Shown piece by piece: positions 1 to 64,000 of a stretch of 64,000 nt of DNA (its first letter is position 1; each line of letters starts with the position of its first letter). The stretch covers positions 62,001 to 126,000 of the forward strand of contig CACGUF010000001.1 in the NCBI GenBank assembly GCA_902576125.1. The letters are read 5' to 3'. The position numbers and the translations under genes were made by a program. The DNA comes from an uncultured Alphaproteobacteria bacterium (GTDB lineage: Bacteria > Pseudomonadota > Alphaproteobacteria > HIMB59 > GCA-002718135). The notes under the pieces are model-generated. The model was given only the letters and a program-made list of their open reading frames with translations. It did no database searches and had not been told where the DNA came from.

Positions 1-2
1 AC

Positions 3-668
3 AGAGAAATGTGGAACACTGTACCTATGTTAGGACGATATATATTCAATAGTTTTTTCCTGGCATCATCTGTAGCAATTTTAACTTTACTTTTTGTCAT
101 TCCTGCAGCTTATTCATATGCACGATTTAATTTTCCTTTTAAAAATTCTTCTTTGTATATTTTACTAGCAATTAATATGTTCTCTGGAGCTGTTTTATTA
201 ATTCCTTTATATAAAGTACTTAGAACATTTGGACTTTTGAACAGTTATCAAGCGATGATTGTTCCTGGAGTTGCTTTTTTAATACCCACATCAATATGGT
301 TATTAAAATCTTATTTTGAAAAAATACCTGTAGATCTTGAAGAAGCAGCTTTTGTTGACGGTGCTTCAAGAGTTCAAATTTTAAGACATATTATAGCTCC
401 TTTAAGTACTCCAGGATTAGTTGTTGTTGGTATCTATGCATTCATAGGTGCTTATGCTCAACAATTCTTATTTGCTATCACTTTTAACCAAAAAAAAGAA
501 TACATGCCTATTCCATCCGGATTATATGAGTTTATTGGTTATACTACGGTAAAATGGAATGAAATGATGGCAGCATCACTTGTAGGAATAGCCCCTGTTT
601 TAATTGTCTTTTTATTTCTTCAAAAATATATTGTGGAAGGATTAACCTCAGGAGCGGTAAAAAACTAG
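3..668 (+). CDS. Carbohydrate ABC transporter permease, MalG type (5' end outside window)
   Basis: Inner-membrane permease subunit of a sugar importer. The frame is open to the left edge of the window (codons AGA GAA precede the first visible ATG at position 9), so the true start lies upstream and roughly the first 50-60 residues of a usual 270-280-residue MalG protein are missing. About five hydrophobic segments are visible. The EAA loop that docks on the ATPase reads EEAAFVDGASRVQ, followed by an I-x-x-P element, around residues 112-130. The protein ends in GLTSGAVKN, a typical MalG/UgpE tail. It is followed 72 bases later by its binding protein. The partner permease and ATPase are probably upstream. 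The substrate is not known from this gene; the nagA neighbourhood suggests an amino sugar (inference). Confidence 0.9.
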   Translation, partial: REMWNTVPMLGRYIFNSFFLASSVAILTLLFVIPAAYSYARFNFPFKNSSLYILLAINMFSGAVLLIPLYKVLRTFGLLNSYQAMIVPGVAFLIPTSIWLLKSYFEKIPVDLEEAAFVDGASRVQILRHIIAPLSTPGLVVVGIYAFIGAYAQQFLFAITFNQKKEYMPIPSGLYEFIGYTTVKWNEMMAASLVGIAPVLIVFLFLQKYIVEGLTSGAVKN

Positions 669-740
669 CCTTAAACAGTAAAACAACCTTGATCAGTATT
701 ACAACTTAATGTTAAGTGTTTTATAAATAATGGAGGAAAT

Positions 741-1952
741 ATGAATTTAAAAAAACTATCTTCATTTCTTATAATTTCAATATTTTCACTTACTGGTTTT
801 AAATCTTTTGCAGCTGATGTGCATGGGGTTTTTTGTGGTAGTGATCTTAGACCTAATTACGTAGAAATAGCTGATGAGTATATGAAAAACAATCCTGGCG
901 TTAATGTAACATTAGAGGCTGTTCCTTGGGGTACTTGTCAGGATAAAGTAATAAATCTTGCAATTGCAGGAGATCCAGTTGCATTTTCTTATGTAGGCTC
1001 AAGAACTTTAAAAGGCCTTGCAGAGAATGGACATATTTTAGAAACAAATATCCCTGCCTCTCAACAAGCAATGTATCAACCAGGTATTTTAAATACAGTT
1101 ACTCATATGGGCAAAACTTGGGGTTTCCCTCACGCATTTTCAACTAAAGCTCTTTTCATGAATTGTGGTTTACTAGAGCAAGCAGGTGTTGCATGTGAAG
1201 GGCCTCAAACATGGGATGAATTATATTCAATGGCTGAAGCTGTTACAAATAATGTTGCTGGAGTTGCTGGTATTGGTTTAGCAGGTAAAGATTTTGATAA
1301 TACAATGCACCAATTCTTAAACTATCTTTATAGTAATGGAGGACAAGTTATTGATCCTTTAAGTAATGAGATAACTCTTGATTCATCTAACACAGTTGAA
1401 GCTCTAGAGTTTTATGGAAAACTTGCAAATGTAGCTCAAGAAGGTCCATTAGCTTGGGAGAGATCTCAACTTACTGAATTATTTAATGATGAAAAAATTG
1501 CTATGTATATTAATGGCCCTTGGGGAAGAGGTCAGCATAAGGAAGGATTAGATGTAAGTACAGTTAGAATTCCTGCCGGACCACAAGGTAGTCAAGGTAC
1601 TTTATTAATCACAGATAGTATTGCTGTTTTCAACAATACTGGCGTTGAAGATCATGCAATGGCATTAGCAAGTATAATTTCATCAGGTGATTCTCAATAC
1701 AGCTTAGATACTGATTGGGGCTTAACTCCAATCATGCAGTATCCACAAATTGGAAAAGTTGCACCATACAATGAGGATTATTGGATGATGTTTATTGATG
1801 CAATTGGTGATGGTGGTCCTGAGCCGCTATTTGTAGATTATAAAGCTTTCCAAGCTGTTATGAATTCAATGATCCAAGGAGCAATTCTTGAAGAAGGTGA
1901 TCCTGCAGATTTAGTTGCTGAAGCAGCTGAAGAATTGGAAGAATATAAATAA
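741..1952 (+). CDS. Sugar ABC transporter substrate-binding protein
   Basis: Periplasmic extracellular solute-binding protein, family 1 (MalE/UgpB-like), 403 residues, the usual length. The N-terminus is a signal peptide: Lys at positions 4-5, a hydrophobic stretch, then a likely cut after SFA near residue 24. The start is backed by a strong ribosome site, GGAGGAAAT, just before the ATG. The mature part shows the family layout, with an aromatic-rich region (NGPWGRG) near residue 258 and an acidic C-terminus. It follows the permease and precedes amino-sugar genes, so its ligand may be N-acetylglucosamine or a chitin fragment, but no residue proves this. A perfect hairpin follows the stop codon, as in many operons where binding protein is made in excess of the permeases. 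Confidence 0.92.
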   Translation: MNLKKLSSFLIISIFSLTGFKSFAADVHGVFCGSDLRPNYVEIADEYMKNNPGVNVTLEAVPWGTCQDKVINLAIAGDPVAFSYVGSRTLKGLAENGHILETNIPASQQAMYQPGILNTVTHMGKTWGFPHAFSTKALFMNCGLLEQAGVACEGPQTWDELYSMAEAVTNNVAGVAGIGLAGKDFDNTMHQFLNYLYSNGGQVIDPLSNEITLDSSNTVEALEFYGKLANVAQEGPLAWERSQLTELFNDEKIAMYINGPWGRGQHKEGLDVSTVRIPAGPQGSQGTLLITDSIAVFNNTGVEDHAMALASIISSGDSQYSLDTDWGLTPIMQYPQIGKVAPYNEDYWMMFIDAIGDGGPEPLFVDYKAFQAVMNSMIQGAILEEGDPADLVAEAAEELEEYK

Positions 1953-1963
1953 ACTATATAAAT

Positions 1964-1986
1964 GCTGGGGCATTAGAAGCCCCAGC
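1964..1986 (+). terminator. Intercistronic hairpin after the binding-protein gene
   Basis: Perfect 8-bp GC-rich stem (GCTGGGGC, 7-base loop ATTAGAA, GCCCCAGC), 11 bases after the stop codon of the binding-protein gene. A short T run (1999-2003) lies 12 bases after the stem, too far for a classical intrinsic terminator, and the next gene starts at 2006. It more likely protects the 3' end of the upstream message or gives partial termination, raising binding protein over the downstream enzymes. Confidence 0.7.
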
Positions 1987-2005
1987 AGACTCTCCAACTT
2001 TTTAT

Positions 2006-2734
2006 ATGAGTAGATTAACTAATAATTATTTATCTAAGATTAACTTAATATTAAATAAAATATTAAAAGAAGATAAAAATAAAATAATAACTAGTGCTAA
2101 ACTTATAAGAGATTCATATAAAAAAGGTGGACAGTTATATATTTTTGGAACTGGACACTCACGACTGTTAGGAGAAGAAGCTTTTCATAGAGCAGGGGGT
2201 TTTGCAGCAGCTTGTCCAATACGAGACGACAATTTGACTTTTAAAAAAGGAGCAAAAAAAGCCACTTCTTTAGAAAGAACCCCAAATATTGCAAAGAAAG
2301 CTCTAAGCAAATACAAAATTACCAATAAAGATGTGATGATGATTGTTTCTAATTCTGGTGTGAATCATGCACCAGTAGAAGCAGCAGTGATAGCAAAAGA
2401 AAAAAAAATTAAAACTATTGCAGTTACTTCAGTCAAATTTTCAAAAAAAGCACCACTATCAAAGTTAAATAAAAGATTATATGAAATAGTTGATGTTTTT
2501 ATTGATAATAAAATTCCACCTGGTGACTCAATTATAAATATCAACAAATTTAGTGTAGGACCAGCATCCACTATTACTGGATCATTCATATTAAATTCAA
2601 TATTAATAGAGGTAGCTAATATGTTAAAAACAGAAAAAGTTTTTCCTTTTTATATCAGCTCAAATATGCCAAATGCTAATAAAAATAATAATAAACTTGA
2701 GAATAAATTTAGAAAAATTAATCCACATTTATAA
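2006..2734 (+). CDS. SIS-domain sugar-phosphate protein, UPF0309 family
   Basis: Cytosolic sugar-isomerase (SIS) fold protein of 242 residues, the length of the UPF0309 group. The N-terminal helix pair is followed by the phosphosugar-binding core, GTGHSRLLGEEAFHRAGG around residues 48-65 and VSNSGVNHAPVE around 113-124, matching the S-x-S-G type loops that hold the phosphate. UPF0309 proteins commonly sit with sugar ABC transporters and N-acetyl-sugar genes. The exact reaction is unsettled; isomerase or MurNAc/GlcNAc-phosphate handling is possible. It lies directly ahead of nagA with 23 bases between, so the two are probably co-transcribed. The start at 2006 has only a weak ribosome site, which fits translation from the operon message. 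Confidence 0.8.
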   Translation: MSRLTNNYLSKINLILNKILKEDKNKIITSAKLIRDSYKKGGQLYIFGTGHSRLLGEEAFHRAGGFAAACPIRDDNLTFKKGAKKATSLERTPNIAKKALSKYKITNKDVMMIVSNSGVNHAPVEAAVIAKEKKIKTIAVTSVKFSKKAPLSKLNKRLYEIVDVFIDNKIPPGDSIININKFSVGPASTITGSFILNSILIEVANMLKTEKVFPFYISSNMPNANKNNNKLENKFRKINPHL

Positions 2735-2757
2735 TTTTATTAAAAAAAGGTAACAAA

Positions 2758-3837
2758 TTGAAATCAATAAAAGGCAATATAATTAATTTTGATGAATCGT
2801 TTTATGGTGAAATAATTTTTGATGAAAAAATTAGTAAAATTAATAGAGTAGAAAAAAAGTCAGATGATTTTATTATACCTGGTTTTATTGATTTGCATTG
2901 TCATGGAGCAAATGGTTTTGACACAATGGATGGTTGGAACTCGATAAAAAAAATGACAGAATATCATTTAAAAAAAGGAACTACCTCAATATTGCCAACT
3001 ACTTGGACTAGCACTTTTGATCATACTTTTGAGGCACTTAAAGAATTTGAAAATTACAAAAAAATTAATTCTAATATTTTAGGGGTACATCTTGAAGGTC
3101 CATTCATTAACCCAAATAAACTTGGGGCTCAACCACCACTAGCTATCAATCCATCTATTGATTTTATAAATAAATTACAAGAATTAGCACCGATAAAAGT
3201 AATTACTCTTGCACCAGAGTTAGACAACATGGAGAATTTTATAGAAGAAATAAATAATCATGGCATTAAAATTCAGATAGGGCATTCTCTTGCTGATTAT
3301 AATTGTTGTGCTAAATTTATGAGCAAATATGAAATAGGTTTTACTCATCTTTATAATGCAATGTCTGGAAATCATCATAGGAATCCAGGAGTTCTTGCTG
3401 CAGCATTAGATTTAGGATCATTTGCTGAAATTATATGTGATTTTAATCATGTTAGCAAAGAGTCAATTAAGATTGCAAAAAAATGTATTGAAAATTTATA
3501 TGCAGTTACAGACTCTATGGGAGCAACAGGATTAGAAAATGGTATTTACAATTTTTTTAATACAGAGGTTGAAAAAAAAGATAAAATTGCTGTTTTAGAA
3601 GGAACAAATTCGTTAGCTGGAAGCATAATTAATATGCATGATACTTTTTTAAATCTAAAACAATTAAACTTTTTATTAAATGATATAGTTAAAATGACAA
3701 GTTTCAATGCAGCAAAATACTTAGGTATAGAAGATTTGGGATATTTGGGTAAAAATAAAATTTCAAATATTTTAGTTCTTGATAAAAATTTTAATTTAAA
3801 AGAAATATATTTAAATGGAATTAAAATTAATGAATAA
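2758..3837 (+). CDS. nagA: N-acetylglucosamine-6-phosphate deacetylase
   Basis: Amidohydrolase that removes acetate from GlcNAc-6-phosphate to give glucosamine-6-phosphate in the cytosol. The 359-residue length is normal for NagA. Motifs in order: PGFIDLHCHGANGFDTMD (metal HxH and substrate loop, about residues 42-59), GVHLEGPFINPNKLGA (metal Glu, about 114-129), QIGHSLADY (metal His), FTHLYNAMSG (metal His) and AVTDSMGATG (catalytic Asp). All expected ligands are present, so the enzyme should be active. The start is TTG at 2758, preceded by AAAGGT. It overlaps the next gene by eight bases (ATGAATAA), a sign of translational coupling. Confidence 0.95.
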   Translation: MKSIKGNIINFDESFYGEIIFDEKISKINRVEKKSDDFIIPGFIDLHCHGANGFDTMDGWNSIKKMTEYHLKKGTTSILPTTWTSTFDHTFEALKEFENYKKINSNILGVHLEGPFINPNKLGAQPPLAINPSIDFINKLQELAPIKVITLAPELDNMENFIEEINNHGIKIQIGHSLADYNCCAKFMSKYEIGFTHLYNAMSGNHHRNPGVLAAALDLGSFAEIICDFNHVSKESIKIAKKCIENLYAVTDSMGATGLENGIYNFFNTEVEKKDKIAVLEGTNSLAGSIINMHDTFLNLKQLNFLLNDIVKMTSFNAAKYLGIEDLGYLGKNKISNILVLDKNFNLKEIYLNGIKINE

Positions 3838-4852
3838 ATCACAAGTATTAAATGAAGCTTTAAGCATACCAACAGTAATTGAAAATTTTTCTAATATTGA
3901 CAATAATCCTTATTCAGAAATTTCTAATTTAATTAATCAAAAAAAAATAAAATATGTAGTTACAGTTGCTAGAGGTACTTCTGATTGTGCTGCTTTATAT
4001 AGTTCATATATTTTTGCTAAGTATCTAGGTTTGCCATCTTATAGTATGCCACCTTCTATAATTACTCTTGAAAATTCTACGTTTAATTTTACTGATGCTT
4101 TAGTTATAGTAATATCTCAGTCAGGAAAAAGTAAAGATTTAATAGAATGTGAAAAACAATGCAGATCTATGGGAGCAAAAACTATTTTAATTTCTAACAA
4201 TGAAAAAAGCCCGATTGTAAATGAAACAAATTATTTTTTTAATATGTTTGCTGGTGAAGAAAAAAGTGTTGCAGCAACTAAATCATTCGTACAAACATTA
4301 TTAATTTTAATCAAACTTGTTTTTTTTATTAAAGGCAAGAAAGATATTAATGATAATATTAAGAAATTAGGTCAAATGCTTATTGAAGACTCTGACAATC
4401 ATTGGGATCCAAATATCGTTAACAATCAGGTCAATGCAGGTTTTATAATTGGTAGAGGTGTTGGCTTTGCATTATCAAATGAAATTTCTCTTAAGTTTAA
4501 AGAGTTATGTCAAGAAATGATAGAGCCTTTTAGTAGCGCAGAAGTAATGCATGGTCCTAAAAGCCTTATACAAGATTCGTTTAAATTATTTATATTGAGT
4601 ATGAATGATAAAAGTGGCAAAACTGTAGAAAAAGACAGTGAGGAAATAGCAAATTACACAAATTTAATTTTCAAAATATCTTCAAAAAATAACTCTGATA
4701 ACAGTTTTTTCTATCAATCTTCTGATGTATCTGAATTTGACTCAATTGTAATTATGACAAAGTTTTACCCTTGGATCGTAAAATACGCTCAATTAAAAGG
4801 ACTCGATCCTGACAATCCTAGATATTTAACAAAAGTTACTCAAACTTATTAA
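3830..4852 (+). CDS. SIS-domain aminosugar isomerase, NagB-II / AgaS-like glucosamine-6-phosphate deaminase
   Basis: Protein of 340 residues with two SIS domains, like the isomerase half of GlmS but without the glutaminase half. Phosphosugar-loop motifs are VARGTSDCAAL (near 45-55), VISQSGKSKDL (near 98-108) and AEVMHGPKSLI, the conserved E-x-x-H-G-P of GlmS and NagB-II. The C-terminal lobe, LKGLDPDNPRYLTKVTQT, is typical of this group. Directly after nagA, the likely job is conversion of glucosamine-6-phosphate to fructose-6-phosphate plus ammonia. I chose ATG 3830 rather than the in-frame ATG at 3815 because it gives a compact ATGAATAA overlap with nagA. No classical NagB (PF01182) is seen in this window, which supports this role by replacement. 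Confidence 0.85.
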   Translation: MNKSQVLNEALSIPTVIENFSNIDNNPYSEISNLINQKKIKYVVTVARGTSDCAALYSSYIFAKYLGLPSYSMPPSIITLENSTFNFTDALVIVISQSGKSKDLIECEKQCRSMGAKTILISNNEKSPIVNETNYFFNMFAGEEKSVAATKSFVQTLLILIKLVFFIKGKKDINDNIKKLGQMLIEDSDNHWDPNIVNNQVNAGFIIGRGVGFALSNEISLKFKELCQEMIEPFSSAEVMHGPKSLIQDSFKLFILSMNDKSGKTVEKDSEEIANYTNLIFKISSKNNSDNSFFYQSSDVSEFDSIVIMTKFYPWIVKYAQLKGLDPDNPRYLTKVTQTY

Positions 4853-4856
4853 GATT

Positions 4857-6476
4857 TTGAAAAATTTTGACATAGTTATAGTTGGTGCTGGTTCAGCTGG
4901 ATGTATTGTAACTAATCAAATAATAAATAATACTAATTTAAAAGTTCTCTTAATAGAGGCAGGACCAAGTGATAATAATCCTGCTATTCAAATTCCCCTT
5001 GGTTATGGAATGACTTTTTTTAATAAAAAAATGAATTGGAATTTTTATTCTGAAAAACAAAAAAAATTAAATAATAGAGAGATATATTATCCCCGAGGCA
5101 AAGTAGTTGGAGGTTCTGGATCAATTAATGCAATGATATATGCTCGTGGTTTAAAAACTGATTTCGAAAACTGGAATTTAAATCAAAGTTGGTCTTGGAA
5201 AAATATTAAAGATACTTATGAAAAAATTGAAGTACCAATTAAAGTTAAATCAAAAAAAATTCCTATAAATAAAATACCTGTTAATGATGTAAGCAATCAA
5301 CATCATTCAATATTAAAAAATTTTTTTACTGCAGCAAATGATTTTCATTTTCAATTTAATAGTCCATTAAATAGTTCTATTGAGGATCAAGTAGGTAATT
5401 ATAATGTTAACATTATTAATGGTTTTAGAGCTTCTTCAGCAAAAATTTTTCTAAAACCAATTAAATATCATCCAAATCTTACTATTTTAACTAATACTGA
5501 AGTTTTAAAATTGAATTTTGAAAATAAAAAAATATCAAGTTTAAAAATTAAACACAAAAATAAAATAATTGTAATTAAACCCAACATAGGCACTATACTA
5601 TCAAGTGGCTCTATAATGACTCCATATCTCTTACTTAAATCTGGAATTGGGAAGGCAGACGAATTACGTCAATACAATATACCTGTTCAATTAAACAGCC
5701 CTCATGTAGGTAAAAACTTTCAGGATCATTTAGGTTTAGATTATTTATATAAAACTCACATACCAACATTAAATGACGAATTAGGCACTTGGACTGGCAG
5801 AATTAAAACAGTTTTAAAATACTTTTATAATAGAAAAGGACCTTTATCTTTAAGCCTCAATCAAGGAGGCGGATATATTAATTGGAAATCTTTAGATCCT
5901 TTTCCAAATATTCAATTATATTTTAATCCACTGACATATTCAGTATCTTATAAAAATAAAAGACCACTACTTAAGACTGATAAATTTAGTGGTTTTATTA
6001 TAGGCTTTAATTCTTGTAGGCCTAAAAGTTTAGGACAAGTTAAGCTAAGACTTGAAAATGAAGAATATTATCCAAGTATAAACCCAAATTATTTGAGTGA
6101 TGAGAGAGATATTCATGATTTATACTCAGCATTTGATTTTGTACGAAAATTTTCATCTAATAAGCATATTAAAAATATTATTAAAGCACCCATAAATATA
6201 GACCCAATCAATGCAAGTGATAAGGAATTGCTCGATCATTTTAAGTCTATGGCAACTACTATTTATCATCCATGTGGTACTTGCCGTATGAGTAAAGACA
6301 TTAACTCAGGCGTTGTTTCTGATAAATTAAAAGTTCATGGGTTAGAAAATTTATGGATAGTTGATGCATCCATTATGCCTAATATAACTTCAGGTAATAT
6401 CAATGCCCCAGTTATGATGTTATCATATTTATCTAGTAAATTAATTTTAGAACAACTAGAACAATACAATAAATGA
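4857..6476 (+). CDS. GMC-family FAD-dependent oxidoreductase
   Basis: Glucose-methanol-choline oxidoreductase of 539 residues, normal length. The N-terminal FAD-binding site is VIVGAGSAGCIV (residues 7-18). The GMC signature GGSGSINAMIYARG follows near 80-93. The C-terminal catalytic region has HPCGTCRMS (about 475-483) and a later SGNINAP. These enzymes oxidise alcohols or sugars; choline dehydrogenase is the best known, but the position between amino-sugar genes and an enolase-family dehydratase suggests a sugar or sugar alcohol here (inference). The start is TTG at 4857, five bases after the previous stop; there is no ATG nearby that keeps the FAD motif. It overlaps the next gene by four bases (ATGA). 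Confidence 0.88.
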   Translation: MKNFDIVIVGAGSAGCIVTNQIINNTNLKVLLIEAGPSDNNPAIQIPLGYGMTFFNKKMNWNFYSEKQKKLNNREIYYPRGKVVGGSGSINAMIYARGLKTDFENWNLNQSWSWKNIKDTYEKIEVPIKVKSKKIPINKIPVNDVSNQHHSILKNFFTAANDFHFQFNSPLNSSIEDQVGNYNVNIINGFRASSAKIFLKPIKYHPNLTILTNTEVLKLNFENKKISSLKIKHKNKIIVIKPNIGTILSSGSIMTPYLLLKSGIGKADELRQYNIPVQLNSPHVGKNFQDHLGLDYLYKTHIPTLNDELGTWTGRIKTVLKYFYNRKGPLSLSLNQGGGYINWKSLDPFPNIQLYFNPLTYSVSYKNKRPLLKTDKFSGFIIGFNSCRPKSLGQVKLRLENEEYYPSINPNYLSDERDIHDLYSAFDFVRKFSSNKHIKNIIKAPINIDPINASDKELLDHFKSMATTIYHPCGTCRMSKDINSGVVSDKLKVHGLENLWIVDASIMPNITSGNINAPVMMLSYLSSKLILEQLEQYNK

Positions 6477-7576
6477 AAATTAAAAAATTAGAAACCTTTA
6501 CCAAGCCATTTGTTAGTTTTGTTAAAACTACATTAGAAGATGGCTCAGTTGGCTTTGGACAAATGTCAACTTATCATGCAGATATTACTGTACAAATATT
6601 TCACAAACAGGTTGCACCTTGGATTTTGAACAAATCTTGGGAAGATTTTAATGATATTGAAAACTTAGTATTAGAGAAAGAACATAAATTTCCAGGATCA
6701 TACTTATTAAGAGCGATTGCAGGTTTAGATACATCTTTGTGGGATTTAAAAGGCAAAATGCAAAACCAACCAGTTACTTCACTTATAGGAGGAAAGCCTG
6801 GAACCTTGAAAGTTTATGGTTCATCTATGAAGAGAGATATCTCAGCGATTGATGAAGCAGATAGATTTAAGAAACTTTATCAAAAAAAAGGTATTGATGC
6901 TTTTAAATTTAGAATAGGCGCTGAATGTGGAAGAGGCCTTGATGAGTGGGAAGGCAGAACACAAGATATTGTTCAGACAATTAATAAATCATTAGATAAA
7001 TCAGTTAAAAAACTTGTTGATGCAAATAGTTGCTATTCATCAGATCAGGCAATTGAAATTGGAAAACTTTTAGAGGATAATAATGTATCTCATTTTGAGG
7101 AGCCATGTCCCTATTGGGAGCCAGAGCAAACAAAAATAGTTACTGATGCTTTATCGATTGATGTTACAGGAGGTGAACAAGATTGTGATTTGCGTATTTG
7201 GAAAGATATGGTTGATAGAAAAATAGTAAATATCTTTCAACCTGATGTGATGTATTTAGGAGGTTTAACCAGAACCCTTCAAGTTGCAAAAATAATTGAT
7301 GATGGAGGATATATTTGTACACCTCATGCAGCTAATTTATCTCTAGTTACAATTTGTACAATGCATTTACTCAAAGCTATACCAAACGCTGGGCCATATT
7401 TAGAACTATCTATTGAGGGGGAAGATTACTATCCATGGCAGCAGAAATTATTTTTAGATGATCCTTTTGAAGTAAATAATGGCTGTGTTGATATTACTGA
7501 TAAACCTGGATGGGGAGTTGAGATTAATCCAAGTTGGCTAGAGACATCAGAATACAGAGTTTCTGAGATCAGCTAA
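6473..7576 (+). CDS. Mandelate racemase / muconate lactonizing enzyme family protein (likely acid-sugar dehydratase)
   Basis: Enolase-superfamily protein of 367 residues. The metal and catalytic residues line up with the mandelate-racemase subgroup: K145-x-R147 (AFKFRIG), metal ligands D183 (VDANS), E209 (HFEEP) and E235 (GGEQD), then the D258/H285 dyad (QPDVM, TPHAAN). A Lys plus a His-Asp dyad is the arrangement used to take a proton from an acid sugar, so dehydration or epimerisation of an aldonate is likely. The substrate cannot be read. Its gene overlaps the GMC oxidoreductase gene, so an oxidation followed by dehydration is a reasonable paired pathway. It is the last gene of the plus-strand cluster, with no strong terminator before the convergent gene. 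Confidence 0.85.
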   Translation: MKIKKLETFTKPFVSFVKTTLEDGSVGFGQMSTYHADITVQIFHKQVAPWILNKSWEDFNDIENLVLEKEHKFPGSYLLRAIAGLDTSLWDLKGKMQNQPVTSLIGGKPGTLKVYGSSMKRDISAIDEADRFKKLYQKKGIDAFKFRIGAECGRGLDEWEGRTQDIVQTINKSLDKSVKKLVDANSCYSSDQAIEIGKLLEDNNVSHFEEPCPYWEPEQTKIVTDALSIDVTGGEQDCDLRIWKDMVDRKIVNIFQPDVMYLGGLTRTLQVAKIIDDGGYICTPHAANLSLVTICTMHLLKAIPNAGPYLELSIEGEDYYPWQQKLFLDDPFEVNNGCVDITDKPGWGVEINPSWLETSEYRVSEIS

Positions 7577-7590
7577 CTATTTACTTTAAG

Positions 7591-8373
7591 TTAAAATAAA
7601 AAATTATTTAATTTTTGATTAACTGCCTCGGCTTGCTCAATAGTTGCGCCGTGCTTTGCGTTTTTAATAATATATAATTCACTATTATTAATTTCTTTTG
7701 AAATGCCCTCACTCATTAAAGGTGTTGAGCCGACTTCATTTTCACCAGTCATAATTAAAGTAGACATTTTAAAATTTAAGTAGTTTATTTTATATTGATC
7801 AGAATCAACAAAAACTTTGTAGGCAGATAAAAAATCTTCTTTATTTTTTTTTTCTAAAAGACTGTAAAAAAATTTATAAACTTCAGGGTTATTTTTTAAA
7901 AAATCATCTGAAAACCATCTTTTAATGGAATCTATAGTTATGTTAGTGCCGTTTCTAGCAGCACTATAACGATCTTGAACAATTTTAATTTGTTTTTCTG
8001 ATCTTTTAAATACGCTTGCAATCAAAACTAATTTATTTACTCTCTCATAAAATCTCTCTGTAAAATGTTGTGCAATTAGTGCTCCAATTGAAAATCCAAC
8101 AATATTAATTTTATCTGTTTTTATTTCATTGATTAAATTTAATAATTGGTTGCTTAAAATTTCAAAATTTAGTTTTTTATAACCACCATTAGATTGACCA
8201 TGATTGATTAAATCATAGAACAAAACTGGTTGAGAGGTAAAAAATTTTTTTTGTGGATACCACATTGTATTATCCAAACCAACTCCGTGAATAAAAATAG
8301 TAATCGGTTTATCTTTAATATTATTTAATTGATAATAGGTGCCATGGGAGTCTTTAAATTCTTGTAAACTCAT
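7591..8373 (-). CDS. Alpha/beta-fold hydrolase (3-oxoadipate enol-lactonase-like)
   Basis: Cytosolic alpha/beta hydrolase of 260 residues. Visible elements are the oxyanion motif FIHGVGLDNTMW (about 28-39), YDLINHGQS (about 54-62), the nucleophile elbow GFSIGAL with Ser near residue 96, a lid segment in the middle, the acid region MTGENEVG near 209-216 and the catalytic His in KNAKHGATIEQ near the C-terminus. The fold is closest to PcaD/MhpC-type enzymes that cleave lactones or C-C bonds. It overlaps the ThDP-enzyme gene by four bases and is the last gene of a three-gene operon, so it probably acts on a product of the two upstream enzymes. The substrate is unknown. Confidence 0.82.
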   Translation of the reverse strand: MSLQEFKDSHGTYYQLNNIKDKPITIFIHGVGLDNTMWYPQKKFFTSQPVLFYDLINHGQSNGGYKKLNFEILSNQLLNLINEIKTDKINIVGFSIGALIAQHFTERFYERVNKLVLIASVFKRSEKQIKIVQDRYSAARNGTNITIDSIKRWFSDDFLKNNPEVYKFFYSLLEKKNKEDFLSAYKVFVDSDQYKINYLNFKMSTLIMTGENEVGSTPLMSEGISKEINNSELYIIKNAKHGATIEQAEAVNQKLNNFLF

Positions 8374-10064
8374 TTCACTCTATGTCTAAAAGAGTCTTTT
8401 CTGAAACTGTATAAAGCTTTTGGGTCAACTTCTACGTTAATTACAGATGGCATGTTACACACTAAAGCATCAGTAACAGCATTTTTGAAGTCTTTAAGCT
8501 GAGTTATGTGATACCCTTTTGCACCGTATAATTCGGCAAGTTCATGAAAAGGTGGGCTAGAAATATCAGCCCCAATATATCTTTTTTTATAATAATCTCT
8601 TTGATATGCTTTTTCTGCTCCCCATGATTTATTGTTCATAACGATTGTAATGGTATTTATGTTGTGCTGAACGGCAGTTGATAGCTCTGATACCGTCATT
8701 CCAAAACCACCATCACCCATCAAACTAAATACTGGTGAATTAGGTTTTGCCAGTTTTACTCCTAGTCCTGCAGCAAATGAGAATCCTACTAAACCAAAAT
8801 CTAGAGGTGTAAACAATGATTTCGACTCAGCAAAATTAAATTGATCAGTCGCTTGTAGGCATAATGTACCTGCATCTAATGTGACTGATGAATTTTTTGG
8901 CATAACATCTCTTAATTCTTTGAAAAGACCAGAAGGTTGAATTGTTTCTGATCCTACATCCGCTTCACTATTTCTTTTTTTATAATAATTATTTCTTTCA
9001 TTTATAAAGCTATTTACCCAAACGCTATTATTGTACTTTAATTTTTTTTGACTTAACAAAGTTAGTAAATTTTCTAAAAATTTTTTTGCATCATTATTTA
9101 TCCCTAATTCAATAGGAAAATATCTACCTAAAGCAATTGGATCAATATCTACCTGTACTATTTTTGCAGATTTAGAGATATTGTCGTAAGAATAAAAAGT
9201 TGAATTAAAGCCAAGTCTTGTTCCAATGGCTAAAATAAGATCTGCATTATTTACTAATTGTGAAGCAATTTTATTACCTCTTGGGCCCATTTGACCTGCG
9301 TATAGATTGTACTCATACGGAATAACATCGCCATGACCTGCAGATGATACAAGTGGTATATTTAAATGTTTTGATAGAGAGATTATTTCTTTTTGAGAAT
9401 TTGAATTTTTAATTCCTGCGCCACAAATTATTACTGGCTTTTCAGCTCCTTCGATTAATGCAATAATTTTCTCTAAATCATTTCTGTCAATTTTTTTTTC
9501 TTCTATTTTATTTTTAAATACAAAACTTTTAAAACTTTCATTTCCTGACAAGACATCTCGAGGAATATTTACATGTACAGGTCCCCATTTACCATTTTTT
9601 GCTAATCTCATAGCCTCATTTAAATCAACTGCTATGTTTTTTGTTTTTTCTATAGAAAATGTTTTTTTTGTTATTGGCTCAAAGAGTTTTTGTTGATCAA
9701 CTTCTTGGAAGGCATCCTTTCCCTGATGTTCGGTTGCTATTGCTCCAGCTATCGATAAAAGAGGTGAAAAAGCTGCTTTAGCTTGAGCAACTCCCGTTAC
9801 TAAATTTGTAGCACCAGGACCATTCTGACCTGCAATAATCACACCATGATTGCCTGAAGCTCTTGCATATGCATCAGCCATATGAGCACCAGTGCGCTCA
9901 TCTCTTACATCTATAAATTTAATACTCTGTTCATCATATAATGCATCAAAAAGTTCCATTGTGGCGGAACCTATTAGTCCAAAAACGTACTTTACATTAT
10001 TCGCTTTTAAGCACTCAACAACTGCTTTACCCCCTGAAATAGGTGGGTTTTTTTTATTAATCAT
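8370..10064 (-). CDS. Thiamine diphosphate-dependent enzyme, acetolactate synthase / sulfoacetaldehyde acetyltransferase-like
   Basis: ThDP enzyme of 564 residues with the three usual domains. The N-terminal PYR domain has FGLIGSATMELFDAL, the activating Glu in VRDERTGAHMADAYAR and GQNGPGATN. The middle domain carries GAGIK and RLGFN elements. The C-terminal PP domain has the ThDP motif GDGGFGM...NNKSWG (GDG-x(25-28)-NN). The segment FQEVDQQKLFEPI resembles Xsc (sulfoacetaldehyde acetyltransferase) as well as generic acetolactate-synthase-like proteins. No small regulatory IlvN subunit is nearby, so valine/isoleucine synthesis is unlikely. The gene touches the monooxygenase gene (TAATG) and overlaps the hydrolase gene, so all three are translationally coupled. 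Role: C-C cleavage or ligation of a 2-oxo acid or aldehyde, substrate open. Confidence 0.85.
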   Translation of the reverse strand: MINKKNPPISGGKAVVECLKANNVKYVFGLIGSATMELFDALYDEQSIKFIDVRDERTGAHMADAYARASGNHGVIIAGQNGPGATNLVTGVAQAKAAFSPLLSIAGAIATEHQGKDAFQEVDQQKLFEPITKKTFSIEKTKNIAVDLNEAMRLAKNGKWGPVHVNIPRDVLSGNESFKSFVFKNKIEEKKIDRNDLEKIIALIEGAEKPVIICGAGIKNSNSQKEIISLSKHLNIPLVSSAGHGDVIPYEYNLYAGQMGPRGNKIASQLVNNADLILAIGTRLGFNSTFYSYDNISKSAKIVQVDIDPIALGRYFPIELGINNDAKKFLENLLTLLSQKKLKYNNSVWVNSFINERNNYYKKRNSEADVGSETIQPSGLFKELRDVMPKNSSVTLDAGTLCLQATDQFNFAESKSLFTPLDFGLVGFSFAAGLGVKLAKPNSPVFSLMGDGGFGMTVSELSTAVQHNINTITIVMNNKSWGAEKAYQRDYYKKRYIGADISSPPFHELAELYGAKGYHITQLKDFKNAVTDALVCNMPSVINVEVDPKALYSFRKDSFRHRVK

Positions 10065-11236
10065 TATGAAGCAGCTTGAACTTTTCTTTTTGATTTACTT
10101 TTAAAATGTGGAATTATTTTTTCAGTAAATAATTTAATACTTTTCATGCAATCTTCATGTTTTACTTCAGGAAAATTAGACCAAACTTTCAAATTTTGTA
10201 AGTTAAGCTCTCTTTGCATTTCCTCTATTTTAGCTATAATGTAATCGACGGTACCAAAAAGCATGTTCCTTTCATGCAAAAATTCATATGATAGTAAATC
10301 TAATTTATGATCTGTTTTAGGTAGTTCCTCTCCTGGATTCATATGAGTTCCTAGACCTCTCCAGTGACACACCCATCGCATATAATTAACCATTTGCTCC
10401 CCAGCTTTGTCTTTTGCTTCTTCCATACTTTCAGCAACAAACATATCTCTTACAACACTAATACCTTCACCTAATTCAACATGACGTTTATCTTTTTCAG
10501 CTTTTGCCTTTTGATAAATTTCAAAACGCTTTTTTAGTGATTGAATAGGAGGTATCCACATAATAATACTAATGTCATTTTTCGCTGCCCATTCTATTGA
10601 GCTTGGACTATCTACTACTTGCCATAATGGAGGGTGTGGTTTTTGAACTGGCTGAGGTATAACACTTATTTTTTCTAAAATTTTACTGTCCATGTTCATG
10701 AATTCAGAATTTGGTGGACTCATGTCATGTTCCCATTCAAAATTAGGAGCTGGATAAGTATAAAATTCACCTTCATGGTTAAAAAATTTTTCAGTCCAAG
10801 CTTTTTTAATGATAGTGAGAGTTTCCTCAAATAATCTGAAGTTTTTTGCTTGATCTTTCATATCAGCATCTGCATTCATGTTTAGAGCTTCTCTTCCATA
10901 AATACCTCTGCCCACACCAGCTTCAACTCTTCCATTAGACAACTGATCTAATAATGCGATATCTTCAGCAGCACGTATAGGATTCCAAAATGTTATTATT
11001 GATGCAGCTTGACCAATTCTAATTTTGTTTGTTCTAGCTGCTATATCAGAACTTAAAAGAATAGGATTGGGGCAAATCTCCATACCTTCATGACTAAAGT
11101 GATGTTCCGAAAACCAAATTGAGTCCCAATCATTTTGATCACAATAAGTAGCAATCTCCCTTATTTCGTTAAGAATTTGATTATAAGTTTTTTTATTTCC
11201 CCAGTTAGTTGAATTACAGAAATAGCCAATTTTCAT
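10064..11236 (-). CDS. LLM-class flavin-dependent oxidoreductase (luciferase-like monooxygenase)
   Basis: Bacterial-luciferase-like TIM-barrel flavoprotein of 390 residues. Features are a first strand MKIGYFCNST, FSEHHF near residues 47-52, a flavin-binding segment from AARTNKIRIG to NGRVEAGVGRG (about 72-110) and a C-terminal GTVDYIIAKI helix typical of the family. Such enzymes use FMNH2 and oxygen; a flavin reductase is not seen nearby. I set the start at ATG 11236: a longer in-frame TTG start at 11248 would translate through GGGAGGT, which is plainly the ribosome site of the ATG. First gene of the three-gene minus-strand operon. The 147-base upstream region contains a locally GC-richer leader (11249-11300) with no recognised riboswitch. 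Confidence 0.88.
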   Translation of the reverse strand: MKIGYFCNSTNWGNKKTYNQILNEIREIATYCDQNDWDSIWFSEHHFSHEGMEICPNPILLSSDIAARTNKIRIGQAASIITFWNPIRAAEDIALLDQLSNGRVEAGVGRGIYGREALNMNADADMKDQAKNFRLFEETLTIIKKAWTEKFFNHEGEFYTYPAPNFEWEHDMSPPNSEFMNMDSKILEKISVIPQPVQKPHPPLWQVVDSPSSIEWAAKNDISIIMWIPPIQSLKKRFEIYQKAKAEKDKRHVELGEGISVVRDMFVAESMEEAKDKAGEQMVNYMRWVCHWRGLGTHMNPGEELPKTDHKLDLLSYEFLHERNMLFGTVDYIIAKIEEMQRELNLQNLKVWSNFPEVKHEDCMKSIKLFTEKIIPHFKSKSKRKVQAAS

Positions 11237-11383
11237 TTTACCTCCCAATGTGAAGGCGACCTATCCCACTTCCGTATGATGACGACGAGTTATGTATCGC
11301 TATATAATTCGTATTATAAATTTATAAAATTTCAATAAAAAACGTCCAAATCTAAAAAAAACCTATAAAAACTATATTAAATT

Positions 11384-12043
11384 ATGATTAAAAATATCAT
11401 TTTTGATTTTGATGGAGTCCTTGTAGATAGTGAAATTTTGGTCGCAAAAGCTTTTGTTAAGTATATGAAAAATTTTGGCATCGAATTAGATGAAAAAGAA
11501 TTTGCAAATTTTGCAGGTAAAAAAACAGTCCAAGTCATAGATATTTTATCGCAAAAATATTCAATTAAAGATCAGCAAAAATTTTCTACTGATATTAAGG
11601 ATATATCTTTAAATATTTATAAAAATGAATTAACTACTGTTGAAGGTGCTTATGAATTTGTAAGTAAGACAAAGCTCAACTTATATATTGGGTCTAATAG
11701 TGTAAAAGATAGAATAATTGATGGTTTACAAAGAGTAGAATTAAATAAATATTTTAAACCTGAGCAAGTATACTCATATGATCTTGTAGAAAAGCCAAAA
11801 CCTAGCCCCGATGTTTATTTGAAAGCCATCAAAGATAACAATCTAAATAAAAAACACACAATAATTATTGAAGACAGCATAGTGGGTGTTAAAGCAGGAG
11901 TTAGCGCTGGTGTTAAGGTTATAGGCCTCACAGCAGGTGGCCATTGGCATGATGCTAGAGATGAAAAAGATCTGCTTGAAGCTGGAGCAATTGCTGTTAC
12001 AAATAATTATAAAAAAATCAAAGAGATAATTGAAAGTTACTAA
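11384..12043 (+). CDS. HAD-superfamily phosphatase (beta-phosphoglucomutase / GPH-like)
   Basis: Haloacid-dehalogenase-type hydrolase of 219 residues. Motif I is DFDGVLVDSE (residues 7-16), with both aspartates; motif II is the Ser/Asn region IGSNSVKDR near 103-111; motif III Lys is in EKPKPSPDVY near 134-143; motif IV is IIEDSIVGVKAG near 158-169. A helical cap lies between motifs I and II. The layout fits sugar-phosphate phosphatases and beta-phosphoglucomutases; the substrate is not readable. The next gene starts two bases after the stop, so the two are probably expressed together. Confidence 0.85.
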   Translation: MIKNIIFDFDGVLVDSEILVAKAFVKYMKNFGIELDEKEFANFAGKKTVQVIDILSQKYSIKDQQKFSTDIKDISLNIYKNELTTVEGAYEFVSKTKLNLYIGSNSVKDRIIDGLQRVELNKYFKPEQVYSYDLVEKPKPSPDVYLKAIKDNNLNKKHTIIIEDSIVGVKAGVSAGVKVIGLTAGGHWHDARDEKDLLEAGAIAVTNNYKKIKEIIESY

Positions 12044-12044
12044 A

Positions 12045-12503
12045 ATGGGTCCAGCAATCAAAGGAAATCCTCTTGAAATATTCGGTTACTTATTGGTAAT
12101 TTCATATGTAGTAGGAGAATTTTTGATACCTAAGTATAGTTTATTTACTTTGCTAAATTTATTAGGAGTGATTGGTTTAGTGCTAAGTTTAGCACTTTTT
12201 TTTTCTTCATTAAATATATTTAATTCATACAAAGAAAATCCAAAACCTCAAACTCATACAAAAAGGATAATTAAAACTGGTATTTTTGCTTACTGCAGAA
12301 ATCCAATGTATATGGCATTTATTCTTTTCCAATTTAGTATGTTTTTAATATTTGAGAATGTGGCTTATTTTGTAAGCTCTTTAGCTTTATTTTTCTGGAT
12401 AAATAGTTCCGTAATTCCTAAGGAAGAGAAGTATCTCATAGAAACTTTTGGGGATGAATATGATCGGTATCTTACAGCTGTAAAAAAATGGATGTTTTTT
12501 TAG
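12045..12503 (+). CDS. Isoprenylcysteine carboxyl methyltransferase / PEMT-like membrane protein
   Basis: Small integral membrane protein of 152 residues with about four hydrophobic segments. The C-terminal half carries the family signature: YCRNPMYMAF (the RNPMY element, about 89-98), then EEKYLIETFGDEYDRYLTAVKKW (an acid pair, FGxxYxxY and final W). In this family these bind S-adenosylmethionine and methylate lipids or prenyl-cysteine; the bacterial target is unknown. I chose ATG 12045, two bases after the HAD gene, over the overlapping TTG at 12030. Confidence 0.78.
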   Translation: MGPAIKGNPLEIFGYLLVISYVVGEFLIPKYSLFTLLNLLGVIGLVLSLALFFSSLNIFNSYKENPKPQTHTKRIIKTGIFAYCRNPMYMAFILFQFSMFLIFENVAYFVSSLALFFWINSSVIPKEEKYLIETFGDEYDRYLTAVKKWMFF

Positions 12504-12541
12504 ACTCTTGAAATCTAAAATTACTGAAATATATCTCCAGA

Positions 12542-13012
12542 ATGAAAAAACTATTAGTATTGCTTTTGCTAATTTCATTTAATGTCAGCGGGGCTGGTAC
12601 AGAGTCGAGCAGTAGTGACGCGACGATAACACCTGACCAAGTGAACAGTTTATATGAGTTAGCTGAAAAACACATCAATAACAAAAAATATGACAAATCT
12701 CTTAAGTTACTTAAAAAACTTACAAAAAGAGAGGACTTAGGCACAAGGAGAGCAGATATTTATAATCTTCTTGGTTTCAGTTATAGAAAATTAGATAATC
12801 CTGAACTAGACAAGTCGTTTGCTGCCTACATGATGGCTTTAGAAATAGATTCAGAGCATGCAGGTGCTCATGAATATTTAGGTGAACTATACTTGATGCG
12901 AGATCAAAAAAATCAAGCTATGAGAATGTTAAGTAAATTGGAAAACCTAGTTGGGAAAAATGCTGAGGAGTATAAAGACCTTCTTCAAGCTATTGAAAAT
13001 TATCAATCATAA
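12542..13012 (+). CDS. Secreted TPR-repeat protein
   Basis: Protein of 156 residues with a signal peptide (two Lys, then a run of Leu/Val/Ile, likely cut after SGAG near residue 20), then a Ser-rich linker and about two to three tetratricopeptide repeats. Repeats include LYELAEKHINNKKYDKSLKL (about 38-57) and AGAHEYLGELYLMRDQKNQA (about 108-127). It is probably a periplasmic scaffold or partner-binding protein; no catalytic motif is seen. The end overlaps the convergent kinase gene by ten bases. Confidence 0.72.
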   Translation: MKKLLVLLLLISFNVSGAGTESSSSDATITPDQVNSLYELAEKHINNKKYDKSLKLLKKLTKREDLGTRRADIYNLLGFSYRKLDNPELDKSFAAYMMALEIDSEHAGAHEYLGELYLMRDQKNQAMRMLSKLENLVGKNAEEYKDLLQAIENYQS

Positions 13013-13866
13013 TAAATAATTTTCTTAATTTTCTGAGCCTTATCGACTTTAATTAACATGTCTGCTTTGTCAGGCATGTTTTTAATCATCCATTTTGTTA
13101 ATTTTTCATAGTAAAGAATAAAATTTTTTGTTGTATTTTTATTCATGAAATTTTTAGTTTTTGTTTTTTTTGCATTATCTTTTTCTTGTGCATACCTCCA
13201 ATTTAGAACAAAGTGAAATGATGAAGGTTGAAGATAAATTATTCTGTCAAAACTTTTAAATATTTTGTGATATTCACTTCTTAATTTTGAATTGTAATAG
13301 TTTCTCCATTTAAAATCTTTGTCTAATTGCCTTTCAACTTTATTTAAATTTTTATAAAGAAATTTATTTTCTATAGGATTTGCCCCACAGCACCAGCCTT
13401 CTAAAATTAATATATCAGCTTTATTAAAAACTTTAGTTTTTTTTGAAATATCATCTTTAAGTTTATTAAAAGTTGGAGTTATAATTGGAAACTGTTTTTT
13501 TTTAAATTGTCCTAAATGCTCTTTTAGTTTTTTTATATCGTGAGTACCTGGAACACCTCTAGTTATTAGAAGAGGATGGATTTGCTGTGAAATATTATAT
13601 CTATCTATTTTAGATAAGTAGTAATCATCAATACTAAGAAGCATTACTTTTTTTGATGAAGTTTTTTCAATAATAATTTTAATTAACTTTGATAAAGTTG
13701 ATTTACCAGAACCTTGGGAGCCAGAAATTATAAATTTCTTATCATTAGTTTTATCAATATACTGAATAATTGGTAATATATATTTACAAATATAACTTTT
13801 AGAAAATTTTTTTCCTGTTAAATTATTTAATTCTTTTTGAATAATGAAATCAATATTTTTTTTCAT
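13003..13866 (-). CDS. P-loop kinase, D-glycerate 3-kinase-like
   Basis: Cytosolic kinase of 287 residues in the phosphoribulokinase/uridine-kinase-like group. Walker A is SGSQGSGKST (about 49-58), a Walker-B-like LSIDDYY follows near 77-83, and the signature LILEGWCCGANP (about 154-165) is the one seen in plant/fungal-type D-glycerate 3-kinases and their bacterial relatives. Expected reaction: D-glycerate plus ATP to 3-phosphoglycerate, feeding oxidised sugars or photorespiratory-type carbon into glycolysis. It stands alone on the minus strand between convergent and divergent plus-strand genes. Its divergent start faces the HAD gene at 13917. Confidence 0.78.
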   Translation of the reverse strand: MKKNIDFIIQKELNNLTGKKFSKSYICKYILPIIQYIDKTNDKKFIISGSQGSGKSTLSKLIKIIIEKTSSKKVMLLSIDDYYLSKIDRYNISQQIHPLLITRGVPGTHDIKKLKEHLGQFKKKQFPIITPTFNKLKDDISKKTKVFNKADILILEGWCCGANPIENKFLYKNLNKVERQLDKDFKWRNYYNSKLRSEYHKIFKSFDRIIYLQPSSFHFVLNWRYAQEKDNAKKTKTKNFMNKNTTKNFILYYEKLTKWMIKNMPDKADMLIKVDKAQKIKKIIYYD

Positions 13867-13916
13867 AAATATAATGAATTTTGATAGTAATTAAATTATA
13901 CAACAAAATAGATTTT

Positions 13917-14510
13917 ATGAAATTTCTTTTTGATTTAGGTGGTGTATTTTTTGATTGGGATCCTAATCACTTTTATAAGAATGTATTTGAAAATATTGAA
14001 GAGAGAGAATTCTTCTTAGCTGAAGTTTGTAATGATCATTGGAACGTTCAACAAGATGCAGGAAGATCTATTGCTGAAGCTGAGTTAGAGCTTATTCCTA
14101 AATTTCCTCATTATGAAAAAGAAATTAAGATGTATTACAAAAATCATCGTAAAATGATCAGAGGAGTTTTTGAGGAGTCAATAGATATCTTAAAAAAACT
14201 TAAAGATAAAAATTACGAATGCTACGTATTATCTAATTGGTCAGCAGAAACTTTTGCTGGGATGACTGATGATTATCCTTTTTTAAAATTATTTGACGGA
14301 CTTCTTATTTCTGGTGAGGATAAATTAATGAAACCAGATTCAGCTATTTACGAACTAGCAAAAAATCGTTTTAACTTAAATGCGGAAGAGACTGTTTTTA
14401 TTGATGATAAGCAAGAAAATATTGAGGCAGCTAAAGGATTAGATTTTAAAACTATTCATTTAACAGATCCAAAAAATATCGAAATAGAAATTAATCAATT
14501 CTTAAAATGA
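13917..14510 (+). CDS. HAD-family hydrolase (HAD-IA, YihX-like)
   Basis: HAD hydrolase of 197 residues. Motif I is modified: FDLGGVFFDWDP, with the first Asp kept and the second acid replaced by Gly, as in several HAD-IA members such as YihX-type alpha-glucose-1-phosphate phosphatases and epoxide-hydrolase N-domains. Motif II is VLSNWSAETF, motif III Lys is in KLMKPDSAIY, and motif IV is VFIDDKQENIEAAKG. I chose ATG 13917, because the upstream TTG at 13881 would add residues unlike the family. It overlaps glpD by four bases (ATGA), so it may dephosphorylate a sugar or glycerol phosphate near that pathway. Confidence 0.8.
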   Translation: MKFLFDLGGVFFDWDPNHFYKNVFENIEEREFFLAEVCNDHWNVQQDAGRSIAEAELELIPKFPHYEKEIKMYYKNHRKMIRGVFEESIDILKKLKDKNYECYVLSNWSAETFAGMTDDYPFLKLFDGLLISGEDKLMKPDSAIYELAKNRFNLNAEETVFIDDKQENIEAAKGLDFKTIHLTDPKNIEIEINQFLK

Positions 14511-15658
14511 CAGATATGTATGATATTTTTATTATAGGCGGGGGTATTAATGGAGCAGGAATTGCAAGAGATGCTAGTGGCAGAGGTTTAAAAGTATACT
14601 TGGCAGAAAAAGGAAAGGTAGGTTCTGCAACATCCTCCTGGTCATCAAAACTTATACATGGTGGTTTAAGATATCTTGAGAACTATGAACTTAAACTAGT
14701 TAGAGAGTCTTTGAAAGAAAGAGAAATTATTACAAATATTGCACCTAACATAACAAAATCTATTCCATTTGTAATTCCACATACTAAAAAATTAAGATCA
14801 AAATTCTTAATTAGACTCGGATTATTTTTATATGATAATCTTGGTGGTAAATCAAAAATACCTAAATCATCTAAAATTAATTTTAATAAAAAGTATCAAA
14901 ATATATTACAATCAAAGTTTTCAGATGGTTTCCAGTATTATGATGTCCAGGTTGATGACAAGAAATTAGTAGAAATGAATATAGATGATGCAAAAAAAAT
15001 GGGCGCCATTATTGCAGAAGATACAAAAGTAATAAATGCAAATAGAATAGACAATTATTGGGAAATAACTCTTAATAATAAAAATAAAATAAAATCAAAA
15101 ATTTTAATAAATGCAGCAGGACCATGGATTAATGAAACAGTAACTAATGTTATTAAAGTTAATTCAAATAAATCAATTAGGTTAGTTAGAGGAAGTCACA
15201 TCATTACAAAAAAATTATACGATGAGGAAGTTGCGTTCACTTTACAAAATGAGGATAATAGAATTGTTTTTGTAATTCCATATAAAGATGAGTACTCTCT
15301 CATTGGGACAACGGAAGTTGATGTTAATTCACCAGACAATCCATCAATTTCTGATGAAGAGAAAATTTATTTAATTAATACAATTAATAAACATTTTATT
15401 AGGCAAATTTCTAAAGAGGATATTGTTGAGACTTATTCAGGTATACGTCCCTTAATTGAAGATTTTAAAGAAGCTTCTAAAGTAACAAGAGACTATGTAT
15501 TTGATTTAAACTGCGAAAATAATAATTTACCTTTATTAAATATTTATGGTGGCAAACTTACAACTTACAGAAAGCTATCAGAAAATGTAATGGAGGAATT
15601 ATCCCCTTATTTACCTGATACAAAAATAAAAAATTGGACGGGATCTAAACCACTATAA
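14507..15658 (+). CDS. glpD: FAD-dependent glycerol-3-phosphate dehydrogenase, short form lacking the C-terminal domain
   Basis: Membrane-associated flavoenzyme oxidising glycerol-3-phosphate to dihydroxyacetone phosphate. The FAD motif IIGGGINGAGIARDASGRG is at residues 8-26; SSWSSKLIHGGLRYLENYE (about 43-61) and YGGKLTTYRK (about 348-357) are hallmarks of GlpD. It is 383 residues long, while usual bacterial GlpD is about 500: the frame stops right after the position where the helical C-terminal DAO_C domain should begin. No remnant of that domain is visible in the next 190 bases in any frame, so I read this as a real short form rather than a recent frameshift. Short GlpD/GlpO forms exist in mycoplasmas. 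GlpK lies 41 kb away in this window. Confidence 0.85.
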   Translation: MTDMYDIFIIGGGINGAGIARDASGRGLKVYLAEKGKVGSATSSWSSKLIHGGLRYLENYELKLVRESLKEREIITNIAPNITKSIPFVIPHTKKLRSKFLIRLGLFLYDNLGGKSKIPKSSKINFNKKYQNILQSKFSDGFQYYDVQVDDKKLVEMNIDDAKKMGAIIAEDTKVINANRIDNYWEITLNNKNKIKSKILINAAGPWINETVTNVIKVNSNKSIRLVRGSHIITKKLYDEEVAFTLQNEDNRIVFVIPYKDEYSLIGTTEVDVNSPDNPSISDEEKIYLINTINKHFIRQISKEDIVETYSGIRPLIEDFKEASKVTRDYVFDLNCENNNLPLLNIYGGKLTTYRKLSENVMEELSPYLPDTKIKNWTGSKPL

Positions 15659-15720
15659 AAAGCATTCCTCGTGCACGATCTTCTCATTTTGAAGAGCAGA
15701 GAAGTTTACAAGAGGAATAC
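15656..15720 (-). terminator. Candidate intrinsic terminator read on the minus strand
   Basis: Read on the minus strand, GTATTCCTC (15720-15712) pairs over nine positions, one of them G-U, with GAGGAATGC (15670-15662), followed at once by TTTTT (15661-15657). An inner stem CTTCTC/GAGAAG lies inside the loop. On the plus strand the same stem has a C-A mismatch and no T run, so the polarity is minus. No annotated minus-strand gene ends here; it would end a short transcript starting near the LacI-type operator at 15798. Confidence 0.45.
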
Positions 15721-15740
15721 TTCTTATAGGAGGAAATAAT

Positions 15741-15770
15741 ATGAAACCCTCTGCTCAAAAATTAATATAA
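15741..15770 (+). CDS. Nine-residue open reading frame with a strong ribosome site
   Basis: ATG, eight further codons (KPSAQKLI) and TAA. It is preceded by AGGAGGAAATAAT, one of the strongest ribosome sites in the window and very like the one ahead of the binding-protein gene at 741. CTCTGCTC inside the frame (15749-15756) is exactly complementary to GAGCAGAG upstream (15694-15701), so the ribosome site lies in the loop of a possible hairpin. No plus-strand gene follows. It may be a leader peptide without its gene, the 5' remnant of a lost gene, or chance. Confidence 0.35.
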   Translation: MKPSAQKLI

Positions 15771-15797
15771 ATTAGTATTATTTCTTGGCTATATATA

Positions 15798-15813
15798 TCC
15801 AAAACGCTTTGGA
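15798..15813. promoter_or_regulatory. LacI-type operator, third copy, one mismatch
   Basis: TCCAAAACGCTTTGGA differs at one base from the perfect operators at 21849 and 21876. It is preceded on the plus strand by ATATATAT, matching the surroundings of the 21849 site. It sits past the 3' end of the agl operon and against the terminator, so it does not cover the operon promoter. It may control a minus-strand transcript running toward 15656 or serve as an auxiliary site. Confidence 0.65.
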
Positions 15814-15837
15814 AATGCCCCTATATATGGGGCATTT
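15813..15837. terminator. Bidirectional terminator hairpin after the agl operon
   Basis: Perfect 9-bp stem AAATGCCCC / GGGGCATTT with a 7-base TATATAT loop. It lies 17 bases beyond the stop codon of the ABC ATPase gene (minus strand). T runs are short on both sides, so termination may be incomplete. Confidence 0.7.
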
Positions 15838-15853
15838 AAGAATATCGATTCTG

Positions 15854-16933
15854 TTATTTGAAAGCTTGTTTTGAGCTATCAAATAGGTGACAGCGTGCAG
15901 CGTCAAATCCTACTTTTACTGTGTCACCAACTTTAATATTTGAGTCACCTTCAGTTTCTACAACTAATGGTTCTCCTTCTTTTTCAAGGTATAGGAAAGT
16001 TCCTGAACCTAGTTTTTCTACTACAAACACTTTACTTTCCCAACTTGCATCGCCACTTTGGTTAACAGTTAAGTGTTCTGGTCTAATGCCTAATTCAACT
16101 GAGTCACCCTCAGAAGCTGAAGCAGAATTTTTTGGAATACTAATTTTAGAAGATCCCATTATATCGACCTCAGTCTTATCGCCACTTTTGCTTAAAATTT
16201 TAGTTGAGATAAAATTCATTTTTGGTGAACCAATAAAACCACCTACAAACAAGTTATTTGGAGTGTTGTAGAGATCCATCGGTGAACCTTTTTGAGATAC
16301 TATACCTTCATCTAATACAACAATATCATTTGCCAGGGTCATTGCTTCAGTTTGATCATGTGTAACATAAATCATTGTAGCATTTAGTTGGTCATGTAAT
16401 TTTGCTAACTCAACACGCATCTGAACACGTAGTGCTGCATCTAAGTTTGATAACGGCTCATCAAATAAAAAAACTTTAGGTTTTCGAGTAATGGCCCTTC
16501 CAATTGCAACCCTTTGTCTTTGACCCCCAGATAGTTGTTTTGGTTTTCTGTGAAGATAGTCTTCTATTTGAAGAATTCTTGCTGCCTCTTGAACTCTTTC
16601 ATTAATTTCATCTTTAGATCTTTTCTCTAACTTTAATCCAAATGCCATATTGTCAAAAACTGTCATATGTGGATATAAAGCGTATGATTGGAAAACCATT
16701 GCTATATTTCTTTGTTTTGGTGGGAGGTCGTTCACAACCTGACCATCAATTGAAATAGTTCCAGAATTTATATCTTCTAAACCTGCTATCATTCTCAGCA
16801 TTGTTGATTTACCACATCCTGATGGTCCAACTAGAACTGTAAAAGATTGACTTTTTATATCTAGAGATACGTCCTTTATGACGTGAACATCTCCATAGTA
16901 CTTATTAACTGTATTAATATTTATATCTGCCAC
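15854..16933 (-). CDS. aglK: Sugar ABC transporter ATP-binding protein (MalK/UgpC/AglK family)
   Basis: Cytosolic ATPase subunit of the importer encoded upstream, 359 residues. Walker A is GPSGCGKST, the Q-loop AMVFQSYALYPHMT, the signature LSGGQRQRVAIGRA, Walker B KVFLFDEPLSNLDA and the switch His in YVTHDQTEAM. The C-terminal 120 residues form the MalK-type regulatory (MOBE/TOBE) domain with GIRPEHL. I set the start at GTG 16933: AAAGGAGG lies five bases ahead of it, and a longer frame from 16960 would translate through that ribosome site. Last gene of the agl operon. It could also serve other ATPase-less sugar systems, as MsmK-type proteins do. Confidence 0.92.
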   Translation of the reverse strand: MADININTVNKYYGDVHVIKDVSLDIKSQSFTVLVGPSGCGKSTMLRMIAGLEDINSGTISIDGQVVNDLPPKQRNIAMVFQSYALYPHMTVFDNMAFGLKLEKRSKDEINERVQEAARILQIEDYLHRKPKQLSGGQRQRVAIGRAITRKPKVFLFDEPLSNLDAALRVQMRVELAKLHDQLNATMIYVTHDQTEAMTLANDIVVLDEGIVSQKGSPMDLYNTPNNLFVGGFIGSPKMNFISTKILSKSGDKTEVDIMGSSKISIPKNSASASEGDSVELGIRPEHLTVNQSGDASWESKVFVVEKLGSGTFLYLEKEGEPLVVETEGDSNIKVGDTVKVGFDAARCHLFDSSKQAFK

Positions 16934-17005
16934 TTCATCCTCCTTTGAGCGATCTTTCAAGCGTTAAAGTTATTTTTTAGGGTAATAAGATATTTTTTGC
17001 AAGTT

Positions 17006-18322
17006 TTAATTTAAATATCCAAGATATTCATTTTGAAATTCAATAATTGTATCTAACAACTTTTCTGCTGACCTCGCATTATCTACAACTGGATCCGCTA
17101 ACATAGCTAAATAAGCACTATGCTTTGATTTATTCAGAACGGCATCAGTTGTTAATTGTATTGTACCTGATTGATTATTTAGCAAAGTACCAAAAGAGGA
17201 TGGATAATTATCAAGCTTAATACCTGTTACTCCATTTTTATTTAATATTCCTGGTACTTCAACAACTATACCATTTGGCACTTGTGGAATAAAATTTTTG
17301 TTTGGAATATTAACAGCAGACTCTTCAATATTGGCATCATTTAAAATAGCTTCTATAATTGGAACTATTCGTTCTTGATTTTTTGACTCTTTGGGATCAA
17401 AAAATTTACTATAAGAAGTTTCATCATCATAAAATGACAGACAACGTTTTTTATAATTGTCATAAAAATCCATAATACCCTCATGATCAGCAACACTATA
17501 AGCCCATTGCAAATATTCACCAAGATGACTGTCTGTTGTGATAGGCAAATATCCATATTGTTTGTATAATTCAAAAAACACCCCTCTTTCTGCCCCAGGT
17601 TCTGATGGGTGACCTTCATGTTTGTTAATTAGCTTTGAATAATAATTATAAAATTTTTCTTTAATCATTGGATATCCATCTTTGCCAGTATCTTTATATT
17701 TTGCTTCTAAAAGAATGCTAAAATGATTTAAACCTCCAGCCTTTATCGCAATGTTTGAAAATTCTGTTTCCATTAAAGTTGGTAGTTGTCTCTCCATAGA
17801 AGCAATTTCATGACACAAACCTGTAAATTTTAAATTTGGATGTTTTGTTGTAACTGCATGACAAATTCTTTGCATAGGATTCGAATAGTTAAATACGAAT
17901 GCTTCAGGACAAATTTTCATAATATCATCACAAATTTCCACAATCACTGGAGCTATTCTTAAAGAGTGAAAAAGCCCTCCTGGACCTCCATTTTCACCAT
18001 AGATTTGTTTAATTCCATATTGCAGTGGAAGTTTCCAATCTTGGTCCCATAACTCAAACCTTTTTCCAATTTCAATTGAAATTATACAAAAATTTGCATC
18101 CTTAAGAGCTTCTTTTCTATCTGTAGTAGTAATTATATTAAAGTTAGCATCAAGTTTCCTTTTATATCTTTCAGCAATCTCTGAAGTTTTAGCAAGTGTT
18201 TTAGGATTTATGTCATGTAATACTATTGTAGTCCCATCTAGCAATTTTGACTTGAATATATCACTTACAGTACCTAATCCAAAATTTGTACTACCCGCAC
18301 CTATCAACACAATTTTATTCAT
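17006..18322 (-). CDS. Glycoside hydrolase family 4, alpha-glucosidase / alpha-galactosidase type
   Basis: GH4 enzyme of 438 residues, which cuts glycosides by an NAD- and Mn-dependent oxidation-elimination mechanism. The NAD-binding start is IVLIGAGSTNFG (residues 4-15). NYSNPMQR is at 145-152, the metal Cys in GLCHEIA with C170-H171-E172, and the metal His in GGLNHFS (H200). The CHE motif is the one reported for alpha-glucosidase-type members, while phospho-glycosidases carry CDMP or CNVP, so the sugar is probably not phosphorylated. That fits an ABC importer rather than a PTS. It lies between the aglG-like permease and the ATPase gene, where rhizobial agl operons have a GH13 enzyme, AglA. 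Confidence 0.87.
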   Translation of the reverse strand: MNKIVLIGAGSTNFGLGTVSDIFKSKLLDGTTIVLHDINPKTLAKTSEIAERYKRKLDANFNIITTTDRKEALKDANFCIISIEIGKRFELWDQDWKLPLQYGIKQIYGENGGPGGLFHSLRIAPVIVEICDDIMKICPEAFVFNYSNPMQRICHAVTTKHPNLKFTGLCHEIASMERQLPTLMETEFSNIAIKAGGLNHFSILLEAKYKDTGKDGYPMIKEKFYNYYSKLINKHEGHPSEPGAERGVFFELYKQYGYLPITTDSHLGEYLQWAYSVADHEGIMDFYDNYKKRCLSFYDDETSYSKFFDPKESKNQERIVPIIEAILNDANIEESAVNIPNKNFIPQVPNGIVVEVPGILNKNGVTGIKLDNYPSSFGTLLNNQSGTIQLTTDAVLNKSKHSAYLAMLADPVVDNARSAEKLLDTIIEFQNEYLGYLN

Positions 18323-18323
18323 A

Positions 18324-19460
18324 TTATCCTTTCACTGAACCAGCAACTAAACCTCTGATAAAATACTTTTGTAAAGAAAAGAATATTAATAGAGGAATTG
18401 TCATTGATATAAAAGCTCCAGTTGTTAAAATTTCCCAGTTTTCACCTCTTGAACCTAAAAGCTCTCTTAATTTTGCACTTAAAATTATTTCACTTGGTAC
18501 CTGATCAAGAAAAACTAATCCCACAAGTAGATCGTTCCAACACCATAAAAATTGAAGAATAAAAATTGATGCAAAAGCAGGAATAGATAAAGGTAAAATA
18601 ATTCTTAAAAATGTGTCATAATGAGAAGCTCCATCAACTTTAGCTGCTTCCATCATTTCTTTTGGCAAAGATTTAAGAAAATTTCTTAGAAGAAATGTAG
18701 TTGAAGCTAAACCAAAACCTGTATGAGCCATCCATACCCCGGGATATGATTTAGCTCCAACCCCAATAATTGCACCTATATCGTTGTATATGCTTAATAA
18801 TGGAATCAATGACATCTGTAATGGAACAACAAGTGAAGCAATAACGAGTGCAAGTAATGTATCTCTTCCAAAGAAATTCATCCAAGTTAATGCGTAAGCA
18901 AAAAAAGAACATATTATAAGAGGAATAATTGCAGATGGTATTGCAACAGCGAGCGTATTAATGAAAGCTTGACCCAAGCCTTCATTAAAAAGAACTTCTT
19001 TATAATTATTCAATGTAAATTTAGGTGGACTTATAACAGTTACGAAAATTCTTTTTCCTTTTTTTTTGAATTCATTCGAAGAAGTAAGAATATAACTTCC
19101 ATCTTCAGATAATTGAATTTTTGTTCCATCTTTAAATATTCCAATTTGTTGAATATCAAATTCATTAATATTTTTTGATGTAACTCCGTAACTTATAATT
19201 TTTTTATTTGATTCATCCTCAAAAATGTTTCCTTTAATAAGAAATTGATCATTTTCTGGAATTTGTGCTTTAATTCCTTCAGATCTATATATTTCATTAA
19301 CTTGGGTTGTCATTAAGGAGGTCCACCATCCACTATTAGCAAGTAAATCTTTGTCCCTTAAAGAGCTTATAAAAAGTCCAAATGTAGGAGTAAGCCATAT
19401 GATAACAAAAAACAAAAGCAATAGTTGTGAAAATACAGAAGATAAAGAAATTTTATTCAT
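18324..19460 (-). CDS. aglG: Alpha-glucoside ABC transporter permease, AglG-like
   Basis: Inner-membrane permease of 378 residues, about 100 longer than MalG. The extra length is a soluble insertion between the first and second membrane helices (about residues 33-150), expected to face the periplasm; AglG proteins share this. The EAA loop reads MEAAKVDGASHYDTFLRIILP near 268-288, and the tail is IRGLVAGSVKG. It abuts the AglF-like gene (shared base, ATTTAATG-type junction) and precedes the GH4 gene by one base, so it is in the middle of a tightly packed operon. Confidence 0.9.
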   Translation of the reverse strand: MNKISLSSVFSQLLLLFFVIIWLTPTFGLFISSLRDKDLLANSGWWTSLMTTQVNEIYRSEGIKAQIPENDQFLIKGNIFEDESNKKIISYGVTSKNINEFDIQQIGIFKDGTKIQLSEDGSYILTSSNEFKKKGKRIFVTVISPPKFTLNNYKEVLFNEGLGQAFINTLAVAIPSAIIPLIICSFFAYALTWMNFFGRDTLLALVIASLVVPLQMSLIPLLSIYNDIGAIIGVGAKSYPGVWMAHTGFGLASTTFLLRNFLKSLPKEMMEAAKVDGASHYDTFLRIILPLSIPAFASIFILQFLWCWNDLLVGLVFLDQVPSEIILSAKLRELLGSRGENWEILTTGAFISMTIPLLIFFSLQKYFIRGLVAGSVKG

Positions 19461-20443
19461 TAAATTTTCTGTTCCTGTTTGTGTTTATAAATATTTAGAG
19501 CCATAATTGGTATTACTCCAATCATGATGAATAACGCTAAAACACTTCCTCGTCCTGAGTCTCCACCACCTCTGAACATCCAGTCAAACATTAAGTTAGC
19601 AAGAACTTCTGTTTGCCATTGACCATTAGTCATTGCAAGAACAATGTCGAATATTTTTAATACAACAATGGTAATAATAGTCCAAATAACTAAAATTGTT
19701 GGACCTAAATAAGGAATAATAATTGCTGTAAAAGTTTTTAATTCACTTGCTCCATCAATTCTTGCTGCTTCTAAAGTTTCTTTAGGTATTCCTCTTAACG
19801 CAGCACTAAAAATGACCAGAGCTAGACCTGTTTGTATCCAAATCATGATGGCCATTAAAAAAAGATTATTCCAAATAGGGATAGTTATCCATGCTTGAGG
19901 TTCATAACCAAATGAAACTATTATGGCATTAAGCAAGCCAATTTGTTCATCACCTGGACCTCTGTAATCATAGATAAACTTCCAAATGACTCCCGCTCCA
20001 ACAAATGAAATAGCCATTGGCATAAAAATAATAGATTTTGCAATAGTTCCCCACCAAATTTTATCTGCAAGGTTTGCAATTATTAATCCAAAAGCAGTGC
20101 TTAAAGTGGGAACTACAACTAACCATCCTAGATTATTTAACAATCCTCTTCTTAACTCTGGGTCTCTAAAAGCCCATAAATAATTATTCAATCCAACAAA
20201 ATCTCTTCCATACTTATCATAGAAACTGAGCCTAAGAGTTTCTAAAACAGGATACAATATAAAGATGAGAAATACTATTAGTGCTGGAGCTATAAAAATA
20301 AATGCCCTTAAGTTAAGATTTTGAAACTTAATTTTTTCTTTATTGCTATCTATTTTATCTAAAAAAAAATTAGAAAAATGAAAATAAAATAAAAAGAATA
20401 ATATGCCCAAGCATACGTATAATAATGGATAAATATCTAACAC
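19460..20443 (-). CDS. aglF: Alpha-glucoside ABC transporter permease, AglF-like
   Basis: MalF-type permease of 327 residues with an N-terminal helix, a charged linker (about 28-45) and then six more hydrophobic segments. The EAA loop is LEAARIDGASELKTFTAIIIP near 222-242. LRLSFYDKYGRDFVGLNNY is the typical periplasmic start region. The start is GTG 20443 with a weak ribosome site, which would lower its translation compared with the binding protein upstream. A 13-bp hairpin separates it from the binding-protein gene. Confidence 0.9.
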   Translation of the reverse strand: MLDIYPLLYVCLGILFFLFYFHFSNFFLDKIDSNKEKIKFQNLNLRAFIFIAPALIVFLIFILYPVLETLRLSFYDKYGRDFVGLNNYLWAFRDPELRRGLLNNLGWLVVVPTLSTAFGLIIANLADKIWWGTIAKSIIFMPMAISFVGAGVIWKFIYDYRGPGDEQIGLLNAIIVSFGYEPQAWITIPIWNNLFLMAIMIWIQTGLALVIFSAALRGIPKETLEAARIDGASELKTFTAIIIPYLGPTILVIWTIITIVVLKIFDIVLAMTNGQWQTEVLANLMFDWMFRGGGDSGRGSVLALFIMIGVIPIMALNIYKHKQEQKI

Positions 20444-20464
20444 TTTGTGATTTTATGTGAAATA

Positions 20465-20497
20465 TTTTAGGCGAACAAGAAATATGTTCGCCTAAAA
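20465..20497 (-). terminator. Intercistronic hairpin between aglE and aglF
   Basis: Perfect 13-bp inverted repeat, TTTTAGGCGAACA and its complement with a 7-base loop, in the 63 bases between the binding-protein stop and the permease start. No T run follows on the minus strand. It probably shields the binding-protein message from 3' decay or causes partial termination, so that binding protein exceeds permease. Confidence 0.75.
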
Positions 20498-20506
20498 TTG
20501 GAGGTA

Positions 20507-21820
20507 TTATTTTATAGCATCCCAGCTTGCTTGTATTGCGTCAGCAACATCTTTAGCAGATTTTCCATTGGTATAGTCAACCATACCAGTCCAAAAACTA
20601 CCAGCACCTATTGCGCCAGGCATAAGATCTGAACCATCAAATCTAAATGTTGTTGCGTTAGTAAGTACTTCACCTAACTTTCTAAAAGTGTCACTTGAAT
20701 ACTTACTTAAGTCAGCATTTTTATTTGGAGTTAAGAAACCACCTTTTGCCATCCACCATTCATTTGGTTCAGGATGAAGTAAAAATTTCAAAAATTCCAT
20801 TGTTGCTTTATTATCGTTTGTAGCAGCAAATAATGTACCACCACCAAGAACTGGTTTACCTAAATCCTTTGTAGAATAAGCTGGGAAATAGAAAAAATCA
20901 TAATCTACACCAGCTTCAACTCCTTCTGGAAAGAAAGCAGGAATAAAGCTTGCCTGACGATGCATCATACATTCTGCAGGAGATGTAAATAAGCCATTTG
21001 GAGCATCTCTAAAGTCAGTAGTTGCTACTGCTTTCGATCCACCATTTACATATTTATCATTCAAAGCGAATGAACCAAAAAAATCCATAGCTTCTAGAAC
21101 TCTTGGATCATTAAAAGGCATTTCGTTTGAAACCCACATATCATAAACAGAAGGTTCATGCGTTCTAAGCATTATATCTTCCATCCAGTCTGTAGCAGGC
21201 CAACCTGTAGCATCACCAGAACCTAGACCAATACACCATGGAGTATTACCATCATTAGCCATTTGTTCAGTTAATGCAATAAGCTCTTCCATTGTCGCAG
21301 GAACAGAATAACCATTATCTTCAAAGTTATCTGGGGAATACCAAACTAAACTTTTAACATTAACTTTATAGAATATCGCGTAAAATTGATCATTTCCATT
21401 TTCATCAGCGTAAGTTGCAAGATCAACCCATGATTGACCAGCAGCATAATTATCAAGAACAGCTTGCTTAACATCGCTACTTAAAGGTGTTAAACCTCCA
21501 ATTGCTGCCATGTTAGCTGCAAGTCCTGGCTGAGGAAATATAGCAATATCAGCAGGACTTCCTGCCTTAATATCAATCACTATTTGTTGCTCGAAACTAT
21601 CTGAGCCTCCATATTCTACTTCTGCACCAGTTGCTTTTTCAAAAATTGAAGCAATTTCTCTCATGTATCCATCTTCAGGAGCCAGCCAAGGGCCAGAAAT
21701 AACAACTTTTTGTCCACTTAAATCTGGGCCTGAATATTTATGACCATCTGCAAAGGCAGATGAGTTAAAGAATACAATAGAGAATAATGATACAAAAAAA
21801 TATTTAATATAATTCTTCAT
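20507..21820 (-). CDS. aglE: Alpha-glucoside ABC transporter substrate-binding protein, AglE-like
   Basis: Periplasmic binding protein of 437 residues. The signal peptide has a Lys/Tyr start, a Phe/Val/Ser core and a likely cut after SAFA near residue 24. Later segments such as KVVISGPWLAPEDGYMREIA and GAGSFWTGMVDYTNGKSA match the AglE group of family-1 solute-binding proteins. First gene of the operon, with ribosome site AGGGAGATAT eight bases from the ATG and two LacI-type operators upstream. Operon order E-F-G-hydrolase-K is the same as rhizobial aglEFGAK, so alpha-glucosides such as trehalose, sucrose or maltose are the likely ligands; the exact sugar cannot be read. Confidence 0.9.
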   Translation of the reverse strand: MKNYIKYFFVSLFSIVFFNSSAFADGHKYSGPDLSGQKVVISGPWLAPEDGYMREIASIFEKATGAEVEYGGSDSFEQQIVIDIKAGSPADIAIFPQPGLAANMAAIGGLTPLSSDVKQAVLDNYAAGQSWVDLATYADENGNDQFYAIFYKVNVKSLVWYSPDNFEDNGYSVPATMEELIALTEQMANDGNTPWCIGLGSGDATGWPATDWMEDIMLRTHEPSVYDMWVSNEMPFNDPRVLEAMDFFGSFALNDKYVNGGSKAVATTDFRDAPNGLFTSPAECMMHRQASFIPAFFPEGVEAGVDYDFFYFPAYSTKDLGKPVLGGGTLFAATNDNKATMEFLKFLLHPEPNEWWMAKGGFLTPNKNADLSKYSSDTFRKLGEVLTNATTFRFDGSDLMPGAIGAGSFWTGMVDYTNGKSAKDVADAIQASWDAIK

Positions 21821-21848
21821 TTATATCTCCCTGTTAAAATTTGTTTTT

Positions 21849-21864
21849 TCCAAAACGTTTTGGA
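21849..21864. promoter_or_regulatory. LacI-type operator 1 at the agl promoter
   Basis: Perfect 16-base palindrome TCCAAAACGTTTTGGA, downstream of the -10 of the minus-strand aglE promoter. With the CG centre it has the form of LacI/GalR-family sites. Bound repressor would block transcript start or early elongation. Confidence 0.85.
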
Positions 21865-21865
21865 T

Positions 21866-21896
21866 ATATATAATACCAAAACGTTTTGGGAGTCAA
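21866..21896 (-). promoter_or_regulatory. Promoter of the agl operon with operator 2
   Basis: Minus-strand -35 TTGACT (21896-21891) and an AT-rich -10 region (TATTATATATA, 21875-21865) are separated by about 17 bases. The spacer is almost wholly the perfect operator CCAAAACGTTTTGG (21876-21889). Operators 1 and 2 are 26 bases apart centre to centre, about two and a half helical turns. Repressor at either site would exclude RNA polymerase. Confidence 0.75.
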
Positions 21897-21948
21897 TTAT
21901 AAATAATGTGTTTTTTGAATAAAAAATGTATATGCTGAGTCAAATTAA

Positions 21949-22986
21949 ATGAATATTAAAAAATTAGCTAAAAAATTAAATCTTTCAATAACAACAGTTT
22001 CAAGAGGTTTAGGTGGATATTCTGATGTAAATGAAAATACCAGAAAGAAAATTATTAAATTTGCAAAAAAATATAATTATGCGCCTAATCCAAATGCGAG
22101 TAATTTAGCTTCTCGAAAAACTAATACTCTCGGTTTTGTAATTCCCTTATATGGTATTAATTCTAATAGATTAAATCAGGCTTCTTTTTTTGAATTTATA
22201 GCAGGGATGTCTAATAAGATTAATTCAGAGAACATTCAATTCATAATGACATTTGCAAATACTATTAATGAAGAAAAAAATGCATACGAAAAATTAATTA
22301 AAATTAACAAAGTTGATAAATTTATTTTACATAATCTAAAAAAAAATGATTCAAGAATTAATTATTTAAAAAAAAATAAAATTAATTTTGTAGGTTGGGG
22401 AAGAACTCAAGGTAAAATTAATTTTCCATGGGTTGATTTGGATAATGAAGGAAGTGTTAAATTGATAATGGAATATTTATATAGTAAAAATCATAAAAAT
22501 ATAGCTTTTATAAATGTTGAAGAAAAATACAATTTTGCATATCAAAGAAAACAAGGTTATGTAAAATTTTTAAAAAAAAATAATTTAATTTTTAAAAAAA
22601 ATTTATATATATCGATTAGTAATGAAGATCCAGATCAGTCAGCATTAGTCATTGAAAAGAAAATTTTAAATAATTCAAAAATTACTGCAATAATATGCTC
22701 CACTGAATATTCAGCAGCCGGAGCAATAAAAGCTTGTAATAAATTAAATAAAAAGGTTGGAATTGATATTTCATTAATTACTTTTGATGGAGCTGTAGTC
22801 AATTCTATTTCGAGCCCATCTTTAACAGCAGTTACTCATGACAGAAAAAAACTAGGAAGCAAAGCAATAGAAATTCTAACAACAATAAAAAATTCAAAAA
22901 GTAAATCTTATTTCTTAGCAAAACCAGAAATAATAGAAAGAGGATCTGTATTAACATTAAAAAATAACAAAACAGTTATTAAATAA
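21949..22986 (+). CDS. LacI-family transcriptional regulator (AglR-like)
   Basis: Repressor of 345 residues. The N-terminal helix-turn-helix, IKKLAKKLNLSITTVSRGL (residues 3-21), is followed by the hinge helix region NPNASNLASRKTNTLGFV (about 49-66) and a periplasmic-binding-protein-like sensor domain. It is divergent from aglE, with the two operators between, so it most likely represses the agl genes and is released by an alpha-glucoside or its product. A ribosome site is not evident before the ATG at 21949, so translation may be weak or leaderless. The protein is unusually rich in Lys, Asn and Ile, following the base composition of the genome. Confidence 0.88.
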   Translation: MNIKKLAKKLNLSITTVSRGLGGYSDVNENTRKKIIKFAKKYNYAPNPNASNLASRKTNTLGFVIPLYGINSNRLNQASFFEFIAGMSNKINSENIQFIMTFANTINEEKNAYEKLIKINKVDKFILHNLKKNDSRINYLKKNKINFVGWGRTQGKINFPWVDLDNEGSVKLIMEYLYSKNHKNIAFINVEEKYNFAYQRKQGYVKFLKKNNLIFKKNLYISISNEDPDQSALVIEKKILNNSKITAIICSTEYSAAGAIKACNKLNKKVGIDISLITFDGAVVNSISSPSLTAVTHDRKKLGSKAIEILTTIKNSKSKSYFLAKPEIIERGSVLTLKNNKTVIK

Positions 22987-23075
22987 TCAATATTTCATTT
23001 AAAATATAATGAATATAAACTAGAAGTATTTAATATTAAAAATTGTAAATTAAAAGATAACTCAAGAAATATAAT

Positions 23076-24377
23076 ATGAAATTAGCAATTATAGGTACAG
23101 GTTATGTTGGATTAATAACTGGGGCTTGTTTTGCAGAATTTGGATATGAGACCATTTGCATAGACAAAGATGAAAAAAGAGTAAATGAATTAAATAATTC
23201 TAAGTGCCCTTTTTTTGAACCTGGTATAGAAGACTTATTGAACAAGCATTTAAATAAAACTAAATTACTCAGTTTTTCATCTTCTTTATCAAACTCTATT
23301 TCTAATGCAGATATAATTTTTATAACAGTTGGCACTCCATCTAAAAGAATAGAAGGAGAAGCAGACTTATCTTATGTTTGGAACGTAGCTGATGAAATAA
23401 GTAAAAATATAAATAAATATTGTGTTATTGTTACTAAATCAACAGTTCCTGTTGGAACAACCAGAGAAGTACAAAATATAATATCAAAAAAAATTCATGA
23501 AGAAAATTTTGATATAGTTTCAAACCCTGAATTTTTAAGAGAAGGCTCGGCAATTAATGATTTTACACGACCAGATAGAGTAGTTATCGGTTGTGAGAAT
23601 AAAAAATCTGAAGAAATAATGAGAGAATTATATAAACCACTTAATTTAATAGATACACAAATAGTTGTGACCAGTATTGAGACATCAGAGATAATTAAAT
23701 ATGCATCAAATAGTTTTTTAGCAACTAAAATTAGTTTTATAAATCAGGTTGCTAATCTTTGTGAAAAAGTTGGTGCCGATATACAGGATGTTGCTCAAGG
23801 TATGGGTATAGATAAAAGAATTGGTGCTAAATTTTTAGATGCAGGCCCAGGATATGGTGGTTCTTGCTTTCCTAAAGATGTAAAGGCTTTCATTAATACA
23901 GCAGATAAAAATGACATAGATTTATCAATTCTCTCTGCTGTAGATAAGTTTAATGATGGCAGAGTGGTTGAAATAACAAATAAAATTATTTCTAAATCCA
24001 ATTTAAAAAAAGGAGATAGCATTGCATTATTGGGTTTAAGTTTTAAACCAAATACAGATGATATAAGGGACTCAACTTCACTTAAAATAGCTAAAACTTT
24101 AAATGATATGAACATAAAAATTCAATCTTATGATCCTGTTGCAATGAAAAATGCTAAAGAAGAAAATCCATTTTTAGTTTTATGCAGCAATGCTTATGAA
24201 GCATGTAATAATGCAAAAGTTATAATAATTGGAACAGAATGGAATGAGTTTAGAGCTCTTGATTTTAAAAAAATAAATAAGAAAAAAAATAAATTATATA
24301 TTTTTGATTTAAGAAATATATATAGTCCAAAAGAATTAAAAGAATTAGGATTTGATTATTTTGGAACAGGTAAATAA
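23076..24377 (+). CDS. ugd: UDP-glucose 6-dehydrogenase
   Basis: Cytosolic enzyme making UDP-glucuronate for envelope polysaccharides, 433 residues. The NAD site IIGTGYVGLITGACFAE is at residues 4-20. The catalytic region has NPEFLREGSAINDF near 153-166 and the active-site Cys in GPGYGGSCFPKDVKAF (C263). The C-terminal domain has LGLSFKPNTDDIRDS. All key residues are present. It overlaps the phosphomannomutase gene slightly, so sugar-nucleotide precursors are made together. Confidence 0.94.
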   Translation: MKLAIIGTGYVGLITGACFAEFGYETICIDKDEKRVNELNNSKCPFFEPGIEDLLNKHLNKTKLLSFSSSLSNSISNADIIFITVGTPSKRIEGEADLSYVWNVADEISKNINKYCVIVTKSTVPVGTTREVQNIISKKIHEENFDIVSNPEFLREGSAINDFTRPDRVVIGCENKKSEEIMRELYKPLNLIDTQIVVTSIETSEIIKYASNSFLATKISFINQVANLCEKVGADIQDVAQGMGIDKRIGAKFLDAGPGYGGSCFPKDVKAFINTADKNDIDLSILSAVDKFNDGRVVEITNKIISKSNLKKGDSIALLGLSFKPNTDDIRDSTSLKIAKTLNDMNIKIQSYDPVAMKNAKEENPFLVLCSNAYEACNNAKVIIIGTEWNEFRALDFKKINKKKNKLYIFDLRNIYSPKELKELGFDYFGTGK

Positions 24378-25767
24378 TTATTCAATTGAAAAATTTGACA
24401 AAGAAGTTCTGCGTGAATATGACATTAGAGGTATTGTAGGTCAAAATATCAACGAAAATACTGCTTATACAATAGGGAGAGCTTTTGGATATAATGTAAA
24501 ATCCAAACTAAGTTCAAATACAATAGTTACTGGATGTGATGGAAGGTTAACGTCTCCATTATTACATAAAGCCTTATGTTATGGCTTAAAAGATTCTGGT
24601 GCCAAAGTAATAAATATTGGAATGGGACCAACACCAATGACTTATTTTGCACATTATCTTTTAAAAGCTGATGCTGCAGTGATGGTTACTGGCTCTCATA
24701 ATCCATCAGAGTACAATGGGTTTAAAATGGTTTTTAATAAACACTCCTTTTTTTCTGAAGATATTCAAAATCTTCAGAAATTAATAGAAGATGATGTTCT
24801 TGATCTAAAACAAGGTGAGATCATAAAAACAGATATTATACAAGATTACATTAACAGAAATCTTTTAAATATTAATTTAAAGAAAAAACTTAAGATTGCT
24901 TGGGATCCTGGAAATGGGGCTATGGGAGTGGTAATCCAAGCTATTACTAAAAAATTAAATAATTCTGAAAACATTATAATTAATGAAGAAGTTGATGGAA
25001 ACTTTCCTAATCATCACCCTGATCCAACAGTTCCAAAAAATATGAAACAGTTAATTCAATGTGTTATTAATAATAATTGTGATATTGGTTTAGCATTTGA
25101 TGGTGATGGTGATAGACTTGGTGTTGTTGATAATTTAGGCAATCTAGTTTGGGCAGATCAATATATGCTTTTACTATGTAAAGAAATTAGTAATTTATAT
25201 GATAATCCTAAAATTATAATGGACGTTAAATGTAGCAAAGTATTTTTTGATGAGGCAAAAAAAATGGGATGTGAGCCAGTTATGTCTAGAACAGGTCATT
25301 CTCCTATTAAAGAAAAAATGAAAGAATTAAAATCACCTTTATCAGGAGAAATGAGTGGTCACGTTTGCTATGGGGATGACTTTTATGGGTATGATGACGC
25401 TATGTATGTTGGTTTAAGATTACTTAGAATTTTATCAAATGAAAATATGCCTATTAGTGAATTGATAAGTGCTTATCCAATGACATACTCAACGCCTGAA
25501 ACTAGATTTGATGTTGATGAGACTAAAAAATTTGCTATCATTGAGGAAGTAAAAGATAGAATAAAAAAAACAGATCAAATAATAATAGATATAGATGGTG
25601 TAAGAGTTGAAAATGAAAATGGATGGTTTTTAATGAGAGCAAGTAATACTCAAAATCAACTTACTTGTAGAGCTGAGTCAACAACTAAGGATGGTTTGCA
25701 CACACTAGTAAAGATTATTGAAGATCAATTATCTTTGAGTGGAGTAAATTATAAATTTACAATCTAA
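24361..25767 (+). CDS. Phosphomannomutase / phosphoglucomutase
   Basis: Alpha-D-phosphohexomutase of about 468 residues (AlgC/ManB type) interconverting hexose 6- and 1-phosphates. Motifs: REYDIRGIVG (start of domain 1), the phosphoserine loop VTGSHNPSEYNG with Ser near residue 109, the metal loop AFDGDGDRLGVVD near 241-253, the sugar loop SGEMSGHVCY near 322-331 and the phosphate loop RASNTQNQLTCRAES near the C-terminus. The start is uncertain: TTG 24361 and TTG 24352 are both in frame and there is no ATG; AGGA upstream fits 24361 better. It would supply glucose-1-phosphate or mannose-1-phosphate to the pathway that ends at Ugd. Confidence 0.92.
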   Translation: MEQVNNYSIEKFDKEVLREYDIRGIVGQNINENTAYTIGRAFGYNVKSKLSSNTIVTGCDGRLTSPLLHKALCYGLKDSGAKVINIGMGPTPMTYFAHYLLKADAAVMVTGSHNPSEYNGFKMVFNKHSFFSEDIQNLQKLIEDDVLDLKQGEIIKTDIIQDYINRNLLNINLKKKLKIAWDPGNGAMGVVIQAITKKLNNSENIIINEEVDGNFPNHHPDPTVPKNMKQLIQCVINNNCDIGLAFDGDGDRLGVVDNLGNLVWADQYMLLLCKEISNLYDNPKIIMDVKCSKVFFDEAKKMGCEPVMSRTGHSPIKEKMKELKSPLSGEMSGHVCYGDDFYGYDDAMYVGLRLLRILSNENMPISELISAYPMTYSTPETRFDVDETKKFAIIEEVKDRIKKTDQIIIDIDGVRVENENGWFLMRASNTQNQLTCRAESTTKDGLHTLVKIIEDQLSLSGVNYKFTI

Positions 25768-26851
25768 CAAAGCAATCTCTGTTATATTTTTTCAATCTTT
25801 TACAGGCTGTATAAGCTTCTTTTCTTGAAAAATGCTCAAATCTTGATTCATATAATTGTTTTCCACTAACTTTGATAAGAACAATATTTGCTTTTTTGGC
25901 CTTAGTTGTTTTGGGATACTTACTTTTTATTAACTTTAGCTGTTTTTCTGCACTATTTCGATATTTAAAGGTTCCTACAACTATTGAATAAGAGTTAGCC
26001 ACAGCTTTTTTTGTTTCTTTTTTTACAATGATTGTTTTTGTCTCTTTTTTATTTATCCCTAGCTCAGCATATTCTTTATCCATAATAATTTTTAGAGATC
26101 TGTCGCGTTGTTTACCTGTATCACCACCGAATATCACACCAACTAATCTTTTATTATTTCTTACAGCAGAAAAAGCTAATTGAAATCCAGAGGCCTTAAT
26201 ATATCCAGTCTTAATGCCGTCAGCTCCTTCATAACTAAGCATTAACTTATTATGTGTTTTGTATGTTTTTCCGTTATAGGTAAAGCTTTGTTTACTAAAT
26301 AATTTATATTTTTCTGGAAAATTAGAAATAAGTGCATGCGATAAAATAGAGATATCTCTTGCTGAAGTAAGTTGTGCTCTATTTGGAAGTCCAGAAGCAT
26401 TTTTGAATGTTGTGTTAGTCATACCTAAGTTTCTTGCATATCTCGTCATAACTTTTGCAAACTCTTTTTCTGTCCCAGAAATATTTTCTGCTACAACCGT
26501 AGCTACATCATTTGCTGATTTTATTATTAGAGCCATAATTGCATCCTCAACTTTAATATAGGAACCAGCTTCAAGATATAATTTACTAGGAGATCTAGAA
26601 GATGCAATTTTTGACACTTTTAATTTACTTTCATTGGAAAGTAATCCTTTTTCAATTTGATCAAATAGAATGTAAAGAGTCATAATTTTTGTTAATGAAG
26701 CAGGATAATTTTTAGTATTTGCATTAACCTCAAAAAGAACTTCTTTGGTGTCAAAATCTATTACAATTGCTGCTTTTTTTGCGAATGTGACAGAGCTTGA
26801 TATTATAAAAAATACAAAAATAGGAATTAAAATATGCCTATGAAATTTCAT
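25757..26851 (-). CDS. D-alanyl-D-alanine carboxypeptidase with SPOR domain
   Basis: Periplasmic penicillin-binding protein of the PBP5/6 type (peptidase S11), 364 residues. The signal peptide ends near residue 24 (VTFA). Active-site motifs are S52-L-T-K55, S112-A-N114 and K214-T-G216, all intact. A C-terminal SPOR domain (about 286-362) should bind denuded glycan at the division septum; it replaces the PBP5 C-terminal beta domain and membrane anchor. GGAGG seven bases before the ATG supports the start. This SPOR-type DacC next to clpS-clpA is a common alphaproteobacterial arrangement. Confidence 0.93.
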   Translation of the reverse strand: MKFHRHILIPIFVFFIISSSVTFAKKAAIVIDFDTKEVLFEVNANTKNYPASLTKIMTLYILFDQIEKGLLSNESKLKVSKIASSRSPSKLYLEAGSYIKVEDAIMALIIKSANDVATVVAENISGTEKEFAKVMTRYARNLGMTNTTFKNASGLPNRAQLTSARDISILSHALISNFPEKYKLFSKQSFTYNGKTYKTHNKLMLSYEGADGIKTGYIKASGFQLAFSAVRNNKRLVGVIFGGDTGKQRDRSLKIIMDKEYAELGINKKETKTIIVKKETKKAVANSYSIVVGTFKYRNSAEKQLKLIKSKYPKTTKAKKANIVLIKVSGKQLYESRFEHFSRKEAYTACKRLKKYNRDCFVRL

Positions 26852-26939
26852 GAATAAGCCTCCTTAACATATGGAATTCGATCTTAACAATCTAAAAAAA
26901 TCTCTTTAAATTCCTACAAAAGTGCTTATCTATAAATTT

Positions 26940-27275
26940 ATGAAATTAAGTAATGAAGATAATAACAATTTTAATAACGATTTAGATAAAGGTGTTCTTT
27001 TAGAATCTAAGCCTAAAGTAAAGAAACCTTCTATGTATAATGTTTTATTGCTTAATGATGATTATACCCCAATGGAATTTGTTGTTTTGGTACTTGAGAG
27101 CGTTTTCAATAAAAAACAGGAAGAGGCGACACAAATTATGCTGCATGTTCACAAGAATGGAATTGGAGTATGTGGAACTTTTACTTATGAGGTAGCTGAG
27201 TCAAAGTGTAAGTCAGTAATGGATCTTGCCAAAAAACATGAACATCCCCTTCAATGCACAATGGAAAAAAACTAA
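26940..27275 (+). CDS. clpS: ATP-dependent Clp protease adaptor ClpS
   Basis: Adaptor of 111 residues that hands N-degron proteins to ClpA. The core motif [20 protein letters not shown] (about 34-53) holds the Asn-Asp pair that clamps the N-terminal residue, and [19 protein letters not shown] follows. The N-terminal extension is disordered and Asn/Asp-rich. I chose ATG 26940 over the in-frame GTG at 26922. The stop codon directly abuts the clpA start, so the two are coupled. Confidence 0.93.
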
Positions 27276-29549
27276 ATGCTTTCATCAAATTTAGAAAAAA
27301 CTCTCAGGAATGCATATCAGCTTGCTAAAGACAGAAAGCATGAATTTGTCACTCTAGAACATTTATTAAAGTCTCTAACTGATGATAAGGACGCTTTAAG
27401 TGTTTTGAAAGCTTGCGGTGTAGCAATTGAAGAATTAAAAAATAAATTAGAAGAATTTATAAAAAATGAATTATCAAATTTAAGTGATAATTTTTCAGGC
27501 GAACCAAAACTCTCCAATAGTTTTCAAAGAGTACTTCAAAGGGCAGCAATTCATGTTCAATCAAGTGGTAGAGAAAGTGTAACTGGTGCCAATATGATAG
27601 TTGCGTTATTTTCAGAAAAAGAAAGTCATGCAGTATATTTTTTACATCAACAAAATATGACTCGATTAGATGCAGTGCAATATATTTCACATGGTATATC
27701 AAAAGTGGAAGAAGATTTAGATGGTGAGGAAATAGTTGAAGAAACTAATGACGGTTTCCAACAAAAAAAACACCATAAGAAAGCATTAGATCAATTTTGT
27801 ATAAATCTAAATAAAAAATCTACTGAAGGCAAAATAGATCCTCTTATAGGAAGGAAACTTGAAGTAGAAAGAACAATCCAAATATTATGTAGAAGACAAA
27901 AAAATAATCCAATTTTTGTTGGTGATCCTGGTGTAGGTAAAACTGCTATAGCTGAAGGTTTAGCCAAACGTATAGTAGAAAAAAATGTACCTGAAGTAAT
28001 TCTTGATGCAGTAATTTACTCTTTAGATATGGGAGCTCTTCTTGCTGGTACTAGATACAGAGGTGATTTTGAAGAAAGATTGAAGGAGGTCTTAAAAGAT
28101 TTACAAAAAGAAAAAAAATCAATTCTATTTATTGATGAAATACATACTGTAATTGGCGCAGGTGCAACTAGTGGCGGATCTATGGATGCAAGTAATCTTT
28201 TAAAACCATCATTAAGTAATGGATCATTAAGATGCATAGGATCTACAACTTATAAAGAATTCAATAACTATTTTGAAAAAGATAGAGCACTAGTTAGAAG
28301 ATTTCAAAAAATTGATATTAAGGAGCCTACAAAGGAAGAAACAATTAAGATTTTAACTGGTTTAAAAAATTATTATGAAGAACATCATAAAATTAAATAT
28401 TCCTCTGAAGCTATTATTAGTGCAGTTGATTTATCAAATAAATATATAGGCGATAGAAAACTTCCTGATAAAGCAATAGATGTTTTAGATGAAGCTGGCG
28501 CATCACAGTATTTACTACCTAAATCTAAAAGAAAAAAAATAATTTCATCAAAAGATATTGAAGCTGTAGTAGCGATCATGGCAAGGATACCTCCTAAATC
28601 TGTTGATAAAAATGATAAAGAAAATTTAAAAAATCTTGAAAGAGATCTTAAGAATTTTGTTTTTGGCCAAGATAAATCCATTGAAGAATTATCATCTTCA
28701 ATAAAACTTGCTAGAGCAGGTCTTAGAGAAGATGGAAAACCCATAGGTTCTTATTTATTCTCAGGACCAACTGGAGTTGGGAAAACAGAAGTTGCAAGAC
28801 AGCTTAGTAAAACAATGGGTATAAAACTTCTGCGATTTGATATGTCAGAATATATGGAGAGACATACTGTTAGTCGTTTAATTGGAGCACCTCCAGGATA
28901 CGTTGGCTTCGATCAGGGCGGTTTACTTACTGATGGCGTTGATCAAAATCCGCATTGTGTCTTGCTTTTAGACGAAATTGAAAAAGCTCACTATGATTTA
29001 TTTAACATCCTGCTTCAAGTAATGGATTATGGAAAATTAACAGATCATAACGGTAAGTCTGTTGATTTTAGGAATGTAATATTAATCATGACTTCAAATG
29101 CGGGAGCAATAGATTTGTCCAAAAAAAGAATTGGTTTTAATTCTGCACGTTCAAAGGATGATAATAATGAGGCAATTAATAAAATATTCTCACCTGAATT
29201 TAGAAATCGAATTGATGCAATTATACATTTCAATCATTTAAATAGAGAGATAGTTTTATCAATTGTTGATAAATTTATAATTCAAGTTGAGGCTCAATTA
29301 GAGGACAAAGGAGTGTCGTTGTCTATTGATAAAGAAGCAAAAGATCATTTAGCTGATCTTGGATATGATGAAGTATTTGGGGCAAGAGAGTTAGGAAGAG
29401 TTATTCAAGAAAAAGTAAAAAAACCTATGGCTGAAGAATTGATCTTTGGAGCTTTAACGAAAGGAGGTCATGTAGCTATCACTCTTGATAATGACGAAAT
29501 CTCTTTTAAGTATTCTTCAAATCAAGACAAAAAGAAAGAATTAGTTTAA
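27276..29549 (+). CDS. clpA: ATP-dependent Clp protease ATP-binding subunit ClpA
   Basis: Hexameric AAA+ unfoldase of 757 residues, full length, that feeds substrates to ClpP. The N-domain occupies about residues 1-145. D1 has Walker A GDPGVGKTA and Walker B ILFIDEIHTV; D2 has Walker A GPTGVGKTE and Walker B VLLLDEIEKAH. Between D1 and D2 there is no ClpB-type coiled coil, which marks it as ClpA. Near the C-terminus an IGF-like loop reads RIGFNSARS, the ClpP-docking element. ClpP itself is not in the window, although tig, often its neighbour, begins at the right edge. Confidence 0.95.
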   Translation: MLSSNLEKTLRNAYQLAKDRKHEFVTLEHLLKSLTDDKDALSVLKACGVAIEELKNKLEEFIKNELSNLSDNFSGEPKLSNSFQRVLQRAAIHVQSSGRESVTGANMIVALFSEKESHAVYFLHQQNMTRLDAVQYISHGISKVEEDLDGEEIVEETNDGFQQKKHHKKALDQFCINLNKKSTEGKIDPLIGRKLEVERTIQILCRRQKNNPIFVGDPGVGKTAIAEGLAKRIVEKNVPEVILDAVIYSLDMGALLAGTRYRGDFEERLKEVLKDLQKEKKSILFIDEIHTVIGAGATSGGSMDASNLLKPSLSNGSLRCIGSTTYKEFNNYFEKDRALVRRFQKIDIKEPTKEETIKILTGLKNYYEEHHKIKYSSEAIISAVDLSNKYIGDRKLPDKAIDVLDEAGASQYLLPKSKRKKIISSKDIEAVVAIMARIPPKSVDKNDKENLKNLERDLKNFVFGQDKSIEELSSSIKLARAGLREDGKPIGSYLFSGPTGVGKTEVARQLSKTMGIKLLRFDMSEYMERHTVSRLIGAPPGYVGFDQGGLLTDGVDQNPHCVLLLDEIEKAHYDLFNILLQVMDYGKLTDHNGKSVDFRNVILIMTSNAGAIDLSKKRIGFNSARSKDDNNEAINKIFSPEFRNRIDAIIHFNHLNREIVLSIVDKFIIQVEAQLEDKGVSLSIDKEAKDHLADLGYDEVFGARELGRVIQEKVKKPMAEELIFGALTKGGHVAITLDNDEISFKYSSNQDKKKELV

Positions 29550-30691
29550 CTCTTATAAGGAGCCAGAGCTTCCAAATCTTCTTTATGAACATTGATCATT
29601 CTAGTTTCTTCATTTAAAAATTTACTTATAGCACTGGAAAATTCCTTTTCTTTTATCCAATGAGCACTCCATGTTTTTTGAGGTAGATAACCTCTGCTTA
29701 ATTTATGTTCACCTTGGGCTCCAGCCTCTACATATTTAATTTGATGTTCAATTGCATAATTTATTGCTTGGTAGTAACAAAGCTCAAAATGCAGATAGGG
29801 AACTTCAAACTTTGATCCCCATAAACGCCCATACAAATGGGTTTTGCTTAAGAAATTCAAAGCTGATGCAACTTTATTATTATCTTGATAAGCTATAATG
29901 AGAAGTACTTTTTCTTTAAAATTCTCAAGCAAATTAGTAAAAAATTCTTTTTTTAGATATGTAGAACCCCATTTTCTTCCAGTTGTATCTAAGTAACATT
30001 CATAAAAAAAATTAATGTGTTCGTCTAAAATTTTCTCACCTTTTAAAAGTTTTACATCTAAGTTATATTTTTTTAGACATTGCCTTTCTTTTTTAATTTG
30101 TTTTCTTTTTCTTGAGGAGAGAGTTGATAAAAATTCTTCAAATGTTTTAAAATTTTTATTTTCCCAGTGGAATTGAATACCTTCTCTTATCATAATTTCA
30201 TCATTGTGCCACTCATCTGGATTTTTTATAAAATTAAAATGAGCAGAAGATACATTAAGTTTTTTTGCTTCATTGATGATATTTTCAATGATCTGCTGCA
30301 ATTTATTTTTTTTATTTTTAATTTTATTACTAATAATAATTCTCTCTCCAGTGACTGGTGTAAAAGGAATAGCAGATTGAAGCTTTGGATAATAGTTTAA
30401 CCCATTTCTATGATAAGCGTCTGCCCAAACATGATCAAAAATATATTCTCCATATGAATGATTTTTTAAGTAAAGAGGACAAGCCGCAATAATTTCTTTT
30501 TTGTTATTTAATTCAATGTAATGATGAGGTTTCCATCCTGTTTGAGTACAAGCACTTTTACTTTCTTCTAAGGCTAGTAAGAATTCATATTGCAAAAAAG
30601 GATGATCATTGTTAATGCATTTATTCCAATCGTCTTTTTCAATTTTTTTTAAATTGTCTATAAAAAAAAATTCACTCTTTGGTGAAGTCAT
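29546..30691 (-). CDS. FemAB/GNAT-like N-acyltransferase, COG3146 type
   Basis: Protein of 381 residues from the peptidoglycan-biosynthesis-like GNAT group. Characteristic segments are KPHHYIELNNKKEIIAACPLYLK (an early beta-alpha unit), SSRKRKQIKKERQ near 192-204, YLDTTGRKWGSTYL and GRLWGSKFEVPYLHFELCYYQAI, ending with YVEAGAQGEHKLSRGY. The family is often called an N-acetyltransferase but its acceptor is unknown. It overlaps clpA by four bases at the 3' ends (convergent), and RidA is directly upstream with no gap, so the two form an operon. The same pair is common in alphaproteobacteria. Confidence 0.8.
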   Translation of the reverse strand: MTSPKSEFFFIDNLKKIEKDDWNKCINNDHPFLQYEFLLALEESKSACTQTGWKPHHYIELNNKKEIIAACPLYLKNHSYGEYIFDHVWADAYHRNGLNYYPKLQSAIPFTPVTGERIIISNKIKNKKNKLQQIIENIINEAKKLNVSSAHFNFIKNPDEWHNDEIMIREGIQFHWENKNFKTFEEFLSTLSSRKRKQIKKERQCLKKYNLDVKLLKGEKILDEHINFFYECYLDTTGRKWGSTYLKKEFFTNLLENFKEKVLLIIAYQDNNKVASALNFLSKTHLYGRLWGSKFEVPYLHFELCYYQAINYAIEHQIKYVEAGAQGEHKLSRGYLPQKTWSAHWIKEKEFSSAISKFLNEETRMINVHKEDLEALAPYKS

Positions 30692-31156
30692 CTATTTTAA
30701 TTGCACGATAGCGTCTATTTCTACAGCAATACCTAAAGGTAAGGCATTTGATCCAACCGCAGCTCTTGTGTGCCTCCCCTTGTCTCCAAAGATTTCAACC
30801 AACATATCTGAAGCTCCATTGATGACTTTAGGTTGATCTTTGAAGTCATCATTACAATTTACATAACCAGTCAATTTTACGAAGCTATCTAATTTATCCC
30901 AATCTCCATCCACACCTTTTTTGAGTGCTGCAATAATATTTGTACAACAAAGCTTGGCTGCCTCTACTCCTTCTTCAATTGTGAAATCAGACCCAACTTT
31001 TCCCTGGTAAATCACTTCACCATTTTGGACTGGAGCTTGACCAGAAATATACATAGTTTTGCCAATAATTTTGTATGGAGCGTAATTTGCCAGAGCTTTG
31101 GGTAGATCTGGAATATTTAAACCTAAATTCTTGATATTTTCCTCAAACAAATGCAT
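30692..31156 (-). CDS. RidA family reactive-intermediate deaminase
   Basis: Small cytosolic protein of 154 residues in the YjgF/RidA family, in the longer subgroup. Visible are MYISGQAP near residues 36-43, a central helix with AAKLCCTNIIAALK, VKLTGYVNC and, at the end, GRHTRAAVGSNALPLGIAVEIDAI, which holds the conserved Arg used to bind the carboxylate of imine or enamine intermediates. The Arg is present (THTRAAVG-type motif), so it may be active on reactive enamines or related amines. Immediately upstream of the FemAB/GNAT-like gene. Confidence 0.85.
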   Translation of the reverse strand: MHLFEENIKNLGLNIPDLPKALANYAPYKIIGKTMYISGQAPVQNGEVIYQGKVGSDFTIEEGVEAAKLCCTNIIAALKKGVDGDWDKLDSFVKLTGYVNCNDDFKDQPKVINGASDMLVEIFGDKGRHTRAAVGSNALPLGIAVEIDAIVQLK

Positions 31157-31201
31157 TAAACACTATATAAAACTTTTTGAGTGAAGGTAAAGGGAGCATA
31201 T

Positions 31202-31768
31202 ATGATTAAAATTCTAAAATCTTTATTTCTAAGCCTGGCAATCTCAACTTTAATCTATGGAGGATCAGTTATGGCAGAAGAAAGAGATATAATACACATG
31301 ACGCTTAAAGATGGTGTTGTAAAAATGGAAACACGACCTGATTTAGCGCCAAAGCATGTTGCACAAATCAAACAGCTAATTAGTGAGGGACAATATGACG
31401 GAGTAGTTTTTCATAGAGTAATTGATGGATTTATGGCTCAAACAGGTGATGTTGAATTTGGAAATTCTACAAATGATAAATTTAATATGTCTAGAGCTGG
31501 AACAGGTGGGTCTGACTTACCGGATATACCAGCTGAATTTTCTGATGCAAATCATGGAAGGGGTGCTGTATCAATGGCAAGAGCTCAAAACCCTAATAGT
31601 GCAAACAGTCAGTTTTTTATTGTCTTTAATGATGCAAGTTTTTTAGACGGTCAATATACTGTTTGGGCACAAGTAACTGAAGGCATGGAACTAGTTGATA
31701 ATATTACTAGAGGTGAGCCACCGAAGGATCCTGACAAAATAATAAAAATGGAAATTATTACAGAATAA
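31202..31768 (+). CDS. Peptidylprolyl isomerase, cyclophilin type, exported
   Basis: Cyclophilin of 188 residues with a signal peptide (Lys start, Leu/Ile core, likely cut after SVMA near residue 24), so it works in the periplasm on proline bonds of exported proteins. The catalytic core has FHRVIDGFMAQTGD (the R-x-x-x-x-F-M-x-Q element), ARAQNPNSANSQFFIVF and FLDGQYTVWAQV. The start is ATG 31202, with GGGAG seven bases ahead; the in-frame GTG at 31181 would read through that ribosome site. The next gene starts two bases after the stop. Confidence 0.9.
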   Translation: MIKILKSLFLSLAISTLIYGGSVMAEERDIIHMTLKDGVVKMETRPDLAPKHVAQIKQLISEGQYDGVVFHRVIDGFMAQTGDVEFGNSTNDKFNMSRAGTGGSDLPDIPAEFSDANHGRGAVSMARAQNPNSANSQFFIVFNDASFLDGQYTVWAQVTEGMELVDNITRGEPPKDPDKIIKMEIITE

Positions 31769-31770
31769 TT

Positions 31771-32853
31771 ATGTTTGTTGCAGATTTGCATAATGACCTT
31801 GTGCAAAGAATGATGATAGGAGAGGATGTGACACAAAATACATCCTCAGGTCATACGGATATAGAAAGGTTAAAATTATCATCTATCGACTTAGAGGTAA
31901 TGATTGTGTGGGTTTCAGAAAAAGAAGCAAATACAAGTTATTTTGATTTTGCATCAAGTATGCATGACAAGCTTAAAGCATTAAATAATATTGAAGGAGT
32001 TACTGTTCCAGTAACACTTAAAGATATTATTTCTGCAAAAGAAAAGAATGAGCTTTCTCTTCCTATTGGCATGGAAGGAGGAGAGGCGTTAGAAAATAAA
32101 ATAGAAAATTTAGAATATTTTATAAATAAAGGTCTTTTTTATTTTGGCCCTACGTGGAATCATTCGCTTGATTGGGTAAGCTCAGGTTACGGTGAAACAC
32201 ATAAAAAAAACTCCTTAAAAACTATTGGTTTAAACAAATTTGGTATCGAGGTAATTCTTACATGCCAAGAAAACAATGTATTAATTGATGTTTCTCATAT
32301 TGGGGAGAAAAGTTTTTGGGATATTAAAGAAAATTCAAAAAAACCATTTATCGCCTCTCATTCAAGCGTTCATAACTTATGTCCTCATTTTCGAAATTTA
32401 AAAGATGACCAGATAAAAGCTATCAAAGATGTGAACGGATTAATTGGTTTAAATCCATATCCTTTTTTTATTGATCCAACTTTTAAAGTCAGAGAGGAAA
32501 AAATAAGAAATCAATATAGAGAAGAGCTAAATGAAATTGCTAATAAACAAGAAACTACTGCAGGTAAATGGATTGCAAAACAACACTTTCTTCAAAAAAA
32601 ATTATCAGAAGTTTGTCCAAGTATAAGTGTGTTTGTTGATCACATTGAATATATTACTAAGTTGATTGGTATTGATTATGTTGGAATAGGTAGTGATTAT
32701 GATGGTCTTGATTGTCTACCTCAACATTGGCATGATTGTATGGACCATATGATAATAGCCGAAGAATTAGATAAAAGAGGTTATTCATCAGACTCCATTG
32801 AAAAAATTATGGGTAAAAATATTTTAAGAGTACTAGAGGAAGTATGGACTTAG
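31771..32853 (+). CDS. Membrane dipeptidase (renal dipeptidase family, M19)
   Basis: Zinc dipeptidase of 360 residues. Metal ligands are visible in ADLHNDLV (H-x-D near residues 5-7), GMEGGEAL (bridging Glu), DVSHIGEK (His) and ASHSSVH (His), with GIGSDYDG (Asp) near the C-terminus. The family cleaves dipeptides, including D-amino-acid and cell-wall types. No signal peptide is seen, so it should be cytosolic. It runs after the cyclophilin gene with a two-base gap, and its end overlaps the convergent LysE gene by 21 bases. Confidence 0.87.
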   Translation: MFVADLHNDLVQRMMIGEDVTQNTSSGHTDIERLKLSSIDLEVMIVWVSEKEANTSYFDFASSMHDKLKALNNIEGVTVPVTLKDIISAKEKNELSLPIGMEGGEALENKIENLEYFINKGLFYFGPTWNHSLDWVSSGYGETHKKNSLKTIGLNKFGIEVILTCQENNVLIDVSHIGEKSFWDIKENSKKPFIASHSSVHNLCPHFRNLKDDQIKAIKDVNGLIGLNPYPFFIDPTFKVREEKIRNQYREELNEIANKQETTAGKWIAKQHFLQKKLSEVCPSISVFVDHIEYITKLIGIDYVGIGSDYDGLDCLPQHWHDCMDHMIIAEELDKRGYSSDSIEKIMGKNILRVLEEVWT

Positions 32854-33456
32854 AGTATTATACAAAATAATTATTGATATGAATATTAATACAGTGCCTG
32901 AAATATTTTGAATAATCTTTGTATTATTTTCTAGAAATTGCTTTAATCCAAATCCTGTAACTATAATTGTTAATATGATGTACCATAAACCATCAATGGA
33001 TGAAGCAATGAGTACCATTGTAAGTTTGATAAAATTAGTAGAAGAAATTTCGATAAATTGTGAAAATATAGCTGCAAACCAAATTAAGATTTTAGGATTT
33101 AAAATAGAAATTGCAAACCCTTGCATAAAAGAATTAACACTTTTTTGCTTATCTTGGATTGAAAACTTTTGTCCAGTGTCACGCAAAAAGAGAATGCCAA
33201 GCACTAATAAAAATACACTTCCACAAAATTGAATAGTGTTAAATAAAAATATATTATTAATTAAAATGATTTGTAATCCTGCTACTGAAATCCCAGCATA
33301 AATACCTATACCTATAGCATGACCGACCGAACTTAGTATTCCTGACAATCTTCCATACTTAATAGAATTTCTAATAATTAAGGCCATAGACGGGCCGGGT
33401 GACATAGCTCCAACGATACAAATTGTTGCAAATTGGACCCAAAACCAATTACTCAT
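32833..33456 (-). CDS. LysE/RhtB family amino-acid exporter
   Basis: Inner-membrane protein of 207 residues with about six hydrophobic helices. The N-terminal signature MSPGPSMALIIRNSIKYGRLSGILSSVGHAIG-type region (residues 18-49) is the LysE/RhtB motif, and the central charged loop (RDTGQKFSIQDKQKS) precedes FAISILNPKILIWFAAI. Such proteins export basic amino acids, homoserine or threonine. One base separates it from pdxJ, so they probably share a transcript. The substrate is unknown. Confidence 0.87.
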   Translation of the reverse strand: MSNWFWVQFATICIVGAMSPGPSMALIIRNSIKYGRLSGILSSVGHAIGIGIYAGISVAGLQIILINNIFLFNTIQFCGSVFLLVLGILFLRDTGQKFSIQDKQKSVNSFMQGFAISILNPKILIWFAAIFSQFIEISSTNFIKLTMVLIASSIDGLWYIILTIIVTGFGLKQFLENNTKIIQNISGTVLIFISIIILYNTLSPYFL

Positions 33457-33457
33457 A

Positions 33458-34192
33458 TTATCTTTGAGTTATTTGTTTGTATTTATTAACTGTTTCTTTA
33501 AGTCCAAAATCAATTGCATCACAAACTAGAGCATGACCAATTGACACTTCTTTTATTCTAGGAATATTTTTAAGAATAAAATCTAAATTATCTAAATTCA
33601 AATCATGTCCAGCATTCAGTTCTATATTGGGAAATTCTTTTTCTAAATATTTAGTCACTTCATTATAGGGTGCAACTGCTAATATTTTATCATTCTGATA
33701 GTTTTTTGCGTAATCATAAGTGTACAATTCTACTCTATCTGGTTTAATATTTTCTAAGTTTGATAGTGTTTTAGTTGATGGATTGATGAAAATTGAGACA
33801 CGGATATTATTGTCTTTAAGTCTCTTAATAACTTCCATGAGAAAGTCTTTATTTTTTTCACAATCCCAACCAAATGAAGATGTAAGTGCTTCTGGTGGGT
33901 CAGGAACTAAAGTTACTTGATCTGGCGAAACATCAATAACTTTTTCAATAAATTCATCGGATGGATATCCTTCAATATTAAATTCAACTTTTTCATATTC
34001 ATTTGTAAGATTTTTCAATATTTTCAAATCTGAAAATTTTGCATGCCTTTCATCAGGTCGAGGGTGAACGGTTATACCATCAGCACCATATTCAATACAT
34101 TTCTTACTAATGTTGTATAAGTTTGGCAGGTCTGCATCTCTTGCATTTCTTATTAAGGCAAACTTATTTACGTTAACACTTAAAAAAGTCAT
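33458..34192 (-). CDS. pdxJ: Pyridoxine 5'-phosphate synthase
   Basis: TIM-barrel enzyme of 244 residues for the last ring-closing step of the DXP-dependent vitamin B6 pathway. Motifs: SVNVNKFALIRNARD at the N-terminus, ADGITVHPRPDERHAKFSD (catalytic Glu/His region, about 36-54), VTLVPDPPEALTSSFGWD and ELNAGHDLNLDNLDFIL (His near 195), then VSIGHALVCDAI. All are canonical. It sits between the GST gene (three bases) and the LysE gene in a minus-strand operon. PdxA was not seen in the window. Confidence 0.93.
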   Translation of the reverse strand: MTFLSVNVNKFALIRNARDADLPNLYNISKKCIEYGADGITVHPRPDERHAKFSDLKILKNLTNEYEKVEFNIEGYPSDEFIEKVIDVSPDQVTLVPDPPEALTSSFGWDCEKNKDFLMEVIKRLKDNNIRVSIFINPSTKTLSNLENIKPDRVELYTYDYAKNYQNDKILAVAPYNEVTKYLEKEFPNIELNAGHDLNLDNLDFILKNIPRIKEVSIGHALVCDAIDFGLKETVNKYKQITQR

Positions 34193-34195
34193 ATA

Positions 34196-34843
34196 TTATA
34201 TTTCTTTACCATAAGTTTTTAACATCCACTCTTGCACCTTTGCATGATTATGAACTGTATAATGAATATTTTTTAATTTCGGATAGTTGTCTACAATTGT
34301 AGTTGGTATGCCATCAATTATTCCTGATGTAAGCCATCCCAGTAATCTCCACATAGCAATATCTGCAATAGTCATTTTATTTTCGACAAACCAATCAGAT
34401 TTACTTTCTGATAAAATGTTTTCTAGATACGTAAACCATCTGGGTAAAAGTTTATTTTTTAATAGCAATCTATCTTCTATTTTTTTTTGCTCATCTTTTT
34501 CTCTTATTGTTGGGCTTACTATATTTGTTATGTCTGTAGCTGCATCTATAATTTGATCAATTTTTGCAGCATTAATATTATTATTTGAGTAAAGATTAGA
34601 AATCTTGCCGCAATATCTGGCAATAGCTCCAGTTTGGCCTATTATCTCCCCGTCTACTTCTATGACAGGTAATTGATGGAAAGGTACTCTTTTTCCATTT
34701 GGTAAAAAACCAGTTTTAATCATGTTGATAAATTCATCTCTTGAAATTCTAACGTCTTCAAAAGGTATATTACCTATGTACAAAGATACTCTGAGCACTT
34801 CAGCTCTCCAAAAAGGGGTGTGACTATAATAAACTTTGATCAT
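34196..34843 (-). CDS. Glutathione S-transferase family protein
   Basis: Cytosolic protein of 215 residues. The thioredoxin-like N-terminal domain has VYYSHTPFWRAEVLRVSLYIGNIPFED, the cis-Pro in FHQLPVIEVDGEIIGQTGAIARY and the substrate Ser/Thr position replaced by Gly/Thr (QTG). The all-alpha C-terminal domain has MTIADIAMWRLLGWL. The pattern resembles sigma/mu-like GSTs, which use a Tyr near the N-terminus (YYSH). The start is divergent from the hairpin leader on the plus strand. Confidence 0.83.
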   Translation of the reverse strand: MIKVYYSHTPFWRAEVLRVSLYIGNIPFEDVRISRDEFINMIKTGFLPNGKRVPFHQLPVIEVDGEIIGQTGAIARYCGKISNLYSNNNINAAKIDQIIDAATDITNIVSPTIREKDEQKKIEDRLLLKNKLLPRWFTYLENILSESKSDWFVENKMTIADIAMWRLLGWLTSGIIDGIPTTIVDNYPKLKNIHYTVHNHAKVQEWMLKTYGKEI

Positions 34844-34924
34844 TGATTTTCGATTCTATCTTAATATTGAATTTTTTTCTTTATTTTTTAAGCAATAAAG
34901 CAAAGTACTTATTTATGTAATAAA

Positions 34925-35014
34925 ATTCTCTAAAAGGCTTAACGAGTCTGGTATTTTTTTCCGATTTCTACCTTTGCACAAATACCAGACTCGACCTTAA
35001 AAATTAGAGAGAAT
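34925..35014 (+). ncRNA. Structured leader or small RNA with a 14-bp perfect stem
   Basis: A rod-like structure is possible. The outer stem is ATTCTCT (34925-34931) with AGAGAAT (35008-35014), then AAGG/CCTT (34934-34937 with 34995-34998), then a perfect 14-bp stem CGAGTCTGGTATTT (34943-34956) with its complement (34980-34993) around a 23-base loop. It lies 50 bases before a strong ribosome site and a small membrane-protein gene. No T run follows on the plus strand, so it is more likely a leader or processed RNA than a terminator. No named RNA family is recognised. Confidence 0.5.
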
Positions 35015-35063
35015 CATAATTTCATAGCTTATAATAATTAATAAATAAAATATAGGAGGTTAT

Positions 35064-35465
35064 ATGATTGAATCGGCTGGAGGTATGATACCTTTTCTTT
35101 GCCATGTGTTTCTTATTTTATTCGGTGGGTTTTTTGGATTGAATTTTGCATTTAATAAGAACTTTGCTCAAAACAGTTTTGGATTTGATAATATTCAGGC
35201 AGCTTATATGGGCAGACCTTTAGGCTTTTTGATGACTGGATGTATTGTTATGGCTATTTTTGCATTGTTTGGAATAGCAGGCGTAACATCAGCAAATGAA
35301 ATATTTGGAGCAATTTTTGTATTTACTGTTTTAGCTTTCCTTTACAATATGGCAATGGTCATGAAAATCTTACCAACCTATGATGGTAGTGATCACCATA
35401 TTAAAAATGCTATTAGACCATTGATACCAATGGTAGTGATTTTAATTCGTTACTTTACTTTGTAA
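35064..35465 (+). CDS. Small integral membrane protein of unknown function
   Basis: Protein of 133 residues with four clear hydrophobic helices (about 8-29, 52-72, 80-102 and 112-130) and short loops. I do not recognise the family. Expression is probably strong, because AGGAGG lies five bases from the ATG, a rare quality in this genome. The last loop, PTYDGSDHHIKNAIRP, has a His pair. It is preceded by a structured leader and followed by a hairpin terminator, so it forms its own transcription unit. Layout and ribosome site resemble the protein at 38534, though the sequences are not clearly related. Confidence 0.75.
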   Translation: MIESAGGMIPFLCHVFLILFGGFFGLNFAFNKNFAQNSFGFDNIQAAYMGRPLGFLMTGCIVMAIFALFGIAGVTSANEIFGAIFVFTVLAFLYNMAMVMKILPTYDGSDHHIKNAIRPLIPMVVILIRYFTL

Positions 35466-35475
35466 AACTCTATTT

Positions 35476-35497
35476 TAGCACTCTTTAAAGAGTGCTA
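35476..35497. terminator. Terminator hairpin after the small membrane-protein gene
   Basis: Perfect palindrome TAGCACTC TTTAAA GAGTGCTA, ten bases after the stop codon. It can act in both directions. The T run after it is short. Confidence 0.7.
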
Positions 35498-35506
35498 TTA
35501 AATTGA

Positions 35507-35550
35507 TGTTGCCGATACTAAGAGTTGAACTTTGATCTGACCGTTACTAA
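35507..35550 (-). repeat. Decayed copy of the 3' half of tRNA-Thr (att-like direct repeat)
   Basis: These 44 bases match 35947-35990, the 3' half of tRNA-Thr including CCA, at 36 of 44 positions in the same orientation. Beyond the anticodon loop the similarity stops. The copy cannot form a tRNA. Its place beyond the 3' end of the intact tRNA, with one gene between, is what is left when an element integrates in the 3' half of a tRNA gene. An unequal duplication is the alternative. Confidence 0.75.
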
Positions 35551-35554
35551 ATCA

Positions 35555-35941
35555 TTAACATTTATCGTTAATCATCTCATCTTTTCTCATCGGCATTGAG
35601 TCTATTAAATCAAACAATCTTAAAAAAATTTTATCATCAGAGCTAAAGTCCTTAACCTTTCCATCATAACCAATTAACCAGATACCATATTTATTATTAA
35701 TAAACTCTGGTTTTAAATAATCTTTATTTTCAAATTTTTCATACAAAATTATTTCTAAATTTCTGTCCTCAATTTCACATTTATTGTCAGATATAAATTT
35801 TTTACTTTTGATAAATATTTTATCATCTTGTTTATTATAAGAAACAACTAGAAGTCTCTTTTCCCAACTCAATTCTGATATTTGTTTTGCCATTAATTGT
35901 ATGCTTATAAAGGAAATTAGTAATATAATTATGTATTTCAT
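35555..35941 (-). CDS. DUF4174-like secreted protein between tRNA-Thr repeats
   Basis: Protein of 128 residues with a signal peptide (Lys then Ile/Leu core, likely cut after QLMA near residue 18). The mature part, ELSWEKRLLVVSYNKQDD near the start, CEIEDRNLEIILYE in the middle and GYDGKVKDFSS toward the end, fits the DUF4174 pattern, a thioredoxin-like fold without the CxxC motif. The function is unknown. It lies exactly between the intact tRNA-Thr and the decayed copy, so it may have arrived as cargo. Base composition does not differ visibly from the neighbours. Confidence 0.7.
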   Translation of the reverse strand: MKYIIILLISFISIQLMAKQISELSWEKRLLVVSYNKQDDKIFIKSKKFISDNKCEIEDRNLEIILYEKFENKDYLKPEFINNKYGIWLIGYDGKVKDFSSDDKIFLRLFDLIDSMPMRKDEMINDKC

Positions 35942-35946
35942 AAAAA

Positions 35947-36021
35947 TGGTGCTGATACCGAGAATCGAACTTGGATCTGACCGTTACCAACGGCCTGTAA
36001 TAACCATTATACTATATCAGC
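35947..36021 (-). tRNA. tRNA-Thr (anticodon GGT)
   Basis: Cloverleaf on the minus strand: acceptor GCTGATA/TATCAGC, anticodon stem GGCCG/CGGTC around loop TTGGTAA with anticodon GGT, T-arm with GTTCGATTC, discriminator A and encoded CCA (35949-35947). 75 bases with CCA. Confidence 0.93.
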
Positions 36022-36078
36022 ATTATTATTTAATTTTAGCATTTTTAAATAATATTAATAATATATATAAAATTGTCT

Positions 36079-36675
36079 ATGACAGAAATTGATTTTTGGT
36101 TTTCTATAGGAAGTACTTATACCTTTTTATCTGTAAATAGAATTTCTGAGGTTGAAAAAAAGGAAAATATAAAATTTAATTGGAGACCATTTAGCGTAAG
36201 AAAAATTATGATGGATATGGATAACATTCCATTTACTCCACCCTCAAAAAAAATAAAGTCAGATTATATGTGGAGAGATATAGAAAGAAGAGCTAAGTTT
36301 TATGGCTTCCAAGCAAAGATTCCTGCCCCATACCCCTTGAAAGAATTTGATCTGGCAAATCAAATAGCTGTCTTAGGGATAAATGAAGGCTGGGGAAAAG
36401 AATATGTAATATCAACATATAAAAGATGGTTTGAGGAAGGCAAAGAACCTGCAACTGAACCAAATCTTACAGAGATATTTAAAGAGTTAAATTTAAAAAA
36501 AGAGGAAAATTTAAATAAAGCAAAATCTATAGAGACTATTAAACAATATGAAAAAAATACTGAGAACGCTTATAAGTCTGGTGTTTTTGGTAGTCCAACT
36601 TTTATTTATCAAGGTGAAGTTTTTTGGGGTGATGATAGGCTAGAAGATTGCATAAAATGGATTAATATAAAATAA
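36079..36675 (+). CDS. DsbA-family 2-hydroxychromene-2-carboxylate isomerase-like protein
   Basis: Cytosolic thioredoxin-fold protein of 198 residues. The N-terminal strand and loop read EIDFWFSIGSTYTFLSV, with the Ser/Thr region where DsbA has CxxC; NWRPFSVRKIM follows near 34-44, and the end has SGVFGSPTFIYQGEVFWGDDRLED, the cis-Pro and substrate region. This is the pattern of HCCA isomerases and kappa GSTs, which use glutathione. The substrate is unknown. I chose ATG 36079 rather than TTG 36073. No neighbouring aromatic-degradation gene is seen. Confidence 0.85.
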   Translation: MTEIDFWFSIGSTYTFLSVNRISEVEKKENIKFNWRPFSVRKIMMDMDNIPFTPPSKKIKSDYMWRDIERRAKFYGFQAKIPAPYPLKEFDLANQIAVLGINEGWGKEYVISTYKRWFEEGKEPATEPNLTEIFKELNLKKEENLNKAKSIETIKQYEKNTENAYKSGVFGSPTFIYQGEVFWGDDRLEDCIKWINIK

Positions 36676-36696
36676 TATTTTAAAAATAATATTATA

Positions 36697-37953
36697 ATGA
36701 AAAATAAAAAACTAATTATATTTTCCTGTATCTTTGCAGCTCTACTTTTATTTATATTTTTAGCATTTACTGCACAAAAAAGTAAAAATTGGCTTGTAAA
36801 TAAAATTGATGCAAAAATAGAAAACAAATTATCTATTGAATTAGATCAAATCAAACTCGAATTAAAAAAAACTAATCTTCAATTAGGATTAATTAGATCT
36901 GAAAAAGATGAGAATTTTATAATTAATAAAATTTATTTTAATAAGAAAAATTCAATGGATAGGCCTTTTGGTTATGTAGAAGAGTATAAAAATGAATTAA
37001 TTTTTGTACATGGAAATGGAAATATATATTTTGGAAAAAAAGAAAAAAAACTTCATGAAACAAAATTTTTTATAAAAGACTCAAATATTAAAAAATTTTT
37101 TATTTTTGATAGTGAAAAAGATAGCTATTTTAATAATTCTGTAAGAGATATTTATATTTTTAAGGATAATATTTACGTAGTTTATATTGATAAAATAAAA
37201 ATAAAAGATGAATATATGACTACAACAAATGTAGTAAAATCAAGCATAAATAAAAATAATTTAAATTTTAAAAAAATATTTGCATTAAAAGAAAGGTATC
37301 CAGAGTCCATTGTTCACGCAGGTGGTAAGTTACAACATTATAGTGATGATACCTTCATATTAGCTATACCTGATAATGGATACTTAGATGGTGTCAATTC
37401 TGATAATTTTGCTGTTGGTAAAACAGTTTTATTCAAAGATAATGATAAAATTTATGAATATAAAGTATTCACTAAAGGACACCGCAACCCTCAAGGACTT
37501 TTTAACGATAAAAAAAATAACTTAATCTTTTTAACAGAGCATGGCCCAGCAGGAGGCGATGAAATAAATATATTAAAAAAAAATCTAAATTATGGTTGGC
37601 CTAAAGCTAGTTATGGACAGGCAGATCAAAAAACTTTTAAAAATCATATGGCTAATGGCTTTGAAGAACCTGTTCATTTTTGGGAAAACAATCCAGCAGT
37701 ATCAGAAATTACAAAAGTTTCTAAATTTTATAATAGTGCTAATGATTGCTATTTTATTTCTTCCCTTTCAGGAGCTAGTGAATTTTTTGGAAATCATATA
37801 TATGTGATGTGTGGAGACAGTTCTAAAAAATTTAATATTAAAGACAAGATTTATATTGGAGATAGAATAAGAGACATTGCTTATATTCAAAGTCATAATG
37901 TGGTTATTGTAGTCTTGGAAGCATCAGGTTCATTAGGAGTTATTTCAAAATAA
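36697..37953 (+). CDS. Membrane-anchored PQQ-type sugar dehydrogenase-like protein (glucose/sorbosone dehydrogenase fold)
   Basis: Protein of 418 residues with an N-terminal membrane helix (about 5-25) then a coiled-coil-like charged segment (about 30-65) and a beta-propeller domain. Family motifs are present late in the sequence: KGHRNPQGLF, TEHGPAGGDEINIL and NYGWPKASYG, as in soluble aldose dehydrogenases (Asd) that bind PQQ and Ca. The early catalytic His/Asp positions are harder to place. It probably faces the periplasm. A paralogue with the same signature lies at 41959. The nuclease gene follows six bases later. Confidence 0.82.
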   Translation: MKNKKLIIFSCIFAALLLFIFLAFTAQKSKNWLVNKIDAKIENKLSIELDQIKLELKKTNLQLGLIRSEKDENFIINKIYFNKKNSMDRPFGYVEEYKNELIFVHGNGNIYFGKKEKKLHETKFFIKDSNIKKFFIFDSEKDSYFNNSVRDIYIFKDNIYVVYIDKIKIKDEYMTTTNVVKSSINKNNLNFKKIFALKERYPESIVHAGGKLQHYSDDTFILAIPDNGYLDGVNSDNFAVGKTVLFKDNDKIYEYKVFTKGHRNPQGLFNDKKNNLIFLTEHGPAGGDEINILKKNLNYGWPKASYGQADQKTFKNHMANGFEEPVHFWENNPAVSEITKVSKFYNSANDCYFISSLSGASEFFGNHIYVMCGDSSKKFNIKDKIYIGDRIRDIAYIQSHNVVIVVLEASGSLGVISK

Positions 37954-37959
37954 AAAATA

Positions 37960-38436
37960 ATGAAATTCTTTTTTGGTAAATTTTTTATTATTATAGTTAT
38001 TTTTAACAATATAAGCCATGCGGAATCGATAATAGGTAAGCCAAAAATTATTGATGGCGACACAATACATATAAAAAATAATAAAATCAGACTTCATGGA
38101 ATAGATGCTCCAGAAACTAATCAAACTTGTTTAATTAATTCTAAAAAATGGTTTTGTGGTAAACAATCCACACAAGAATTGAAAAAAATAATTAATAATC
38201 AAATTGTTGAATGTTTAGTAAATGATATCGATATTTATAAAAGATATATTGCTATTTGCTCTGTAAATTCAGTTAATTTAAATCAATGGATGGTTAATAA
38301 TGGATGGGCTGTTGCTTATAGATACTATTCAACTGACTATATTTTAGAAGAAAAATATGCCCGTGAAAATAAATTAGGGATTTGGCAAAGTGAATTTTTG
38401 AAACCTTATATATTTCGTAAGAATAATAAGAATTGA
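37960..38436 (+). CDS. Thermonuclease-family (SNase-like) protein
   Basis: Secreted nuclease-like protein of 158 residues. The signal peptide spans about residues 1-20 (cut after SHA). The OB-fold shows IIDGDTIHI (metal Asp), IRLHGIDAPETNQTC (catalytic Arg region and Asp), ECLVNDIDIYKRYIAIC (second Arg), MVNNGWAVAYRYYS and ARENKLGIWQSEF. It lacks large C-terminal additions. The likely role is periplasmic or extracellular nucleic acid cleavage, providing phosphate or nucleosides. It may share a transcript with the gene upstream. Confidence 0.88.
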   Translation: MKFFFGKFFIIIVIFNNISHAESIIGKPKIIDGDTIHIKNNKIRLHGIDAPETNQTCLINSKKWFCGKQSTQELKKIINNQIVECLVNDIDIYKRYIAICSVNSVNLNQWMVNNGWAVAYRYYSTDYILEEKYARENKLGIWQSEFLKPYIFRKNNKN

Positions 38437-38533
38437 TATTACTAATTTTTAATTTCATACAACTTGTCGCTACTAAATTTATTACGAATCTAATTAAAAA
38501 TTATAACAATATTTTTCTTTATAGGAGATTAAT

Positions 38534-38899
38534 ATGAACTTAAGAACAATATTTAAAGCTCAAGCAATTGTTTTGCTTATAAACGCAATTGGAGGTCTTT
38601 TTCTGACAAGTGCTTTTTTAGGTGCTGCAGGGTGGGAAATTACTCCAGATCTAGTTACTCTTGGTCAGTTTACAGGAATGACTTTTTTAGTATTTTCAAT
38701 TTGGGCATGGAGGTTACCTGATGTTGCTAGTGACTCCATCAAATCTATTGGAATGCTTTTTGCAATAGGTGGACTTTTATTTACTATTATAATTGCATAT
38801 CATATCATGATAGGTGCAGTTGCTGGACCTACAGCATACTTAAATATTATTTTAACAGCTTTGTTTGCTATTGGTTTTTATTTTTATAGTAGAGATTAA
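38534..38899 (+). CDS. Small membrane protein of unknown function
   Basis: Protein of 121 residues with four hydrophobic segments (about 8-33, 44-60, 70-92 and 98-117). No family is recognised with certainty; the layout recalls the DUF4345-like group. TAGGAGAT five bases before the ATG is a good ribosome site. The 97-base upstream region has an AT-only 12-bp inverted repeat (38443-38454 with 38492-38503). A strong terminator follows, so it is a single-gene unit. Confidence 0.7.
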   Translation: MNLRTIFKAQAIVLLINAIGGLFLTSAFLGAAGWEITPDLVTLGQFTGMTFLVFSIWAWRLPDVASDSIKSIGMLFAIGGLLFTIIIAYHIMIGAVAGPTAYLNIILTALFAIGFYFYSRD

Positions 38900-38915
38900 T
38901 AATAAATTTTATAAT

Positions 38916-38946
38916 AATAAACGCTTTTTTTATAAGAGCGTTTATT
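38916..38946 (+). terminator. Intrinsic terminator
   Basis: Ten-base-pair stem AATAAACGCT / AGCGTTTATT with an 11-base loop, followed by TTCTTTTACTT. Sixteen bases after the stop of the small membrane-protein gene. Confidence 0.8.
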
Positions 38947-39015
38947 TTCTTTTACTTAAATAAAAATCTTTCTAGGAATAGAGTTAAAAGATAGTATAAT
39001 GTAAATATATCTCTT

Positions 39016-39129
39016 ATGAAAAATATTTTTAACTTTCTTTTTCCAACTGGCCAATGGTCTTTAAAGAGAATATTTATGCTTTTTTTATTATGGGGAATTT
39101 TAGATTTTATTTTTTTATTTTATATGTAA
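39016..39129 (+). CDS. 37-residue single-helix membrane protein
   Basis: Small frame: a short amphipathic start (NIFNFLFPTGQWSLKR), then one hydrophobic helix (about 20-36). It ends six bases before the ABC-F gene and starts at an ATG with no strong ribosome site. The order FPTGQWSLKR then a long membrane helix looks like a real small protein rather than chance, because it keeps charged residues only before the helix. No family assigned. Confidence 0.5.
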   Translation: MKNIFNFLFPTGQWSLKRIFMLFLLWGILDFIFLFYM

Positions 39130-39135
39130 TATTAA

Positions 39136-40953
39136 ATGCAAAGTGATCTGATATTTTCTTTAAGAGATGTAGATGTACGTTTTGGTAAAAAAGAAATCTT
39201 TAGTGGATTAAATCTTAATATTCATCGCAATGATTTAATAGCATTAGCAGGTAAAAATGGCGTTGGTAAAACAACATTAATGAAAATCATTATGGGCACT
39301 CAGGATTTAGATAATGGAGAGCTATGGAGTTTTCCAAATTTAAAAATTTCATATTTTTCACAAAACTTTGAAATAAATTCTAGTTGCTCTGTTGAGGAAG
39401 AAATAAGCAAAGTAATTTTAAATAAAGATGATAATTATAAAATTGATATTTATTGTGATAATTTAAATCTTAATAAAAAGGAAAAAATTTCTAACTTATC
39501 AGGAGGTCAAAAAAGAAGAATTGCTTTAGCTAAAAGCCTAATCCCAGACTCTGATATTGTATTACTTGATGAACCAACTAATCATTTAGATTTAGAATGT
39601 ATAGAATGGTTGGAAATGCATCTCAAAACATTAAATAAGTCTATGTTGTGTGTTAGTCATGACAGAACTTTTCTAAGTAATTTTACAAATAAAGTTTTTT
39701 GGCTGGATAGAGGCGAAATGAAAATAAGTCCTAAAGGATTTAAAAATTTTGATTCTTGGTCTGAAGAGTTACTTAATCAAGAGCATAGAGAATTAAAAAA
39801 TAGAAAGCAGTTTGTTAATTTGGAAGTTGAATGGGCGCAAAGAGGAGTTAAAGCTAGAGTCAAAAGGAATGTAAAAAGGTTAGAGAGGGCAAAACAACTA
39901 AAAGTACAATTAGAAAAAGATGAGTCATCTTATAGAATGGCTATCAAGTTAGCTAAACCTATAGTATTTAAGCCTTCTTCAGATAATTCTCGTTTTATAG
40001 CTGAATTTTTTAAGGCATCAGTATCATATCCTAACTCTTCAAATCAAATTATAAAAGATTTATCTATTAAAATTACAAAAAATGACAGGATAGGAATACT
40101 TGGAAAAAATGGCACAGGAAAATCAACATTTTTAAAAACTTTGATTGGAGAATTACAACCTATTAGTGGAACAATTAAACTTAAAAAAAATCTTGAATTT
40201 TCTTATTTTGATCAACTTAGAAATGATCTCAATACAAATAAATCACTCAAAGAAATTTTAGTTCCTAATGGTGGAGATTATTTGAACGTTCAAGGAAAAG
40301 AAAGACATGTATGCAGTTATCTGAAAGATTTTCAATTTGATCCAAAAAGGGCAAACGATACAATTTTATCTTTATCAGGAGGACAGCAAAATAGATTACT
40401 ACTTTCAAAAGTTTTAGCTAATCCTAAAACAGGATTAATTTTAGATGAACCAACAAATGATCTTGATCTTGAAACAATGGATTTACTTACTGAGATGCTA
40501 TCAAATTACAAGGGGACACTTTTAATAGTATCTCATGATAGAGATTTTTTAGATCAGACTGTAAATAAAATTTTATATTTTGAAGGTAATGGGAAAGCTT
40601 CTTTATTTCTTGGGGGCTATAGTGATTTTTTAAATAATCAAACTAATGAGAAAGAAGCTAAATTTAAGAAAATTAAATCAATTGATATAAAAAAACAAAA
40701 TAAAAATGAAAAACTCTCTTTTAAATTTAAATATGAACTAGAAAATTTGCCAATTGAGACAGAAGAGTTAGTAATTGAAATTAAAAAAATTAAAAATGAG
40801 TTGAAAGACAATAATCTTTACATTAACGATCCTGAGAGATTTGAGGAAATAACTGCACAACTAGGTATATTAGAAAATGATTTTGCAAAAAAAGAAACAA
40901 GATGGTTAGAGTTATTAGAAATGGAAGAAATAATAAATAAACAAAATGAGTAA
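39136..40953 (+). CDS. ABC-F family ATPase, Uup-like
   Basis: Soluble ATPase of 605 residues with two ATP-binding domains in one chain and no membrane part. Domain 1 has Walker A GKNGVGKTT, signature LSGGQKRR and Walker B IVLLDEPTNHLDL; the linker (about 220-300) is Arg/Lys-rich and helical (AQRGVKARVKRNVKRL); domain 2 has Walker A GKNGTGKST, LSGGQQNR and LILDEPTNDLDL. The C-terminal coiled coil (about 530-600) is as in Uup, which acts on ribosomes and branched DNA. The next small gene overlaps its stop (ATGAGTAA). Confidence 0.92.
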   Translation: MQSDLIFSLRDVDVRFGKKEIFSGLNLNIHRNDLIALAGKNGVGKTTLMKIIMGTQDLDNGELWSFPNLKISYFSQNFEINSSCSVEEEISKVILNKDDNYKIDIYCDNLNLNKKEKISNLSGGQKRRIALAKSLIPDSDIVLLDEPTNHLDLECIEWLEMHLKTLNKSMLCVSHDRTFLSNFTNKVFWLDRGEMKISPKGFKNFDSWSEELLNQEHRELKNRKQFVNLEVEWAQRGVKARVKRNVKRLERAKQLKVQLEKDESSYRMAIKLAKPIVFKPSSDNSRFIAEFFKASVSYPNSSNQIIKDLSIKITKNDRIGILGKNGTGKSTFLKTLIGELQPISGTIKLKKNLEFSYFDQLRNDLNTNKSLKEILVPNGGDYLNVQGKERHVCSYLKDFQFDPKRANDTILSLSGGQQNRLLLSKVLANPKTGLILDEPTNDLDLETMDLLTEMLSNYKGTLLIVSHDRDFLDQTVNKILYFEGNGKASLFLGGYSDFLNNQTNEKEAKFKKIKSIDIKKQNKNEKLSFKFKYELENLPIETEELVIEIKKIKNELKDNNLYINDPERFEEITAQLGILENDFAKKETRWLELLEMEEIINKQNE

Positions 40954-41116
40954 TAGGACAATTAACTTAATAGGATGGATACTGTTTATTATTTCAGCAG
41001 TGGGTTTTGTTATTTCTAGTCTTGGAAGTTTTTGGGCCATGTTTGGAAGTTTGTTTTTCCTTATTGCTTGTTTGGTCTTTTTAATTCCTTTTTTTCGAAA
41101 GGAGAAAAAAGATTAA
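40946..41116 (+). CDS. 56-residue two-helix membrane protein
   Basis: Small frame starting inside the ABC-F stop (ATGAGTAA). It has two hydrophobic helices (about 6-25 and 30-49) joined by a short Gly/Ser turn and a charged tail, RKEKKD. Translational coupling to the ABC-F gene and the clean helix-helix-positive-tail layout support a real gene. The function is unknown. It overlaps the convergent aldolase gene by four bases. Confidence 0.65.
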   Translation: MSNRTINLIGWILFIISAVGFVISSLGSFWAMFGSLFFLIACLVFLIPFFRKEKKD

Positions 41117-41898
41117 TAAGCTTCAGTTGGATTAGAGTTTTTAGTTTTTTCCTTCATCTCATCAATAATTGATTGAGCGTGAGCTGACATTGATCTAAAG
41201 TCTGATGAAATCGTCACTAATTTAAACCCTAGATTTATCATTTCTTTAGCATACTGAGTCGTACCATTGTGTATGCCTGCAATTTTACCTTTTTCATTTG
41301 TTTTTTTTGCAATTAATTTGATATTTGAGAATACGGGGTCATCTTTAACATCAAATTTAGGTTTCATTCCGTAAGATACACTCATATCAGCAGGACCAAT
41401 ATAAACACCAGTTAAACTTGGAACAGACAAAATTTCATCTAAATTATCTACTGCTTCCTGGGTTTCTATCATAGCAAAACTTAAAATATTCTCATTAGCT
41501 TTTGCAAAATAATCAGGTCCGTAAACTAATTGCGCTCGCATTGGACCAAAGCTTCTTTGCCCAATAGGTGGATAATAACAATAGGATACAAATCTTTCAC
41601 AATCTTTTTTGTTATTAATCATTGGCGCAATAATACCAAGCACACCTAAATCCAACATTCTCATTATGATTCCAGGTTCTGACCATGGAACTCTTACCAT
41701 GGGAGTTGAATTACTTGATGATAAAGCTTGTAACATAGGTAAACTAGCAGAATAATCTGTTTGTCCGTGCTGCATATCAATTGTAATTGCATCCCAACCC
41801 ATTTTCCCAAAAGCTTCTGTGGTAAAAGAATTAGGTATTGATAACCAAGCATTTACAACTGGCTTTTTTTTATTCCATATGTTGATCAAATTATTCAT
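41113..41898 (-). CDS. HpcH/HpaI aldolase/citrate lyase family protein
   Basis: Class II aldolase of 261 residues (2-dehydro-3-deoxyglucarate or 4-hydroxy-2-oxo-heptane-1,7-dioate aldolase type) releasing pyruvate. Markers: NAWLSIPNSFTTEAFG near the start, ITIDMQHGQ (catalytic His), MVRVPWSEPGIIMRMLDLG (Arg), MIETQEAVDNLDEIL (metal Glu) and GVYIGPADMSVSYG (metal Asp). It fits sugar-acid breakdown and could follow the dehydratases elsewhere in the window. I chose ATG 41898, because the ATG at 41910 overlaps a TATAAT that may be the promoter -10. Confidence 0.88.
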   Translation of the reverse strand: MNNLINIWNKKKPVVNAWLSIPNSFTTEAFGKMGWDAITIDMQHGQTDYSASLPMLQALSSSNSTPMVRVPWSEPGIIMRMLDLGVLGIIAPMINNKKDCERFVSYCYYPPIGQRSFGPMRAQLVYGPDYFAKANENILSFAMIETQEAVDNLDEILSVPSLTGVYIGPADMSVSYGMKPKFDVKDDPVFSNIKLIAKKTNEKGKIAGIHNGTTQYAKEMINLGFKLVTISSDFRSMSAHAQSIIDEMKEKTKNSNPTEAY

Positions 41899-41958
41899 GA
41901 AGGTTTCCATTATAGCAAATATATTAAAAATTAAATACCTAATTAAAAACTAATAAAT

Positions 41959-43026
41959 TTAGCGGGTCAGTTTATATAAATGTGTATTTGGTTCATCTGC
42001 TATTAAAAATATTTCACCAGCAGAATTAATTTCTATATCTCTTATTCTGCCAATTTTATTTTTAAAAATAATTTTTTCATCTTTAAAATTATTACCGTCT
42101 CTTTCAAGTATAGATAAATATTGAAATTTAAGAGATCCAATTAATAAAGAATTTTCCCATTCAGGAAATAAATTACCTTTATAAAACTTTATTCCTCCAA
42201 CACCTATAGAAGGAACCCAAATATGATTAGGTCTTAGCAGACCTGGCTCCCAAGCTTTACCTTCTCCAATTTTAGTGCCAGAATAATTTTTACCTCCCCA
42301 TGCAACTCTTTTCCATCCGTAGTTAGTTCCTTTCTTTACTTCTCCAATAAAATCACCTCCTTTTGGACCATGATTAGAAATAAAAACTTTATCAGTTAAA
42401 GGATCAAGATCCATGCCTTGAGGATTTCTCAACCCTATTTGATAAACAGAAGGTAACCATTTAGGATTTTGCATGTATGGATTGTCTTTTGGTATGCTTC
42501 CATCTTTATTAATCCTAATTATACTTCCAATTGCATTACTAGGATCTTGGGCAATCATTCCCTTTCCTCTTTCGCCAATACTGACATATAAGTATTCATC
42601 TTTTATTGTCATTCTGGAACCAAAATGTCTTCCGTTGGTAATATATGGTAATGCTTCAAAAATTAATTGACTATCTACCAGTTTATTATTTTCTAACTTA
42701 GCTCTAAAAACACCAGTAGTGTAGCCATAGTCTTTTTTAATAGAACAAGTAATCCACACATTATTTCCTTCACTTATAATATCAAGCAAACCTCCTTGCT
42801 CTCTACCGTCAACAGGAATATCATGATCAATTTTAATGGAAGTATTTTTTAATGTGTCTATTAACAAAATTTCATAGGATTTTTTTTGAGTAATCAATAA
42901 TTGATCTGAGTTAACCCAAGTCATACCCCATGGATAGCTGAGACCATGATTAAACTTTGTTAATTTAAGTGCCGTTGCTTGATTAGATAATACAAGTAAA
43001 ATTATAAATAAATAAATAAATTTCAT
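41959..43026 (-). CDS. Periplasmic PQQ-dependent aldose dehydrogenase-like protein
   Basis: Beta-propeller protein of 355 residues with a signal peptide (Ile/Leu core, cut after QATA near 19). Markers are LSYPWGMTW, DGREQGGLLDI, NGRHFGSRMTI (His/Arg), VSIGERGKG, GLRNPQGMDLDP, SNHGPKGGDFI and TNYGWKRVAWG. These match soluble aldose dehydrogenases, where PQQ and Ca sit in the propeller. Electrons would pass to a periplasmic carrier. I chose ATG 43026, where the signal peptide begins; a longer frame from 43065 adds 13 hydrophilic residues. No PQQ synthesis gene is in the window. Confidence 0.87.
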   Translation of the reverse strand: MKFIYLFIILLVLSNQATALKLTKFNHGLSYPWGMTWVNSDQLLITQKKSYEILLIDTLKNTSIKIDHDIPVDGREQGGLLDIISEGNNVWITCSIKKDYGYTTGVFRAKLENNKLVDSQLIFEALPYITNGRHFGSRMTIKDEYLYVSIGERGKGMIAQDPSNAIGSIIRINKDGSIPKDNPYMQNPKWLPSVYQIGLRNPQGMDLDPLTDKVFISNHGPKGGDFIGEVKKGTNYGWKRVAWGGKNYSGTKIGEGKAWEPGLLRPNHIWVPSIGVGGIKFYKGNLFPEWENSLLIGSLKFQYLSILERDGNNFKDEKIIFKNKIGRIRDIEINSAGEIFLIADEPNTHLYKLTR

Positions 43027-43083
43027 TGATTGAGTTATTTTAAATAATAAGTTAGCATTAATCAAATAATTGATATTAAATTA

Positions 43084-43890
43084 ATGAAAAAATTAAAAAT
43101 TTCACAAATTCAGTTTGAGGCCAAAGCAACTCCAGTTCAAAATGCCATACTATTAAAAAAATATTTTGAAAAAACAAAAAAATTTAAACCTGACTTAATT
43201 TGTACACCTGAATGCTCAAATATAATAACATATGATAAAAGTTATCTTTTACAAAATACAACTGATGAAGTTAATTGCCCAATAATTAAAACGGCTAAAT
43301 TATATGCCAAAGAAAACAATCTAAATATTAATATTGGATCCTTGTTATTAAAGAAAAAAAATAAAAAAAAATTAGTTAACAGATCAATTTTTATAAATTC
43401 AAAAGGTAGAATTATAAAAAGATATGACAAGATTCATATGTTTGATGTAAATATTAGCAAAAAGGAAACTCATAGGGAGTCAAAAACTTTTCAGCCAGGT
43501 AAAAGTGTTGTAAGCATCAATTTAAATAATATTAAAATAGGTTTTACTATTTGTTATGATTTGAGATTTCCTAACTTATTTAGAAAACTTGCAAAAAAAG
43601 GATCTGAAATTATTCTTCTTCCAGCAGCTTTTACTGTTCCTTCAGGAAAAGCCCATTGGGAAATTATGGTTCGTTCAAGAGCAATAGAAAATAGTCTTTT
43701 TGTTATTGCAACAAATATGTGTGGTACCCATCATTCAAATAGAAAAACTTACGGTCATTCATTATTAGTAAATCCTTGGGGTGAAATAGTAACTAAAGCT
43801 AAATCAAAACCATCAATATTAAATACAGAAATTAATTTAAACGAAGTAAGCGAAGCTCGTAGTAAAATTCCATCAATTTTTCATGACTAA
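43084..43890 (+). CDS. Carbon-nitrogen hydrolase (nitrilase family, Nit1/omega-amidase-like)
   Basis: Cytosolic amidase of 268 residues with the full nitrilase triad: E43 (TPECSN), K116 (RYDKIHMFD) and C157 (TICYDLRFP). The YDKIHMFDV and LRFPNLFR segments are typical of the Nit1 branch, which cleaves deaminated glutathione and similar amides. It overlaps the methyltransferase gene by eight bases, so the two are co-translated. In alphaproteobacteria this gene is often near grxC and a methyltransferase, which fits a metabolite-repair role. Confidence 0.9.
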   Translation: MKKLKISQIQFEAKATPVQNAILLKKYFEKTKKFKPDLICTPECSNIITYDKSYLLQNTTDEVNCPIIKTAKLYAKENNLNINIGSLLLKKKNKKKLVNRSIFINSKGRIIKRYDKIHMFDVNISKKETHRESKTFQPGKSVVSINLNNIKIGFTICYDLRFPNLFRKLAKKGSEIILLPAAFTVPSGKAHWEIMVRSRAIENSLFVIATNMCGTHHSNRKTYGHSLLVNPWGEIVTKAKSKPSILNTEINLNEVSEARSKIPSIFHD

Positions 43891-44503
43891 AACTAAATCT
43901 TTACTAGATGGGATTGGTAATGAAAATGTAACCGAAAAATACTACGATGATTGGGCTATAAACTATGATCAAACACTTAAAAAATGGAATTATAAAGCAC
44001 CCAAAAAAGCTGTAAAAATTCTAGGAATAGGCAAAAGAAAATTTAACAACATTTTAGACTTGGCATGTGGAACTGGAATGTTTGCAGAAGAAATAAAAAA
44101 AAAATATAAAAAAATAATTATTGATGGTTGTGATATCTCTGCTCAAAGTCTTAAAATTGCAAAACAAAAAAAATTATATAGAAAATTATACAAAAAAAGT
44201 TTTGAAAAAAAAATCAAAATTACAAGTAAATATGATCTAATAAGTATGATTGGATCAATGACATATTGTCAAAAACCAAATAAACTGTTTTCACTAGTTA
44301 ATACTTATTTAAAAAAAAATGGTATTTTTATATTTTCTCATAGAATTGATTTATGGGAAAAGCAAAATTTTGATGCTTTACTAGAGAAGTTCAAAAAAGA
44401 TTTTACAATTGGATATCGCTCCAGACCTTTAAAATATTTGCCAGAAAATGCTGACTTTTCAAATAAAATTAAAATAAGAATTATTGTTTTAAAAAAAATT
44501 TAA
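43883..44503 (+). CDS. Class I SAM-dependent methyltransferase
   Basis: Protein of 206 residues with the Rossmann methyltransferase fold. Motif I is ILDLACGTGMFAEEI (about 57-71), the acidic loop DGCDISAQSL near 88-97, motif IV YDLISMIGSM near 116-125, and the C-terminal strands are short. The N-terminal VTEKYYDDWAINYDQTLKKWNY is the pattern of a small-metabolite methyltransferase. The target is unknown. Coupled to the nitrilase gene, and the end overlaps the convergent mntR by four bases. Confidence 0.82.
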   Translation: MTKTKSLLDGIGNENVTEKYYDDWAINYDQTLKKWNYKAPKKAVKILGIGKRKFNNILDLACGTGMFAEEIKKKYKKIIIDGCDISAQSLKIAKQKKLYRKLYKKSFEKKIKITSKYDLISMIGSMTYCQKPNKLFSLVNTYLKKNGIFIFSHRIDLWEKQNFDALLEKFKKDFTIGYRSRPLKYLPENADFSNKIKIRIIVLKKI

Positions 44504-44889
44504 TTCTTTTTATTAAAAAGATCCATTTTTTTTAATGTTTTTTGACTGACATGATGTTCTATTCCTTCTGCATCAGCCTCAGCAGTTTTATTATCTATAC
44601 CAAGTTTTTTTAAGAAAGTTAAAACGATGATGTGTCTTTTTTTTGATACACTTGCAAGCTCCTGCCCCTTTAGTGTTAGAAATATAGATCTATACGGTTC
44701 CTTTTTAACATAACCTTGATTTTGTAGTCTCTGAATTGTTTTATTCGCAGTTGCCTGAGCTATACCTAATTTATTTGCAATATCGACAATTCTTGCCTCA
44801 CCTTTTGAGTTTAAAAGATCAGCTATAATTTCAAGATAATCCTCTGTATTTTCAGTTTTATGCGCGTCCCTTACTTTCTCAAATGACAT
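44500..44889 (-). CDS. mntR: Manganese-responsive regulator, MntR-like (DtxR family)
   Basis: DNA-binding metalloregulator of 129 residues. The winged helix-turn-helix, ARIVDIANKLGIAQATANKTIQRLQNQGYV (about 32-61), is followed by the metal-binding dimerisation helices with HHVSQKT and DAEGIEHH. Only the short form without an SH3-like domain is present, as in MntR. It is divergent from the exporter gene at 44970, with a palindromic site between, so it probably senses Mn and controls both. The end overlaps the methyltransferase gene. Confidence 0.83.
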   Translation of the reverse strand: MSFEKVRDAHKTENTEDYLEIIADLLNSKGEARIVDIANKLGIAQATANKTIQRLQNQGYVKKEPYRSIFLTLKGQELASVSKKRHIIVLTFLKKLGIDNKTAEADAEGIEHHVSQKTLKKMDLFNKKN

Positions 44890-44919
44890 TATATTACAAG
44901 TTTAAATTTATATTATATC

Positions 44920-44948
44920 TATAGCATTATAATGTAGCCATAGCTATA
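44920..44948. promoter_or_regulatory. Candidate MntR operator between mntR and the exporter
   Basis: Inverted arms TATAGC (44920-44925) and GCTATA (44943-44948), with a perfect CATTATAATG palindrome (44925-44934) overlapping the left arm, in the 80-base divergent spacer. ATAGC/GCTAT half sites recall enterobacterial MntR boxes. It may cover both promoters. Confidence 0.5.
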
Positions 44949-44969
44949 CTTTTTAGTTATAGATGCGTT

Positions 44970-46133
44970 ATGAATGCATTGATTTCAGCTTTCAAAGATA
45001 AGCAAAAAATAATGTTTGCAAATGAGGGCAGGTTATTAAAAAAATCATTCTTTGGTCTTTTGATACTTGTTTTAGCTTTTCAGACTGGAGATTTTGGAGA
45101 TGTTATCCGTGAATCAATGGTTAATGCATATCTTGCTGTATCAGTTTTTGTCGGTTTTACACTTATTGTATTCATTGGCTTGGACTCTCTTACCAACTTT
45201 GATATTGGTTCTTTTTTAGATAAAACAAAAAAATTACACGTACCAATTGCTTCTTTTCTTGGGGCAATACCAGGATGTGGTGGTGCAATAATTGTCGTCA
45301 CACAATACATACAAGGCAGAATTTCTTTCGGGTCTTTAGTAGCTGTTTTAACTGCAACAATGGGAGATGCTGCTTTTCTTATTCTTGCTATGGAACCATC
45401 AACAGGGTTATTAATTTTTTGCTTAGGTATAGTTGTTGGGACAATCTCAGGTTACTTAGTTGATCTTTTACACGGCACTAATTTCATGATGGCAAGTTCT
45501 AAAATTGAAATTGAATTTGAAAAATTAAAAAAAACATTTGTCTCAAAGTTCAATATTTTTTGGATAATCTTATTTGTTCCAGGATTTATTGTTGGTTTGC
45601 TTTTAGCCTTTCAAATTGATGTTGATAAACTTTTATCATTACCCTCAAATATTAGTTTTGTATTAATTTTAGGATCTGCAGGGGCAATTTTATCAATATT
45701 CATGTGGTCACTAAATCCATTGAGTGATTTTCAATGTTCTACAGATAAAAGTAGAGGTTTTGTATCAAGAGTTGTTGATACTACCAACTTTGTTACAACT
45801 TGGGTAATAAGCGGTTTTTTAGTTTTCGAGATTTTTATGTATTTTACAAATTTAGATCTTAAAATGTTTTTTGATTTGTGGCTGCCTTTTGTTCCATTAA
45901 TTGCCATATTATTTGGTTTCTTGCCTGGTTGTGGTCCACAAATTGTTGTAGCAACATTTTATTTAAATGGATATATTCCTTTGTCCGCTGAGCTAGGTAA
46001 TGCAATTTCTAATGATGGAGATGCATTGTTTCCAGCTATTGCACTTGCACCTAAAGCGGCAATCATGGCAACTATTTATAGTGCCTTTCCAGCGCTGGTT
46101 GTTGCTTATACCTATATGATTTTCTTTGAATAA
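44970..46133 (+). CDS. Putative manganese / heavy-metal exporter, ten-helix family (PF11449-like)
   Basis: Inner-membrane protein of 387 residues with about ten hydrophobic helices. A duplicated motif is visible: ASFLGAIPGCGGAIIVVTQYIQGRISFGSL in the first half (about 93-122) and FGFLPGCGPQIVVATFYLNGYIPLSAEL in the second (about 314-341). Each half carries PGCG, a likely metal-passing Cys, so the protein is an internal repeat. The family is described as a putative Mn transporter or ArsP-like exporter. The neighbour mntR and the shared palindrome support manganese export. Confidence 0.8.
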   Translation: MNALISAFKDKQKIMFANEGRLLKKSFFGLLILVLAFQTGDFGDVIRESMVNAYLAVSVFVGFTLIVFIGLDSLTNFDIGSFLDKTKKLHVPIASFLGAIPGCGGAIIVVTQYIQGRISFGSLVAVLTATMGDAAFLILAMEPSTGLLIFCLGIVVGTISGYLVDLLHGTNFMMASSKIEIEFEKLKKTFVSKFNIFWIILFVPGFIVGLLLAFQIDVDKLLSLPSNISFVLILGSAGAILSIFMWSLNPLSDFQCSTDKSRGFVSRVVDTTNFVTTWVISGFLVFEIFMYFTNLDLKMFFDLWLPFVPLIAILFGFLPGCGPQIVVATFYLNGYIPLSAELGNAISNDGDALFPAIALAPKAAIMATIYSAFPALVVAYTYMIFFE

Positions 46134-46260
46134 AAAAAAATCAAACTTACCTTTTAAAATTTGTAAAACTTGTAATAAGCTCTTTTACTGGAGAAAAAAG
46201 TGGCATAAAGATTGGGAAAATGTTCTTTATTGTTCAAAAAAATGCTCAAAAAAGCAATAG
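46126..46260 (+). CDS. DUF2256 family small zinc-ribbon protein
   Basis: Protein of 44 residues starting at TTG 46126, overlapping the exporter stop. Two Cys pairs hold a zinc: KICKTCNK (C14, C17) and LYCSKKCSKK (C36, C40), with the conserved YWRKKWHKDWENV between. This is the DUF2256 pattern. DUF2256 genes often lie beside cryptochrome/photolyase-related genes, and here the next gene, 31 bases on, is one. The function is unknown; a partner role in DNA repair or light response is possible. Confidence 0.8.
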   Translation: MNKKKSNLPFKICKTCNKLFYWRKKWHKDWENVLYCSKKCSKKQ

Positions 46261-46291
46261 ACTTATTAGTTTTTTATCATAATTAATTAAT

Positions 46292-47785
46292 GTGAAAACA
46301 AAATCATTATTCATAATTCTTGGTAATCAGTTATTTCCACTAAATGAACTGAGAAAACATAAGGACTGTCAATTTTTTATGGCAGAAGATTACAATCTGT
46401 GTACTTATGAAAAGCATCATAAGCATAAATTAATACTTTTCTTATCTAGTATGAGAAAATATGCCTTGAGTATAAAAAAACAAAAATATTCTTTGAAATA
46501 TTACGATTTGAATAAAAAAAATTCTAATCTCTCTTATGAAGATAAAATTAAAGATTTTATAAAAAGTAAAAAAATTTCAGAAATTAAAATGTATGAAATA
46601 GAAGATAAATTTTTTGAAAAAAGAATTATTGATTTTGGTAAACAAAATAAATTAACTATTCATTTTATAAAAAGTCCCATGTTTCTTAGCTCTAGGGAAG
46701 ACTTTAAGAGTTATTTAACAAAGTCCAAAAAACCTTTTATGGCAACCTTCTATAAGCAGCAAAGAATTGAAAAAAACATACTTGTTGACGCCGATAAGCC
46801 AATTGGTGGTAAATGGAGTTTTGACGAAGAAAATAGAAAAAAAATTCCTGCAAATTTAATCACACCATCTCAACTTAAATTTAAAGATGATATTATTTTA
46901 AAAAATGTAAAGAAATTAGTTAATGAATTATTTTCTGAACATCCTGGAGATACTAATAATTTTTGGTTAGGAACATCTAGAGATGAGGGCTTAAAAGCTC
47001 TTGATTTTTTTATTAAAGAAAAGATTGAAAATTTTGGCCATTATGAGGATGCTGTTAAAAAAGAATCTCCATTTCTTTTTCATAGCGTATTAAGTCCCTA
47101 TATAAATTTAGGTTTAATAACCACAAGAGAAGTTGTAACTAAAATATTATCTTCAAATAAGAAAAAAAATATTCCTATAAATAGTTTAGAAGGCTTTATC
47201 AGACAAGTAATTGGATGGAGAGAATTTATGAGAGGAATTTATCAAAATTTTTCTGATCAACTTGAAAAAACAAATTACTTTAATCATAAAAGAAAACTTA
47301 CTCAAGATTGGTACAATGGAACAACAGGAATAGATCCTATTGATGATGCCATTAAGGATGTTGTAAAATATGGCTATACACATCATATAATAAGACTTAT
47401 GCATTTAAGTAATGTTATGAACTTATCTCAATTGCACCCTAAGGAAATTTATAAATGGTTTATGGAAATGTTTGTGGACTCTTCAGATTGGGTAATGTCA
47501 CCAAATGTATATGGAATGGGAACTTTTAGTGACGGAGGAATTTTTTCAACTAAACCCTATATTTGTGGATCAAATTACATAATTAAAATGAGCAATTACA
47601 AGAAGGGAAATTGGTCAGAAATTGTTGATGGTTTGTATTGGAATTTCATTCATAATCATAGAGAAGTACTATCAAAAAATCCAAGAATGGGCATGGTTAT
47701 GATGTCTTACAAAAAATTGAATAAGGATAGAAAAGATTATTTGCTAAATATTGCAAATGAATTTATTGCTAAAAAAACCAAATAA
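46292..47785 (+). CDS. Cryptochrome/photolyase-related protein (PF04244), without iron-sulfur ligands
   Basis: Protein of 497 residues related to the prokaryotic (6-4) photolyases (PhrB/CryB, FeS-BCP). The N-terminal part starts with FIILGNQLFPL as in the group; the FAD domain has EGFIRQVIGWREFMRGIY, HHIIRLMHLSNVMNL, DWVMSPNVYGMGTFSDGG and STKPYICGSNYI-KMSNY. In the family four Cys bind a 4Fe-4S cluster: one after the DPxxV segment and three in a YC-x2-C-x12-C run. Here those places read HPKEIYKW and NYKKGN...IVDG, so all four are absent. The start is GTG 46292. Flavin binding and repair may persist, but a cluster is unlikely. Confidence 0.85.
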   Translation: MKTKSLFIILGNQLFPLNELRKHKDCQFFMAEDYNLCTYEKHHKHKLILFLSSMRKYALSIKKQKYSLKYYDLNKKNSNLSYEDKIKDFIKSKKISEIKMYEIEDKFFEKRIIDFGKQNKLTIHFIKSPMFLSSREDFKSYLTKSKKPFMATFYKQQRIEKNILVDADKPIGGKWSFDEENRKKIPANLITPSQLKFKDDIILKNVKKLVNELFSEHPGDTNNFWLGTSRDEGLKALDFFIKEKIENFGHYEDAVKKESPFLFHSVLSPYINLGLITTREVVTKILSSNKKKNIPINSLEGFIRQVIGWREFMRGIYQNFSDQLEKTNYFNHKRKLTQDWYNGTTGIDPIDDAIKDVVKYGYTHHIIRLMHLSNVMNLSQLHPKEIYKWFMEMFVDSSDWVMSPNVYGMGTFSDGGIFSTKPYICGSNYIIKMSNYKKGNWSEIVDGLYWNFIHNHREVLSKNPRMGMVMMSYKKLNKDRKDYLLNIANEFIAKKTK

Positions 47786-47791
47786 TTTTTA

Positions 47792-47926
47792 ATGCAAGAT
47801 AAAATCAATAAAAAAAGATCTGAACATAAAAAAAAACTAAAAGAAGTTAGAACTACAAGATTAGAAAATCAACTAAAGTCAAATATTTTAAAAAGAAAAA
47901 AAGCTTTAAAAAAAAATCATGGATAG
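47792..47926 (+). CDS. 44-residue lysine-rich small protein upstream of murA
   Basis: A frame of 44 codons that is about half Lys and Arg, predicted as one or two basic helices. Its end overlaps the murA start by eight bases (ATGGATAG), which suggests translational coupling. Its basic character would suit RNA or nucleoid binding, but this is not proven. A chance frame in A-rich DNA is the alternative. Confidence 0.45.
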   Translation: MQDKINKKRSEHKKKLKEVRTTRLENQLKSNILKRKKALKKNHG

Positions 47927-49175
47927 ATTAATTATAAAAGGTAAGGCTGATTTACAGGGATCTATTAAAATTAAAGGATCTAAAAACTCTGCTTTGCCAA
48001 TTATGGTTAGCGCACTTCTCTCTAAGAGTGCTTTGAAATTAAAAAATTTACCTAAACTTGATGATATTGATAATATGTCAAAGCTACTTAGAAATTATGG
48101 AGCAACCATTAAATCTAAAAAAGATAATTTAGAAATAAAATGTAATAATATAATTAATAGAGATGCTGATTATGATATTGTAAGAAAAATGAGGGCCTCA
48201 ATTTTGATTTTAGGCCCATTACTTGCTAGATTTGGACAAGCTAGAATATCACTCCCAGGAGGTTGTGCAATTGGCACAAGACCAATTGATATTCACTTAG
48301 AGGGACTTAAAAAATTAGGTGCAAGTTTTCAAGTTGAAAATGGTTATGTTGTAGGCACAGTTGACAAACAATTGATTGGTAAACATATTAATCTTCCTTT
48401 CCCAAGTGTTGGAGCAACTGAAAATATTTTGATGGCTGCATCAATTGCAAAAGGAAAAACAATAATTGAAAATGCAGCTAGAGAGCCTGAAATAAATGAT
48501 CTAGCTTTTAACTTAAATAAAATGGGCGCAAAAATAAATATTAAAAAAAATGGAATTATAAAAATTGATGGTGTTAACTCACTTACCCAAGCTACACATA
48601 AAATTATGAGTGACAGAATAGTTGCAGGCACATTTGTGATTGCCGCTGTGATGTTAAATAAAACATTTGAAGTAAAAAATATTGAAAGCAGTCATTTGGC
48701 AGCTTTAACTTCTGCATTAGTTGAGATGGGGGCTAAATTGAAAATTAAAAAAACTTCTATTCAAATTATGCCTACTAAAAATTTAAATGGAACAAAGGTT
48801 CAAACAGCTCCTTATCCAGGTTTTCCAACTGATTTACAAGCACAAATTATGGCTTTGATGAGTTTGGCAAATGGAAATTCACAAATTAAAGAAAATATAT
48901 TTGAAAATAGATTTATGCATGTTCCTGAACTTAATAGGTTAGGAGCCAAGATAAGAGTGAAAAAAGATTTGGCTTTAATAACTGGCAATAGAAATTTAAA
49001 AGGTGCACAAGTTATGGCCAGTGATTTAAGAGCTAGTGTGAGTTTGGTGCTTGCTGCTTTATGTGCAGAAGGAGAAAGTGTGATTAATCGAGTTTATCAT
49101 CTTGATAGAGGATATGAAAAAATTGAGCATACCCTTGGCACTTTAGGCCCATCAATAAAAAGAGAAAAATATTAA
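47919..49175 (+). CDS. murA: UDP-N-acetylglucosamine 1-carboxyvinyltransferase
   Basis: First committed enzyme of peptidoglycan synthesis, joining phosphoenolpyruvate to UDP-GlcNAc in the cytosol; 418 residues, standard length. Motifs: KGSKNSALPIMVSALL near the start, MRASILILGPLLARFG, the active-site loop LPGGCAIGTRPIDIHLEG with Cys near 115 (fosfomycin target Cys present), SVGATENILMAA, FPTDLQAQ and a C-terminal LDRGYEKIE. The neighbours murA, hisG, hisD and infA are an alphaproteobacterial order. Confidence 0.96.
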   Translation: MDRLIIKGKADLQGSIKIKGSKNSALPIMVSALLSKSALKLKNLPKLDDIDNMSKLLRNYGATIKSKKDNLEIKCNNIINRDADYDIVRKMRASILILGPLLARFGQARISLPGGCAIGTRPIDIHLEGLKKLGASFQVENGYVVGTVDKQLIGKHINLPFPSVGATENILMAASIAKGKTIIENAAREPEINDLAFNLNKMGAKINIKKNGIIKIDGVNSLTQATHKIMSDRIVAGTFVIAAVMLNKTFEVKNIESSHLAALTSALVEMGAKLKIKKTSIQIMPTKNLNGTKVQTAPYPGFPTDLQAQIMALMSLANGNSQIKENIFENRFMHVPELNRLGAKIRVKKDLALITGNRNLKGAQVMASDLRASVSLVLAALCAEGESVINRVYHLDRGYEKIEHTLGTLGPSIKREKY

Positions 49176-49219
49176 GTTTTTATAGTTTTTTTATATTTTA
49201 GATATAAAAGCCAAAAATT

Positions 49220-49867
49220 ATGTCAAAAATTATTATAGCAATCCCAAGAGGAAGAATAATTAACGAGATAAAAAAAATTTTAGCAAAAACAAGTTTTGCT
49301 CCAGAAAAAAAAATGTTTGATGATAAATCAAGAAAACTAACATTTTCATCAAAAAGAAAAGATGTTGATTTTATAAAAGTCAGAGCTTTTGATGCATGTA
49401 CATTCGTGGCTTTTGGGGCAGCTCAAATAGGTATTGCTGGAGAAGATGTTATAAAAGAATTTGATTACTCAGAAGTATACGCACCTCTAGAGTTAAATAT
49501 TGGTCATTGTCGTTTATCAGTTGCTGCACTTAAAACACTTTTAAAAAAAGAGGATCCTAAGACATGGAGCAACATAAGAGTAGCTACAAAATATCCTAAT
49601 ATCACTAAAGAATACTTTGCAAATAAAGGTATACAAGTTGATTCTATAAAATTAAATGGCTCAATGGAGCTAGCTCCTTCATTAAATATGTGTAGAAGAA
49701 TAGTTGACTTGGTATCTACGGGAGCTACATTAAAAGCAAATGGCCTTAAGGAAATTGAAGAAATCATGAAAGTTCAATCAAAATTAATTATAAATAGATC
49801 TGCATTCAAAACAGATAACAAAAAAATACAATCAATCATTCAAGAATTTAAAAATTTAGTAGAATGA
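49220..49867 (+). CDS. hisG: ATP phosphoribosyltransferase, short form
   Basis: First enzyme of histidine synthesis; 215 residues, the short HisG form that lacks the C-terminal regulatory domain and normally works with the HisZ subunit. Motifs are AIPRGRIINEI at the N-terminus, FGAAQIGIAGEDVI, IRVATKYPNITKEYFANKG and the PRPP loop DLVSTGATLKANGL near 167-180. HisZ is not seen next to it, so it must lie elsewhere in the genome. It overlaps hisD by four bases (ATGA), so the two genes are co-translated. Confidence 0.93.
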   Translation: MSKIIIAIPRGRIINEIKKILAKTSFAPEKKMFDDKSRKLTFSSKRKDVDFIKVRAFDACTFVAFGAAQIGIAGEDVIKEFDYSEVYAPLELNIGHCRLSVAALKTLLKKEDPKTWSNIRVATKYPNITKEYFANKGIQVDSIKLNGSMELAPSLNMCRRIVDLVSTGATLKANGLKEIEEIMKVQSKLIINRSAFKTDNKKIQSIIQEFKNLVE

Positions 49868-51156
49868 AAATACTCACATATAATTCAGATAATTTTTGGG
49901 ATCAATTAGAAGGACACCTTTCTTTAAGAGAAGAAGATACAAGTTCTAAAATTGAAGCTGATGTAAAATCAATTATTAAAGATATAAAAAAATATGGTGA
50001 TGATAAAGTTATACAATTTGCAAAAGATTTTGATAAAATTAATTTAAAAAAAGATGAAATCAAATTATCAGATTTAAAAAAACTTTATTCTTTAGATAAA
50101 TTAAATAAAGAAACTATTGAAAGTTTCAGATTAGCTATAAAAAATATAAGAAATTTTCATGAGAAGCAATTTCCAAGTGATTATGAAATTCTAAATATGA
50201 ATGCCAAATTGCGATCAATTTGGAAGCCAATGGACTCAGTCGGTCTATATGTGCCAGGAGGGAGCGCAGTTTATCCATCATCATTAATTATGAGTGTAGT
50301 TCCAGCTCAAATAGCGGGAGTAAAAAGAATAGTTTGTGTAACGCCTCCATCAAATAATTTTAATCCATATATTGCTTTCCTTTTAGATGAGTTAAAAGTT
50401 AATGAAGTTTATCAAATTGGAGGTGCTCAGGCGATTGCAGCTTTAACTTATGGCACTCAAACTATCAAATCAGTCAGTAAAATTTTTGGACCAGGAAATG
50501 CTTATGTTACAGCTGCAAAAAAACAGGTTTTTGGAAAAGTTGGAATAGATTTAGTAGCTGGTCCCTCAGAAATTATTGTAGTAGCTGATGAAGAAAATAA
50601 TCCAGAATGGGTTGCTACTGATATTATGGCTCAGGCAGAGCATGATGAAAATGCTCAGTCAATTTTAATTACTAATAGCAATACCTTTGCCAATAAAGTC
50701 ATAGAGCAAATTGAAAAACTTAAAAAAACTTTGAGTAAAAAAATAACAGTTGAGATTAGTTTGAAAAAAAATGGCTTAATAGTGATTATGGATGATTTGA
50801 AATCATCATATAAAATTATTAATAAAATAGCCCCTGAACATTTACACCTTCAGTCAAAAGAAAAAGAAATTATTTTTAAAAATGTAAACAATGCTGGAGG
50901 AATATTTTTAGGAGAATATTCAACTGAAGCATTTGGTGATTATGTAGCAGGGACAAACCATATTTTGCCTACCTCTGGGGCTGCTAAATTTTCATCAGGT
51001 TTGGGAGTAATAGATTTTATGAAAAAGAATTCTGTTGTTGAAATTAATCAGTTAAGTTATGAAAACTTATCAAAACACGTTGTAAATATATCTGATGTTG
51101 AAAATTTAGATGCTCATAAATTATCAGTTACGATTAGACAAACAAAACAAAATTAA
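49864..51156 (+). CDS. hisD: Histidinol dehydrogenase
   Basis: Zinc enzyme carrying out the last two steps of histidine synthesis; 430 residues, full length. Motifs: PMDSVGLYVPGGSAVYPSS near 120-138, GGAQAIAALTYGT, FGPGNAYVTAAKKQVFG, AGPSEIIVVAD, DIMAQAEHDENAQS with the metal Gln/His, KIAPEHLHLQ with the catalytic Glu-His pair and GEYSTEAFGDYVAGTNHILPT. All catalytic residues are visible. Confidence 0.96.
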   Translation: MKILTYNSDNFWDQLEGHLSLREEDTSSKIEADVKSIIKDIKKYGDDKVIQFAKDFDKINLKKDEIKLSDLKKLYSLDKLNKETIESFRLAIKNIRNFHEKQFPSDYEILNMNAKLRSIWKPMDSVGLYVPGGSAVYPSSLIMSVVPAQIAGVKRIVCVTPPSNNFNPYIAFLLDELKVNEVYQIGGAQAIAALTYGTQTIKSVSKIFGPGNAYVTAAKKQVFGKVGIDLVAGPSEIIVVADEENNPEWVATDIMAQAEHDENAQSILITNSNTFANKVIEQIEKLKKTLSKKITVEISLKKNGLIVIMDDLKSSYKIINKIAPEHLHLQSKEKEIIFKNVNNAGGIFLGEYSTEAFGDYVAGTNHILPTSGAAKFSSGLGVIDFMKKNSVVEINQLSYENLSKHVVNISDVENLDAHKLSVTIRQTKQN

Positions 51157-51185
51157 CTATAAGTCCTAAAAAAAGAAAGATATAA

Positions 51186-51404
51186 ATGCCAAAAGAAGGA
51201 TCGATAGAATTTCAAGGAGTAGTATTAGAACTTCTTCCTAATGCAATGTTTAAAGTTAAGTTAGAAAATGATCACGAAATTTTAGCTCACTCATCTGGAA
51301 AAATGAGAAAAAATAGAATTAGGGTACTAGCTGGTGATAAAGTTACTGTTGAAATGACTCCATATGATCTGACTAAAGGTCGTATTACATTTAGATGGAA
51401 GTAG
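51186..51404 (+). CDS. infA: Translation initiation factor IF-1
   Basis: OB-fold protein of 72 residues that fits the standard IF-1 length. Sequence runs from [15 protein letters not shown] through [24 protein letters not shown] to [29 protein letters not shown], with the basic RNA-binding loop. It follows hisD by 29 bases, and the stop overlaps the yacG start. Confidence 0.97.
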
Positions 51405-51565
51405 AAAAAAAAAGTAATATAATTAAATTAAAGAAAATAAAAAGTAAGTGCCCAACTTGCAAAAAAATTTCTAAAGAGCCTTTTAGTCCTTTTTGCTCAA
51501 AAAAATGTGCTGAACTAGATTTAATGAAATGGTTCAATGATGAGCATCAAATAGATATTAATTAA
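51395..51565 (+). CDS. yacG: DNA gyrase inhibitor YacG-like zinc protein
   Basis: Protein of 56 residues beginning at ATG 51395 inside infA (ten-base overlap). The zinc site is KCPTCKK (C19, C22) with [15 protein letters not shown] (C34, C38), the YacG layout of CPxC then PFCSxxCxxxDLxxW. YacG binds gyrase B. In many alphaproteobacteria maf lies between infA and yacG; here it is absent. tRNA-Phe follows, as usual for this cluster. Confidence 0.85.
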
Positions 51566-51629
51566 TAAGAAATTTTTTTTAATATTTAATTGAATTAATA
51601 ACTAAAACACTTTATCACAATTTTTCAAA

Positions 51630-51705
<76 letters not shown>

Positions 51706-51797
51706 CTTCTTAGAAAACTTAGAATAAGAATATAAAGTTTAAAACAGATACCATCATCTAATTTTCATATTTTTCAAATTAGTGTAAGATAGATTTT

Positions 51798-52781
51798 ATG
51801 AAATCAATTTTAGTATTTTCTAATGGAGAAAAAATTGGTGACGGAATAATCAAACTACCCTTACTTAATGAATTTAAGAGAAGATTTCCAAATCATAATT
51901 TGTTTTGGATGACTGATCAAGGTAGTACTGTTTATACATCAATATTAAAAAATATATCCTCTAATTATATACATAAATTTTATGAACAAGTTAATTTGAA
52001 CTATTTTTTTTCAAATAAAATTTCAAATAAATATGAATTAGAGAAAGAATATTTTGATATCATTTTTGATACCCAAAAATCTGTGTTTAGAACACTAACT
52101 CTTAAAAAAATTAAACATAAAACTTTTATTTCTGGATCAGCATCAGGATTATTATCTGATATAAAACTGCCGAAAAAACCTAAAAAAGAAAAAAAATACT
52201 ACTTAGAATACTTATATGATTTACTTGATTTAATTTTAAAAAAAGAAGTTGATAAGAATTTTAAGATTCCTATTAATAAAAATATAGAGATAAGTTTAAA
52301 AAAAATTTTTTCTGAAAATATTAATTATGTTGGTATTGCACCTGGCGCTGGGGAGAAAAATAAAATATGGCCAATTAATAATTTTATTGAAATATGTAGA
52401 TACTTGGAGTTCAAAGGTTTCATATTGGTATTTTATATAGGGCCTCAAGAAAAAGAATATGAAAAAGTTTTAAAGGATAGTTTTAAAAATGCAATTTTTT
52501 TAGAAAATGAAAAATCTTTAAGTAATTATAGTAATATTGAAATTATTATGGCTTCAACAAAATTTTTAAAATTTGCAATATCAAATGATAGTGGTGTTAG
52601 TCATATGCTTTCAACAAACTATTGTCCTTTGATTAAGTTATTTGGCCCTAAAGACTCTAGAAAATTTACTCCAAAGTTGAAAAACTTAATTACTGTCACT
52701 TCTTCTGAAATAAATTCTAACAAAATTGAAGATATTTCTGTTCAGCGTGTTAAAACTGCCATTGAAGGTATAGATTTATAA
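51798..52781 (+). CDS. Glycosyltransferase family 9 protein (heptosyltransferase-like)
   Basis: Protein of 327 residues with the GT-B fold of ADP-heptose:LPS heptosyltransferases. The start ILVFSNGEKIGDGIIKLPLLNEFKRRFP is the family nucleotide-sugar lobe; the C-terminal lobe has VGIAPGAGEKNKIWPINNFIE near 177-197 and AISNDSGVSHMLSTNYCPLIKLFGPKDS near 260-287, with the D-S-G-x-x-H acceptor/donor loop. It probably builds the LPS core or another surface glycan. The amino-acid permease gene starts at the base after its stop, an odd mix in one operon. Confidence 0.85.
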   Translation: MKSILVFSNGEKIGDGIIKLPLLNEFKRRFPNHNLFWMTDQGSTVYTSILKNISSNYIHKFYEQVNLNYFFSNKISNKYELEKEYFDIIFDTQKSVFRTLTLKKIKHKTFISGSASGLLSDIKLPKKPKKEKKYYLEYLYDLLDLILKKEVDKNFKIPINKNIEISLKKIFSENINYVGIAPGAGEKNKIWPINNFIEICRYLEFKGFILVFYIGPQEKEYEKVLKDSFKNAIFLENEKSLSNYSNIEIIMASTKFLKFAISNDSGVSHMLSTNYCPLIKLFGPKDSRKFTPKLKNLITVTSSEINSNKIEDISVQRVKTAIEGIDL

Positions 52782-53486
52782 ATGTTTAAATTTGAAAAAC
52801 TAGTTTTTGGTGATCTAGGTTGGGGTGATGAGTTTTTATTTGCAACTTTAATGACAATTACCGTTAGCATTCTTTCAATGGGGCTAGGTTTATGTTTGGC
52901 AATAGTAACAGTTTGGGCAAAATTAATTACAAATAAAATAACTCGAATTGTTGCTAATTTTTACACTACAGTTGTGAGAGGTGTGCCGGAATTATTAGTA
53001 ATTTATTTGATTTTCTTTGGCGGAAACACTGTTGTTATGAGCATTGCTAAACTTTTTGGCTATAATGGTTATATTGAATTAAATGCACTTACTATAGGAA
53101 CTATAGCAATTGCATTTATATCAGCGACTTATTCTAGTGAAGTCTTAAGAGCTGCCTATTTGGCTATCAACAAGGGGCAAATAGAGGCTGCCAAAGCACT
53201 TGGATTAAATAAGTTTCAAATATTTTTCAAGGTTATGGGTCCTCAAATTTTGCGTCATGCTCTTCCAGGAATTGGTAACGTATGGCAAATTACATTAAAA
53301 GATACATCTTTAATTTCAGTTACAGGTTTAGTTGAGATTATGCGACAAACAAGAATTGCCTCAAATGTTGAGCATTCACCTTTAACCTTCCTAGTAACAG
53401 CAGCTTTACTATATTTATTTTTGACAACTTTTTCTGGGAAATTTTTCAAAGTTTTAGAATTAAATTTTTCCAAAGGTTACAATTGA
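52782..53486 (+). CDS. Polar amino-acid ABC transporter permease, HisQ/GltK type
   Basis: Inner-membrane permease of 234 residues with about five helices. The family loop is AINKGQIEAAKALGLNKFQIFFKVMGPQILRHALPG near residues 128-163 (E-A-A plus G), and the N-terminal region VTVSILSMGLGLCLAIV matches HisQ/M-type permeases. It overlaps the next permease gene by four bases. No ATPase or binding-protein gene is adjacent, so those subunits must come from elsewhere. Confidence 0.88.
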   Translation: MFKFEKLVFGDLGWGDEFLFATLMTITVSILSMGLGLCLAIVTVWAKLITNKITRIVANFYTTVVRGVPELLVIYLIFFGGNTVVMSIAKLFGYNGYIELNALTIGTIAIAFISATYSSEVLRAAYLAINKGQIEAAKALGLNKFQIFFKVMGPQILRHALPGIGNVWQITLKDTSLISVTGLVEIMRQTRIASNVEHSPLTFLVTAALLYLFLTTFSGKFFKVLELNFSKGYN

Positions 53487-54199
53487 TGCAAAATTTTTTA
53501 GATTATTTTAGTCAATCATTATTGTTCCGCAATTTCATTGAAGTATTAATGGGTTTAGATAATACGTTACTACTTTTGATAATTTCTTTGCCAATTGGAT
53601 TTATTTTATCTTTAGTTTTTGCTTTAGGGAGAGTTTCTAAAAATAAAATTTTATCAAAACCTATAGCTGGGTACATATTTGTTATTCGTGGCACTCCTTT
53701 ACTTGTACAAATATATCTCATTTATTTTGGCTTGGGCTCTATTGAGTTTATCAGGGAGAGTTTTTTATGGATTTTATTAAAAGAGCCATTCTGGTGTGGA
53801 GTGTTAGCTCTTACTATTAATACAGTTGCTTATGGAAGTGAGATTTTTAGAGGAGGTATTCAATCTGTAACGAAAGGTCAAATTGAATCAGGGTTATCCC
53901 TTGGTTTTAATAAATTTATGCTCTTAAGAAAAATAATTTTACCTATTGCCCTTAGAAAGGTTCTGCCTTCATACGGAAATGAACTAATACTAATGGTAAA
54001 GGCTACCTCTTTAGTTAGTTTAACAACTTACATGGAGATGACAGGCATTGCCAGGAAAATAATGGCTAAAACTTTTGCTCCAGTAGAAGCCTTTGTTGCT
54101 GCAGGAATATTATATTTATTTTTAAATTTTTTAATGGTTCAATTTGTCAAGTATTTAGAATGGAAATATAACCCTCACTTAAGAGTTGAGCAAAATTAG
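53483..54199 (+). CDS. Polar amino-acid ABC transporter permease, HisM/GltJ type
   Basis: Second permease of the pair, 238 residues. It carries MGLDNTLLLLIISLPIGFILSLVFALGRVS near the N-terminus, FVIRGTPLLVQIYLIYFGLG (the RGTPL motif) and the loop SVTKGQIESGLSLGFNKFMLLRKIILPIALRKVLPSYGNE. It should form a heterodimer with the gene upstream. Its end overlaps the convergent cytochrome c' gene by four bases. Confidence 0.88.
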   Translation: MMQNFLDYFSQSLLFRNFIEVLMGLDNTLLLLIISLPIGFILSLVFALGRVSKNKILSKPIAGYIFVIRGTPLLVQIYLIYFGLGSIEFIRESFLWILLKEPFWCGVLALTINTVAYGSEIFRGGIQSVTKGQIESGLSLGFNKFMLLRKIILPIALRKVLPSYGNELILMVKATSLVSLTTYMEMTGIARKIMAKTFAPVEAFVAAGILYLFLNFLMVQFVKYLEWKYNPHLRVEQN

Positions 54200-54633
54200 T
54201 TTTTAAATTTTTTATGACATGTTCCACAATTAGATGCCATAATTTTAAAATTTTCCATAAGTGAAATGCTATCCTCGTTATCAATACTTTCACCAACATC
54301 TTCTATTGCTTTTATAAAGTTATCAATAAATAGATCAAATGTTTCTCTGTCCTCCCAGATTAAAGTTGAAGCTTTTCCTCCTTGACTGCCTTCAGGAAAT
54401 AATAATTTAAATTCTTTTGCAGCATGAAGCATCTCATCATTTAAATTTTTAATTTCTTCAAACTCACCTGTCATAGTTAATGGATGCATTTTGGTTGAAT
54501 GGGCTTTAATTTTACTCATATTGCTCATTCTTTTTTTAACTATTTGTTCAACGTTTTTGTCTTCCATATTAATCTCATGAGCATGAGCAAAAAATGAAAA
54601 AAACAGTGAAAATAATAATATCTTAAAAATCAT
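54196..54633 (-). CDS. Cytochrome c' family protein
   Basis: Periplasmic four-helix cytochrome of 145 residues. The signal peptide ends near residue 18 (FAHA). The single haem site is CGTCH (C136-C139-H140) near the C-terminus, as in cytochrome c'. The first helices have MEDKNVEQIVKKRMSNMSKIKAH, and a Met lies where the sixth-ligand side would be, although in this family that side is often open and can bind NO. Its start overlaps the iolE-like gene by 11 bases. Confidence 0.85.
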   Translation of the reverse strand: MIFKILLFSLFFSFFAHAHEINMEDKNVEQIVKKRMSNMSKIKAHSTKMHPLTMTGEFEEIKNLNDEMLHAAKEFKLLFPEGSQGGKASTLIWEDRETFDLFIDNFIKAIEDVGESIDNEDSISLMENFKIMASNCGTCHKKFKN

Positions 54634-55516
54634 AATCTATCTTTTTTAATTGTTCAGATAGATAGTTATAGCCAATTTTTGCATATTCAAGGGGGTTAGC
54701 TTTTTTTGGGTCTTGCTCAGCTTCAATTATTAGCCATTTTTCATAATTATTTTCATATAAAATTTTAAATAATGGCCCATAATCAATACATCCATCGCCA
54801 GGAACAGTAAAAACACCATCTAAAAAAGATTCTCTAAAACTTAAATCATTTTTTAATGAATTTTCTAAAATATTTTTTCTTATATCTTTACAATGAACAT
54901 GGTTAATTTTTTGAACATAGTTTTTTAATACTTTTTCAAAGTTTGCTTGAGCAAAAAGCAAATGACCAGTATCATAAAGTAAGAAAGTATTTTTATTAGT
55001 ATTATTCATAAAACGATCAACATCATTTTCTGTTTGAATAACTGTACCCATATGCTCATGATAAGACATTGGAATACCATGATCATTTAAACGGTTAGAA
55101 ATTTCATTAATTTTTTTACAATATTCAATAAATTCATTATCTTCCATAAATGGTCTCGTTGAAAGCTTTTTAGTTTGATCACCTTGAATTGAGCCTGATA
55201 CATCAGCAAATACAAACACATCAGCATTTACTAATTTAAGAAGATTAAGATGATCTTGCATAGCAACCCATTCTTCTTCTGCAGACCTAGTTCTTAAAAG
55301 AGATCCATACCAACCACCTGGCATTTTAAGATTATATTTATCGAGTAAAAAATTTGTTATACCCGGATTTCGTGGAAATTTTCCTCCAAGTTCAATCCCG
55401 GTGAAACCAGCTTGAGAAGCCTCATCCAAACATTGTTCTATCGGTGTGTCGCCACCTAGCTCAGGCATATCATCGTTGCTCCAAGCAATAGGCGCTATTC
55501 CCAATTTTATTTTCAT
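54623..55516 (-). CDS. iolE: Myo-inosose-2 dehydratase-like protein (IolE)
   Basis: TIM-barrel sugar-phosphate-isomerase/epimerase-type protein of 297 residues. The N-terminal stretch GIAPIAWSNDDMPELGGDTP then FTGIELGGKFPRNPG closely follows IolE, the enzyme removing water from scyllo-inosose. Metal ligands are visible in YHEHMGTV, YDTGHLLFA, NHVHCKDIR and the C-terminal IEAEQDPKKA. No other inositol gene (iolG, iolD, iolB) is seen nearby, so the pathway may be split across the genome or the substrate may differ. It overlaps the cytochrome c' gene. Confidence 0.82.
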   Translation of the reverse strand: MKIKLGIAPIAWSNDDMPELGGDTPIEQCLDEASQAGFTGIELGGKFPRNPGITNFLLDKYNLKMPGGWYGSLLRTRSAEEEWVAMQDHLNLLKLVNADVFVFADVSGSIQGDQTKKLSTRPFMEDNEFIEYCKKINEISNRLNDHGIPMSYHEHMGTVIQTENDVDRFMNNTNKNTFLLYDTGHLLFAQANFEKVLKNYVQKINHVHCKDIRKNILENSLKNDLSFRESFLDGVFTVPGDGCIDYGPLFKILYENNYEKWLIIEAEQDPKKANPLEYAKIGYNYLSEQLKKIDYDF

Positions 55517-55560
55517 TTTTATTTATATTTCATGATATGATAAAAAAATAAAGAGATAAT

Positions 55561-56382
55561 ATGAATATTCTAATTGTAGATGGTAACGAGAAAGAGGCTT
55601 CTGAAAGATACACAAAAATGGGTATGGATACTCAGTATGAAGTTTATCAAAAAGTTTTAGAAGATCTATCAAATAAGCAATTAAATATAAAAGTTATTCA
55701 TCCTTCTGTAACAAATGACTATTTACCAACTGGTGTTAGTTTGGATGATTTTCATGGTGTAGCATGGACAGGTAGTCTGTTAAATATTTATGATATGACA
55801 CCATCAATAATAAATCAAATTGAGCTTGCAAAGATTTTATTCACTAAAAAAAATAAAATATTTGGAAGTTGTTGGGGGTTACATGTTTTAGTTACTGCTG
55901 CTGGAGGAAAAATCAGAAAAAATCCTAAGGGTTTAGAGGCAGTTGTTGCAAAAGAAATTAAAATTAATAAAAATGGTGAAAATCATGCAATGTATAAGGG
56001 AAAAAAAAGGGCTTTTGATGCTTTTTGTTGGCATTATGATGATACTGAAAATTTACCAAGTGATGCTTCTATATTAGCTTCAAACGATATAAGTGAAGTT
56101 CAATCAATTGATTTTAAAGTAAATAACTCCAGTGTATGGGCAGTTCAATATCATCCTGAATTTGATCCATTATGGATTGCAGGTTTAATGAAGCAGCGAG
56201 AAGATATATTATTAAAAGAAAATGCCTTTACTGAAAAAAAATTTTTTGATGAAGAATTGGAATATTTTTCAAATTATAAAAACATACATAATGAAAAGTA
56301 TACAGAAATATATAAAGATTTAATTAATATAGAAAGTCATACTTTAGAATTATCAAATTGGATAAACCAACTTAAAGACTAA
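55561..56382 (+). CDS. Type 1 glutamine amidotransferase
   Basis: Stand-alone class-I glutamine amidotransferase of 273 residues. The triad is C104 (FGSCWGLHVL), H198 and E200 (VQYHPEFD), so ammonia can be freed from glutamine. GVAWTGSLLNIYD corresponds to the oxyanion segment. The C-terminal 70 residues are helical and unlike GuaA or CarA. The acceptor partner is unknown. It is close to GMP-synthase-like GATase1 proteins of unknown role. The end overlaps the convergent glpK by 11 bases. Confidence 0.85.
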   Translation: MNILIVDGNEKEASERYTKMGMDTQYEVYQKVLEDLSNKQLNIKVIHPSVTNDYLPTGVSLDDFHGVAWTGSLLNIYDMTPSIINQIELAKILFTKKNKIFGSCWGLHVLVTAAGGKIRKNPKGLEAVVAKEIKINKNGENHAMYKGKKRAFDAFCWHYDDTENLPSDASILASNDISEVQSIDFKVNNSSVWAVQYHPEFDPLWIAGLMKQREDILLKENAFTEKKFFDEELEYFSNYKNIHNEKYTEIYKDLINIESHTLELSNWINQLKD

Positions 56383-57859
56383 GTTTTATTAAGTTTCTTA
56401 TAGTTTTTTTCCAAATAGAATTTTTTTTACCAATAATTATTTTGCTAATTTTTGGTTTTGCTTCTTTATTTTTTTTCCAAAATTTCTTAATTTGATCAGT
56501 ATTCTTTATTAACCCTGAATTAAGACCAGCAAGATAGGCAACACCTAGTGATGTTGTTTCTATATTCTCAGGCTTAATTATTTTTATTTGTGTTACGTCA
56601 GATAGACTTTGAAGAAAATTATCATTATTTATCATGCCGCCATCTACTCTTATTTCAGAAATTTTTATTTTTGCATCTTTTTCCATTGATTCAATTAAAT
56701 CTAAAGTTTGAAATGAAAGGCTATCAAGTGTTGCTTTTATTATATCTGCCTGAGAAGTGTTTCTAGTTAAACCAAATATCGCCCCCCTTGTATTTGGTTG
56801 CCAGTGCGGTGCTCCTAGACCAGTAAGTGCAGGTACGACAATTACATTTTCATATTTATTTGCTTTAGAATATAATTTATCAGTTTCTTTAGAGTCGCTG
56901 AAAAACATCATGTTGTCTCTAAGCCACTGAATTGCTGATCCAGCAACAAATATACTACCTTCATAACAGAACATTTTTTTTCCATTTATTTTAAAGGCAA
57001 CTGTCGTCAAAAGTTTATTTGATGAAAGTTTAAATTTTCTACCTATATTCATCAATAAAAAGCATCCTGTTCCATAGGTACTTTTTGATTGTCCTGCACT
57101 AAAGCAAGCCTGACCAATAGTTGCCGCTTGTTGATCCCCCGCCATTCCACCTATTTCTATTCGCCCTCCAAATAATTTTGTTATTCCAAAATTATACGAA
57201 TTTTCTTTTACTTCAGGTAAAATATTTTTATTAATATTAAAAAGTTTTAAAAGTTCTTCTGACCATTCCTCTTTCTTAGCATCATACAGCATAGTTCTTG
57301 AAGCATTTGTTATATCAGTGAAATGAGATTTACCTTCAGTAAGTTTCCAAAGTAGCCAGGTATCAATAGTTCCAAATAAAATATTTTTATTTTCAGTTTT
57401 CTTTTTGTTTGGAAAATTTTTTAATATCCAATTAATTTTTGTTGCTGAAAAATATGGATCTAATAATAATCCTGTAATTTTTTGAATTTTTTTGTCTTTA
57501 TTTTTTAATTTTAACCTCTCACAATATTTAGCTGTTCTTCTATCTTGCCATACAATTGCTTTATATAAAGGTTTTCCCGTAATTTTATTCCATAGTACAG
57601 TTGTTTCTCTTTGATTAGTTATCCCAATAGAGATAATTTGAGTCGACTTAAGCCTATTTTTTTTTATTGTTAATTGAATTAATTTTTTAACATCATTCCA
57701 AATTTCTTCAGCATCGTGTTCCACCCACCCATCCTTTGGAAAAAACTGTGTGAATTCTCTTTGCTCGATGCTTTTGATTTTAAATTTATCATCATACAAA
57801 ACTACTCTCGAGCTTGTTGTACCTTGATCAATTGAAAGGATATATTTTTGCATAGTCAA
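56372..57859 (-). CDS. glpK: Glycerol kinase
   Basis: FGGY-family kinase of 495 residues producing glycerol-3-phosphate. Motifs: LSIDQGTTSSRVVLYD (residues 7-22), FFPKDGWVEHDAEEIW, IVWQDRRTAKYCERL (the glycerol-contact WQDRR), YFSATKINWIL, GTIDTWLLWKLTEG, TNASRTML and AGDQQAATIGQACF. All are canonical. It supplies the substrate of the short GlpD at 14507. It overlaps parE by four bases, so the two may be co-transcribed, an unusual pair. Confidence 0.95.
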   Translation of the reverse strand: MTMQKYILSIDQGTTSSRVVLYDDKFKIKSIEQREFTQFFPKDGWVEHDAEEIWNDVKKLIQLTIKKNRLKSTQIISIGITNQRETTVLWNKITGKPLYKAIVWQDRRTAKYCERLKLKNKDKKIQKITGLLLDPYFSATKINWILKNFPNKKKTENKNILFGTIDTWLLWKLTEGKSHFTDITNASRTMLYDAKKEEWSEELLKLFNINKNILPEVKENSYNFGITKLFGGRIEIGGMAGDQQAATIGQACFSAGQSKSTYGTGCFLLMNIGRKFKLSSNKLLTTVAFKINGKKMFCYEGSIFVAGSAIQWLRDNMMFFSDSKETDKLYSKANKYENVIVVPALTGLGAPHWQPNTRGAIFGLTRNTSQADIIKATLDSLSFQTLDLIESMEKDAKIKISEIRVDGGMINNDNFLQSLSDVTQIKIIKPENIETTSLGVAYLAGLNSGLIKNTDQIKKFWKKNKEAKPKISKIIIGKKNSIWKKTIRNLIKLSL

Positions 57860-59790
57860 ATATCAATTTGACTTGTAAAATTTGCATTTTCTTGGATAAA
57901 CTTAAATCTATGTTCAGCTTTTTTACCCATCAATGACTCAAATAAATTCTCAGTCTCTCTCAATTCTTTTTTGCCTTGATTAATTTTAATATTTAATAAT
58001 TTTCTTTTAGCTGGATTCATAGTAGTTGATTTTAACTGATCAGCTGGCATTTCGCCAAGTCCTTTATATCGACTTAAAGTTGGATTATTTTTTGTAAATT
58101 CTTTTTTAATTATTTTATCTTTTTCAACTTCATCATATGCATATAAAATTTTTTCTTTATGCTGTATCTTGAAGAGAGGGGGCATAGCTAAAAACAATCT
58201 ATTATTTTCAATTATTGGCCTCATGTACTTATATATGAATGTTATAAGTAATGTTGCAATGTGTGAACCATCAACATCAGCATCTGTCATTAAAATAACC
58301 TTTTCGTATCGCAATTTTGTTAAATCAAAATTTTTACCAATACCACATCCAAGTGATTGAATAAGATTTTGAATTTCATTATTATCTGCAATTTTAGATA
58401 AACTTACACTAAAGACATTTAATATTTTACCTCTTAATGGAAGTATTGCCTGTAATTCTCTATCTCTTGCTTGCTTTGCTGAACCTCCAGCACTATCACC
58501 TTCGACTATAAATAATTCTGTGTCTTCAATTTGCTTACTAGAACAGTCAACCAATTTTCCTGGAAGTTTATTTCGTTCTTTAATTGATTTTCTTTCAAGT
58601 TCTTTTATTTTTGTTAAATCAGTTCTAAGTAATGATCTTTCTACTAGAGTTTCAAGAAGAGTTTTTGCGATTTTTTTATTTGAATTCAGCCACAATAAAA
58701 ATTCATTTTGAATAAGCATTTCAAGTTGCTTTTGAAGTTTTGGCATTATTATTCTTTTTTTTGTTTGCCCTTCAAAACTTGGTTCATTTATAAATATAGA
58801 GATAACTATGTCTGAGTATTCGGACAAATCATTAATATTTATATTAGATATCTTAGAAATTTGGTTTTTTTGACCATATAATTTAATAGCTTTTAAAATT
58901 CCGTTTTTAAAACCATTTTCATGAGAGCCTCCATCAGGGGTTTCAATAGTATTACAAAAAGAAATTAAAGATGAATTTTCATTTAGATTAAAGCTAGTAA
59001 ATATTTCACATTTTTCATCTTCATTTATTTTTTTTATAATTGAAAATGTTTTATCAAATAATTTAGTAGTACCTTTATTCTTTATATCTAGAAAGTCTGC
59101 AATGCCATTTTTAAAATGAAATTTTTCATAATCTGGAGTGTTATCTGTGATTAATTCTTTATCAATTTTAAATTCAATAGATGTACCTGATACCAGAACA
59201 GCTTTCATTTTAATAAAATTATATAATTTTTTAGGAGAAAACTTAGTAGTATCAAAAATGCTCTCATCTGGCATAAAAATGATTTCAGTGCCTTTTTTGT
59301 TTTTTTTACATTTTTCTATTATTATTTTAGTTTTTGCTTTTCCCATCGAATACATTTGGGTATATTTTTTACCACTTTTAAAAACAATTACTTGTAAATT
59401 CGAGCTAAGCGCATTTACTACAGAAATGCCAACACCATGCAAACCTCCTGAAGTTTTATAAGAATTGCTATCAAACTTTCCTCCAGCATGAAGTGTTGAA
59501 AGAACAATTTCTAAAGCTCTTTTATTTTTAAATTTTGGATGAAAATCTATAGGAATGCCTCTTCCATTATCTTTGATTTTTATAGATCCATCTTTCTTAT
59601 AATGAAAAGAAACCTCAGTAGCATGACCTGCAACTACTTCATCTATACTATTATCAAGAACTTCATTAACAAGATGATGTAATCCTTGCTCATTAGTACT
59701 GCCAATATACATTCCTGGACGTTTTCTAACTGGCTCTAAACCTTCCAAAACTTCTATATTTTTTGCTGAATAATTGTTTTTTTTAGCCAT
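57856..59790 (-). CDS. parE: DNA topoisomerase IV subunit B
   Basis: GHKL ATPase and TOPRIM protein of 644 residues. It has IEVLEGLEPVRKRPGMYIGST at the start, LVNEVLDNSIDEVVAGHAT (metal Asn/Asp), KDNGRGIPIDFHPK and GGLHGVGISVVNAL (ATP lid), then TOPRIM elements LFIVEGDSAGGSAKQARDRELQAILPLRGKILN and LMTDADVDGSHI. The length and lack of a GyrB-type insert favour ParE. I chose ATG 59790, giving MAKKNNYS, over a TTG/ATG-like extension to 59805. Confidence 0.92.
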   Translation of the reverse strand: MAKKNNYSAKNIEVLEGLEPVRKRPGMYIGSTNEQGLHHLVNEVLDNSIDEVVAGHATEVSFHYKKDGSIKIKDNGRGIPIDFHPKFKNKRALEIVLSTLHAGGKFDSNSYKTSGGLHGVGISVVNALSSNLQVIVFKSGKKYTQMYSMGKAKTKIIIEKCKKNKKGTEIIFMPDESIFDTTKFSPKKLYNFIKMKAVLVSGTSIEFKIDKELITDNTPDYEKFHFKNGIADFLDIKNKGTTKLFDKTFSIIKKINEDEKCEIFTSFNLNENSSLISFCNTIETPDGGSHENGFKNGILKAIKLYGQKNQISKISNININDLSEYSDIVISIFINEPSFEGQTKKRIIMPKLQKQLEMLIQNEFLLWLNSNKKIAKTLLETLVERSLLRTDLTKIKELERKSIKERNKLPGKLVDCSSKQIEDTELFIVEGDSAGGSAKQARDRELQAILPLRGKILNVFSVSLSKIADNNEIQNLIQSLGCGIGKNFDLTKLRYEKVILMTDADVDGSHIATLLITFIYKYMRPIIENNRLFLAMPPLFKIQHKEKILYAYDEVEKDKIIKKEFTKNNPTLSRYKGLGEMPADQLKSTTMNPAKRKLLNIKINQGKKELRETENLFESLMGKKAEHRFKFIQENANFTSQIDI

Positions 59791-59828
59791 TACTTTTTTT
59801 ATCAAAAGTATCGAAATAATAACATAAA

Positions 59829-59857
59829 AAAAACCGCCTTTTTAAAAGACGGTTTTT
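59829..59857 (-). terminator. Intrinsic terminator after glnA
   Basis: Stem AAAAACCGTC/GGCGGTTTTT-type, read on the minus strand as AAAAACCG...CGGTTTTT with one mismatch, loop rich in A and T, and followed by T residues. It is 36 bases after the glnA stop and before the parE start. Confidence 0.75.
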
Positions 59858-59892
59858 ATAAATAAGTAAAAATATAAAATATTTAAAAAATA

Positions 59893-61326
59893 TTAAACAT
59901 CATAATAAAGATTAAACTCATGTGGATGTGGTCTCATATCCATTGGGCTAACCTCATTTTCTCTTTTATAAGAAATATAAGTTTCTATATTATCCTTAGT
60001 AAATACATCACCAGCTAATAAATATTTATGATCTCTTTCTAGAGCACTTAAAGACTCAGCCAGAGAACCAGGTGTAGAAGGTATTTTTGCAAGAACACTT
60101 GCAGGAGCTTCGTAAATATTTATGTCAGTAGGCTTACCGGGATTAATTTTATTTTTCACTCCATCCAAACCAGCCATTAATATTGCTGAAAATGCTAAAT
60201 AAGGATTTGATGAAGGATCCGGACATCTAAACTCAACTCTTTTTGCTTTAGGGCTTGCTGTGTAGTTATTTGGAATTCTTACAGAGGCAGTTCTATTTGC
60301 TTGAGAGTAGGCTATGTTGACAGGTGCTTCAAATCCAGGAACCAACCTTTTATAGGAATTGGTTGTTGGCGCACAAAATGCTAAGAGTGAGGGAGCATGT
60401 TTTAAAATTCCTCCGATATAATGCAACGCAAAATCACTTAAGTCTGCATAATTACCTTTTTTGTACATGAGAGTCTTATTATTCTTCCATATACTTGAAT
60501 GCACATGCATACCTGATCCATTATCTTCAAAAAGTGGCTTGGGCATAAATGTTGCAGTCATACCATGTTGCTTAGCAACATTTTTTATAACATATTTATA
60601 GCGTAAAAGATCATCTGCCATTAATAAAAGTGGAGAAAATTGTAAGTCAATTTCACATTGGCCTCCAGTTGCAACTTCATGATGAGATGCCTCAACATCA
60701 ATTCCAATTTCTTCCATAGTTAAAACCATCTCAGTTCTTACATCTTGTAAACTATCAGATGGTGGTAATGGGAAATAGCCTCCTTTATGTCTTGGTTTAT
60801 GACCTAAATTAGGATTTTCATCTCTTCCACTATTCCATGCTCCTTCTATAGAGTCAACTTCATGGAAAGCGAAGTTAGAACCAGAATCATACTTAACATC
60901 ATTAAATACAAAAAATTCCGCTTCTGGACCAAAATATGCTGTATCACCTAGTTTTGAAGATTTTAAATATTTTTCTGCTTTTTTTGCAATATATCTAGGA
61001 TCTCTATCATAACTTTCATAAGTAATTGGATCAACAACATCACAGGTAAATGCAATTGTTTTTTCTGAGTAAAAAGGATCAATATATCCAGTAGTTACAT
61101 CTGGCACCATTGCCATGTCACTGTTTTCAATAGATTGAAATCCTCTAACAGAAGAACCATCAAATCCAACACCGTCAGAAAATAAATCTTCAGTTAGATA
61201 CTTTACTGGTATTGATATATGATGTGTTGAACCTGGTAAATCAGTGAACCTAAGATCAACCATTTTAATATTTTCATTTTTTATTTTTTTTAGAAGCTCT
61301 TTTGGAGTCTTGCAGTTATATTTCAT
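59893..61326 (-). CDS. glnA: Glutamine synthetase type I
   Basis: Dodecameric cytosolic enzyme making glutamine from glutamate, ammonia and ATP; 477 residues. Motifs: [18 protein letters not shown] at the N-terminus, [25 protein letters not shown] (metal Glu), [63 protein letters not shown] and [17 protein letters not shown] Tyr in NIYEAPASV occupies the adenylylation site. I chose ATG 61326: GAGGTG lies four bases ahead of it, whereas the in-frame GTG at 61332 lies inside that ribosome site. Two tandem glutamine riboswitches precede it. Confidence 0.96.
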
Positions 61327-61340
61327 ATACACCTCATGTC

Positions 61341-61371
61341 AAAAACAACTAATTTCAACAATTGAAATTAG
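61341..61371 (-). terminator. Hairpin and U-run in the glnA leader (possible riboswitch output)
   Basis: Perfect 10-bp inverted repeat CTAATTTCAA / TTGAAATTAG (61371-61349) with a 3-base loop, followed on the minus strand by TTGTTTTTG. It lies between the riboswitches and the glnA ribosome site, in the position of an attenuator. The stem is AT-rich, so its strength is uncertain. Confidence 0.6.
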
Positions 61372-61411
61372 CTTAATACTTTTTCATGCTCTAGTTATGA
61401 AATCTGCTTTT

Positions 61412-61463
61412 TCGCGTTCCTTCAGCTGAAGCTTACTTCCGACCCATAAGGGTTGAACGATTT
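61412..61463 (-). promoter_or_regulatory. Glutamine riboswitch (glnA RNA motif), copy nearest glnA
   Basis: On the minus strand: ATCGTTCAACCC, a small hairpin ending GGGT, the conserved CGGAAGTAAG, a second stem (GCTTCAGC) and closing GAAGGAACGCG. P1 forms from CGTTC and GAACG. This is the known glutamine-binding glnA RNA core. It should lower or change glnA expression when glutamine is high. Confidence 0.9.
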
Positions 61464-61472
61464 ATAACTTTT

Positions 61473-61539
61473 GCATGCGTTCCTTCGGTCAAAGACCTAC
61501 TTCCGATCTAAGAAATACTTAGATTGAACGATTAAATGC
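61473..61539 (-). promoter_or_regulatory. Glutamine riboswitch (glnA RNA motif), first copy
   Basis: On the minus strand: ATCGTTCAATCTAAG, a longer P2 hairpin closing with CTTAGAT, the conserved CGGAAGTAGG, P3 GGTC/GACC and the closing CGAAGGAACGCATGC. P1 is extended by GCAT/ATGC. Only nine bases separate it from the second copy, so the two form a tandem sensor, which sharpens dose response in other tandem riboswitches. Confidence 0.92.
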
Positions 61540-61573
61540 TTTTTATTAATTTTGAGAAAAAAGTAAAGATAAT

Positions 61574-63069
<1,496 letters not shown>

Positions 63070-63124
63070 TTTTTTGGTATAGCGAATAAACTTTATTAAT
63101 AAAACTTATATTTATTAATTTAAT

Positions 63125-63202
63125 GGCGAACGTAGCTCAGTTGGTTAGAGCGCGGCCTTGTGGTGGCCGATGTCGTGGGTTCGAATCCCATCGTTCGCCC
63201 CA
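63125..63202 (+). tRNA. tRNA-His (anticodon GTG)
   Basis: Cloverleaf with encoded G-1 (63125), acceptor GCGAACG/CGTTCGC, D-arm GCTCAGTTGGTTAGAGC, anticodon loop CTTGTGGT with GTG, T-arm GTGGGTTCGAATCCCAT, discriminator C opposite G-1 and encoded CCA (63200-63202). Confidence 0.95.
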
Positions 63203-63280
63203 AATATTAAAAAAACCATTTATAGATCAAATTCTCTATTGTTTTTTATTGTAATCATCATAAAAGCAGCAAAATAATGT

Positions 63281-63365
63281 GGGCCGGTGGTGGAATTGGT
63301 AGACACGCTAGATTTAGGTTCTAGTGCCGCGAGGTGTGAAGGTTCAAGTCCTTTCCGGCCTACCA
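63281..63365 (+). tRNA. tRNA-Leu (anticodon TAG)
   Basis: Type II tRNA of 85 bases with acceptor GGGCCGG/CCGGCCT (first pair G-U), anticodon stem CTAGA/TCTAG around TTTAGGT (anticodon TAG), a variable arm TGCCGCGAGGTGT, T-arm GGTTCAAGTCC, A73 and encoded CCA. It lies just before tig, as in other alphaproteobacteria. Confidence 0.95.
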
Positions 63366-63381
63366 TTAAAGGGGATAACTT

Positions 63382-64000
63382 ATGTCTATTAAGGAAATAA
63401 AATCAGGAACTCTATATAAAGAGTATGCAGTTGAAATACCATACGAGGAAATTAATGTTATAATAGACACAAAAATCAATGAAATACTTCCCACAGTTTC
63501 TTTGCCAGGCTTTAGAAAAGGTAAGGCTCCCAAAAATATAGTAAGAAAAAAATATGAGGATAATATTTTATCTGAAGCAATTGAAAAATTAGTACAAGAT
63601 AAAACTAAAGATATACTAGATAAAAAAAATCTAAAACCATTTATTCAACCAAGAGTAGATTTAAAGAAGTATGAAAAAAATGAACCTATTGAAGTTGAAG
63701 TTAAAATAAATTTGGAACCAGAAATAAAATTAAAAGATTTTAAAGATTTTGAAGTATTTAATTATGAAATTAATCTAGATAAAAATTTACTTGAAAAAAA
63801 TTACAAAGATTTTTTACATAATCAAAAAAAACATACCCCAATTAAAAGTAATCGAGAAATAATTAAATCTGATAAAGTTTTAGTTAATCTATCTTCAGAA
63901 AATGAATTTGTTCCAAAATTTTTAAAATCTCAAAAAAATTTACCTGTATTTATTGACTCTGAATTTCAAATAATACCAGAACTAGGTTTAAAATTAATGA
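63382..64000 (+). CDS. tig: Trigger factor (3' end outside window)
   Basis: Ribosome-bound chaperone; the first 206 codons are visible and the frame is open to the window edge. The N-terminal ribosome-binding domain is present, with LPGFRKGKAPKNIVRKKYE (about 34-52), the GFRKGKxP signature. It then enters the peptidyl-prolyl isomerase domain (KINLEPEIKLKDF then KDFEVFNYEI). AAAGGGGATAACTT before ATG 63382 gives a good ribosome site. 16 bases after tRNA-Leu. ClpP would be expected downstream. Confidence 0.95.
   Translation, partial: MSIKEIKSGTLYKEYAVEIPYEEINVIIDTKINEILPTVSLPGFRKGKAPKNIVRKKYEDNILSEAIEKLVQDKTKDILDKKNLKPFIQPRVDLKKYEKNEPIEVEVKINLEPEIKLKDFKDFEVFNYEINLDKNLLEKNYKDFLHNQKKHTPIKSNREIIKSDKVLVNLSSENEFVPKFLKSQKNLPVFIDSEFQIIPELGLKLM

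Follow-up and report, generated by a model that had tools for sequence, protein, structure and literature searches.

What do two glutamine riboswitch aptamers do when they lie side by side ahead of one gene, in a streamlined ocean bacterium in whose lineage the usual glutamine-sensing enzymes were not found? The question is raised by a 64,000-nucleotide stretch of DNA (hereafter the window) from an uncultured alphaproteobacterium (GenBank assembly GCA_902576125.1, contig CACGUF010000001.1, positions 62,001 to 126,000). An earlier note on this DNA had described two complete glnA RNA copies on the minus strand, nine bases apart and differing in P2 length, followed by a hairpin with a U-run that was read as a candidate terminator and then by the ribosome site of glnA. 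Indeed, the RF01739 covariance model matches the minus strand of the window twice at full length (cmscan; model positions 1-53), with 59.9 and 65.0 bits against a gathering score of 35. Judged by covariance score, each copy is a true aptamer of the glutamine (glnA) riboswitch, for which ligand binding is predicted. Their P2 lengths do differ, and the ribosome site and gene are as described, wherein a Shine-Dalgarno sequence (61336-61331) precedes the ATG at 61326 of a gene whose product scores 652 bits with TIGR00653. The spacing needs correction, as 12 bases separate the Rfam edges and the linker from the GAAC of one core to the GTTCA of the next spans 20 nt (61478-61459). The aptamer pair thus sits between a PII gene (61915-61574) and glnA on the minus strand, within the following series of features.

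61574..61915, minus strand: PII protein gene (glnB-like) with a non-canonical T-loop; Pfam P-II
61576..61592, minus strand: terminator-like hairpin covering the PII gene's 3′ end, before the riboswitch; one found by the terminator scan, 0.1 expected in shuffles
61474..61532, minus strand: glutamine riboswitch aptamer 1 (RF01739); 59.9 bits, E 1e-10, full length
61459..61478, minus strand: linker L, GCATGCAAAAGTTATAAATC; extends into the Rfam-defined ends of both aptamers
61411..61461, minus strand: glutamine riboswitch aptamer 2 (RF01739); 65.0 bits, E 3.9e-12, full length
61384..61407, minus strand: element D, GCAGATTTCATAACTAGAGCATGA; complementary both to L and to the region of the glnA start
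61348..61372, minus strand: hairpin H, 3′ of D and 5′ of the ribosome site; 11 pairs, two of them G-C, with six U in the best 8-base stretch after it
61341..61345, minus strand: U-run 3′ of the hairpin, read from the sequence
61331..61336, minus strand: Shine-Dalgarno TGAGGT, likewise read from the sequence
61312..61327, minus strand: second possible partner of D, made up of TATGAAAT at the start codon and of CTGC; duplex energy -11.2 kcal/mol
59893..61326, minus strand: glnA, type I glutamine synthetase; TIGR00653 652 bits, Pfam Gln-synt_C and Gln-synt_N

The start of glnA is taken here as the ATG at 61326, whereas the ORF tool places it at a GTG at 61332. The PII protein scores below the cut-offs of both NCBIfam models that it matches. 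Because the hairpin at the end of its gene (61592-61576, minus strand) lies just 5′ of the riboswitch, the glnA leader may need its own promoter. A third RF01739 copy, which is single, is found beyond the window at G000:C1:46285-46342 of the same genome, where it precedes an ammonium transporter gene.

The closest named relatives of the window's GlnA come from single-cell genomes and metagenome-assembled genomes of uncultured marine Alphaproteobacteria, including MarineAlpha5, and the reading as tandem glutamine riboswitches ahead of glnA in an alphaproteobacterium is supported. RF01739 was detected in 36 of 37 genomes of the genus, with three matches in the window's own genome and two to eight in the other 35, whereas none of 24 genomes of a sister family in the same order gave a match; the filters used in these searches were stricter, such that weak matches may be lost. 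The one genus genome without a match (G014) has no GlnA match above 32% identity, and thus its glnA probably falls in an assembly gap. In a class-wide sample, five of 289 genomes carry RF01739; two belong to the genus, one of them the genome of the window, and three to a single other family.

RF01739 leaders precede nitrogen genes, which are glnA in the window and glnA, the ammonium transporter gene amtB and a circularly permuted ATP-grasp gene (CP-ATPgrasp) in relatives. Several genomes have two amtB genes in a row, each with its own aptamer pair. Where the genus CP-ATPgrasp gene lies behind a tandem glutamine riboswitch, a short ORF separates the leader from the gene (L180 499-2899; L223 2935-6371; L118 1504-2996), and in L180 an Alpha-E gene follows. 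In the other riboswitch-bearing family, the ATPgrasp gene lies behind a single aptamer. The exact linker pattern had no match among the viral_contigs; a loose tandem pattern had one (L227), with a different linker. This contig carries tandem glutamine aptamers at about 5040-4900 on its minus strand, with a linker that lacks GCATGC and could self-fold, and its downstream ORF, which is cut short, resembles a type II glutamine synthetase by eye.

Leaders were gathered by sequence pattern from the window, the search loci, the GlnA-bearing named contigs and 80 stretches chosen among the matches listed, giving 127 distinct leaders (119 tandem and 8 single), wherein all tandem leaders stem from one lineage. 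One leader counted as single (L016) possesses D and sits 37 bases from a contig end, and so its first aptamer was probably cut off; we count it as a cut tandem. The true single-aptamer leaders are seven, of which four belong to amtB and three to ATPgrasp genes of another family.

The tandem leaders share two near-invariant elements. The linker L is 18-20 nt long and begins GCATGC in 119 of 119 tandem leaders, and the C preceding AUAxCU is kept in all 119 as well; the 3′ flank of the aptamer begins GC in 127 of 127. The linker reads GCATGCAAAAGTTATAAATC in 65 of 70 glnA leaders, GCATGCAAGTTATTAAATC in 15 of 16 ATPgrasp leaders, and GCATGCAAAGTTATWAAATC, or a variant one base shorter, in most of the 33 amtB leaders. 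Element D is GATTTCATAACTAGAGCATGA in most glnA leaders and AATTTCCATAGCTAAGCATGA or a near variant in most of the others, with a core that is invariant across all three gene classes. This core motif is found in 119/119 tandem leaders versus 0/7 true singles, an absence that is confounded with gene and lineage because none of the seven D-less singles precedes glnA. Mean pairwise identity of L ranges from 0.96 to 0.99 by gene class, and in the glnA class the values are 0.97 for L and 0.96 for D versus 0.81 and 0.80 for the aptamers. Overall, L and D are better conserved than either the aptamers or the remaining leader parts that were compared. A single aptamer without D precedes amtB in the window's own genome (L002 1504-1640, from G000:C1:46285 onward) and in three relatives (L004, L179 and L193), and these leaders offer a natural single-aptamer comparison.

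L and D are complementary to each other. The complementary segments are CAUGC with GCAUG, AGUUAU with AUAACU and a short AAAU with AUUU, and the resulting helix is predicted to enclose aptamer 2. Duplex energies range from -9.7 to -13.9 kcal/mol across all 22 distinct combinations, the linker being clipped by the pattern in three leaders. For five L/D pairs, the observed energy is equaled by 41, 22, 67, 3 and 9 of 3000 shuffles of D. RNAalifold, applied to 42 leaders, recovered CAUGC/GCAUG unaided; in the same 42 leaders it found neither AGUUAU/AUAACU nor P1, with the MAFFT register of the glnA and amtB linkers being off, and it paired the UUUC of D with the GAAG/GGAA side of aptamer 2 instead. 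Compensatory covariation between L and D was sought and not found, in that a table of swapped L and D elements has L variants pairing about as well, or better, with the D of other leaders. Because L and D are nearly invariant, covariation barely tests this pairing. When leaders were folded without constraint, the mean number of L:D pairs was only 2.0 for glnA, as opposed to 7.3 for amtB and 7.8 for ATPgrasp. With both aptamers forced to fold, the glnA leaders (n = 70) average 6.7 L:D pairs and 6.7 D:start pairs, and the amtB and ATPgrasp leaders favor L as the partner of D.

D is likewise complementary to the translation start region of the downstream gene. In the window, AUUUCAUA can pair with UAUGAAAU and GCAG with CUGC, at -11.2 kcal/mol. 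The best pairing of D spans the start codon of glnA in every distinct pairing printed except that of one leader (L086). Before amtB, D pairs with the Shine-Dalgarno sequence (UUUCCAU with AUGGAG) and often with the start region too, and in ATPgrasp leaders the pairing falls mostly at the start or early codons of the short upstream ORF. The energy of D with start regions of its own class is -9.6 for glnA (-6.0 and -7.9 with the other classes), -8.8 for amtB (-7.0 and -7.2) and, narrowly best, -8.3 for ATPgrasp (-8.1 and -6.0). Thus, the strongest start-region partner of D is its own gene class in three classes of three, which is a soft test because the own-class values come from pairing each leader's D with its own start region whereas the other values are averaged, and because the ATPgrasp window was 65 rather than 45 nt. 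Against 100 shuffles, the D:start energy ranks in the best 5% for 16 of 29 glnA, 7 of 16 amtB and 0 of 13 ATPgrasp leaders. The C of D that bulges out of L:D is paired in D:start. Blocking L lowers the predicted openness of the start region slightly for glnA, from 0.52 to 0.46, and more strongly for amtB, from 0.50 to 0.34, and ATPgrasp, from 0.36 to 0.22.

We propose that the two aptamers, L and D form a single composite riboswitch for glutamine, in which the tandem aptamers share one expression platform that acts on translation, a reading that we place just on the probable side. The predicted direction of this shared switch is most likely off with glutamine. At low glutamine, L:D would be formed and translation would be on. 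Since L runs from P1 of aptamer 1 to P1 of aptamer 2, the two aptamers touch opposite ends of one helix, wherein the first L:D pair would use the C just 3′ of aptamer 1 P1 and the last would abut aptamer 2 P1. Glutamine bound at one or both aptamers would then erode L:D from both ends, through which the aptamers may cooperate. The freed D would pair with the glnA start codon region or the amtB Shine-Dalgarno sequence and block initiation, such that the two pairings of D would be mutually exclusive in the cell and glutamine would hold down both its own production and the uptake of ammonium. In crystal-structure work by Ren from 2015, glutamine is reported to establish a long-range pair involving a base on the 3′ side of P1 and to melt the short helix beneath it; in that case L:D would be opened and repression would result. 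The off-direction also agrees with feedback physiology, as glutamine usually represses both glutamine synthetase and the transporters for ammonium. The main opposing argument comes from the activating glutamine riboswitches of cyanobacteria.

These cyanobacterial riboswitches, of types 1 and 2, activate with glutamine (PMC6316151, in the part of its text available), and they lend weight to the opposite logic, wherein glutamine would stabilize aptamer 2 and the L:D helix enclosing it, leaving the start codon free and turning glnA and amtB on. Because L:D encloses aptamer 2, a folded aptamer would bring L and D together, and forcing the aptamers to fold does raise the L:D pairs of glnA leaders from 2.0 to 6.7. 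Nevertheless, we regard activation as unlikely, since it runs counter both to the well-established repression of glutamine synthetase and ammonium transporters by glutamine and to the reported melting of the helix below P1 in the crystal-structure work. Our favored reading of L and D as parts of a shared translational switch must also be weighed against a reading of L and D as binding sites for a protein or small RNA, wherein their complementarity would be secondary or accidental. Invariance without covariation would also be expected of a sequence-specific site, and the invariant core of D is common to three gene classes. However, the variable part of D differs by class in a manner that fits the start region of that class, and the L:D energies are equaled by just 3 to 67 of 3000 shuffles, which makes this explanation improbable to us.

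The earlier note had pointed to a candidate terminator, and transcription termination as the main output would correspond to two independent riboswitches in series with a terminator and to the published "pseudo-cooperative" class, and the available part of PMC9481103 does assign tandem glutamine riboswitches multiple expression platforms. The hairpin and U-run that it described are present (61372-61348 and 61345-61341), and the stretch after the hairpin is U-rich. However, the window hairpin has two G-C pairs and is absent from the terminator scan, which needs at least three. Among 71 distinct D-to-start segments (39 glnA, 22 amtB and 10 ATPgrasp), terminator-like structures, with at least three G-C pairs and at least five U among the eight nucleotides after the hairpin, occur in 19/39 glnA segments, but in 1/22 amtB and 0/10 ATPgrasp segments even though all have L and D. 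U runs of at least four occur in 17/39, 9/22 and 0/10 segments, respectively. Moreover, the hairpin stands in both modeled states of the two glnA leaders whose models were printed (the window and L045) and so would not be switched, whereas in an amtB model (L148) it is not formed once L is blocked. Between the aptamers, the near-invariant linker of 18-20 nt leaves no room for a separate terminator. A conserved intrinsic terminator after the aptamer, as in a transcription-terminating riboswitch, was thus not found among these leaders. The terminator proposed before glnA is weakly supported and partly present in glnA leaders, and we treat it as a rival to the shared translational platform and not as the main mechanism; two switches in series with a terminator seem to us quite unlikely.

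The genomic setting of the shared platform bears on what it may have replaced; the RNA would have taken over glutamine sensing once GlnD and GlnE were lost. GlnD was found in none of the 37 genus genomes and in all 24 sister-family genomes, one of these matches lying under the curated cut-off, and GlnE in 0/37 versus 22/24, the genus genomes being incomplete (55 to 89% in the GlnE search). A genome that is 96% complete (G220) carries eight aptamers and neither GlnD nor GlnE. The GlnD-PII-GlnE cascade is thus not detected in the genus. Signs of change are also found in its target proteins. The canonical PII T-loop, TELYRGAEY, occurs in none of 63 PII proteins of the lineage (from the named contigs and G220), whereas it is present in 17 of 17 others (14 from the sister family, two from the other riboswitch family and one further). 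The T-loop of the window protein (61792-61748, minus strand) reads STGGID...YDDEF in comparison with HTELYRGAEY... and has one extra residue. At the position that aligns with Tyr51, 60 of the 63 lineage proteins still have Tyr and three have Phe. In glutamine synthetase, the adenylylation site is DIN[LI]Y at 66 of 66 matched lineage sites, and DK[ND][LI]YDL at 3/3 sister-family and 17/17 other sites.

RpoN was found in 0 of 61 genomes, with controls matched in 4 of 14, and NtrC above its cut-off in 0 of 61, the cut-off being so strict that one of 14 control genomes passes it. The best NtrC-like protein of the window's genome fits NtrX best, under the cut-off of the NtrX model. Control of glnA by NtrC and RpoN was therefore not detected as present. 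The earlier suggestion of an RNA sensor that adds to or replaces NtrC-type control holds in spirit, since RpoN, NtrC, GlnD and GlnE were all not found, but NtrC and RpoN are also missing in the riboswitch-free sister family; the loss that accompanies the riboswitch is accordingly that of GlnD and GlnE, and not of NtrC. The observation made by the note is thus confirmed and its interpretation partly supported. In the class-wide sample, 208 of 289 genomes match GlnD (191 above the cut-off) and 81 have no match, and among these 81 the riboswitch is carried by the window's genome and G220 only. We also considered, and rejected, the idea that losing GlnD generally brings in the riboswitch: 81 of 289 genomes have no GlnD match but only five of 289 have the riboswitch, and the three carriers of the other family, which have a single aptamer, do match GlnD (E 2e-147 to 5e-79).

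We tentatively suggest, as a possibility that falls somewhat short of probable, that in this marine genus a composite RNA sensor took the place of the protein cascade of GlnD, GlnE, a PII that can be uridylylated and a glutamine synthetase that can be adenylylated. In this sensor, a pair of glutamine aptamers would clamp one shared switching helix, whose freed strand is tailored to the start site of each target, giving cooperative glutamine repression of nitrogen assimilation. The GlnD-PII-GlnE cascade resembles such a sensor in that it senses glutamine and controls glutamine synthetase; it differs in being protein based and in being present in the sister family, whereas it was not detected in the genus. 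In a different group, SAR11 IIIa, glnB without glnD has been noted and its consequence left open in the part of PMC10030771 available.

The tandem arrangement is already known, and what is new is the leader anatomy (L, D and the shared platform). According to the available parts of these papers, glnA RNAs in tandem were described in 2010 together with their association with glnA, PII and ammonium transporters (PMC2864571), and a 2022 survey counted 157 glutamine doublets and four triplets, which it called pseudo-cooperative, with multiple platforms (PMC9481103). The leaders described here share with type 1 glutamine riboswitches (glnA RNA, RF01739) their aptamer sequence and structure, 5′ position, nitrogen genes (glnA and amtB) and tandem copies, as far as the available text of both papers describes these. 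They differ in a linker and downstream element that are near-invariant and mutually complementary, and in their carrier, a genus of Alphaproteobacteria for which the searches found neither GlnD nor GlnE. Pseudo-cooperative tandems, such as tandem TPP riboswitches and the glutamine doublets assigned there by the available part of PMC9481103, likewise place two aptamers of the same class before one gene; here, no separate platform for aptamer 1 was seen in the predicted structures, and one shared platform is proposed. The glycine tandem riboswitch, with two similar aptamers and one expression platform (PMC9481103, in the part available), is alike in that arrangement. It differs in its unrelated aptamer class, and here the linker is proposed to pair with the tail after aptamer 2. 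In glycine tandem riboswitches, the leader pairs with the linker.

HIMB59 and AEGEAN-169 are treated as synonyms in the available part of PMC10308909, in whose text neither "glutamine" nor "riboswitch" occurs, and the bacterium of the window is probably of this AEGEAN-169/HIMB59 type. Within the literature searched, which was available in part and missed key papers, above all the 2011 glutamine-aptamer paper, we found no description of the conserved linker and tail, the shared platform, or an exchange for GlnD and GlnE.

If the proposal is right, it shows an RNA assuming the role of a protein system central to nutrient sensing while the genome was being streamlined, and the proteins that this system once controlled show the corresponding decay. 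The picture in the literature of tandem glutamine riboswitches as two switches that act separately would then need revision, at least for this lineage. The leaders would also represent a testable cooperative switch, for which close relatives supply natural single- and double-aptamer leaders.
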